32,148 bases of DNA. Source: an uncultured Prevotellaceae bacterium. GTDB lineage: Bacteria > Bacteroidota > Bacteroidia > Bacteroidales > Bacteroidaceae. This document shows positions 1-32,148 of this stretch, piece by piece. Made by a program: the position numbers and the translations under genes. The stretch's first letter is position 1; every line of letters starts with the position of its first letter. The notes under the pieces are model-generated. The model saw nothing but the letters and a program-made list of their open reading frames with translations, had not been told where the DNA came from and searched no databases. The stretch covers positions 1 through 32,148 of the forward strand of contig ONSR01000017.1 of the NCBI GenBank assembly GCA_900320565.1. Reading direction: 5' to 3'.

Positions 1-503
1 GCGAGCCCATCATCTGCGTCCTCTTCATATACCTTATACTGTGTGCGCTCTACGAGAGCCTCTTCATCCCCCTTGCCGTCATCCTGAGCGTGCCGTTCGG
101 ACTGCTCGGCAGCTTCCTTTTCTCGAGGATGTGGGGCTTGGAGAACAACATTTACATGCAGACGGGACTCATCATGCTCATCGGCCTTTTGGCCAAGACA
201 GCCATCCTGCTGACCGAGTACGCCACGGAGCGACACCGCAAGGGAATGAGCATCACGATGGCCGCGATGAGTGCCGCCAGGGTTCGTCTGCGCCCAATCC
301 TGATGACGTCGCTCACCATGATATTCGGCATGCTGCCCCTCGTCTTCTCCCACGGCGTGGGAGCCAACGGCAACATCTCGCTCGGCGTAGGTTGCGCAGG
401 CGGTATGTTCGTCGGCACCATTGCGCTGCTCTTCGTCGTGCCCGTGCTCTACATGCCCTTCCAATGGCTCCACAGCCGCTTCGGACACATGGTGAAGAGG
501 TAA
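1..503 (+). CDS. RND efflux transporter, C-terminal part (partial)
   Basis: This is the 3' end of a gene that begins before the window; the open frame runs from base 3, and 166 residues are visible. The product is the inner-membrane pump subunit of a tripartite RND system (AcrB/MexB type), which exports drugs or other amphiphiles using the proton gradient. Visible features match the last four membrane helices of AcrB: a segment containing LCALYESLFIPLAVILSVPF, then GLIMLIGLLAKTAILLTEYA (the family has GLxxKNAILIVEFA), the RLRPILMTSLTMIFGMLPL segment, and a final helix ending in VVPVLYM. The usual Asn of the KNAIL motif is Thr here. A gap of 32 bp leads to the next gene on the same strand, with no terminator seen between them, so the two may be co-transcribed. 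Family assignment is firm; the substrate is unknown. Confidence 0.93.
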   Translation, partial: EPIICVLFIYLILCALYESLFIPLAVILSVPFGLLGSFLFSRMWGLENNIYMQTGLIMLIGLLAKTAILLTEYATERHRKGMSITMAAMSAARVRLRPILMTSLTMIFGMLPLVFSHGVGANGNISLGVGCAGGMFVGTIALLFVVPVLYMPFQWLHSRFGHMVKR

Positions 504-535
504 AGAAAGCGAAATAGATAAAACGGAAACATAAG

Positions 536-2962
536 ATGAACAGAACAATCATTATCGCCCTGCTTGCTCTTGTTACAGCAGCTGGGGTGGCACAGGGAAA
601 GCAAATCGTGTGGGAGCAGCCCACTACGGAGTTCAGTACAAGCTACGGCGACGGCTTCTTCAATTTGGCTCTCGACATCACGAAGGTCGAGCTGAAGGAG
701 AACGAGACGCTCGTCTATATGACAGTCAGCCAGCGGTCGGACTACGATGACTATTGGTTCCAGTTCGCCAGCGGCTCTTATCTGAAGGCTGACGGCAAGC
801 AGTACGCCATCACGTCTGCCGACGGCATACAGCTCGACACGCACCAGCAGACGGGTCCCGACGGCACAAGCCAGGTCGTGCTCCACTTCGAGCCGCTGCC
901 CCTATCGACCAAGTCGTTCGACTTTACCGAGGGAGACTTCAGCGGCGCATGGTCCATCACGGGCATCAAGCCTGTAGAAGAACGCTGGCGGCAACTGCTG
1001 CCTTCCTATTGGCGCGACGAGAAGGGCGACTGGAAGATTGCCTTCCTCGAGGACCAAGCCATATATGATTGCCGGTTCTGGCGTTACAAGAAGCTCGACA
1101 TCAACCAGAAGACGGGCGAGGCAGAAATGCTGCTAGAGGCAGACCCATCCCTGCCCTCCCTTAAAGGGAGAGAGTCTTTGTCCTCCCCCTTTAAGGGGGA
1201 GTTAGAGGGGGGCCGCGAGCTTCGTGTCATTGTGGGCAAGGACAAGAAGGGCAAGCGCACCATACAGATAGGCGACCAGAAGGCTTCGTACACCATGATA
1301 ACCAGCCGCTTCATGCCCGACTACCCGCAAAAGGACACGCGTACGGACTTCGTAGATACCGATTACAAAGCCGACACGGTGACGGTTGTCGGGTGGATAA
1401 AGGACATGCCGGACAAGTACAAGGGCGAAAAGACCTTCGAGTTCGGCTATAACAACCTCTTTACGGGCGACGAGGAATCAGTCTATGCTGACCTCGACGA
1501 ACAGGGACGCTTCAAGGTCAGCTTCCCGCTCCTGAACAGCACGGAGTTCTTCTGCGACTGGTCGCGCTGTTTCATGCGGACGATGCTCGAGCCGGGCAAG
1601 ACCTACTTCCTGCTCTACGACTTCAAGGAGGGACGCCGCTACTTCATGGGCGACGACTGCCGACTGCAGAACGAGCTTTTCAAGTATCCCGTCGATTGGC
1701 AGACAGTAAGCATGGCTCGCGAGGATAAAGATTTCGACAGATACATCGCCTCGACCGACAGCCTGCTCAATACTCAGTTCGCAAAGCAGGAGCGTCTATT
1801 CGAGGAACATCCCTCGCTCTCCAATCGCTACAGGCAATATCGCCGGGGCAACACGCTTTGGCAGCAGGCATTCTACTTCGGACAGGCTCGCTTCCGCGGC
1901 GAAAACAGCCGATTCCCCGAGGTTGCACGCCGGTATGCATACAACACCTTCTGGACAAAGCTCGAGTCTCCCTTGACGCTTCACCGTGAGACACAAATGT
2001 TCCTGCGAGACTATCTTGGTGATGCTGTCGTGCCGGTCAGCCGCACTTTCAGGATGAACTACCTCGACCACCTCGGCGAGATAGCCGAGAATGACGAGGA
2101 GCTTGACGTCCTGAACCGTTGGAAAGAGTGGATAAAGACAGCACAGGAGCGCATCGGTCAGGCTTCTACAGAGGAAGAGAAGGAGCGTATTGCCGAGGAA
2201 GAAAACACGAAGAACGCCGACCTCATCCAGGCTTTTGAGAAAATTCTCAACAGTCCAAGGGTAGAGAAGTTCTTTTCAGGCAAGTCGCTCCTCTCCAATA
2301 TGAAGGATCAGGCGCACCGTCTCGACTCGCTTGGCGCCGAGCCGTTCCTGAAGAGCCTCTGGCTCACGCAGCAGGTTTATGAAGAGCTCGAGCACGACCG
2401 CGTCTCGCTGCTCCCGGAGGTGCTCGACTCCTTGAAGATGATGATAGCCAACCCCATCGGCATCGAGATGATTGAAAAGAAGAACGACTACTACGCCGCC
2501 CTTGAGAACCGCGAGTTCGACAAGCTCGTGCTCAAGTCGTCGGACGACGTGAAGGACCTCACCGAAGGCGAGGCTTTGCTGCGGAAGCTCCTGGAACCCT
2601 ACAAGGGAAAGTTCGTGCTGCTCGACGTCTGGGGCACTTGGTGCGGACCCTGCAAGGAGGCACTCTCCCATAGTCAGGAGGAATATGAACGGCTGAAAGA
2701 TTTCGACATAGCGTTCCTCTACCTCGCCAACCGCAGCCCTCAGGAGTCGTGGGAGAACGTCATCAAGGAGTACAACGTCAGCGGAGAGAACGTGGCACAC
2801 TACAATCTGCCGTCCGAGCAGCAGAGCGCCATCGAGCGTCACCTCGATGTCCACGGCTTCCCGACCTACAAGCTCTTCGACCGCGACGGCAACATGCTCG
2901 ACCTGGACATCGATGCCCGCGACCTGGACGACCTCGTCAAACTGCTGCAGCAAATGCAGTAA
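536..2962 (+). CDS. Secreted thioredoxin-fold (TlpA-like) protein, 808 aa
   Basis: An 808-residue exported protein. Residues 1-21 form a signal peptide (MNRTIIIALLALVTAAGVAQ). The C-terminal 150 or so residues are a thioredoxin fold with the active site WCGPC (Cys703 and Cys706), preceded by KGKFVLLDVWGTW and followed by a cis-Pro region near GFPTYKLF, as in TlpA/ResA-type periplasmic thiol oxidoreductases. The long N-terminal and middle part (about 25-650) is not recognised; it is rich in Asp, Glu and Tyr, with a helical stretch around 540-570. Long TlpA-like proteins of this size are common in Bacteroidales, where they are thought to reduce or isomerise disulfides in envelope proteins. Residues about 202-227 (DPSLPSLKGRESLSSPFKG and following) are encoded by a GC-rich palindromic repeat inserted in frame. 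The gene ends just before a strong terminator. Confidence 0.85.
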   Translation: MNRTIIIALLALVTAAGVAQGKQIVWEQPTTEFSTSYGDGFFNLALDITKVELKENETLVYMTVSQRSDYDDYWFQFASGSYLKADGKQYAITSADGIQLDTHQQTGPDGTSQVVLHFEPLPLSTKSFDFTEGDFSGAWSITGIKPVEERWRQLLPSYWRDEKGDWKIAFLEDQAIYDCRFWRYKKLDINQKTGEAEMLLEADPSLPSLKGRESLSSPFKGELEGGRELRVIVGKDKKGKRTIQIGDQKASYTMITSRFMPDYPQKDTRTDFVDTDYKADTVTVVGWIKDMPDKYKGEKTFEFGYNNLFTGDEESVYADLDEQGRFKVSFPLLNSTEFFCDWSRCFMRTMLEPGKTYFLLYDFKEGRRYFMGDDCRLQNELFKYPVDWQTVSMAREDKDFDRYIASTDSLLNTQFAKQERLFEEHPSLSNRYRQYRRGNTLWQQAFYFGQARFRGENSRFPEVARRYAYNTFWTKLESPLTLHRETQMFLRDYLGDAVVPVSRTFRMNYLDHLGEIAENDEELDVLNRWKEWIKTAQERIGQASTEEEKERIAEEENTKNADLIQAFEKILNSPRVEKFFSGKSLLSNMKDQAHRLDSLGAEPFLKSLWLTQQVYEELEHDRVSLLPEVLDSLKMMIANPIGIEMIEKKNDYYAALENREFDKLVLKSSDDVKDLTEGEALLRKLLEPYKGKFVLLDVWGTWCGPCKEALSHSQEEYERLKDFDIAFLYLANRSPQESWENVIKEYNVSGENVAHYNLPSEQQSAIERHLDVHGFPTYKLFDRDGNMLDLDIDARDLDDLVKLLQQMQ
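1146..1216. repeat. GC-rich palindromic element inserted in a coding frame
   Basis: Two adjacent hairpins lie inside the thioredoxin-like gene: ctccctt-a-aagggag, then tcccccttt with aaggggga, followed by gttagagggg. Both arms are rich in runs of C or G around a central TTAA or TTTAA. The same style of element occurs between genes at 16029-16056 and, more diverged, within genes at 27950-27985 and 31683-31715. The insertion keeps the frame open and adds about 24 residues. It resembles the small dispersed palindromes of Bacteroidetes genomes; mobility is inferred from dispersal only. Confidence 0.7.
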
Positions 2963-2974
2963 TCCAGTCCCCTA

Positions 2975-3009
2975 AGGCTGCCATGTCACCCGATGTGGCA
3001 GCTTTTTTT
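2975..3009 (+). terminator. Rho-independent terminator
   Basis: A 7-bp perfect stem, ggctgcca pairing with tggcagc, with a loop of about 12 nt is followed directly by a run of seven T. It starts 13 bp after the stop of the thioredoxin-like gene and closes that transcription unit. Confidence 0.88.
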
Positions 3010-3033
3010 GTGCCATTCGACTGCCCTGGTTCG

Positions 3034-3106
3034 TTGCATATACATGTACGTGCAATTGCACATACATGTAGTTGCAATTGCACGTACATGTATATGCAAT
3101 CAACTT
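3034..3106. repeat. 22-bp dyad array A (three units)
   Basis: TACATGTA occurs at 3041, 3063 and 3085, exactly 22 bp apart. Between the copies, at 3051 and 3073, lies TGCAATTGC, also 22 bp apart. Both words are palindromes, so dyad centres fall at 3044.5, 3055.5, 3066.5, 3077.5 and 3088.5, one every 11 bp. As a whole, 3034-3059 and 3074-3099 form a perfect 26-bp inverted repeat around a 14-nt centre. The array lies between the upstream terminator and the -33 box (3130) of the sigma-factor promoter, where an operator or activator site would sit. No function is known to me. Confidence 0.85.
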
Positions 3107-3129
3107 GACTGCAATTCTCGAGTAAAACT

Positions 3130-3161
3130 TTTGGTGAAATGGAGGTTTTTCATTACCTTTG
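3130..3161 (+). promoter_or_regulatory. Bacteroidetes-type promoter for the ECF sigma gene
   Basis: The -33 box is TTTG (3130-3133). A 20-nt spacer follows, then the -7 box TACCTTTG (3154-3161), a full match to TAnnTTTG. Transcription would start near 3168, leaving a leader of about 100 nt before the ATG at 3267. Confidence 0.75.
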
Positions 3162-3266
3162 TGGGGCGAGATGTGCTGACACGTATAGCGGCTAATCATA
3201 AGAAAATTTGCATTTTAGCGACATATTTCTGTCAAACATGTGTATATAAGGGTGGCAAGAATAACT

Positions 3267-3828
3267 ATGGCAGACCAGGAAAAGCAGATGATACTCGCTG
3301 CCCAGCGCGGGCAGGCCGACGGATATAAGTACCTGATGGACAGGTACGGACGTCAGGTACAGCTGCTTGTGGCACAGATGGTTGGCGATGTTCGCGACGT
3401 GGAGGAGCTGACGCAGGACGCTTTCGTGCGTGCTTTCCGACATCTCTCCGACTTCGACCCCGAGCGAGCCTCGTTCCCGACATGGCTCAGCCGCATCGCC
3501 TACAACACGGCCCTGAACCATCTTCGCAGTCGAGGACTCGCATCCATGCCGCTCGACGAGGAGCGCTACAGACCGCCAGACGGGGCACTCTGGGCGCAGG
3601 ATGAGGAGGAGACGGCTGCAAGAAACGAACGGCTCATGCTCCTCGACAAAAGCCATCGAAAGCCTGCGCCCAGAGGAGCGGACACTTCTGCATCTGCATT
3701 ATTACGAGGAGCGTTCGCTCGCAGAAATAGCCGAAGTGATGGATGTAAAAGCAGGTCCGCTCGCCAACAGGCTGCAAAGAATCAGGCAGAAACTAAAGAA
3801 ACTGTTATCATTGACCATTGAACATTGA
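3267..3828 (+). pseudogene. ECF-family sigma-70 factor, frame broken by a 1-nt shift
   Basis: The sequence encodes an extracytoplasmic-function sigma factor, which directs RNA polymerase to stress or envelope genes. The first frame (from ATG 3267) gives region 2: MILAAQRGQADGYKYLMDRY, then DVRDVEELTQDAFVRAFRHL and TWLSRIAYNTALNHLRSRG. Region 4 (AIESLRPEERTLLHLHYYEE, then SLAEIAEVMDVKAGPLANRL) is in the next frame and ends at 3828. The switch is at the run AAAA at 3648-3651: with three A the product would read LLDKAIESLRPEE without a break, giving about 187 residues, normal for the family. Unshifted, the frame runs to 3821 and lacks region 4. The cause could be a true mutation, a homopolymer error in the assembly or, less likely, programmed slippage. 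Start 3267 was chosen over ATG 3240 because the family homology begins at MADQEKQ. A putative anti-sigma gene follows 5 bp downstream. Confidence 0.85.
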
Positions 3829-3833
3829 CCATT
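3812..3833 (+). repeat. Heptamer repeat abutting a start codon
   Basis: Three heptamers in a row (TGACCAT, TGAACAT, TGACCAT) span the last codons of the sigma frame and stop directly before the ATG at 3834. This belongs to a class of 7-bp repeats found at several gene junctions in this window, each with its own word. Confidence 0.7.
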
Positions 3834-4511
3834 ATGAATCAGGAAAAGGAACTGGATAAACTACTAAAGGCAGCACTTGAGCGCCGGGCAGCAGACGTGC
3901 CGCCGCTCTCGGAGGACTTCGCCGAAAGGGTGCTGCAGAAGGTAGAACTCCGTCGACGAAACAAGCCGCTTACAATAGCTCTCTGGGTGAGCGGCATCGC
4001 AGCAGCCTTGCTCGTGGGCTTCTTCCTCTGGCCTCAGGAGCAGGCGCAGCAGCCTGGGCCAGCCGCTCCAACAGTCGTCGCAGAGCTTCCAAAGCAGGAA
4101 GCCGACACGCCCATCGAGCCAAAGGAGCCCGCTCCTCAGAATACTCCGAGTTCTCCGATTACTCCGAATACTCCGATTATTCAGAAAGCTCCGAATACTC
4201 TGAATCCTCAGAAACCTCAGAAGACACTTGGCAATCAGCCAAATCCCAGCAAGCCAGCCGTCCCCGAAGAGCCACAGCCCGAGCCTTTGCTTGCAGAGGC
4301 AGAGCCCGTTCTCCCCTCCTCCTCGGCGGAGGAAAAGGAGGAATTGCCTGTCATCTCGCCCGAAAAGCAGGCGCTCGTCGATATCTTCCTTGCCGAGGAA
4401 GTCTTGCAAGTAGCCTACGAGATGCATGAGCAGACCGAACCTCTGCGGGCATACATCGCCACGCTTGAGGGCAGAGAACTCGAGACATCACATCAAATCA
4501 TTTCATTCTAA
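3834..4511 (+). CDS. Putative anti-sigma factor, single membrane span
   Basis: A 225-residue protein directly after the ECF sigma gene. The N-terminal 45 residues (MNQEKELDKLLKAALERRAA and following, with PPLSEDFAERVLQKVELRRRN) are charged and predicted cytoplasmic. One membrane helix follows (about residues 49-66, IALWVSGIAAALLVGFFLW). The outer part is a Pro/Gln/Lys-rich linker (70-150) and an acidic C-terminal segment. The position and topology fit an anti-sigma protein that holds its sigma factor at the membrane, but there is no HxxxCxxC zinc motif, so this role is inferred from context. ATG 3834 was preferred to the upstream TTG 3825, which lies in the heptamer repeat. The linker is encoded by a 9-bp tandem repeat. 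A gene for a secreted protein follows after 21 bp and is probably in the same operon. Confidence 0.6.
   Translation: MNQEKELDKLLKAALERRAADVPPLSEDFAERVLQKVELRRRNKPLTIALWVSGIAAALLVGFFLWPQEQAQQPGPAAPTVVAELPKQEADTPIEPKEPAPQNTPSSPITPNTPIIQKAPNTLNPQKPQKTLGNQPNPSKPAVPEEPQPEPLLAEAEPVLPSSSAEEKEELPVISPEKQALVDIFLAEEVLQVAYEMHEQTEPLRAYIATLEGRELETSHQIISF
4144..4224 (+). repeat. 9-bp tandem repeat coding a Pro-rich linker
   Basis: About nine imperfect units beginning CTCCGA or CTCAGA recur every 9 bp from 4144 to 4224. Because 9 is a multiple of 3 they stay in frame and give TP/NTP/QKP tripeptides in the periplasmic linker of the putative anti-sigma protein. The length could vary without breaking the frame. 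Confidence 0.7.
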
Positions 4512-4532
4512 ACACTTAATACCTTATATAAT

Positions 4533-5408
4533 ATGAAGAACTTAATCCTCGCGAGCTTGATGCTCGTCAGTTTAAACGCTTCGGCACAAAAGGTCGTAGC
4601 GCAAGACATAGAGTCTTGGATGAGTAGTCTCATCTCCCAAGCCATTGATAATAAGGTGGAAGTCAGCAAGAGTCTTGGTCAGGAACGTGACATAACGAAA
4701 GAAGGAACGCCCTTGAAGTGGCGCTGCGACATCATGACCTTCACGCTTCCGAAGAAACATCGTTCCATGCTCGACGAAATGATTAAAGCTTTTGAGGCAA
4801 ACGGAACCTACAATCCGAACTGTTACGGCGTCAACACTTTAACGACGGGAAACCCACAGAATGAAGGCAAGCGCAACCTGATGATAGGTGATGACCCGAG
4901 TCGCTACGTCACTATTGGTGAACAATATGGCAACTACATCAACATCAACATACTTGATGCCACCGACACCACCAAGACGCATCGCTACGCATACGCCCTC
5001 GAATGGAAGGAAGACCACAAGGGAAATGTCTTCGCCCGATACATCGTGACGTACGCCAAGATACCTTCGGCACAGAAGACCACCGTTATTGGCATGGGCA
5101 TCCCTTCCAACCAAATAGGCTACATCAATGAAAAGGCGAATGACGACGCTTTCATCACCAACTTTAACAACTTGAAGGATTATTACTTCAATCATCAAAC
5201 GAAATTGACGGCAGTCACGGCTGGCTCCATCTATAACCTTTGCAAGATGGGCGTCGAGTATGGTGCCTTCAGACGTCCCGAATCTACAGAGAAGTGGGAG
5301 AAGGTAATGGCCGGCATTGACTCTTTAATAGAAGTAGCGAAGACAGAGGCAGACCGCAATTACTTCCAATGGGCACGCGACCTGCTAATGAAGATGAAAC
5401 AAAAGTAA
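4533..5408 (+). CDS. Secreted protein of unknown function, 291 aa
   Basis: A signal peptide (MKNLILASLMLVSLNASAQK) is followed by about 272 residues without membrane spans or Cys-rich motifs. I do not recognise the domain. The mature part has a basic and aromatic N-terminal region (LKWRCDIMTFTLPKKHRSML), a Thr/Asn/Tyr-rich middle (YVTIGEQYGNYININILDA) with a beta-rich look, and a helical C-terminus (EKVMAGIDSLIEVAKTEADR). It is third in a sigma, anti-sigma, secreted-protein cluster, so a role as target or input of that switch is plausible but only inferred. The gap to the preceding gene is 21 bp. A terminator lies about 60 bp downstream. Confidence 0.7.
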   Translation: MKNLILASLMLVSLNASAQKVVAQDIESWMSSLISQAIDNKVEVSKSLGQERDITKEGTPLKWRCDIMTFTLPKKHRSMLDEMIKAFEANGTYNPNCYGVNTLTTGNPQNEGKRNLMIGDDPSRYVTIGEQYGNYININILDATDTTKTHRYAYALEWKEDHKGNVFARYIVTYAKIPSAQKTTVIGMGIPSNQIGYINEKANDDAFITNFNNLKDYYFNHQTKLTAVTAGSIYNLCKMGVEYGAFRRPESTEKWEKVMAGIDSLIEVAKTEADRNYFQWARDLLMKMKQK

Positions 5409-5467
5409 GCAACTACACAAGCAACAAGTATTTTCTCATTTAAATTAAAGGTATTTTTTCTTTTCAT

Positions 5468-5508
5468 GTCCTCGACCAGCTGCGAAGCCAGTCGGGGCTT
5501 TTTTATTT
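5468..5508 (+). terminator. Rho-independent terminator
   Basis: The stem cctcgac with gtcgggg (one G-U pair), with an inner hairpin around gctgcgaagc, is followed by ctttttta. It ends the sigma-factor cluster. Confidence 0.8.
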
Positions 5509-5514
5509 CGCTCT

Positions 5515-5624
5515 ATTACTACGAATAACTGTTCAATTACTACAAATAAACGTTAAAAAGCAGTCAATATCTATACTTTCCAATATCTAAACATTGCGAG
5601 ATTAAGAAAAACTCCCTTACTTTG
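5515..5624 (+). promoter_or_regulatory. Promoter region of the BlaI/M56 operon with two direct repeats
   Basis: A -7 box TTACTTTG (5617-5624, 7 of 8 to TAnnTTTG) has an ATTG -33 box 20 nt upstream (5593-5596). Farther upstream, ATTACTAC(G/A)AATAA occurs twice, at 5515 and 5536, 21 bp apart. BlaI-family repressors usually bind sites near their own promoters, so these repeats are candidate operators; this is inference. Apart from this, the repeat at 5651-5702 and the terminator, 5409-5711 contains nothing I can identify. Confidence 0.5.
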
Positions 5625-5650
5625 CCTCAGGAAAACAAAATAATCAGGTT

Positions 5651-5702
5651 AACTTGTCAACTCGTTAACTTGTCAACTCGTCAACTTGTTAACTCGTCAA
5701 CT
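5651..5702 (+). repeat. Octamer tandem repeat before the blaI-like gene
   Basis: Six full units of AACTYGTY plus AACT run without a gap. They alternate strictly between AACTTGT and AACTCGT, so the true period is 16 bp (three copies). The repeat ends 9 bp before the ATG at 5712 and lies inside the presumed 5' leader. It could tune leader length or be an operator. Confidence 0.85.
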
Positions 5703-5711
5703 ATATAAGAT

Positions 5712-6092
5712 ATGAAACGCAACGACAACACATTGACCAAGGTTGAGTTCGAAGTGATGAACATCATTTGGGACATCGACGGAGCGGCTTGCGCGTGGGA
5801 CGTCCTGGAGCACTACAAAGAGCCCAAGCCTGCCTATACGACCATTGCGACCTACCTGAAAGTGCTCTACGAGAAGGGTTATCTCGACTTCCACAAAGTG
5901 GATGGTCAGGGCAAGACGCACAGATATGTGCCGCTTGTCACGCGTGCCGAATACACACGTCGCACGATGCAGGAGGTGAAGCAGAACTTCTTTGGCGGTA
6001 GCGTGAAGTCAATGCTCAACTACTTTGTTAAAGAGGAGAACCTCTCGCCGGAAGAGGTCAAGGAACTCCTCGCACTCGTCGAACAGAAGTGA
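5712..6092 (+). CDS. BlaI/MecI/CopY-family transcriptional repressor
   Basis: A 126-residue winged-helix repressor. The N-terminal part (LTKVEFEVMNIIWDIDGAAC) and recognition region (PAYTTIATYLKVLYEKGYLD) match the BlaI/MecI pattern, and GKTHRYVPLVTRAEY is the wing and linker. The C-terminal dimerisation part contains SMLNYFVKEENLSPEEVKEL, which aligns with the BlaI segment where the paired sensor protease cleaves between Asn and Phe; here Tyr stands at the second position, and QNFF lies a little upstream. Length is normal for the family. The M56 sensor gene follows after 25 bp, giving the repressor-sensor pair known from beta-lactam response systems. In Bacteroidetes such pairs often have no beta-lactamase beside them, and none is present here. 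Confidence 0.9.
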   Translation: MKRNDNTLTKVEFEVMNIIWDIDGAACAWDVLEHYKEPKPAYTTIATYLKVLYEKGYLDFHKVDGQGKTHRYVPLVTRAEYTRRTMQEVKQNFFGGSVKSMLNYFVKEENLSPEEVKELLALVEQK

Positions 6093-6102
6093 TAAGTGCA
6101 AT

Positions 6103-6117
6103 ATGGTAAATGATTAA
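6103..6117 (+). other. Four-codon leader ORF touching the M56 start codon
   Basis: ATG at 6103 opens MVND and stops at TAA 6115-6117, which is followed at once by the ATG of the M56 gene. The stretch is a near-copy of the real start (atggtaaatg versus atggtgaatg), so it may be a by-product of the local 7-8 bp repeat. A stop directly next to a start would permit re-initiation, but there is no direct proof that it is translated. Confidence 0.3.
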
Positions 6118-7950
6118 ATGGTGAATGCTATGATGTCCGCTGTCCTTTTATATTCCATCAAGTCAGCAATCGTACTGTCAATGCTGTACTTGCCCTACAT
6201 GCTGATGTTGAGGCGCGAGAGTTTCTTCCGCTTCAACCGCATGGTGCTCTTGAGCATCCTGCTCTTGTCCCTCGTCCTGCCGCTCTGCAACATTCCTTGG
6301 ATGTCGCTCGACCACCAGCCCGTTGTGCAGGCAGCACAGTTGCAGATGCTCGAGTTAGGCATTCCCGTCCACGTCTTGCCCGAGGTACAAGTCTTGGCAG
6401 AGAAGCAAGAGGAAAGCTTTTTCACTTTTTCCCTCTTTCACCTTTTTACCTTTATATATATAATAGGTATGGTGGCGCTGCTCTCGATGAGGCTCTGGCA
6501 GATCGCTCGCCTGCAGTTCGGCTTGAAGCAGGGCGTGCTTTGGCACAACGACGAGCAGGGCGTCCGCATCTATTGCCATTCGGGAGATGTGGCGCCGTTC
6601 AGTTGGATGCGGAACATCGTGATTAACGAGAAGGATTACGACGAGGCAGGTCGCGAGATTGTCCTTCACGAGATGGGGCACATTCAGGGCCGCCACTCGT
6701 GGGACGTCGTGCTGCTCACCCTCGTCCAGATGCTTCAGTGGTGGAATCCGCTCTGTTATGTGCTGGGCATCAGCCTGCGTGATGTGCACGAATATGAGGC
6801 CGACAACTTCGTCCTCGAGCAGGGCGTTTCGGCACAAGGCTATCAGTTATTGCTCATAAGAAAAGCCGTTGGCTCCGGTTCCTACGCTTTCGCCAACAGC
6901 TTTAACCATAGTTTAACTAAAAAACGTATCACTATGATGAAGAAGTCAAAATCAAATCCGTGGATGAAGAGCAAGGCGCTCTATGTCATCCCAGTTGCTG
7001 CGTTGGCACTCTCGGCCTTCGCAACGCCTAAGTTCGTCGCTCCCATCGAGGAGACAGTATCCAAACTCGAGGGCAAAGGTACAGAGAATTCCGCAAACTT
7101 GCAAGTTCTTGAGCAAGAAATGAACCCTGCTGCTCAAAAAGACATGACACAGAGTTCCACAGAGAATGTCATTCTGGAGGAGGTGAAGCAGCAGGACACG
7201 GAAGGACGTCCCCTGTTTGTCCTCGACGGCAAAATCATCGAAGTTTCCAAAGATGTCAACTTTGGAACAATGAACAGTGAAGAGCAATTCTCATCTCTGC
7301 TGAATATTAATGTGGAGGACATCGAAAGCATTACCGTGCTGAAGAATGATGCCGCCACCAAAGTATGGGGCGACAAGGGTGCCAACGGCGTCATCGTAAT
7401 TACGACCAAGAGCAAAGATGACGTCAAGGAGCTCGTCAAGAAATTGCCTGGAGCAGAGATGGACGACGACGGCAATATCACAGTGGGCGGCAAGAGCGTC
7501 GCCAAGATAATGCTCGAGGATAAGACAATCTTCAACAATAACGACACCATCTATAATGTGGTGAAGGAGAGGGCAAAGTTCCCTGGAGGCGATGAAGCGT
7601 GCCTTAAGTTTATTTCCGAGAACGTCCGCTACCCCAAACTCTGCCACGAGTTCGGCGTGCAAGGACGTGTTATAGTTCGGTTCGTTGTTGAGAAAGATGG
7701 CAGCATCACACATATTGAGAAGGTTCGTGGAGTGGGAAAGACACTCTCGGAGGTGGAAGTAACGTCCTATAAGCAGGAACATCCCGACAGCCCGGAGCAA
7801 CTCAAGGCAGGGCAAGACCTAGGCAACCTGCTATTCGAAGAAGCCAAGCGCGTGATGGAGCTGATGCCGAAATGGGAACCTGCAAAGGACAAAGACGGCA
7901 ACGCTGTCCGTAGCTTCTTCAACCTGCCCTTCATGTTCCGCCTGCAGTAA
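6118..7950 (+). CDS. BlaR1-like M56 metallopeptidase fused to plug-like and TonB C-terminal domains
   Basis: A 610-residue membrane sensor-protease hybrid. Residues 1-125 hold three hydrophobic spans. The zinc site HEMGH (His184, Glu185, His188) sits in IVLHEMGHIQGRHSWD, with a likely third ligand Glu227 in HEYEADNF, as in M56 peptidases such as BlaR1. A further membrane span lies near 290-303 (YVIPVAALALSAFA). The outer part carries a segment like the plug of SusC/TonB-dependent receptors (GRPLFVLDGKIIE, then SITVLKNDAATKVWGDKGAN and GVIVITTK, about 361-431) and a TonB C-terminal-like domain (FGVQGRVIVRFVVEKDGSIT to MPKWEPAKDKDG, about 500-600). Presumably it senses an envelope signal and cleaves the BlaI-like repressor encoded upstream. 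There is no penicillin-binding sensor domain. The third span is encoded by an octamer repeat (6418-6457). Confidence 0.9.
   Translation: MVNAMMSAVLLYSIKSAIVLSMLYLPYMLMLRRESFFRFNRMVLLSILLLSLVLPLCNIPWMSLDHQPVVQAAQLQMLELGIPVHVLPEVQVLAEKQEESFFTFSLFHLFTFIYIIGMVALLSMRLWQIARLQFGLKQGVLWHNDEQGVRIYCHSGDVAPFSWMRNIVINEKDYDEAGREIVLHEMGHIQGRHSWDVVLLTLVQMLQWWNPLCYVLGISLRDVHEYEADNFVLEQGVSAQGYQLLLIRKAVGSGSYAFANSFNHSLTKKRITMMKKSKSNPWMKSKALYVIPVAALALSAFATPKFVAPIEETVSKLEGKGTENSANLQVLEQEMNPAAQKDMTQSSTENVILEEVKQQDTEGRPLFVLDGKIIEVSKDVNFGTMNSEEQFSSLLNINVEDIESITVLKNDAATKVWGDKGANGVIVITTKSKDDVKELVKKLPGAEMDDDGNITVGGKSVAKIMLEDKTIFNNNDTIYNVVKERAKFPGGDEACLKFISENVRYPKLCHEFGVQGRVIVRFVVEKDGSITHIEKVRGVGKTLSEVEVTSYKQEHPDSPEQLKAGQDLGNLLFEEAKRVMELMPKWEPAKDKDGNAVRSFFNLPFMFRLQ
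6418..6457 (+). repeat. Octamer repeat coding a membrane span
   Basis: Five 8-bp units (TTTTTCAC, TTTTTCCC, TCTTTCAC, CTTTTTAC, CTTTATAT) follow one another within the M56 gene and encode the FFTFSLFHLFTFIYI part of its third membrane helix. The words look like the AT-rich junction repeats seen between genes elsewhere in the window. Confidence 0.6.
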
Positions 7951-7992
7951 TATTTGGTTTTAGAAGTTAATAAATCGACGCGTCATATTGCT

Positions 7993-8018
7993 CCTTCGTC
8001 GTGAGACGAGGGGGTTTT
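7993..8018 (+). terminator. Rho-independent terminator
   Basis: The stem ccttcgtc with gacgaggg closes over a gtga tetraloop and leads into ggttttt. It lies about 40 bp after the M56 gene and separates it from ftsY. Confidence 0.85.
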
Positions 8019-8061
8019 TGTTGTTTCCTATTCCTTAATTAATACTAAAAATTAGGTATTA

Positions 8062-8095
8062 TTTGCGATGGATTGGGCTTTTTTTGCTATATTTG
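8062..8095 (+). promoter_or_regulatory. Promoter for ftsY
   Basis: The -7 box TATATTTG (8088-8095) fits TAnnTTTG fully. TTTG at 8062-8065 lies 22 nt upstream, slightly longer than the usual spacing. The predicted start is near 8102, about 20 nt before the ftsY ATG. Confidence 0.6.
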
Positions 8096-8123
8096 CACGC
8101 GAAATAACTAAGCAAAGAAAGAT

Positions 8124-9077
8124 ATGGGATTCTTTAATTTCTTTACCAAAGAGAAGAAGGAAACGCTCGATCAAGGGCTTGAGAAGACGAAGGAAAGTTT
8201 CTTCGGCAAACTGACGCGTGCCGTTGCAGGCAAGTCGAAGGTGGATGACGAGGTGCTCGACAACCTGGAGGAAGTCCTTGTGACCAGTGACGTGGGCGTA
8301 GATACAACCCTCAACATTATCAAGCGCATCGAGGCTCGAGTTGAACGAGACAAGTACGTCACGACTGACGAGCTCAACAACATTCTTCGCGATGAAATCG
8401 CACAATTGCTTACGGAAAACAATACAGACGATACTGAAGGTTTCCAAATCCCTGCCGATAAGCGACCTTATGTTGTCCTTGTTGTAGGCGTGAATGGTGT
8501 GGGCAAGACCACAACTATAGGCAAGCTCGCCTATCAGTTCAAGGAAGCCGGCTTGAAAGTTGTGCTTGGAGCTGCCGACACATTCCGTGCTGCTGCAGTT
8601 GAGCAGATATGTATTTGGGGCGAAAGGATCGGTGTTCCAGTCATCAAGCAAAAGATGGGAAGCGACCCTGCCAGCGTGGCTTTCGACACACTCAACAGCG
8701 CAATAGCCAACAACGCAGATGTCGTTCTCATCGATACTGCAGGCCGTCTGCACAACAAGAAAGGCTTGATGGACGAGCTTTCGAAGATTAAGCGCGTTAT
8801 GCAGAAACTTATGCCTGATGCACCTCACGATGTAATGCTCGTCCTTGATGGCAGTACCGGCCAGAACGCCTTCGAACAAGCCAAACAATTCACTTCTGCA
8901 ACGGAGGTGACGAGCATGGCCATCACGAAGCTCGACGGAAGTGCTAAAGGTGGCGTAGTCATCGGCATCAGCGACCAGTTCAAGATACCTGTCCGCTATA
9001 TCGGTTTAGGTGAACGGGCAGAAGACTTGCAACCATTCAATCGTAGAGAGTTTGTTGATTCGCTGTTCAAGAAATGA
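8124..9077 (+). CDS. ftsY: Signal recognition particle receptor FtsY
   Basis: FtsY is the GTPase that docks SRP-ribosome complexes at the inner membrane for co-translational insertion of membrane proteins. The 317-residue protein has the N domain (about 20-100, EEVLVTSDVGVDTTLNIIKR) and the G domain with G1 GVNGVGKTT (122-130), the FtsY/Ffh insertion region with GAADTFRAAAVEQ, G3 DTAGR (204-208), G4 TKLD (268-271) followed by GSAKGG, and the closing motif YIGLGERAEDLQPFN. The acidic A domain found in E. coli is absent, as is usual in Bacteroidetes. The start is supported by MGFFNFF, the common FtsY N-terminus. It overlaps rimO by 4 bp (ATGA), so the two are translationally coupled. Confidence 0.97.
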   Translation: MGFFNFFTKEKKETLDQGLEKTKESFFGKLTRAVAGKSKVDDEVLDNLEEVLVTSDVGVDTTLNIIKRIEARVERDKYVTTDELNNILRDEIAQLLTENNTDDTEGFQIPADKRPYVVLVVGVNGVGKTTTIGKLAYQFKEAGLKVVLGAADTFRAAAVEQICIWGERIGVPVIKQKMGSDPASVAFDTLNSAIANNADVVLIDTAGRLHNKKGLMDELSKIKRVMQKLMPDAPHDVMLVLDGSTGQNAFEQAKQFTSATEVTSMAITKLDGSAKGGVVIGISDQFKIPVRYIGLGERAEDLQPFNRREFVDSLFKK

Positions 9078-10387
9078 AGTCTCGTACGATAGACATAATA
9101 ACGCTTGGTTGCAGCAAGAACCTTGTTGACAGCGAGAAACTCATCCGTCAGTTGGAACTGAACGGCTTCAAGGTGACGCACGATGCAGAGGAACCCGAGG
9201 GGGAGATAGCTATCGTCAATACCTGCGGTTTCATCGGCGACGCGAAGGAGGAAAGCATCAACATGATACTGGAACTTGCGCAGCGAAAGGAGCAAGGTAA
9301 GATTAAGCAACTCATCGTGATGGGTTGCCTCTCTCAGCGCTACTTCGAGGAACTTCAGCAGGAACTGCCCGAAGTAGATAAGTTCTACGGCAAATTCGAT
9401 TGGGAACGAATCATCACAGACTTGAATGGAACCTATCATAAGGAAGCCTCCAATGAGAGGCACCTTACGACACCTTCTCACTATGCCTATTTGAAGATAA
9501 GCGAAGGCTGCAATCGGCATTGTGCTTATTGTGCCATTCCTATCATCACAGGGAAACAAAAGTCCCATTCCATCGAAGAAATCGTGGCTGAAGTGGAGAG
9601 TTTGGTGGCGAAAGGCGTTAAGGAGTTTCAGATAATTGCGCAGGAATTGACGGGCTACGGAACAGACCTCTACGGCAAGCAGATGATAGCTGAGCTCATC
9701 GACCGCATTGCCGAGGTGCCTGGCGTGGAATGGATAAGGCTTCACTATGGCTATCCCGCACATTTCCCTTGGGAACTTCTACAAGTAATGAAACGTCACA
9801 AGAATGTTTGCAGGTACCTTGATATTGCCCTGCAGCACATCAGCGACAACCAACTTTCGGCTATGCGTCGTCACATCACGAAGCAAGAAACCTACGATTT
9901 CATCGAGAAAATCCGCAAGGAAGTGCCCAATATTCATCTTCGTACAACACTTATGGTAGGTTTCCCAGGTGAGACGGACGAAGACTTCCAAGAACTCATC
10001 GACTTCGTGAAGTGGGCGAAGTTCGAGCGAATGGGTGCCTTTGCCTATAGTGAAGAGGAAGGGACGTACGCTGCAGAACATTACAAGGACGATGTCCCCG
10101 ATGAAGTGAAGCAGGCACGTCTCAGCAAGTTGATGCGCGTTCAGCAACAAATAAGTGCCGAGGTGCAGGAGAGTAAAGTAGGACAGGAGATAGAGGTCAT
10201 GATAGATCGTGAGGAGGGTGATTACTTCATAGGCCGCACAGAGTTCGACTCGCCTGAGGTTGACCCGGAAGTGCTCATCAAGAGAAGCCCAATCCTCAAT
10301 CTTCACACAGGGCAATTCGTCAATGTAAAGATAGAAAGTGCCGATGAATTCGACCTTTTTGGACAAGTTATAGAATCATCAAATTAA
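9074..10387 (+). CDS. rimO: Ribosomal protein S12 methylthiotransferase RimO
   Basis: RimO adds a methylthio group to the conserved aspartate of ribosomal protein S12 (Asp89 in E. coli) using two 4Fe-4S clusters and S-adenosylmethionine. The 437-residue protein shows the N-terminal UPF0004 domain with its three cluster cysteines (in LGCSKNLVDSE, NTCGFIGDAKEES and VMGCLSQRY), the radical-SAM motif CNRHCAYC (Cys146, Cys150, Cys153), the central barrel (MVGFPGETDEDF) and a C-terminal TRAM domain (about 370-437). LGCSKNLVDSE and the short TRAM distinguish RimO from the related tRNA enzyme MiaB. Its start overlaps the end of ftsY by 4 bp, and the HU gene follows after 11 bp. Confidence 0.96.
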   Translation: MKSRTIDIITLGCSKNLVDSEKLIRQLELNGFKVTHDAEEPEGEIAIVNTCGFIGDAKEESINMILELAQRKEQGKIKQLIVMGCLSQRYFEELQQELPEVDKFYGKFDWERIITDLNGTYHKEASNERHLTTPSHYAYLKISEGCNRHCAYCAIPIITGKQKSHSIEEIVAEVESLVAKGVKEFQIIAQELTGYGTDLYGKQMIAELIDRIAEVPGVEWIRLHYGYPAHFPWELLQVMKRHKNVCRYLDIALQHISDNQLSAMRRHITKQETYDFIEKIRKEVPNIHLRTTLMVGFPGETDEDFQELIDFVKWAKFERMGAFAYSEEEGTYAAEHYKDDVPDEVKQARLSKLMRVQQQISAEVQESKVGQEIEVMIDREEGDYFIGRTEFDSPEVDPEVLIKRSPILNLHTGQFVNVKIESADEFDLFGQVIESSN

Positions 10388-10398
10388 AACATCATACA

Positions 10399-10674
10399 AT
10401 GAACAACAAAGAATTTATTGCAGACTTAGCCAGTCGCACCAAGTTGAACAGCAGGGAAGCTGCTTCGATGGTAAGTGCTACCGTCTCAGCCATCATTGGT
10501 GAGCTGTTGGAAGAAAACTCAATCCTTGTTCCTGGCTTCGGTACCTTCGAGGTGAAGAAGAAGTTGGAGCGAGTGTTGGTCAACCCCAACACCAAACAAC
10601 GCATGCTCATTCCTCCCAAAATGACTGTGAACTTCAAACCCAACACATCCTTGAAATTAAAAGTTAAGAATTAA
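10399..10674 (+). CDS. HU-family DNA-binding protein
   Basis: A 91-residue nucleoid protein of the HU/IHF family. The N-terminal helices (NKEFIADLASRTKLNSREAA) form the dimer body, and the central LVPGFGTFEVKKK is the usual HU signature before the DNA-binding arm, which carries the conserved Asn-Pro pair (VNPNTKQRM). Length and motifs are normal. It probably bends DNA as a homodimer, or as a heterodimer with the HU domain of the next gene, which starts 5 bp downstream. Its last codons form part of a heptamer repeat that runs into the next start codon. Confidence 0.93.
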   Translation: MNNKEFIADLASRTKLNSREAASMVSATVSAIIGELLEENSILVPGFGTFEVKKKLERVLVNPNTKQRMLIPPKMTVNFKPNTSLKLKVKN

Positions 10675-10679
10675 GAGTT
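10657..10679 (+). repeat. Heptamer repeat at the HU gene junction
   Basis: TTAAAAG, TTAAGAA and TTAAGAG follow one another at 10657-10677. They overlap the end and stop codon of the first HU gene and run up to TTATG, where the next gene starts at 10680. Confidence 0.65.
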
Positions 10680-11618
10680 ATGGCTAACAAGATAACCCTC
10701 CAGCAACTTGCTAAAGCATTAGCGCAGAAGAAGAACATTCCTCAAAGGAATGCAGAGTCATTTCTAAAAGAATTCTTCGATTCCATCGCACAAAACGTCA
10801 GCGCCGACAAACTTGTCAAGATAAAAGGCCTTGGAACGTTTAAGTTGATTGAAGTCCTCGACCGTGAAAGCGTCAACGTCAACACTGGCGAACGTATCGT
10901 CATACCTGGACACTCAAAGCTCTCGTTCACCCCAGAGACAGCGCTCAAAGACCTTATCAATAAACCTTTTGCTGACTTCCAAGCTGTTGCCCTCAACGAA
11001 GGAACGAGCATTGAGGAGATGGAACGAGTGCCAGAAGCAACTCAGACCTCTCAGCTTGCTTCAGGAGGAGATACAGACCCTGATGAATCGGAGCCTGAGG
11101 TTGCTGCTCAGCCGGTTCAAGCATTCACGCCTGTTTCTGAGCCCGAACAAGAGGCAACTCCTGAACCTGTTGCCGAGCCTGAGCCCGTCCCTGTCTCTGT
11201 TCCTGAGCAAAAAGACGAACCGACCACTCCATCAGAAGAGAAGAAAGGTGGTCGCCTTTGGGCTTGGGTATTGGGGCTTTTGTTGCTTTGCCTGCTCGCA
11301 TTTCTAGCATATAAGTTCCTGGGTAAGCCATCTGTAAAGGTAGAAGAACCTGTGCAGCCACAAGTGGAGACTCCAGTAGAAGAAGCACCAGCCCCAGAGC
11401 CTGAGTTCGCACAAGTGCCTGATGGTGAGTACAAGATAGTAGGTACGCTCAAGACGTACGTCATGAAGCCAGGCGATTATCTTGCTAAAATAGCGAGAGA
11501 AGAGTATGGCGACAAGGAGTTTGCTAAGTATATCATTGTCCACAATGCTTTCACCGATCCGGATAGCATTCCTGTCAATATGGAAATAAAACTGCCAGAG
11601 CTCGAGAAGATAGAGTAA
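10680..11618 (+). CDS. HU-domain membrane protein with LysM-like C-terminus
   Basis: A 312-residue protein with an unusual order of parts. Residues 1-92 are an HU/IHF-type DNA-binding domain (KIKGLGTFKLIEVLDRESVN). Residues 100-190 are a Glu/Pro/Gln-rich linker. One membrane helix follows at about 192-211 (WAWVLGLLLLCLLAFLAYKF), then a second Pro/Glu linker, and finally a LysM-like repeat at about 258-308 (YVMKPGDYLAKIAREEYGDK to IPVNMEIKLPEL). Read literally, the N-terminus would bind DNA in the cytoplasm and the C-terminus could bind peptidoglycan, tethering chromosome to wall. Similar HU plus envelope-domain proteins exist in Bacteroidetes; the tethering role is inference. A hairpin lies just after the stop and a terminator at 11661. 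Confidence 0.85.
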   Translation: MANKITLQQLAKALAQKKNIPQRNAESFLKEFFDSIAQNVSADKLVKIKGLGTFKLIEVLDRESVNVNTGERIVIPGHSKLSFTPETALKDLINKPFADFQAVALNEGTSIEEMERVPEATQTSQLASGGDTDPDESEPEVAAQPVQAFTPVSEPEQEATPEPVAEPEPVPVSVPEQKDEPTTPSEEKKGGRLWAWVLGLLLLCLLAFLAYKFLGKPSVKVEEPVQPQVETPVEEAPAPEPEFAQVPDGEYKIVGTLKTYVMKPGDYLAKIAREEYGDKEFAKYIIVHNAFTDPDSIPVNMEIKLPELEKIE

Positions 11619-11660
11619 AGTTTGACCATTCATGGTCTGCATTAATATAAGAAGAAAGAA

Positions 11661-11688
11661 AAAAGGAGCCGCAAAAGCTCCTTTTTTT
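11661..11688 (+). terminator. Rho-independent terminator
   Basis: The stem aaaaggagc with gctcctttt closes over cgcaaaa, and the 3' arm runs into a seven-T stretch. It ends the ftsY-rimO-HU transcription unit. A small perfect hairpin, gaccat-tc-atggtc, lies just upstream at 11624-11637. Confidence 0.85.
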
Positions 11689-11764
11689 GTGACACGATAA
11701 AGTGAATTGGAAGGTTAAGATAATTGTCAATTTAACCAACTTATATTTTCAGATTTAATAGTGT

Positions 11765-11869
11765 CTCGTGAATTCTTTTCAAAATCCTCGTGTCGATTTG
11801 GCAAAATCCTCGTGTCGATTTCATCAAATCCACGTGTCGATTTTATCAAGTTCTCGTGAGTGGTTTCTG
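11765..11869. repeat. 22-bp dyad array B (five units)
   Basis: The core CTCGTG (once CACGTG) recurs at 11765, 11787, 11809, 11831 and 11853, always 22 bp apart. Around it the arms GATTT and AAATC alternate: GATTT at 11795, 11817 and 11839; AAATC at 11782, 11804 and 11826. Spacers between arms alternate between 4 and 8 nt. Dyad centres therefore fall every 11 bp (11790.5, 11801.5, 11812.5, 11823.5, 11834.5). The outer units are degenerate. The array lies about 90 bp upstream of the promoter of the aerotolerance operon. Apart from it and the promoter, 11689-12018 contains nothing else I can identify. Confidence 0.85.
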
Positions 11870-11956
11870 CTTCCCTTACATCGACAGTTTTATATACTGT
11901 TTTGATAGTTTTTTAACAAAGTTAAACATCCCTATAACTTTATTTATCATTTCTCG

Positions 11957-11988
11957 TTTGGCAGATAGCAGATAAAGCAGTAATTTTG
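11957..11988 (+). promoter_or_regulatory. Promoter of the aerotolerance (Bat) operon
   Basis: TTTG (11957-11960), a spacer of exactly 20 nt, and TAATTTTG (11981-11988) give a full match to the Bacteroidetes promoter pattern. The predicted start is near 11995, about 24 nt before the moxR ATG at 12019. Confidence 0.8.
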
Positions 11989-12018
11989 TGCCCGAATATA
12001 AATAAACTTAAACTAAAT

Positions 12019-13014
12019 ATGGCAGAATCAATCGACATTCGCGAACTAAATGAACGCATCGAAAGACAAAGTGGCTTCGTCACAAACCTGGTGACAGGCA
12101 TGAATCAAGTTATCGTAGGGCAGAAGCATCTCATCGAGTCCCTGCTTATTGGTCTTCTCAGCGACGGACACATCTTATTGGAAGGCGTGCCTGGCCTCGC
12201 TAAGACAATGGCAATCAAGACGCTGGCTCAGTTGGTGGACTCCAAATTCAGCCGCATCCAGTTTACACCCGACTTGCTCCCCGCCGACGTCATCGGTACG
12301 ATGATTTACAGTCAGAAGGACGAGAAGTTCCTCGTTGAGCAAGGTCCCGTCTTCGCTAACTTCGTGCTGGCCGATGAGATCAACCGTGCTCCGGCAAAGG
12401 TGCAGAGTGCTCTGCTCGAGGCCATGCAGGAGCGGCAGGTGACGATAGGCAAGAACACCTTCAGTCTTCCGAAGCCTTTCCTTGTGCTTGCTACGCAGAA
12501 TCCTATCGAACAGGAAGGCACCTATCCGCTGCCCGAAGCGCAGGTGGATCGCTTCATGCTCAAGGTGGTCATCGATTATCCGAAGCTCGACGAGGAGAAA
12601 CTCATCATCCGTCAGCAGATTAAGGGCGAGCTGCAACAGGTGAAGCCCGTGATGGGGACGGACGAAATCATGAAGGCTCGCGAGATCGTGCGTGAAGTAT
12701 ATCTCGATGAGAAGATTGAGCAGTACATCGCCGACATCGTGTTCTGCACGCGCTATCCCGAGAAGTACGGCCTGAAGGAGATAAAGGATTACATCGAGTT
12801 CGGCGGCTCTCCCCGTGCCAGCATCAACCTGGCTCTGGCAGCCCGTGCCTTTGCCTTCATCAAGAGGCGCGGCTATGTCATTCCCGAAGATGTCCGCAGC
12901 GTGGCTCACGACGTGCTCCGTCACCGCATCGGCCTCACCTACGAGGCTGAGGCCAACAATGTGGTCAGCGAGGAAATCATCAGCAAGATTGTCAATAAGG
13001 TCGAAGTGCCCTAA
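12019..13014 (+). CDS. MoxR-family AAA+ ATPase
   Basis: A 331-residue ATPase of the MoxR family, thought to act as a chaperone for vWA-domain proteins encoded beside it. Walker A is GVPGLAKT (within LLEGVPGLAKTMAIKTL), Walker B is FVLADEINRAPAKVQSALLE, and sensor 1 is ATQNPIEQEGTYPLPEAQVD; a helical lid follows (FGGSPRASINLALAARAFAF). Start 12019 is chosen because homology starts at MAESIDIREL; the frame continues upstream across the promoter's -7 box, so an earlier start is unlikely. It is the first gene of a seven-gene run on one strand ending with batE. In Bacteroides fragilis the bat genes were linked to oxygen tolerance. Confidence 0.95.
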   Translation: MAESIDIRELNERIERQSGFVTNLVTGMNQVIVGQKHLIESLLIGLLSDGHILLEGVPGLAKTMAIKTLAQLVDSKFSRIQFTPDLLPADVIGTMIYSQKDEKFLVEQGPVFANFVLADEINRAPAKVQSALLEAMQERQVTIGKNTFSLPKPFLVLATQNPIEQEGTYPLPEAQVDRFMLKVVIDYPKLDEEKLIIRQQIKGELQQVKPVMGTDEIMKAREIVREVYLDEKIEQYIADIVFCTRYPEKYGLKEIKDYIEFGGSPRASINLALAARAFAFIKRRGYVIPEDVRSVAHDVLRHRIGLTYEAEANNVVSEEIISKIVNKVEVP

Positions 13015-13017
13015 AGC

Positions 13018-13052
13018 AATTCATAATTCTCAATTCATAATTCATAATTAAG
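13018..13052 (+). repeat. Heptamer repeat between moxR and the DUF58 gene
   Basis: Five heptamers (AATTCAT, AATTCTC, AATTCAT, AATTCAT, AATTAAG) fill most of the 46-bp gap. The same word, AATTCAT, forms the inverted arms at 30356-30437. Confidence 0.8.
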
Positions 13053-13060
13053 AGCGAGAA

Positions 13061-13930
13061 TTGGAAACAAGTGAGATTCTAAAGAAGGTCAGGAAGATTG
13101 AGATTAAGACTCGTGGCCTGAGTAGCAACATCTTTGCGGGCGAGTACCACTCAGCCTTCAAGGGTCGCGGCATGACTTTCTCCGAGGTGCGCGAGTACCA
13201 ATATGGCGACGATATTCGCGACATCGAATGGAACGTGACGGCTCGCTTTGGAAAGCCCTACGTCAAGGTCTTCGAGGAGGAACGCGAGCTGACGGTTATG
13301 TTGCTGGTTGACGTCAGCGGCAGTCTCGACTTCGGTTCCGTCAAGCAGTTCAAGCGCGACATGGTGACCGAGATTGCGGCCACGCTCGCCTTCTCTGCCA
13401 TTCAGAACAACGACAAGATTGGCGTCATCTTCTTCTCCGACAAGATTGAGAAGTTCATCCCACCCAAGAAAGGCCGCAAGCACATCCTCTATATCATCCG
13501 CGAACTCCTCGACTACAAGCCCGAGAGCCAGCAGACGAACATCGCCTTCGCCCTTGAGTACATGACGAGAGCCATCAAGAGGAGATGCATCGCCTTCGTG
13601 TTGAGCGACTTCCTCGACCAGCATTCCTTCCTGCAACCCCTCTCCATCGCAGCCCACAAGCACGACGTCGTGGCCATTCAGGTCTATGACAAGCGTGTTG
13701 CCGAGCTGCCCAACATCGGCCTCTTGAAGGTGCATGATGCCGAGACGGGGCAGGAGCAGGTGATTGATACAAGCAGTAAGGCTGTTCGTGATGCGCAGGC
13801 AAAGTGGTGGAAGCAGCAGTCGATGCGACTCAAGGACACCTTCAGTCGCAGCCAAGTCGATGCTGTCAGCGTCCGAACCGACCAAGATTATGTGAGTGTG
13901 TTAAGAGGGCTTTTTGCAAATCGAAAGTAG
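13061..13930 (+). CDS. DUF58 / vWA-like protein of the Bat operon
   Basis: A 289-residue DUF58 protein, soluble here, with a vWA-like fold. The N-terminal hallmark is FAGEYHSAFKGRGMTFSEVR followed by EYQYGDDIRDIEWNVTARFG. The metal-binding (MIDAS-like) motif is DVSGSLDFG at about residues 86-94. No ATG precedes the conserved region, so translation must begin at the TTG at 13061; the resulting METSEILKKVRKIEIKTRGL matches the usual start of the family. DUF58 proteins are regular partners of MoxR ATPases. The next gene starts 2 bp after the stop. Confidence 0.9.
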   Translation: METSEILKKVRKIEIKTRGLSSNIFAGEYHSAFKGRGMTFSEVREYQYGDDIRDIEWNVTARFGKPYVKVFEEERELTVMLLVDVSGSLDFGSVKQFKRDMVTEIAATLAFSAIQNNDKIGVIFFSDKIEKFIPPKKGRKHILYIIRELLDYKPESQQTNIAFALEYMTRAIKRRCIAFVLSDFLDQHSFLQPLSIAAHKHDVVAIQVYDKRVAELPNIGLLKVHDAETGQEQVIDTSSKAVRDAQAKWWKQQSMRLKDTFSRSQVDAVSVRTDQDYVSVLRGLFANRK

Positions 13931-13932
13931 TT

Positions 13933-15012
13933 ATGAGCGTGAAACGACAAATATTATTTATAGTACTGGGTGTATTATTTGCTGGTGTCAAGGCGCAGGT
14001 GCAGGTCGATGTGAAGCTCGATTCGCTGCAGCTCTTCATCGGTCAGCAGACAGGCCTCACGCTTTCTGTCACACTTGACGCAAAGCAGAAGTTACGGATG
14101 CCCGATATCAAGAAGGGACAGGAACTGATACCCGACGTCGAAGTCGTGGAGGTTGGCAAACTCGATACTGCTTTTCTCAACGATGGCAAACGCATGACGG
14201 TCAGTCAGGCCTACACTATCACGGCTTGGGACAGTGCATTCTATTACCTGCCGCCCATGCAGGTGATGGTCGATACCACACATTATGAGTCGAAGAGCCT
14301 TGCGCTGAAAGTCTATACAGTCGATGTCGATACGCTCCACCTCGACCAGTTTTTCCCGCCAAACGACATCATGGAGCTGCCCTTCCTATGGGAGGAGTGG
14401 CGCATGGTAGTGTTTGGAAGCCTCTTGTTCCTACTGATGCTTGTCTGCATCGCATACCTCTGGTATCACGTCAAGCACGGAAAGCCCATCGTTCGCTTCA
14501 TCCGCAGGAAGAAGAAACTTCCACCTCATCAAGTCGCAATGGACGAGATAGAGCGCATCAAGAGCGAGCGGAAGTGGGCAGAAGAAGACAGCAAGGAGTA
14601 TTATACCTTGCTGACCGACACCCTGCGCAACTATATTCGTGACCGCTACGGATTCAACGCGATGGAGATGACCTCGAGCGAAATCATCGAACGTCTCATT
14701 TCGGAGAACAACGAAGAGGCACTCGACGAACTGCGCGAGATATTCCGCACCGCTGACCTCGTCAAGTTTGCGAAGTGGAGCACGCTCATCAACGAGAACG
14801 ATGCCAACCTTGTTGCAGCCGTAGAATATGTCAATCAAACGAAGATAGAACCTGATCCGAATGCTAAGCCCGAACCTGAAATCATCAAGGAGACTGACCA
14901 GAAGCGACTCACGCAAGTGAAGATAATGCGTGTGGCAATGATAGTTTTGGGTGTTCTCTCTGTGGTTTTGCTGGCTTGGATAATCTGGCGTTCGGCAGAC
15001 CTTTTAATGTAA
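13933..15012 (+). CDS. Bat operon membrane protein, BatD-like outer part
   Basis: A 359-residue protein with signal peptide MSVKRQILFIVLGVLFAGVK, then a beta-rich extracytoplasmic domain of about 130 residues similar in style to the N-terminal repeats of BatD (DVKLDSLQLFIGQQTGLTLS). A membrane helix follows at about 157-177 (VVFGSLLFLLMLVCIAYLW), then a charged cytoplasmic helical domain (about 185-325), and a last membrane helix near the C-terminus (VAMIVLGVLSVVLLAWIIW). ATG 13933 was chosen because it opens the signal peptide. It lies between DUF58 and batA, where Bacteroidales operons usually hold a protein of this kind without an accepted name. Its function is not known; participation in the Bat membrane complex is inferred. 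Confidence 0.75.
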   Translation: MSVKRQILFIVLGVLFAGVKAQVQVDVKLDSLQLFIGQQTGLTLSVTLDAKQKLRMPDIKKGQELIPDVEVVEVGKLDTAFLNDGKRMTVSQAYTITAWDSAFYYLPPMQVMVDTTHYESKSLALKVYTVDVDTLHLDQFFPPNDIMELPFLWEEWRMVVFGSLLFLLMLVCIAYLWYHVKHGKPIVRFIRRKKKLPPHQVAMDEIERIKSERKWAEEDSKEYYTLLTDTLRNYIRDRYGFNAMEMTSSEIIERLISENNEEALDELREIFRTADLVKFAKWSTLINENDANLVAAVEYVNQTKIEPDPNAKPEPEIIKETDQKRLTQVKIMRVAMIVLGVLSVVLLAWIIWRSADLLM

Positions 15013-15025
15013 GACATTGAGCATT

Positions 15026-16024
15026 ATGACATTTGAAAACCCACTATATCTGCTTCTGTTGCTTCTGACGATACCTTACGTTGTCTGGTATTGGTTCAGG
15101 TATAAGGCTTCGACGCCTTCCATCCGAGTTAGCAGCACAGAGGCTATGTTCCAGGCTCCCAAGAGTCTGAGGCAGAGATTACTGCATTTGCCGCTTCTCT
15201 TGAGACTTGCCTGCTATGCACTTGCCGTGATTGCTTTGGCTCGTCCGCAGACCTCGAACAGCTGGAGCAGCAAGCATACCGAGGGCATAGACATCATGCT
15301 TTGTATGGACGTCAGCACCAGTATGTTGGCCGAAGACCTGAAGCCCAACCGCATCGAGGCAGCCAAGAATGTTGCCCTCGAGTTCATCAGCGGCCGTCCT
15401 GACGACAACATCGGCCTCACGCTCTTTGCCGGAGAGGCCTACACACAATGCCCCATGACTGTTGACCACGCAGTTCTCCTGAACTTGCTGAACAGCACGA
15501 AGGTCGATATGGCACAGCGAGGTCTCATCGAAGACGGTACTGCGATAGGCATGGGCATGGCAAATGCTTTGTCGCGACTCAAGGACAGCAAGGCGAAGAG
15601 CAAGGTCATCATCTTGCTCACGGACGGCTCCAACAATTGCGGACAAATTAGTCCGAACACGGCAGCCGACATCGCGAAGAGCTTCGGCATACGCGTCTAT
15701 ACCATCGGCGTCGGCACAAACGGCACGGCTCGCTATCCTTGGCCCGTTGGCGGACGCATAGAATACGTCAATGTACCTGTGGAGATTGACACGAAGACGC
15801 TCGCCACGATTGCCCGCAAGACAGATGGCGAGTTCTATCGCGCCACGAACAATCAGAAGTTGCACGAAGTCTATCAGGAAATCGACAAGTTGGAGAAGAC
15901 CAAGATGAACGTCCGGCAGTACTCCAAACGCTACGAAGCCTACGGCATGTTCCTGCTTGCCAGCGTCCTCTGCCTCTTGCTCGAAATCCTGCTGAGGAAC
16001 ACCATATTGAAGAAGATACCATAA
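15026..16024 (+). CDS. batA: BatA, vWA-domain membrane protein
   Basis: A 332-residue protein with two N-terminal membrane helices (LYLLLLLLTIPYVVWYWF and LLLRLACYALAVIALARP), an extracytoplasmic vWA domain with the MIDAS motif DVSTSMLAED and TDGSN, and a C-terminal helix (YGMFLLASVLCLLLEILL). This is the standard layout of BatA. ATG 15026 (MTFENPLYL) was preferred to TTG 15017. BatA and BatB are thought to form a complex that protects cells from oxidative or envelope stress. The upstream gap is 13 bp. The downstream gap holds a palindromic element and a heptamer repeat. Confidence 0.9.
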   Translation: MTFENPLYLLLLLLTIPYVVWYWFRYKASTPSIRVSSTEAMFQAPKSLRQRLLHLPLLLRLACYALAVIALARPQTSNSWSSKHTEGIDIMLCMDVSTSMLAEDLKPNRIEAAKNVALEFISGRPDDNIGLTLFAGEAYTQCPMTVDHAVLLNLLNSTKVDMAQRGLIEDGTAIGMGMANALSRLKDSKAKSKVIILLTDGSNNCGQISPNTAADIAKSFGIRVYTIGVGTNGTARYPWPVGGRIEYVNVPVEIDTKTLATIARKTDGEFYRATNNQKLHEVYQEIDKLEKTKMNVRQYSKRYEAYGMFLLASVLCLLLEILLRNTILKKIP

Positions 16025-16028
16025 AAGC

Positions 16029-16056
16029 AGACCCCCCGACCCCCTTTAGGGGGAGA
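16029..16056. repeat. GC-rich palindromic element between batA and batB
   Basis: The hairpin ccccct-tt-aggggg (16040-16053), preceded by accccccgac, closely matches the style of the element inside the thioredoxin-like gene (1146-1216). It lies 5 bp after the batA stop and has no T-run, so it does not look like a terminator. Confidence 0.7.
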
Positions 16057-16058
16057 AA

Positions 16059-16094
16059 TAAATAGTAAATCGTAAATAGTTAAATCGTAAATTA
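16059..16094 (+). repeat. Heptamer repeat before the batB-batC gene
   Basis: The words TAAATAG and TAAATCG alternate four times with one extra T after the third, and a TAAATTA closes the run. It ends 5 bp before the ATG at 16100. Confidence 0.75.
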
Positions 16095-16099
16095 TCTCG

Positions 16100-17803
16100 A
16101 TGTTTCGCTTTGAAAGTCCACAATATTTGTACTTGTTGTTAGTGCTCGTGGCATTGGCAGCTATACATTATTATATTATATATAAGAAGAAAAGGCAGGT
16201 GAAACGCTTCGGCGACCCTGAGCTGACCAGGCAACTCTTCCTTGGTGTCTCGCGTTGGAGACCTGAGGTGAAGTTCTGGATTACGATGCTTGCCCTTGCA
16301 TCCTTCATCGTCGCTTTGGCTCGTCCGCAGTTCGGAACTCGCCTCGACACACGTGAACGCACGGGCATAGAGGCAATTATCGCGCTCGACGTCAGCAATT
16401 CCATGCTTGCCGAAGACGTGAAGCCCAACCGTTTGGAAAAGGCAAAGATGATGGTCAGCAACATGGTGGACGGCATGAGGGACGACAAGATCGGCCTGAT
16501 TGTCTTTGCCGGCCAGGCCTTCGTGCAGTTGCCAATCACCAGCGACTACGTGAGTGCCAAGATGTTCCTCGAGACCATCTCACCTTCGATGATGAGTGTT
16601 CAGGGTACAGACATTGCGGAAGCCATCAACCTTTCGATGCGTAGCTTCACACAGCAAGAAGACGTCTCCAGAGCCATCTTCGTGATAACCGATGGCGAGG
16701 ACAACGAAGCTCGAGGTGTTGAGGCTGCGAAACAGGCTGCTTCAAAAGGCGTCCGCGTCTATGTTTTGGGCATCGGCAATCCCGGCGGAGCACCCATTCC
16801 CATCCCAGGCACCGGTCAGTATATCATCGACGACGAGGGCAACACAGTCGTTTCGAGGTTGAGCGAGGAGATGTGTCGCGAGATAGCGACGGCCGGAAAC
16901 GGCTCCTACATCTACGTTGACAACAGTAGTTCGGCTCAGAAGAAGCTGTCGGAGCAGGTTGACCGACTGGCCAAAGCCAAGATGGAGAGCCAGATCTACA
17001 GCGAATATGACGAGCAGTTCCAGGGGTTCGTCCTCATCGGCATCCTGCTTTTGCTGCTCGACGTCTTCCTTCTCGAAAGGGAAAGCAAATCGACTTGGCT
17101 TAGCAACCTCTTCCGCAGAGGACGCCCAGCAGCCGCACTCTTCCTGTTGATTTTCAGCATATCGGCAATGGCTCAGACCGACAGAGACTATATTCGCCGC
17201 GGTAATCGCCTGATGCGTGACAGCGTTTACGACAAGGCTCAGGTCGAATATCAGAAGGCAATCGAGAAGGACAACACGAATCCCATCTCGCACTTCAACC
17301 TCGGAAATGCTCTTCTCTATCAGAACAAAGCCGAAGACGCCATGAAGGAGTACGAGACGGCGGCTCGATTGGAGAAGGACAAGACGCGTCTGGCTCAGAT
17401 TTATCACAATATGGGCGTCGTCCTGCAAAGTGCCAAACAGTTCGACAAGGCAGTAGCTTGCTACAGGAACTCCCTGCGAAACGACCCGACTAATGATGAG
17501 ACGCGCTACAACTACGCCTTGAGTCTCTTCCAACTTAAGAAGAATCAAGGAGGTCAGGACAATCAGGATCAGCAGAAGGACGACAAGGGTCAGGACGAGA
17601 AGAAAGAGCAAGAACAGCAGCAACAGAAACAAGAACAAGATAAGAAAGACGAGCAGCAGCAACAACCTCAGCCAGAGCAAATGAGTCGCGAAAACGCCGA
17701 ACAGATGCTGAATGCCGCGATGCAGGACGAGAAAGCTACTCAGGAAAAGATTCAGAAAGCACAACAAAAACGTCAGCAAAAACAGTTGCAGAAACAATGG
17801 TAA
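16100..17803 (+). CDS. batB: BatB-BatC fusion: vWA membrane protein plus TPR protein
   Basis: A 567-residue protein that joins two usually separate Bat proteins. Residues 1-330 are BatB: membrane helices near 8-27 and 55-75, a vWA domain with MIDAS motif DVSNSMLAED and TDGEDNEA, and a closing helix (GFVLIGILLLLLDVFLL). Residues 345-365 (RRGRPAAALFLLIFSISAMA) look like a former BatC signal peptide, now an internal span. TPR repeats follow (about 370-475; RRGNRLMRDSVYDKAQVEYQ and NPISHFNLGNALLYQNKAED), then a tail of about 90 residues composed largely of Gln, Lys, Glu and Asp. The reading frame is open throughout, so the fusion is real in this sequence. If the internal span inserts, the topology would place the TPR domain outside the cytoplasm. 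Confidence 0.9.
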   Translation: MFRFESPQYLYLLLVLVALAAIHYYIIYKKKRQVKRFGDPELTRQLFLGVSRWRPEVKFWITMLALASFIVALARPQFGTRLDTRERTGIEAIIALDVSNSMLAEDVKPNRLEKAKMMVSNMVDGMRDDKIGLIVFAGQAFVQLPITSDYVSAKMFLETISPSMMSVQGTDIAEAINLSMRSFTQQEDVSRAIFVITDGEDNEARGVEAAKQAASKGVRVYVLGIGNPGGAPIPIPGTGQYIIDDEGNTVVSRLSEEMCREIATAGNGSYIYVDNSSSAQKKLSEQVDRLAKAKMESQIYSEYDEQFQGFVLIGILLLLLDVFLLERESKSTWLSNLFRRGRPAAALFLLIFSISAMAQTDRDYIRRGNRLMRDSVYDKAQVEYQKAIEKDNTNPISHFNLGNALLYQNKAEDAMKEYETAARLEKDKTRLAQIYHNMGVVLQSAKQFDKAVACYRNSLRNDPTNDETRYNYALSLFQLKKNQGGQDNQDQQKDDKGQDEKKEQEQQQQKQEQDKKDEQQQQPQPEQMSRENAEQMLNAAMQDEKATQEKIQKAQQKRQQKQLQKQW

Positions 17804-17828
17804 AACGTGGCAGTTCAAAACTACTGCA

Positions 17829-17902
17829 GTGAAGTTGCCCAACTTCACACGTTAACTTTGCAAACTTCACACGTGAAGTTTACCAACTATTCACGTTAAG
17901 AT
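17829..17902. repeat. 22-bp dyad array C between batB-batC and batD
   Basis: Units start AACT at 17819, 17841, 17863 and 17885, 22 bp apart. The arms are AAGTT/AACTT, separated alternately by 4-nt (gccc, tgca, tacc) and 8-nt (cacacgtt, cacacgtg, ttcacgtt) spacers. Two units form clean hairpins: gtgaagtt-gccc-aacttcac (17829-17848) and aaacttcac-ac-gtgaagttt (17862-17881). Dyad centres lie at 17838.5, 17849.5, 17860.5, 17871.5 and 17882.5. TAACTTTG at 17853-17860 inside the array matches a -7 box, but no good -33 box is 19-21 nt upstream. Confidence 0.85.
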
Positions 17903-17919
17903 GAAAGAGACTCCATAAG

Positions 17920-19764
17920 ATGAAAAGACTTTACACGATACTCACTCTTCTAATTCTTGCGTTAAGTCCTGTCTTTCCGCAAGTTACGCTTAAAGTCCAG
18001 GCTCCTTCCCAAGCCGAAGTAGGCCAGAGAATCCGCATCAGTTATGTGGCCAACACGCAGGACATCGAAGATTTCCAGGTCGGCAACTTCGAGGGCTTCA
18101 ACGTTCTTTATGGTCCCAGCACCAGTCGATCGAGCAACATCTCGATTATGAACGGCCGCACAACCCAGAGCAGTACGGTAACCTTTACTTATACCGTCGT
18201 ACCCACTTCTGAAGGTACTCTCAAAGTGCCTGCAGCAACCATCAAGGTCGATGGAAAGTCCGTCAAGAGCGGAACAGCTAGCATCGAAGTGCTGCCAGCA
18301 AGTCAGCAACACAGTCAGCAACCTCAGAACCAACAGCAAGGCGGCAATTCTCGCCAAGGGCGTCAGCAACAGAGCGCTGCCAGCTCCGGCCAGATAAGCG
18401 GAAGCGACCTCTATATGAGCGTTACAGCTAACCGCAAGAAAATTTATGAGCAGGAAGCTGTGATGCTGACTTACAAGCTCTACACGCTGGTGAACATCCA
18501 ACAAATCTCTGGCGATATGCCTCAGATAGACGGTTGTCACGTTCAGGAACTCGAGCGTTCTGCACAAATGTCACTCAAGTACGAACGCGTCAACGGCAGG
18601 AACTACGGCACAGCCGTCTGGAAGCAGTATGTCGTCTTCCCGCAGAAGACGGGCAAGATAAAGATTCCCAGCATCACATTCGACACGCAAGTCGAGGTGC
18701 AAAATCACTCGATGGACCCCTTCGACATCTTCTTCGGCGGCGGAAGTCTCTCGCAGATGGTCCGCAAACAAATCGTCGCTCCGGCTGTTGAGATTGACGT
18801 AATGCCCCTCCCAATGCCGAAGCCCGACAACTTCTCAGGTGCCGTCGGTAAGTTCACGGTGTCTGCCACTTTGACGCCAGACCAGGTGAACGCCAACGAT
18901 GCTGCAACCCTTCGACTCGTCGTCTCAGGTCAGGGCAACATGAAACTCATGAAAGCCCCGACTGTTCGATTCCCTCAGGACTTCGAAGTCTATGACCCCA
19001 AGGAGAACAACAAAACGACAAATACGTCGACGGGAGCAAAGGGAAATATCATTTACGACTATGTCGTAGTGCCCCGTCACGGCGGGAAATTCTCGATTCC
19101 ACCGGTTGAATTCTGCTATTTCGACCCAGAACAGGAACGTTATAACACAGTTCGAACAGACTCTTTCCACCTTGCAGTTGCCAAAGCAAAAGGTCAACCT
19201 GTCGCCTACACTCGTGAACAAGAAGATCTTAACGTGCTGAGTAATGACATTCGCTTCATCAAGTTGGGCGAATACACCAGCGAGGACGAGGATGACTTCT
19301 TTGGAACTTCTTCATATTGGGTCACTTATCTGCTCCTCTTCCTTGCCTTTATCGTTGCCTTCCTTTGGTTGAGACATCAACAGAAACTCAATCCGAACTC
19401 TTGGAGCGTGAAAGGAAAGAAGGCAGGCAAAGTGGCATCTCGCCGACTGAAACAGGCTTCGAAACTTATGCACGCCAAGGACGATGCCGCTTTCTACGAC
19501 GAGGTGATGCGCGCGCTGCTCGGCTATGCAGGCGATAAGTTGTCCCTCCCGACCAATGAACTCAACAAGGAGAACGTCATTTCTGGCCTCACATCGAGAG
19601 GAGTGGAACAGGAAGTTGTCGATTCCTTCATTGCAGTCCTGAGCGATTGCGAGTTCGCTCGATATGCTCCGACTGCCGATGCAAACCTTGCAAAAGAGAA
19701 GATATATCAGCAGGCTTCAGATGTGATTACGCAGATGAACGCTTCGCTCAAGTCACATAAATAA
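17920..19764 (+). CDS. batD: BatD, oxygen-tolerance protein
   Basis: A 614-residue protein with signal peptide [20 protein letters not shown], then beta-rich BatD repeats in the periplasm ([60 protein letters not shown]), a Gln/Ser/Gly-rich linker at about 128-160, one membrane helix at about 467-485 ([20 protein letters not shown]), and a cytoplasmic helical C-terminus of about 125 residues. This is the family pattern (BatD_Pfam DUF). BatD is thought to be the adaptor that carries the vWA proteins in the Bat complex. The upstream gap of 116 bp is occupied by a 22-bp dyad array. batE follows after 13 bp. Confidence 0.92.
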
Positions 19765-19777
19765 TCAAGAAATCACG

Positions 19778-20533
19778 ATGAAACCGTATATTATTATATT
19801 TGTCCTTGCCTTCATTTCTCTTTCGTCCTTTGCTGCGACTCCCATAGAAATGAAGACTCTGGCCGATAGCGCTTATGTACAAGGTGATTATGAAAAGGCC
19901 GTTAATCTTTATGGCAAGTTGGTCAAGCAGAATCCCAATGCAGAGGTCTTCTATAACCTGGGTTGTGCTTACTATCGTCTCGATGATATTGCTCACAGTG
20001 TTCTTTGGTTTGAGCGTGCCTTGAAACTTGATCCAAGCAACAAAGATGTGCTCTTCAACCTCGAACTGGCTCGCACAAAGACCATCGACAAGATTATCCC
20101 GCAGCATGAATTCATTCTGTTTACCTACTTTCGTAGCATGACGAACTGGTTCTCGATGCGTACGTGGACCATTGTTGGCTTGCTTTCCTTCATCATTATG
20201 CTAGTATGCTTGCTTCTTTTCTGGGCTTCCGGCAGCTTACTTGTGCGAAAACTAGCCTTTTCATCGGCAGTCTTGCTCCTGTTTGTTTCTGTAATTTCCA
20301 ATGTATGTGCCATGAAGCAGAGAGATTTTAAACAAGTCCATACAAGCGGAATTATTATTGTACCAGCCGTAACAGTCAAGAGCACACCAGCCGATAACGG
20401 CAATGACCTTTTCGTCCTTCATGAGGGAAGTAAGGTTGAAATACTAGACAGTAGCCTTAAAGAATGGTGCGAGGTGAGCATTGCCGACGGCAAGCAGGGC
20501 TGGATTCCTAAAAAGAGTTTCGATCTCATATAA
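19778..20533 (+). CDS. batE: BatE, TPR and SH3-like membrane protein
   Basis: A 251-residue protein: signal peptide ([20 protein letters not shown]), two or so TPR repeats at about 25-105 ([40 protein letters not shown]), two membrane helices at about 130-150 and 157-178, and a C-terminal SH3-like domain at about 190-251 ([39 protein letters not shown]). This order is typical of BatE, the last member of the aerotolerance operon. The protein probably sits in the inner membrane with TPR and SH3-like parts outside. The PAP2 gene follows after 35 bp without a visible terminator. Confidence 0.92.
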
Positions 20534-20568
20534 AGTTAACAGCCCTTCAAACTAGCAAAACTGGTAAC

Positions 20569-21267
20569 ATGATAGAACAGATAGTCCAATGGGATAAAGA
20601 ACTTCTCGTCGCTCTGAACGGTTCTTCCTCTCTATTCCTCGATGGTGTTATGATGACAATCACCAAAACAACCACGTGGATTCCTCTGTTTGCATGTTTG
20701 CTTTATGCTGTCGTTAGGAACAATACCTGGCGTCGTAGTTTCTTAATTATTGCAGTTATTGCATTGCTCTTGATACTTGCTGACCAGTTTGCTAACACCT
20801 TCTGCAAGCCATATTTCCACAGGTTGCGCCCATCGCAAAGCCCCGATCTGGCCAATGTAATCGACCTCGTCAATGGCTATCGTTGTGGGCTTTATGGCTT
20901 CATCTCCAGTCATGCAGCCAATACTTTCAGCGTGAGTGTCTTTTTCATGCTTCTGTTTCGCGACAAGAGAATAAACCTTTTGTTACCTGTTTGGCCGTTA
21001 CTTGCCAGTTATAGCCGCTTGTATTTGGGCGTTCATTATCCGCTCGACATAGTAGCAGGAACGTTGTGGGGCATTTTTTGTGGTGTGTTGGTATATGGAT
21101 TTTTTCGTTGGGCCAGCTTGCGCTTCTGTCCCCAAGTCTGCATGAGTTCTTCTTTGTGTACCTCGACAGGCTACAGGCGCTCTGACATAACCCCAATCCT
21201 TCTGGTCTTCCCTCTTATATTCATCTATATCACCATCAGAGCGACATTGTTTGCTTTCACATATTAA
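20569..21267 (+). CDS. PAP2-family membrane phosphatase
   Basis: A 232-residue polytopic membrane protein of the type 2 phosphatidic acid phosphatase family. The three catalytic motifs are visible: KPYFHRLRP (Lys80 to Pro88, KX6RP), SSHAA with His115 (the family has PSGH), and SRLYLGVHYPLD with the nucleophile-activating pair His156 and Asp160. About five membrane helices surround them. Such enzymes dephosphorylate lipid phosphates; in Bacteroidetes likely substrates are undecaprenyl diphosphate or phosphatidylglycerol phosphate, but the sequence alone does not decide. It lies between batE and the kinase gene, with 9 bp to the latter. Confidence 0.9.
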   Translation: MIEQIVQWDKELLVALNGSSSLFLDGVMMTITKTTTWIPLFACLLYAVVRNNTWRRSFLIIAVIALLLILADQFANTFCKPYFHRLRPSQSPDLANVIDLVNGYRCGLYGFISSHAANTFSVSVFFMLLFRDKRINLLLPVWPLLASYSRLYLGVHYPLDIVAGTLWGIFCGVLVYGFFRWASLRFCPQVCMSSSLCTSTGYRRSDITPILLVFPLIFIYITIRATLFAFTY

Positions 21268-21276
21268 TGAAGTCCT

Positions 21277-24200
21277 ATGAAAGCCAAAATTATCCTTTTC
21301 ACCGCCATTATTGCCTTCATTGCCTGTTCGTCAGTCGATGAAAACAGTAATGCTGTGAGGGAAAATGATTTGGCTTATCGTCTGCGCTATTCAGATATCT
21401 CTGCTTCATTACAGGCTGCACAGAAGGCCTACACCTGTTCTTCAGGTAATTCTGACGATAAGGCTGAGGCTCTCAACAACATGGCATATGTTGCTTATCA
21501 GCAGATGCGCTATGATCAGTCCCTTCATCTCCTGCAACATGTTTATGGCTTCAGCCGAAACCAACTTGAGCTTCTTTGTGCCGATGTGCTGACGATGAAG
21601 GTGATGCAACGTATAGGTCGAGGTAAATCGTTCTTCGATGCTCGCCTTCGTGCCCAGAAACGCCTCAGCCGTATCCTCTCTGAGGAAGACAATCTTACTG
21701 AACGGCAAAATCGTCGTCTCCATTATGCTTTGACCGAGCTTCATATCGTGGCTTCTACCTATTATTATTATCTCGGTCAGGACAGTGCAGCTATCAGCGA
21801 GATTCAGGAAGCTGTTCAATATGTGAACCTTGAGACCGATACGACGCAATGGCTTTACTATCATTATATGTTGGGTAGCGGCGGACTCGTTGACGGCACT
21901 CCGGAGGAAGTGACTATTACGGAGTTCAATCACCTTTTTCGCGTCTATACACTTGCGAAAGCTAATCACTTCACGTATTTTGAAGCAAATGCATTGCAGT
22001 CGCTTTCAGCAATAGTTGCTGACTCGGCTCGAGCAAATTTGGTAAAACAGCAACGCATAGATGCCTATAGCTACCTTTTTGGAGAGCACCTGCGCTGGCA
22101 GTCCGACAGCACACTTTCGTTGCGACACCAGTTTGCAGCAGCCCTGTCGCATCACTCGATTGCTCTCTTCCAGCAGTATCACGACCTTTTCCAGACGGCG
22201 TGTGCAATGAGAACGTTGGGTGAGGTGTATTTTACAGCCGAACATTATGATGAGGCTCTCAAGAGTTTCCGCAAGGCGTTGCATCTCGCTTCTGACTTCA
22301 GAAGGTCGCCTTATCAGGTAACTCCCTGGTTGGCAGGCATTCACGAGAACCTCAGCCTTACTTACAGCGCCTTGGGCGACAAGTTGAGTGCCGATAACCA
22401 TCGTAATGTCTATCTCGATTTGCTTGATGAATCCAGACAGAACAAAGAACTTGACAGTCGAAAGGCTTTGCTGAAGCAAGAAGCAAAAGGCGAACGGATA
22501 CAGTTCTTTTTGCTGTTGTCGCTTGTCTTTTTAATCGTCGTTCTTTCTATATTATATTATAGGCAGCTAAAACGCCGTTCACTCTCCTTTGAGAAACAAG
22601 TGCGTGAGATTGCTTCCAGTGAAGACTGTAAACAGGCAGAACATCAGTTGCAGAAGCTATTGCAGGATAGCGAAGAGCGTTTAGATGAGAGTAGGGAGGA
22701 GAGTGAAGTCGTGCAGCAACGGATCCTTAACGAGCAAAAGCGACACATCCTTCAGCGCACAAAGTTGTCCGTAGTCTATGCCATCATACCATACTTGGAC
22801 AGAGTCATTGCCGAAGTTAAAAAGCTCGATGAAATGGGAGAAAATGTTTCAGAGCGTCTTTCCTATATTCAGGAGTTGTGCTCTGGCATGATGACCATCA
22901 ACGACCGACTTACTTCGTGGATTCAGATGCAACAGGGAAAGCTCAGTCTTCAAGTTTCGCGATTCCCACTTAAAGACATCTTCGAGGTTATCTCGATGCA
23001 GCAATATGCTTTTGCCCAGCAACAACTCACGCTTGAGGTGCCTGAGACAGGCCTTCAGGTCAAAGCCGACAAAGCACTTACTCTCTTTATGGTCAACACG
23101 CTTGTCGACAATGCTCGTAAGTTCACTCCTGCAGGAGGTAATGTAACGATTTTGGCCGATTCTATCGATGATTTTGTGGAGATCAGTGTTTGTGACACAG
23201 GTGTAGGTCTCTCGCAAGAAGATGTACAAACTCTTAACGACAGCAAGGTTTATGACCCGAATCGTATTGGTATGAAGAACGCGAGCAAGGGCTTTGGCTT
23301 TGGTATCATGAATTGTAAGGGTATTATCAACAGTTACAAGAAACTTTCTTCCCTTTTCAATGTCTGTGACTTCGGCGTCGAGAGTCAAGAGGGACAAGGA
23401 AGCCGCTTCTGGTTCCGCTTACCCAGAGTTTTGCCTTTGCTCTTTTTCTTTGTGTCTAACCTTTTTACTCAAGCAACTCCGCAGCGTTGTTATGAACTAT
23501 TTGATTCTACCTATAGTGCAAATGTGCAAGGCCGATATGTTGATGCTTGGCTTTATGCCGATAGTGCCATCAATATGGCCGGGGTGCCAGTCGATACTAT
23601 TTTGCTAGTATCTCTGTATAATGAGCAAGCTATTGCTGCTCAGGCTCTTGGTGAATGGGACGCATACCGTGAGAGCAATGCTGAATGTGTTCGCTTGCAT
23701 CGCCTTTTCAGTTCCGACCACTCGCTTGCTTCCGATTGTCAGCAACTTGAAAAGATGAACGAAGATTCGCACGTTCTTTACGTCCTGATAGTCTTGTCGC
23801 TTATTGCTTCTCTTGCCTTATTTTATAGGGTTGTGCTTCGCCATCGTCTTCGCCATCGCGCTTCGCTCGACGACCTTTATCAAAGGCTTACATCCGTTCT
23901 CCGTTCTTTCCCTGAAAATGCAGAGACTTTAGTTGATGAATTAAAGAATATAAGTCACAATTTTGACCAAGCTCAGCTACGTCAACCTGTGCTCGAACTT
24001 CGTCAAAAGTTTGCTTCATCTTTGGCGATATTGCAAGAAACTAACGGTTTCATCGAAGATTTAGTTGAGAAAACGCAGAAGCAATGCTTTGAGCATGATC
24101 GCTTGTATGTGATGAATCAGATACTCGATAATTCGTTGAGCACCATCAAACACGAGACGATGTATTTCCCTTCACGCATCAAGCAATTGACTGATGATAT

Positions 24201-24732
24201 GCAGCAGAACGGAATCGACTCATCGACTCATCAGACTCTCTTAGACCTTGTGACTTACTATCGTCATATTTACATGTTGCTTTACGAGCAGGCTCAGCGA
24301 CAAACAGACCAAAACCTTTTGCGTTTGCAACCTCTTTCTCTGACCGACCTTTTGGCTTATGCATCAACGACATATGGCGTTGCAACTCAGCCAACTGAGG
24401 CTTGGGTAAGGGGAGATGAGATACTTCTGCATCTGCTTCTTGACCAGATGTTTGCTGTCGTGCCTAAGGATTCAACTCTCACAGTAGAGGAGCGCGATAG
24501 TATGACATATATAATATGTAGTGTGTCTGGAGAAACCCTTACGTCAGAGCAACTCTCCGACCTCTTTTCGCCACAGACTGAGCGAATGGAGTATCTTGTT
24601 ATGCGTCAGATAGTTCGCGAGCACGATGCTGCTTGTGGTCATCCAGGGCTTCGCCTCTCTGCAGAGAATACGAATGTAGGTTACAAGATATCTTTCTCGC
24701 TGCCTGCAATACATAAATCTACGAACTCATAA
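21277..24732 (+). CDS. Double sensor histidine-kinase-like protein (DUF5112/DUF5113 type), 1151 aa
   Basis: A large lipoprotein-like sensor. N-terminus MKAKIILFTAIIAFIAC suggests a lipobox with Cys17. Residues 40-400 are TPR-like helices outside the cytoplasm; a membrane helix follows at about 410-430 and a coiled coil at 440-490. Then comes a dimerisation-like helix pair (RTKLSVVYAIIPYLDRVIAE) without the expected His, and a well-kept ATP-binding domain: N box NTLVDNARKFTP (607-618), G1 DTGVGLS (640-646), G2 KGFGFGI (671-677). A second module begins with a hydrophobic span (719-733), a short TPR region, another helix (834-853), an H-box-like IKHETMYFPSRIK with His959, and an ATP-binding domain that has lost the N and G boxes. 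The two halves thus look complementary. The layout matches, from memory, proteins labelled DUF5112/DUF5113. A response regulator follows after 11 bp. Confidence 0.85.
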   Translation: MKAKIILFTAIIAFIACSSVDENSNAVRENDLAYRLRYSDISASLQAAQKAYTCSSGNSDDKAEALNNMAYVAYQQMRYDQSLHLLQHVYGFSRNQLELLCADVLTMKVMQRIGRGKSFFDARLRAQKRLSRILSEEDNLTERQNRRLHYALTELHIVASTYYYYLGQDSAAISEIQEAVQYVNLETDTTQWLYYHYMLGSGGLVDGTPEEVTITEFNHLFRVYTLAKANHFTYFEANALQSLSAIVADSARANLVKQQRIDAYSYLFGEHLRWQSDSTLSLRHQFAAALSHHSIALFQQYHDLFQTACAMRTLGEVYFTAEHYDEALKSFRKALHLASDFRRSPYQVTPWLAGIHENLSLTYSALGDKLSADNHRNVYLDLLDESRQNKELDSRKALLKQEAKGERIQFFLLLSLVFLIVVLSILYYRQLKRRSLSFEKQVREIASSEDCKQAEHQLQKLLQDSEERLDESREESEVVQQRILNEQKRHILQRTKLSVVYAIIPYLDRVIAEVKKLDEMGENVSERLSYIQELCSGMMTINDRLTSWIQMQQGKLSLQVSRFPLKDIFEVISMQQYAFAQQQLTLEVPETGLQVKADKALTLFMVNTLVDNARKFTPAGGNVTILADSIDDFVEISVCDTGVGLSQEDVQTLNDSKVYDPNRIGMKNASKGFGFGIMNCKGIINSYKKLSSLFNVCDFGVESQEGQGSRFWFRLPRVLPLLFFFVSNLFTQATPQRCYELFDSTYSANVQGRYVDAWLYADSAINMAGVPVDTILLVSLYNEQAIAAQALGEWDAYRESNAECVRLHRLFSSDHSLASDCQQLEKMNEDSHVLYVLIVLSLIASLALFYRVVLRHRLRHRASLDDLYQRLTSVLRSFPENAETLVDELKNISHNFDQAQLRQPVLELRQKFASSLAILQETNGFIEDLVEKTQKQCFEHDRLYVMNQILDNSLSTIKHETMYFPSRIKQLTDDMQQNGIDSSTHQTLLDLVTYYRHIYMLLYEQAQRQTDQNLLRLQPLSLTDLLAYASTTYGVATQPTEAWVRGDEILLHLLLDQMFAVVPKDSTLTVEERDSMTYIICSVSGETLTSEQLSDLFSPQTERMEYLVMRQIVREHDAACGHPGLRLSAENTNVGYKISFSLPAIHKSTNS

Positions 24733-24743
24733 ATTTACACGAT

Positions 24744-25466
24744 ATGGATAAATTCAAAGTAATCATCGTCGAGGACGACAAGCTGGAACTCAAAGGAACA
24801 CAGCAAATCCTGCAAACAGAAGTGCCTGAGGCAGAGATTATAGGCACAGCAACAGGCGAGACTGACTTCTGGAAATTGATGCGCGATAGTCAACCGGACC
24901 TTGTTCTCCTTGACCTGGGACTGGGAGGCAGTACAACCGTTGGCGTGGATATTTGCCGTCAGCTCAGGACTCGCTATGCGGATATGAAAATCCTCGTATT
25001 CACCGGTGAAATCCTTAACGAGCGCCTTTGGGTGGAAGTGCTCAGTGCAGGAGCCGACGGTATCATTCTCAAGACGGGCAATCTCTTACAGAGAGACGAT
25101 ATCGTTCAGGTGATGCACGGCCGCCATTTGGTTTTCAATGAGCCGTTTCTCGAGAAAGTGATGGCGCGATTCCGTAAGGTTGTTTGTAAAGAGCAAGCCT
25201 CTGTTGATGCCTTCGTAGAGTATGAGATAGACGAGTACGACGAGCGTTTCCTGCGTCATCTAGCTCTTGGTTACACAAAGGATATGATAGCCGGGCTGCG
25301 CCAGATGCCGTTCAGCACAAAGAGCCTCGAGAAGCGTCAGGTGGACCTCACTAATAGACTCTTCTCTGAGCGTGAGAGAAGCGGCGTGAACGCTGTCCGG
25401 TTGGTGGTTAGAGCCATTCAGTTGCACATCATTGACCCAGAAAACTTAGTTGCTGATGAACAATAA
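24744..25466 (+). CDS. Response regulator, receiver plus degenerate HTH
   Basis: A 240-residue protein. The receiver domain (1-125) has the acidic pair Asp11-Asp12, phospho-acceptor Asp57 (PDLVLLDLGLGG), a Thr in ILVFTGE and the Lys of GIILKTG. The C-terminal 75 residues (DERFLRHLALGYTKDMIAGL; RLFSERERSGVNAVRLVVRA) resemble a LuxR/NarL-type helix-turn-helix in layout (fall-through ALGYTxxxIA) but are diverged from the consensus, so DNA binding is likely but not certain. It is the obvious partner of the kinase-like protein upstream (11 bp away). The next gene starts inside its last codons (ATG 25456), which suggests translational coupling. Confidence 0.88.
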   Translation: MDKFKVIIVEDDKLELKGTQQILQTEVPEAEIIGTATGETDFWKLMRDSQPDLVLLDLGLGGSTTVGVDICRQLRTRYADMKILVFTGEILNERLWVEVLSAGADGIILKTGNLLQRDDIVQVMHGRHLVFNEPFLEKVMARFRKVVCKEQASVDAFVEYEIDEYDERFLRHLALGYTKDMIAGLRQMPFSTKSLEKRQVDLTNRLFSERERSGVNAVRLVVRAIQLHIIDPENLVADEQ

Positions 25467-26010
25467 CGAGCGCAACTTTGTTATCCTGCTAGTGCTGGCA
25501 TTTTTGCTGCCGATTCTCTCGTGGGTATTGTCGGCATTGGGAGTGCCTTGCAGAAGCATTCTCGACGATGAGGGCTTGCGTTGGCTTTTCCGTCACGTTA
25601 GCGATTGCCTTCACAGCCGGTTGGTGATGTTTGCGCTTTGTTGTCTGATGATGCAAGGGGTGATAAAGGAGAGCGGCATACTTCCGCTCGGCCGAGCATT
25701 TCGCGACCCGAAATTCCTGCGATACCTCGCTGTTTATGCGGTTGTGTTCCTCACGATACTCTTTGCTGCGATTGCGCCTGATAGTCCTTTGTTGAGCGTA
25801 ACAGGCGGTCTTGCAGGGAGTCCTTTGCTCGACGGTTTACTCTTCCTCGGCTGGTTCTCTTTCATCGTATTCTGCCTCTGCTACGGTCACAATAAACGTG
25901 AGCCTTGGCCTCAGATGCTAACACACGGAATTCGGAAACATCCGCTCGCGATACCTTTCGCTATTGTTGTTTCTTTTTGTTGGCAATGCATTCAATATAT
26001 GATAGGATGA
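25456..26010 (+). CDS. Short AbgT-like membrane protein, 184 aa
   Basis: A membrane protein with about four hydrophobic helices (FVILLVLAFLLPILSWVLSA; LAVYAVVFLTILFAAIAP; LLFLGWFSFIVFCLCYG; AIPFAIVVSFCWQCIQYMI). The segment ILDDEGLRWLFRHVSD followed by MMQGVIKESGIL recalls the N-terminal part of AbgT-family transporters (p-aminobenzoyl-glutamate exporters), but AbgT proteins are about 500 residues, so this would be a short relative or a remnant. The start ATG 25456 overlaps the response-regulator end by 11 bp, and the stop overlaps the helicase start by 4 bp (ATGA), so the gene is held in a tight cassette, which argues that it is functional. Transport activity is doubtful. Confidence 0.6.
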   Translation: MNNNERNFVILLVLAFLLPILSWVLSALGVPCRSILDDEGLRWLFRHVSDCLHSRLVMFALCCLMMQGVIKESGILPLGRAFRDPKFLRYLAVYAVVFLTILFAAIAPDSPLLSVTGGLAGSPLLDGLLFLGWFSFIVFCLCYGHNKREPWPQMLTHGIRKHPLAIPFAIVVSFCWQCIQYMIG

Positions 26011-28286
26011 ACCTCGACGACCTCAATCCCAGTCAGCGTGAAGCGGTGCTTTGCATCGATGCTCCTTCTCTCGTGATAGCGGGAGCTGGTAGTGGTAAGA
26101 CGCGTGTCCTGACCTACAAGATTGCGTACCTTTTGGAGCAAGGAATGCAGCCTTGGAACATCCTTGCGCTGACCTTTACCAATAAGGCTGCGCGTGAGAT
26201 GCGCGAGCGCATTGCCTCACTTGTTTCGCCCGAGAAGGCTGCAGCACTTTGGATGGGCACGTTCCATAGTATTTTCGCCAAGATACTTCGTGTTGAAGGT
26301 AATCGCTTGGGCTACGACCAGAACTATACTATCTACGATACCAACGATAGTCTGAGCCTCATTAAACTTGTTATTCGCGAGATGAATCTCGACGATAAGG
26401 TCTATAAGCCAAGTGCTGTCCAGAATCGTATCTCTACAGCTAAGAACCGACTCGTTTTGCCCGTGAATTATGCTTCTGTGCGAGAGTTCCGCGAAAGTGA
26501 TGCTTACTATCATCGTACGCTGATGCCCGAGGTCTATAATCGCTATGAGGAGCGTTTGAAGCAGTCTAACGCCATGGACTTCGATGATTTGCTGCTCAAC
26601 ACTTGGCTCATATTCAAGCACAATCCTGAGGTTGCAGCGCACTGGCAGGAACGTTTCCATTTTGTGCTTGTCGATGAGTATCAGGATACAAACTTTGCTC
26701 AGCATCAGATAATTAAACTTCTCACAGACCAGCGGCAGCGTGTCTGTGTCGTGGGTGATGATGCGCAGAGTATTTATAGTTTCCGAGGGGCGGACATTGA
26801 CAACATCCTGCATTTCCGCGAGGCTTATCCGGGAGCCCGACTCTTCAAACTCGAACGCAATTATCGCTCTACGCAGACTATTGTGAATGCTGCTGGGAGC
26901 TTGATTCGCAACAATCGAGAGCAGATTTCGAAGAGTGTCTTCAGCGAGAAAGAGGTGGGAAATCCTATTGCTCTCTTCTCTGCTTATAGCGATACAGACG
27001 AAGCCAACATTATCCTCAGAGAAGTGCAGCGAGCTCATCGGTCAGGCATTCCATATAAAGGGATTGCCGTCCTTTACCGTACCAATGCACAGAGCCGCAA
27101 GATAGAGGACAGTTTCCTGCAAGGACGCATTCCCTATCACATCTATGCAGGCACGTCGTTCTATCAGCGCGAGGAAATCAAAGATATGCTTTGCTACCTG
27201 CGACTCTCGGTCAATCCTTATGACGAAGAATCGTTGCGACGCATCATCAATAAGCCTGCTCGAGGCATTGGTGATACTACCGTCGGAAAACTTTTCCTCG
27301 AAGCAAGAACAGTTGGCCAACCTGTTTGGGACATCCTCAAGGCAGGAACCTGTCCAGGCCTCAATAGCAGTACGCAGGCCAGACTGAAGTCTTTCTACGA
27401 GATGATGGAAGCCTTCCGTCAAAGTGCTGCAACCGACGATGCCTATACGCTTGCTCTTCGTGTGGCGAAGGAGAGCGGACTGCAGGACCATTACTTCAGC
27501 GGGCACGAACCCGATGATATCTCGAAACAGGAAAATTTCCAGGAAATGCTCGATGGAATCGCGGTTTTTGTGCAAGATAACCGCGAGCAAGGACTTGGAG
27601 TTTCTATCAGCGATTACCTACAAATGGCGAGCCTCGCAACGGATTTCGACCGTAATAATGCAGAGAAAGATGCCGATCAAGTGAACATGATGACCATTCA
27701 TTCAGCAAAAGGACTGGAGTTTCCCGTTGTGTTCATTACAGGCTTGGAGGAGGGATTGTTTCCCAGCGAAATGAGTGCTGAAGTGCCTCGCGAGCTAGAG
27801 GAAGAGCGTCGACTCTTCTATGTTGCCCTGACCCGAGCCGAACGTCAGGTTGTCCTCACCTATGCCAAGTCGCGTTTCCGCAACGGCAGGATGGAGTTCT
27901 CTCGCCCCAGTAGGTTCGTAAGAGAGATTCCGCAAGAGTATTATAGGACTTCACCTCAAACCTCTTCTCAAGGGGAGAGACATACTGGATTTTCCTCGCC
28001 ACGCATAGAACAGCGGATGAGACCTGCCTTTCGTCCCGCCTCTCGCCCTGACTTGGCTCCAAGCAGACCATTTGTCGGTGGTCAGTCAGCTTCGCCAAAC
28101 TTAGGCACTGTGGGAACTATGATGCACGATTTGAAGGTTGGTGCTGTTGTTCTTCACGAGCGCTTCGGCAGAGGCGTGGTACAGGCTCTCGAAGGCTCTG
28201 GCATTGATGCGAAGGCGACTGTCTGCTTCGAGAATGCCGGTACAAAAGTCCTGATGCTGCGTTTTGCCAAGCTTACGCTGCAATAG
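26007..28286 (+). CDS. UvrD/PcrA-type ATP-dependent DNA helicase
   Basis: A 759-residue superfamily 1A helicase that unwinds DNA 3' to 5' in repair and removes proteins from DNA. Motifs in order: Q motif LNPSQREAV, Walker A AGAGSGKT (Lys31), Ia LTFTNKAAREMRER, II VDEYQDTN, III VGDDAQSIYSFRGAD, IV ERNYRST, V TIHSAKGLEFPVVF, VI EERRLFYVALTRAER. The C-terminus (VLHERFGRGVVQALEGSG) is the domain of PcrA/UvrD that contacts RNA polymerase in other bacteria. The start 26007 fits the family and overlaps the previous gene by 4 bp. Residues about 649-660 (SPQTSSQGER region) are encoded by a palindromic repeat in the linker before the C-terminal domain. Confidence 0.95.
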   Translation: MNLDDLNPSQREAVLCIDAPSLVIAGAGSGKTRVLTYKIAYLLEQGMQPWNILALTFTNKAAREMRERIASLVSPEKAAALWMGTFHSIFAKILRVEGNRLGYDQNYTIYDTNDSLSLIKLVIREMNLDDKVYKPSAVQNRISTAKNRLVLPVNYASVREFRESDAYYHRTLMPEVYNRYEERLKQSNAMDFDDLLLNTWLIFKHNPEVAAHWQERFHFVLVDEYQDTNFAQHQIIKLLTDQRQRVCVVGDDAQSIYSFRGADIDNILHFREAYPGARLFKLERNYRSTQTIVNAAGSLIRNNREQISKSVFSEKEVGNPIALFSAYSDTDEANIILREVQRAHRSGIPYKGIAVLYRTNAQSRKIEDSFLQGRIPYHIYAGTSFYQREEIKDMLCYLRLSVNPYDEESLRRIINKPARGIGDTTVGKLFLEARTVGQPVWDILKAGTCPGLNSSTQARLKSFYEMMEAFRQSAATDDAYTLALRVAKESGLQDHYFSGHEPDDISKQENFQEMLDGIAVFVQDNREQGLGVSISDYLQMASLATDFDRNNAEKDADQVNMMTIHSAKGLEFPVVFITGLEEGLFPSEMSAEVPRELEEERRLFYVALTRAERQVVLTYAKSRFRNGRMEFSRPSRFVREIPQEYYRTSPQTSSQGERHTGFSSPRIEQRMRPAFRPASRPDLAPSRPFVGGQSASPNLGTVGTMMHDLKVGAVVLHERFGRGVVQALEGSGIDAKATVCFENAGTKVLMLRFAKLTLQ
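27950..27985. repeat. Palindromic element within the helicase gene
   Basis: Sequence cctcttctca followed by aggggagag folds into an 8-bp stem with two G-U pairs. It is preceded by tcacctcaaa, a lead typical of such elements. It is in frame and encodes TSPQTSSQGER in a disordered linker. It is more diverged than the copy at 1146-1216, so it is probably older. Confidence 0.55.
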
Positions 28287-28317
28287 TGACTGACTTTTCA
28301 GTAGGTTATTACTATAT

Positions 28318-28344
28318 AAAATTAGGTTTTTGGCGACCCCTAAA
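28318..28344 (-). terminator. Possible terminator for the minus-strand lipoprotein unit
   Basis: On the minus strand, ttagg and cctaa form a 5-bp stem followed by ttttatat. It is about 100 bp after the lipoprotein stop. The stem is short and AT-rich, so this is weak. Confidence 0.3.
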
Positions 28345-28348
28345 AATT

Positions 28349-28419
28349 GACGAGCCACGTCAACTTACCCAACGACCTACGTTTCAATGCCTCACGAAAC
28401 ATGTTTCATTGACCGACAT
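28349..28419. repeat. 22-bp dyad array D (degenerate)
   Basis: ACGA recurs at 28350, 28372 and 28394 and ACGT/ACGT/ATGT at 28357, 28379 and 28401, all 22 bp apart. Placing the 5-8-5-4 plan of the other arrays on it gives 8-nt spacers gccacgtc, cctacgtt and aacatgtt. Arms pair only in part (about 3 of 5). It lies between the convergent helicase and lipoprotein genes. I read it as an eroded member of the same class; alone it would not be convincing. Confidence 0.4.
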
Positions 28420-28441
28420 AGCACACCATTGTCTAGAGATA

Positions 28442-29008
28442 TTACACTCCATTGTTGATGACGAGCACATAGTTGAAGTAGCTGACGCGATAGCGGTAGA
28501 GGGGGCGGCCTTGAGGACCGTCGGAGATGTTACCGATGTCGTTCAGGTTGTAGGTGCGTCCACAACTATTGCACTTCGCATAGCCGCTGCTCTGCAGAAC
28601 TAATGGTTTCGTGATGTTGTAGTTATGATAGCAGTTGCTGCAGGCCCGGTCGAAGCAAACTACCCGAGTGTCGCTCTCGCCTATCTCGGGAATGGTGAGG
28701 CGGCCGACAATGAATCCACTCAAACCGAGATATGGTATGCCGTAAGCCTGTATGGCAGTAGCATTGATGGTGGAGGTGTGGTTCGAGGCGTCGGTAAAGA
28801 GATACCGCTGTCCGTCGCTTGTAATGGTGCAGAACTCACCCATGCTTTCGCAGCAGGTAAAGAGGACTGGTGCTTGTTGAACGTTCTCGACATTCAGTCT
28901 TGCTCGCAGGTTGCAGTACTTGTTGTTCACCTCTCCTTCGGTGCAGGAGAAGCAAGCAGCCGACAGCAGGCAACAGGCGAGGGCATTACGTATTCTATGT
29001 TTATTCAT
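28442..29008 (-). CDS. Cys-rich lipoprotein, Rieske- or zinc-ribbon-like
   Basis: A 188-residue lipoprotein. MNKHRIRNALACCLLSAACF is a lipoprotein-type signal; Cys19 or Cys22 would be acylated. The mature part has a CDS-wide pattern of paired cysteines: FDRACSNCYHNYN and YAKCNSCGRTYNL, that is CxxC, about 21 residues, CxxC, followed by GPQGRPLYRYRVSYF. The layout recalls a Rieske-like fold in which the usual His ligands are replaced by Cys, or a simple zinc ribbon; I cannot decide. The start ATG overlaps the last codons of argH by 8 bp, so translation is probably coupled. ATG 29008 is chosen because the signal peptide begins there, although the frame extends further upstream. Confidence 0.75.
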   Translation of the reverse strand: MNKHRIRNALACCLLSAACFSCTEGEVNNKYCNLRARLNVENVQQAPVLFTCCESMGEFCTITSDGQRYLFTDASNHTSTINATAIQAYGIPYLGLSGFIVGRLTIPEIGESDTRVVCFDRACSNCYHNYNITKPLVLQSSGYAKCNSCGRTYNLNDIGNISDGPQGRPLYRYRVSYFNYVLVINNGV

Positions 29009-30341
29009 CGTTCGCAAGTTTCTTTTCCGCTTCTTCTGCTTTCTCGAAGTGGAAGTTGTTCCAAGTCTGCTCGAAGAGTGCGGCAATCTCCTTTGTGCAG
29101 AGGTTGCCGATGCTGCCCTCGTGGGTGTGATGGACTTCTTTCTTCGGCACAAACTTTCCGGCCTCGATGTCGAGCCCAACCTTCTTGTAGGCATCGCGGA
29201 AAGGCATTCCTTCGGTAGCCAAACGGTTGACTTCCTCGACGGAGAACATCAGGTCGTAGCGTGGGTCGTCGAGGATGTGCTCGTTCACCTCGAGCCGAGC
29301 GATGATGTAGGTGGCCATCTGCAGGCATTCTCTCAATTCCTGGAAAGCGGGCAGGAAGACCTCCTTGATGATTTGAAGGTCGCGGAAATAGCCACTCGGC
29401 AGGTTGTTCATGATGAGCGTAACCTGTTGAGGCAGAGCCTGGAGCTTGTTGCATTTGGCGCGAGTCAGCTCGAAGACGTCGGGATTCTTCTTGTGCGGCA
29501 TGATGCTGGAACCGGTTGTGCACTCCTTCGGCAACTTGATGAAACCGAAGTTCTGGCTGTTGAAGAGGCAGGCATCGAAGGCAAGCTTGCTGACGGTTCC
29601 TGCTATTCCTGCAAGAGCGAAGGCGACGTTGCGCTCAGTCTTGCCGCGTCCCATCTGAGCATAAACGACGTTATAGTCAAGGGAGTCGAAGCCAAGAAGT
29701 TCTGTCGTCATCGTCCTGTTCAAAGGGAAGGACGAACCATAACCTGCAGCAGAACCGAGAGGATTGCGGTTGGTGATGCGATAAGCTGCCTGCAAGAACA
29801 CGAGGTCATCCGCGAGGCTTTCGGCATAGGCACCCAGCCAGAGTCCGAAGCTGCTGGGCATCGCCACCTGAAGGTGCGTGTAGCCAGGCATCAGCACGTC
29901 CTTGTAACGCTCGCTCTGCTGCTGCAACTCGGTGAAGAGGCTCTTGACGTCCTCAGCCACGAGGCGTAGTTGCTTACGGATGAAGAGCTTGAGGTCAACC
30001 AGCACCTGATCGTTACGACTGCGGCCGGAATGTATCTTCTTGCCGACATCACCCAATCGTCGAGTAAGCATCAACTCGACTTGCGAGTGTACGTCCTCTA
30101 TGCCTTCCTCAATGACGAACTTCCCTGCTCTAATGTCTGCAAGGATGTTTCGCAGTTCTACAAGCAACGTCTTCAGTTCATCTTTCTCGAGAAGACCAAT
30201 GCTCTCGAGCATCGTGATGTGTGCCATCGAGCCAAGTACATCTGCTTCTGCCAGATACATGTCCATCTCGCGGTCGCGACCAACAGTGAAGCGCTCTATC
30301 TCCGCCGTTGGTTCATATCCTTTGTCCCAAAGCTTTTGCAT
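29001..30341 (-). CDS. argH: Argininosuccinate lyase ArgH
   Basis: ArgH splits argininosuccinate into arginine and fumarate, the last step of arginine synthesis. The 446-residue protein shows the fumarase/aspartase-superfamily signature GSSIMPHKKNPD, the N-terminal region EDVHSQVELMLTRRLG followed by KKIHSGRSRNDQV, and MPGYTHLQVAMPSSFGLWL with the catalytic-loop His. Length is normal and no key residue is missing. It follows the SRPBCC gene on the minus strand after a 107-bp gap that contains a large AT-rich inverted repeat, and it overlaps the lipoprotein gene downstream by 8 bp. Confidence 0.97.
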   Translation of the reverse strand: MQKLWDKGYEPTAEIERFTVGRDREMDMYLAEADVLGSMAHITMLESIGLLEKDELKTLLVELRNILADIRAGKFVIEEGIEDVHSQVELMLTRRLGDVGKKIHSGRSRNDQVLVDLKLFIRKQLRLVAEDVKSLFTELQQQSERYKDVLMPGYTHLQVAMPSSFGLWLGAYAESLADDLVFLQAAYRITNRNPLGSAAGYGSSFPLNRTMTTELLGFDSLDYNVVYAQMGRGKTERNVAFALAGIAGTVSKLAFDACLFNSQNFGFIKLPKECTTGSSIMPHKKNPDVFELTRAKCNKLQALPQQVTLIMNNLPSGYFRDLQIIKEVFLPAFQELRECLQMATYIIARLEVNEHILDDPRYDLMFSVEEVNRLATEGMPFRDAYKKVGLDIEAGKFVPKKEVHHTHEGSIGNLCTKEIAALFEQTWNNFHFEKAEEAEKKLANDE

Positions 30342-30355
30342 AATTCATAATTATT

Positions 30356-30437
30356 AATTCATAATTCATAATTCATCACAGCCTCTCTTGCCCTCGCTCT
30401 CAGGGCGTGCTATATTATGAATTATGAATTATGAATT
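30356..30437. repeat. Inverted AATTCAT heptamer arms with inner hairpin
   Basis: Three AATTCAT units (30356-30376) are mirrored perfectly by three ATGAATT units (30417-30437), giving a 21-bp stem. The 40-nt loop holds a smaller hairpin, gccct with agggc (30390-30406). The structure fills most of the gap between the SRPBCC gene and argH. It could attenuate or stabilise the minus-strand transcript. Confidence 0.85.
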
Positions 30438-30448
30438 GTGAATTGTTT

Positions 30449-30928
30449 TTAGTAAGGCAGGCTTGCTAACATTTGTGCGAGGCCATCAACGCCTTGCTCG
30501 AGTTTCTTGCCTACCATTTGGCGGATGAAGAAGTTCAGGTCGGCTTTGACGGTAAGACGCATGGCACACTCATTCTCGCTTTGCGGAAGCAGTTGAATCC
30601 ACATGTTTGCTGCTACAGGTATCCCTTCGGCAGCGAACTTGATAGTCTTTTCCGGCTCGCGCTCTATGATGCGCAGAGTGGCTGTGCCTACTGGTGTCTG
30701 GCCCGAGACGGAATCTGTGTCGAACTGCAACGAGCGCAACTTCTCGACAACTTGCTCCAGTTGCTCAGGGGAAACCTTATCGCCTGCCTGCTGCTTAATG
30801 CGCTCCATCGCTTCAGGATTATCGAGCCCTTGCTGAATGACAGCCAGGTTATTGAGGTCTGCCAATCGCTCATAGACGCGTCCGATGGGAGCGTATATCT
30901 TCTTAACTTCGCTTTTATATTCAGTCAT
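30449..30928 (-). CDS. SRPBCC-like (START/Bet v1 fold) protein
   Basis: A 159-residue protein beginning MTEYKSEVKKIYAPIGRVYE, with features of the SRPBCC ligand-binding fold: an N-terminal beta strand followed by KIYAPIGRVYERLADLNNL, a central helical insert (about 30-65), then beta strands ending in NECAMRLTVKADLNFF and a long C-terminal helix (RQMVGKKLEQGVDGLAQMLA). No catalytic residues are evident. It is probably a small-molecule or lipid-binding protein; function unknown. ATG 30928 was chosen over a longer frame because the fold starts there. It starts 10 bp after pyrE and is likely co-transcribed with it. Confidence 0.75.
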   Translation of the reverse strand: MTEYKSEVKKIYAPIGRVYERLADLNNLAVIQQGLDNPEAMERIKQQAGDKVSPEQLEQVVEKLRSLQFDTDSVSGQTPVGTATLRIIEREPEKTIKFAAEGIPVAANMWIQLLPQSENECAMRLTVKADLNFFIRQMVGKKLEQGVDGLAQMLASLPY

Positions 30929-30938
30929 CTTGTATTTA

Positions 30939-31571
30939 CTATTTGTTCCAGTTTGCTGGGTCCTTGCGCCATTCGTGGAGAGTGGCAACGTCTTCTTCCT
31001 TGATGTAACTCGTTTTGAGTGCTTCTGCTACGACGGCTTCGTAGTTGGTGAGTGTGAGGAGCTTGACGCCAGCTGCCTTGAAGGCTTCTTCTGCAACGGG
31101 GAAGCCATAGGTATAGGACGCCACCATGCCCACTACCTCACAGCCTGCTTTCCTGAGCGCCTCGACAGCCTTGAGGCTGCTGCCGCCTGTGCTGATGAGG
31201 TCCTCGACCACCACGACCTTCATACCTGGCCTGAGTTCGCCCTCGATGAGGTTCTCCATTCCGTGATCCTTTGGCTTGCTGCGGACGTATGCAAAGGGAA
31301 GAGAGAGGGCGTCGGCCACCAAAGCGCCTTGTGCAATGGCTCCTGTGGCAACGCCTGCCACGCCTTCTGCCTCGGGGAACTGTTCCATGACGAGACGCGT
31401 CAGCTCCACCTTGACGAAGGTGCGAAGGTCGGGGAAGGAGAGGGTCTTGCGGTTGTCGCAATAGAAGGGACTTTTCCAGCCGCTTGCCCATGTAAAGGGA
31501 TTGCTTGGCTGTAACTTGATGGCTTTTACGCCGAGCAGCTTGGCTGCAAAGATTGATTCAACGTTGTTCAT
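30939..31571 (-). CDS. pyrE: Orotate phosphoribosyltransferase PyrE
   Basis: PyrE joins orotate and PRPP to make orotidine monophosphate in pyrimidine synthesis. The 210-residue protein has the PRPP-binding motif VVVVEDLISTGGSSLKAVEA, the substrate-loop region YVRSKPKDHG and the N-terminal pattern NPFTWASGWKSPFYCDNRK. Length and motifs are normal for the family. It begins 13 bp after the stop of the upstream truncated gene and is followed by the SRPBCC gene after 10 bp. I see no clear promoter just upstream; it may lie within the preceding gene. Confidence 0.97.
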   Translation of the reverse strand: MNNVESIFAAKLLGVKAIKLQPSNPFTWASGWKSPFYCDNRKTLSFPDLRTFVKVELTRLVMEQFPEAEGVAGVATGAIAQGALVADALSLPFAYVRSKPKDHGMENLIEGELRPGMKVVVVEDLISTGGSSLKAVEALRKAGCEVVGMVASYTYGFPVAEEAFKAAGVKLLTLTNYEAVVAEALKTSYIKEEDVATLHEWRKDPANWNK

Positions 31572-31584
31572 CTCTTATCTTGTG

Positions 31585-32148
31585 TTATGTGTTAACTAGG
31601 ATTTTCTTGCCGTCCTTTATATAGAGCCCCGGCTCTTGCATACTTGCGGTGCGTGTGCCGTCGAGGCGATAGATGATGTGGCCCCTCTCTGGTTCCCCCA
31701 AGGGAGAGAACCCGGTTTCATCGTCAATGACAGTCAGGACAAGCACTGCCGTCGATATGCGCCGGTCCCTTCTGTCTTTTATCTCCGCCTTTTTAAGTGC
31801 CGAAGCATGATAAGCTTTCTGATCCCTGATCCAGCAATCCAGGATGGAATGCTTCTCCATAGGACCGCCTTCCGGAAGCGCCGATAAAACGTCACGTATC
31901 CACGGCACGTCCTGCCGGATCGTCCACGGTAGTATATCTGTGACGCGTGTACCGAGTCCGGCAAAGAACAAAAAGAACTGGCAGCGGAGACATTCCGCCA
32001 GAACTCTGTACTCGATATATTTTCTGTGACAGTCCAGTCTGTCTGCAAAGCGGCGTATACAGAACAGGCATACCACCATTACGCCGCAGGCCAGTATCAG
32101 GCCGTGCGCCTCTGCTTCATCATAAAGAAGAAAGAACAGTGTAAGCAA
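31585..32148 (-). CDS. Membrane protein, partial and apparently chimeric at its C-terminus
   Basis: The last 187 residues of a gene that starts beyond the window. Two N-terminal hydrophobic stretches (LTLFFLLYDEAEAHGLILAC; GVMVVCLFCIRRF) are followed by a segment (IEYRVLAECLRCQFFLFFAG; DVPWIRDVLSALP; ILDCWIRDQKAYHASALKKA) that recalls, from memory, the cytoplasmic part of RyR/TrkA-type or SLATT-like membrane proteins. After a third hydrophobic start (STAVLVLTVI) the sequence changes abruptly: TGFSPLGEPERG, encoded by a palindromic element, then IIYRLDGTRTASMQEPGLYI and KDGKKILVNT, which resembles a type A C-terminal sorting tail of secreted Bacteroidetes proteins. The third membrane helix therefore seems cut off. 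I judge it a gene truncated and extended by foreign sequence, with moderate confidence. Confidence 0.55.
   Translation of the reverse strand: MLTLFFLLYDEAEAHGLILACGVMVVCLFCIRRFADRLDCHRKYIEYRVLAECLRCQFFLFFAGLGTRVTDILPWTIRQDVPWIRDVLSALPEGGPMEKHSILDCWIRDQKAYHASALKKAEIKDRRDRRISTAVLVLTVIDDETGFSPLGEPERGHIIYRLDGTRTASMQEPGLYIKDGKKILVNT
31683..31715. repeat. Palindromic element at the junction of a chimeric gene
   Basis: Plus-strand ctctctggttcccccaaggg followed by agag has outer arms ctctc and gagag and an inner C-run against ggg. In the minus-strand gene it encodes GFSPLGEPERG exactly between the membrane-protein part and the sorting-tail-like part. Confidence 0.55.

What the first reader, a model, noticed from the sequence alone, without database searches (positions are those of the whole stretch)
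11765..11869. A class of intergenic arrays with one geometry (5-4-5-8, 22 bp) but different words
Arrays A (3034-3106), B (this one), C (17829-17902) and, faintly, D (28349-28419) all repeat every 22 bp and all fit one plan: 5-nt arm, 4-nt spacer, inverted 5-nt arm, 8-nt spacer. Arms are CGTGC/GCACA (A), GATTT/AAATC (B) and AAGTT/AACTT (C). Dyad centres fall each 11 bp, close to one DNA turn, so every dyad would face the same side of the helix. Words are shared inside an array and not between arrays. That suggests local copying with concerted change, and a reader that recognises geometry, or a set of paralogous readers with different words. I know of no described system with this form. A nucleoid or regulatory protein that polymerises along DNA, or RNA hairpin arrays, would both fit.
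Basis: partly seen in the sequence, partly recalled or inferred. Interest (0 to 1): 0.85.

Follow-up and report, generated by a model that had tools for sequence, protein, structure and literature searches.

The report
Intergenic 22-bp mirrored repeat arrays
Short intergenic DNA arrays in a Bacteroidales bacterium repeat a roughly mirrored 22-base unit whose length and core letters are kept while the letters between change together; they look like a new form of a poorly understood kind of bacterial repeat, possibly a landing strip for a DNA-binding protein.

Summary
Real, and much larger than reported. In 602,511 sampled bases of the genome, 77 arrays have a 22-bp period (67 intergenic), against at most 14 at any other lag from 8 to 33; three shuffles gave none. 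Arrays A, B and C are sound; D is marginal. Units are quasi-palindromes, best described as core 4, arm 7, linker 4, arm 7. "Words not shared between arrays" is wrong: array B matches 20 other places in its genome, and a frame (CACG core, GTTKGCMAAC linker) recurs. "Same geometry, changing words" holds between species: in the batB-batD-like gap, 18 measured array-bearing gaps are 6 (15), 5 (2) or 8 (1) modulo 22, the core is conserved, and inner arms vary but stay complementary. Strand tests, folding and gene context give no support for RNA hairpins as the general explanation, though array A may be one. Local hairpin pairing is not kept unit by unit. Constant-size, variable-sequence repeats of 20-23 and 52 nt are already described (PMC8161180): a new variant of a known, unexplained kind.

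The parts
3034..3099 (.). Array A: three 22-bp units TTGC...ACATGT...GCAA (centres CATG and AATT); units 1 and 3 are exact reverse complements, so the whole array folds as one long hairpin; lies after a terminator-like hairpin (by eye) and before a sigma-factor-like gene
11764..11869 (.). Array B (the finding): GATTT-N4-AAATC-N8 units, core CGTG, linkers GGCA, CATC, TATC; between a terminator-like hairpin after an HU-like gene and the region upstream of a moxR-like gene
17829..17906 (.). Array C: AACTTCA-CACG-TGAAGTT-like units between a batB-like and a batD-like gene; the orthologous gap holds a 22-bp array in 20 of the 26 genomes examined (own included) with BatD at least 76% identical
28348..28419 (.). 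Array D: weak, probably decayed; CACG, TACG and CATG at 28356, 28378 and 28400, 22 bp apart; 26 of 44 at lag 22
11659..11687 (.). Terminator-like hairpin upstream of array B (the scan lists it on the minus strand only; by eye the plus strand also ends in a run of T)

Best explanation
These are intergenic minisatellites that act at the DNA level as a spaced platform. Shown: the unit is 22 bp, with a conserved 4-bp core (CACG in the main class; CATG, CTGC/GCAG, TATA or CGCG in others), two 7-bp arms and a 4-bp linker whose surroundings read GTTKGCMAAC in the main class. Core and linker alternate every 11 bp. Gap lengths change by whole units and hardly otherwise; inner arm letters turn over in concert through an array and stay complementary at array level while the core stays. 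Inferred: a DNA-binding protein, probably dimeric and nucleoid-like, reads core and linker at 11-bp steps and needs the spacing; the inner arm letters are passengers, renewed when a palindromic unit is born and spread by slippage.
For: Sharp 22-bp peak, absent from three shuffles, and seen again as 23 intergenic arrays in 19 near-relative loci and 27 in 20 stretches of genus mates. Frame constraint at one orthologous gap in 18 species: core 1.85 bits, outer arms 1.27, linker 0.92, inner arms 0.58 (species consensus). Spacing constraint: gap C lengths modulo 22 are 6 in 15 of 18, 5 in 2, 8 in 1; out-of-phase continuation of at least 16 of 22 in the flanks of 3 of 143 arrays, 2 in the shuffled control. 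The nearest genome differs by exactly one unit in gap C, 116 versus 138 bp, and L049 by one unit in array B. Array-level symmetry: over 53 distinct words around CACG the four inner pairs are Watson-Crick in 132 of 212, permuted 80.4 (SD 6.1), the three outer in 115 of 159, permuted 92.5 (SD 4.0); GT (20) and AC (25) mismatches are about equally below expectation (36 and 38.5). Context: 39 codirectional, 12 convergent, 11 divergent of 62 arrays with both neighbours called, against 95, 41, 42 of 178 gaps.
Against: No reader protein was found, nor searched for. Of the 26 genomes compared at gap C, 6 lack the array; the class is confined to a clade. Most arrays may descend from a few ancestors, so a shared period can be inheritance rather than repeated selection. 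Dyads are loose: 33 of 70 words have 6 or fewer of 11 pairs, and CACG stands in 38 of 53 unit junctions at gap C. Classes with CATG, CTGCAG or TATA cores lack the CACG frame, so one reader would have to be tolerant. In distant genomes lag 22 (5 arrays) hardly exceeds lags 21 and 7 (4 each).
Confidence: 0.42

Rival explanations
1. No function: self-propagating minisatellites. Slippage adds and removes whole units, inverted template switching makes palindromic units, and the 22-bp length is inherited from ancestral arrays that were copied about the genome.
For: Blocks with GGGAC, GATTT and AAGTT words recur together in the own genome (14 stretches read by eye, several partial). Neighbouring units of the same orientation share a variant in 592 of 1557 comparisons (38%), units three apart in 88 of 743 (12%), as slippage predicts. 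Pairing is loose (132 of 212) and not kept unit by unit (29 better, 32 worse, p 0.80).
Against: Core and outer arms stay while inner arms vary at one orthologous gap. Arrays stand in the same gap in 20 of 26 genomes, with hardly any length change other than whole units. Neutral arrays should drift in period.
Confidence: 0.32
2. RNA hairpin arrays: the arrays are transcribed and fold as hairpins that protect, insulate or regulate transcripts.
For: Mean folding energy is 3.8 SD below dinucleotide shuffles for 121 arrays. Array A folds as one long hairpin in all nine orthologous sequences folded; in three of them the sense strand folds better by 8 to 14 kcal/mol (in two the antisense is better by 2 to 2.5). 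Over 54 codirectional dyadic arrays GT mismatches outnumber AC on the sense strand, 224 to 172. At unit level the two pairs next to CACG favour GT over AC on that strand (77 to 20), balanced by AC farther out (totals 126 and 132).
Against: The GT excess is as large in convergent (92 to 59) and divergent (53 to 38) arrays, where the strand is arbitrary, and by array it is 28 to 20. Sense and antisense energies do not differ over 76 codirectional arrays (sense lower 37, antisense 38). At gap C GT and AC are equal, 36 each. GT is as depleted as AC over 53 words. Arrays ignore gene orientation. A variant is answered in the adjacent inverted arm in 94 of 1536 comparisons, elsewhere in 190 of 1880. 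No Rfam match in the window at gathering thresholds.
Confidence: 0.12
3. A set of paralogous readers, each with its own word, so that arrays are multi-copy operators of small regulons.
For: Words recur at several places in one genome, and both arms of an array tend to the same half-site without local pairing, as independent half-sites for a dimer would.
Against: 53 distinct words around one CACG core in the sampled genomes would need many readers; words differ between close species; gene context shows no common position.
Confidence: 0.08
4. Mobile or REP-like elements: the arrays are bodies of miniature transposable elements moved by a transposase.
For: Composite blocks in many copies. Gap B is about 95 bp and without an array in L050, L052, L054 and L059. 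Some array-bearing genomes do have Y1 transposase matches (for example G026, G034, G076, G085, G126, G154). The first flanking half-units of arrays pair with each other more than permuted.
Against: No Y1 transposase (PF01797) in the own genome, nor in G123, G100, G129, G098, G035, G007 or G127, which carry arrays. Positions A and C are conserved across species. Target duplications were not looked for.
Confidence: 0.06

Closest known systems
Constant-size, variable-sequence tandem repeats of bacteria (Subirana and Messeguer; PMC8161180, and its reference 3, J Bacteriol 2020, not held)
   Same: Repeat length fixed within a narrow range (20-21 and 52 nt; '20-23 nt' in individual species of many groups), sequence variable, mostly non-coding, several families per genome, species specific, short signals shared by the repeats of a species, only partial conservation between strains; the authors suggest a protein that polymerises along them, or small RNAs. 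For the 52-nt class they note that short sequences and their reverse often occur in one repeat.
   Different: Here 22 bp in Bacteroidales, often 3-5 units (their search needs at least four), an explicit 4-7-4-7 dyad plan, conserved core with covarying arms at orthologous gaps, and gap lengths in steps of the unit. 'Bacteroid' and 'Prevotella' do not occur in the main texts of PMC6749651 and PMC8161180.
BrickBuilt minisatellite/MITE of Porphyromonas gingivalis (PMC4596501)
   Same: Bacteroidales, intergenic tandem repeat of 23 nt, whole units gained or lost between strains.
   Different: One family of 19 elements with leader, tail and terminal inverted repeats like those of insertion sequences; 'palindrom' does not occur in its main text (12 of 28 passages seen).
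REP/BIME palindromic repeats with RAYT transposases (recalled)
   Same: Intergenic, palindromic, many copies per genome.
   Different: No Y1 transposase in the own genome; strict tandem 22-bp phase.

Membership tests
Constant-size, variable-sequence bacterial tandem repeats (20-23 / 52 nt) | One repeat length dominates the genome's non-coding tandem repeats | tested here: met
   77 arrays at lag 22, at most 14 at any other lag from 8 to 33, in 602,511 bases
Constant-size, variable-sequence bacterial tandem repeats (20-23 / 52 nt) | Different sequence families of the same length in one genome, species specific | tested here: met
   31 of 70 non-redundant words come from the own genome sample; the AAGTT double unit is found at 20 places in the own genome and at 0-2 in each of 36 genus mates
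Constant-size, variable-sequence bacterial tandem repeats (20-23 / 52 nt) | At least four repeats per array (their search rule) | tested here: inconclusive
   Many arrays have four or more units, but A has three
Constant-size, variable-sequence bacterial tandem repeats (20-23 / 52 nt) | Characteristic short signals shared by repeats of a species | tested here: met
   CACG/GTTKGCMAAC frame, one mismatch allowed: 11 forward and 7 reverse matches in the own genome, reversed control 0. Over 399 genomes the control matched in two others (G150 3+7, G504 1+1)
BrickBuilt-type MITE/minisatellite | Leader and tail with terminal inverted repeats like an insertion sequence | tested here: inconclusive
   First flanking half-units pair 0.377 to 0.406 against 0.267 to 0.303 permuted (z 4.0 to 6.3), falling off at the second; leaders and tails were not sought otherwise
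BrickBuilt-type MITE/minisatellite | 23-nt repeat | tested here: not met
   Period 22; lag 23 gives 1 array in the own sample
REP/BIME with RAYT | Y1 (TnpA-REP-like) transposase in the genome | tested here: not met
   PF01797: 0 matches in the own genome (89% complete); 62 of 139 genus genomes positive, 53 over the cut-off
Structured RNA family | Match to a curated Rfam family | tested here: not met
   0 matches at gathering thresholds in the window; other loci not searched
Structured RNA family | G-U pairs tolerated over A-C on the transcribed strand | tested here: inconclusive
   224 GT to 172 AC over 54 codirectional arrays, but 92 to 59 and 53 to 38 where the strand is arbitrary; by array 28 to 20; gap C 36 to 36; 53 words 20 to 25
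CRISPR array | Identical repeats separated by unique spacers | tested here: not met
   Units are contiguous 22-bp repeats without unique spacers; cas genes were not searched

The most novel reading that the evidence does not exclude
A chromosome-wide platform that is read mainly by spacing and symmetry: a nucleoid protein polymerises along alternating core and linker sites at 11-bp steps, tolerates almost any arm word, and the cell renews the words in concert while holding the 22-bp ruler to the base, so that orthologous gaps keep the array for longer than they keep its letters.
Probability: 0.15. Interest if true: 0.85.

Novelty: new variant of a known kind. Interest (0 to 1): 0.6.

Why it matters
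Constant-length, variable-sequence repeats are an acknowledged puzzle in bacteria. Here they stand in the same gap in about twenty related genomes, so what is kept (length, core, symmetry) and what is free (arm letters) can be measured directly. That turns the question of what reads them into concrete tests: a spacing series, core mutants and a pull-down with array C DNA.

Tried and rejected
RNA hairpins as the general explanation: tested by GT/AC counts, sense and antisense folding energy, gene context and Rfam. Not supported for the class; left open for array A. The counts are mixed: see the rival explanation for those that lean to GT.

Local hairpin or cruciform per unit, or hairpin-templated repair of each unit: arms of one core do not pair better than swapped arms of neighbours, and variants are not answered in the adjacent inverted arm. 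Rejected as the main cause of the complementarity.

Whole-array hairpin as a general plan: pairs symmetric about the array middle look better (66 of 376 against 190 of 1880), but edge units confound this and the flank signal is confined to the first half-unit. Kept only for the A class.

REP/RAYT origin: no Y1 transposase in the own genome. Background 22-bp periodicity of all intergenic DNA: not clear outside arrays (0.277 against a mean of 0.265, z 1.7).

Weak points. The own-genome sample (23% of the genome) includes contigs chosen because they matched array B; 14 stretches picked by contig number alone gave 6 arrays in 92 kb, 65 per Mb, and arrays in 5 of 28 gaps of at least 100 bp, against 128 per Mb and 50 of 178 in the whole sample. 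Gene contexts rest on greedy ORF calls of at least 100 aa; 10 of 77 arrays overlap such ORFs by half or more. Gene names (moxR, bat, HU, sigma factor, argH) are from reading translations and from memory; no family search was run on the window's proteins. Permutation tests do not correct for phylogeny. The outer arms at gap C show no significant covariation of their own (41 of 57 against 38.9, SD 1.9). sees only continuations of at least 16 of 22. One search found BatD in 122 of 139 genus genomes, and I compared the 30 loci it gave out. One search gave 30 sigma-factor loci, of which I scanned 14 for array A: found in 8 (own included), not in G119, G076, G128, G096, G151 and G116. In the gap C length count, G034, G011 and G119 were taken from the matching named records L062, L066 and L058 because the automatic gap ends were wrong; G019 and G065 were left out. 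The arrays of G076 (25 of 44) and G034 (29) at gap C are weak at lag 22. G034 entered out of register (it lowers the count) and was dropped. The composite blocks were compared by eye.

Literature: all ten searches of the held library were used. Those that paired Prevotella, Bacteroidetes or Bacteroidales with such repeats listed nothing, except one P. gingivalis resequencing paper (PMC5771137; listing only). Subscription papers are not held, and reference 3 of PMC8161180 could not be read. Of PMC8161180 I saw the abstract, introduction, part 1 of 2 of the results, the discussion, the figure legends and tables, and passages; of PMC6749651 the first of five parts and passages; of PMC4596501 12 of 28 passages.

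Full report
What was checked. The window is contig C80 of a 2.63-Mb, 122-contig genome; the closest named records by rimO are Bacteroidales/Bacteroidaceae MAGs, many with ruminant-gut sample names. Arrays A, B and C are plain at lag 22 (38, 38 and 33 of 44), above the highest value in 200 shuffles of the window (26); D ties that value.

A genome-wide class. In the window plus 40 stretches of the genome (602,511 non-N bases) I counted runs of 44-base windows with at least 32 matches, at lags 8 to 33, 44 and 66. Lag 22 gave 77 arrays, 67 intergenic; the next were lag 14 (14 arrays) and lag 21 (10), apart from 44 (41) and 66 (9), which are multiples; three shuffles gave none. The sample is enriched for contigs that matched array B; 14 stretches taken by contig number alone gave 6 arrays in 92 kb. 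Outside arrays, intergenic DNA has no clear 22-bp period, so arrays are discrete objects.

Taxonomic reach. Around rimO in 80 loci of other genomes, 19 near relatives (337 kb) hold 23 intergenic lag-22 arrays and at most 5 at any other lag examined apart from 44; 12 intermediate loci hold 3; 49 distant loci (894 kb) hold 5, hardly more than lags 21 and 7 (4 each). Of the 10 lag-22 arrays in the intermediate and distant loci, coding ones included, 7 have a dyad of at least 8 of 11, about 0.2 expected. In one stretch from each of 20 genus mates, 13 genomes hold 27 intergenic arrays; 20 stretches (262 kb) from other families of the order hold none. The CACG/GTTKGCMAAC frame is found in 6 of 34 genus genomes searched and in 1 of 365 others, the last with a different-looking element; the reversed control matched in two genomes, one of them in the genus. 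Three genus mates without lag-22 arrays in their stretch (G012, G115, G151) have period-21 arrays that look dyadic by eye.

Anatomy. Collapsing 143 arrays by similarity leaves 70 words. Twenty-four have at least 8 of 11 complementary pairs, where about 1.5 are expected. In these, pairing is 0.83 to 0.92 over seven positions and lower at both centres, and one centre is less conserved than the rest. Thirty-three of the 70 words have 6 or fewer pairs, so the dyad is a tendency, not a rule.

Words. Array B matches 20 other places in its own genome. GATTT, AAGTT and GGGAC blocks follow each other in a recurring composite (by eye). So words are shared between arrays within a genome. Between genomes they change: the exact AAGTT double unit stands at 20 places here and at 0 to 2 in each of 36 genus mates.

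Orthologous gaps. Gap C (between batB-like and batD-like genes) holds a 22-bp array in 20 of 26 genomes (own included) with BatD at least 76% identical, and in none of four at 63 to 64%; in the distant Bacteroides and Phocaeicola loci the gap is mostly under 65 bp and shows no 22-bp array. For 18 gaps with measured ends, lengths are 94, 116, 137, 138, 159, 160, 162 and 182: 6 modulo 22 in 15, 5 in two, 8 in one. Over 18 species consensuses the core keeps 1.85 bits, outer arms 1.27, linker 0.92, inner arms 0.58; at unit level CACG stands in 38 of 53 junctions. Arms pair in 98 of 133 positions against 70.8 (SD 4.6) when species are permuted; the inner four pairs carry this (57 of 76 against 32.0, SD 4.1), the outer three do not (41 of 57 against 38.9, SD 1.9). 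Gap A holds three units in the window and in G123, G019, G035, G100, G154, G023 and G011, that is 8 of 14 sigma-factor loci scanned, and in several named records; the inner word differs in all three copies at once, for example around ACATGT here and around CATGGCGATG or CGTCGCCATG in L052. Gap B holds the same GATTT word in L049 and a different word in L051, and is about 95 bp without an array in L050, L052, L054 and L059. The nearest genome (G123, BatD 100% identical) has one unit more in gap C; L049, whose gap A sequence is that of G123, has one unit more in array B.

DNA or RNA. Of 62 arrays with both neighbours called, 39 lie between codirectional, 12 between convergent and 11 between divergent genes, like the 178 gaps of at least 100 bp (95, 41, 42). 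Over 53 words around CACG, GT (20) and AC (25) mismatches are both below expectation (36 and 38.5); at unit level the two pairs next to the core favour GT (77 to 20) and the outer ones AC, totals 126 and 132. At gap C the counts are 36 and 36. Over 54 codirectional arrays GT leads 224 to 172, but it also leads where the strand is arbitrary, and by array the score is 28 to 20. Sense and antisense folding energies do not differ over 76 codirectional arrays. Array A could be RNA: all nine orthologous sequences fold as one long hairpin, three clearly better as sense, two slightly better as antisense.

How the symmetry is kept. If each hairpin mattered, a change in one arm would be answered in its own partner. 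It is not: among 94 neighbouring units that differ in both arms, own-core pairing equals swapped pairing (29 better, 32 worse, p 0.80), and a variant recurs in the adjacent inverted arm in 94 of 1536 comparisons, in other inverted arms in 190 of 1880, in the arm symmetric about the array middle in 66 of 376, and in the next unit of the same orientation in 592 of 1557. So the dyad belongs to the array's word, renewed as a whole, and units spread to neighbours, as by slippage. Array A shows a further mode: units 1 and 3 are exact reverse complements.

Reading. Conserved core and linker with exact spacing, free arms, no gene preference: the simplest reading is a DNA-binding, nucleoid-like protein that steps along the array at 11 bp, with the arms as passengers. 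The step from constraint to protein is inference; no reader was identified. The main rival is that arrays are functionless minisatellites with an inherited period; the slow core and the rarity of other length changes (3 out-of-phase continuations in 143 arrays, control 2; gap lengths) speak against it but do not exclude it.

Comparison with the known. Subirana and Messeguer describe bacterial tandem repeats of constant size (20-21 and 52 nt; 20-23 nt in many groups) and variable sequence, with shared short signals, and suggest a polymerising protein or small RNA (PMC8161180). The present arrays fit that description and are filed as a variant of that kind: 22 bp, Bacteroidales, with an explicit dyad plan and orthologous covariation. 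REP/RAYT membership fails for lack of the transposase in the own genome. BrickBuilt of P. gingivalis (PMC4596501, passages) is a 23-nt minisatellite in one MITE family.

Noticed in passing
window 5651-5702: Six and a half copies of an 8-bp repeat (AACTCGTC-like) in the gap just upstream of a BlaI/MecI-like regulator gene (name from reading the translation): a second, shorter-period intergenic array.
   Followed up: no
window 3240-3828: The sigma-factor-like gene after array A looks split between two frames (ORFs 3240-3821 and 3601-3828): a frameshift or an assembly error.
   Followed up: no
window 21277-24732: One 1151-aa ORF looks like two sensor-kinase halves in one frame, read from the translation only.
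   Followed up: no
window 30339-30444: Two runs of a 7-bp repeat in opposite orientation (CATAATT and ATTATGA) beside an argH-like gene; 7-bp repeats may contribute to the arrays seen at lags 14, 21 and 28.
   Followed up: no
L038:570-896, L044:2401-2681, L037:1-305, L031, L032, L017, L043, L042 and others: A recurring composite of three array blocks (GGGAC, GATTT, AAGTT/CTGCAG), at contig ends in several cases, which suggests that it breaks the assembly.
   Followed up: partly
L198:14201-14307, L202:17140-17205, L206:4225-4332: Period-21 arrays with ATTTTCA...TGAAAAT-like words in genus mates G012, G115 and G151, which showed no 22-bp arrays in the stretch read.
   Followed up: partly
gap B in L053, L057, L058, L064, L065, L066: The gap before the moxR-like gene carries differing sequence of 400 to 1000 bases in these relatives, some with long inverted repeats by eye; a variable spot.
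   Followed up: no
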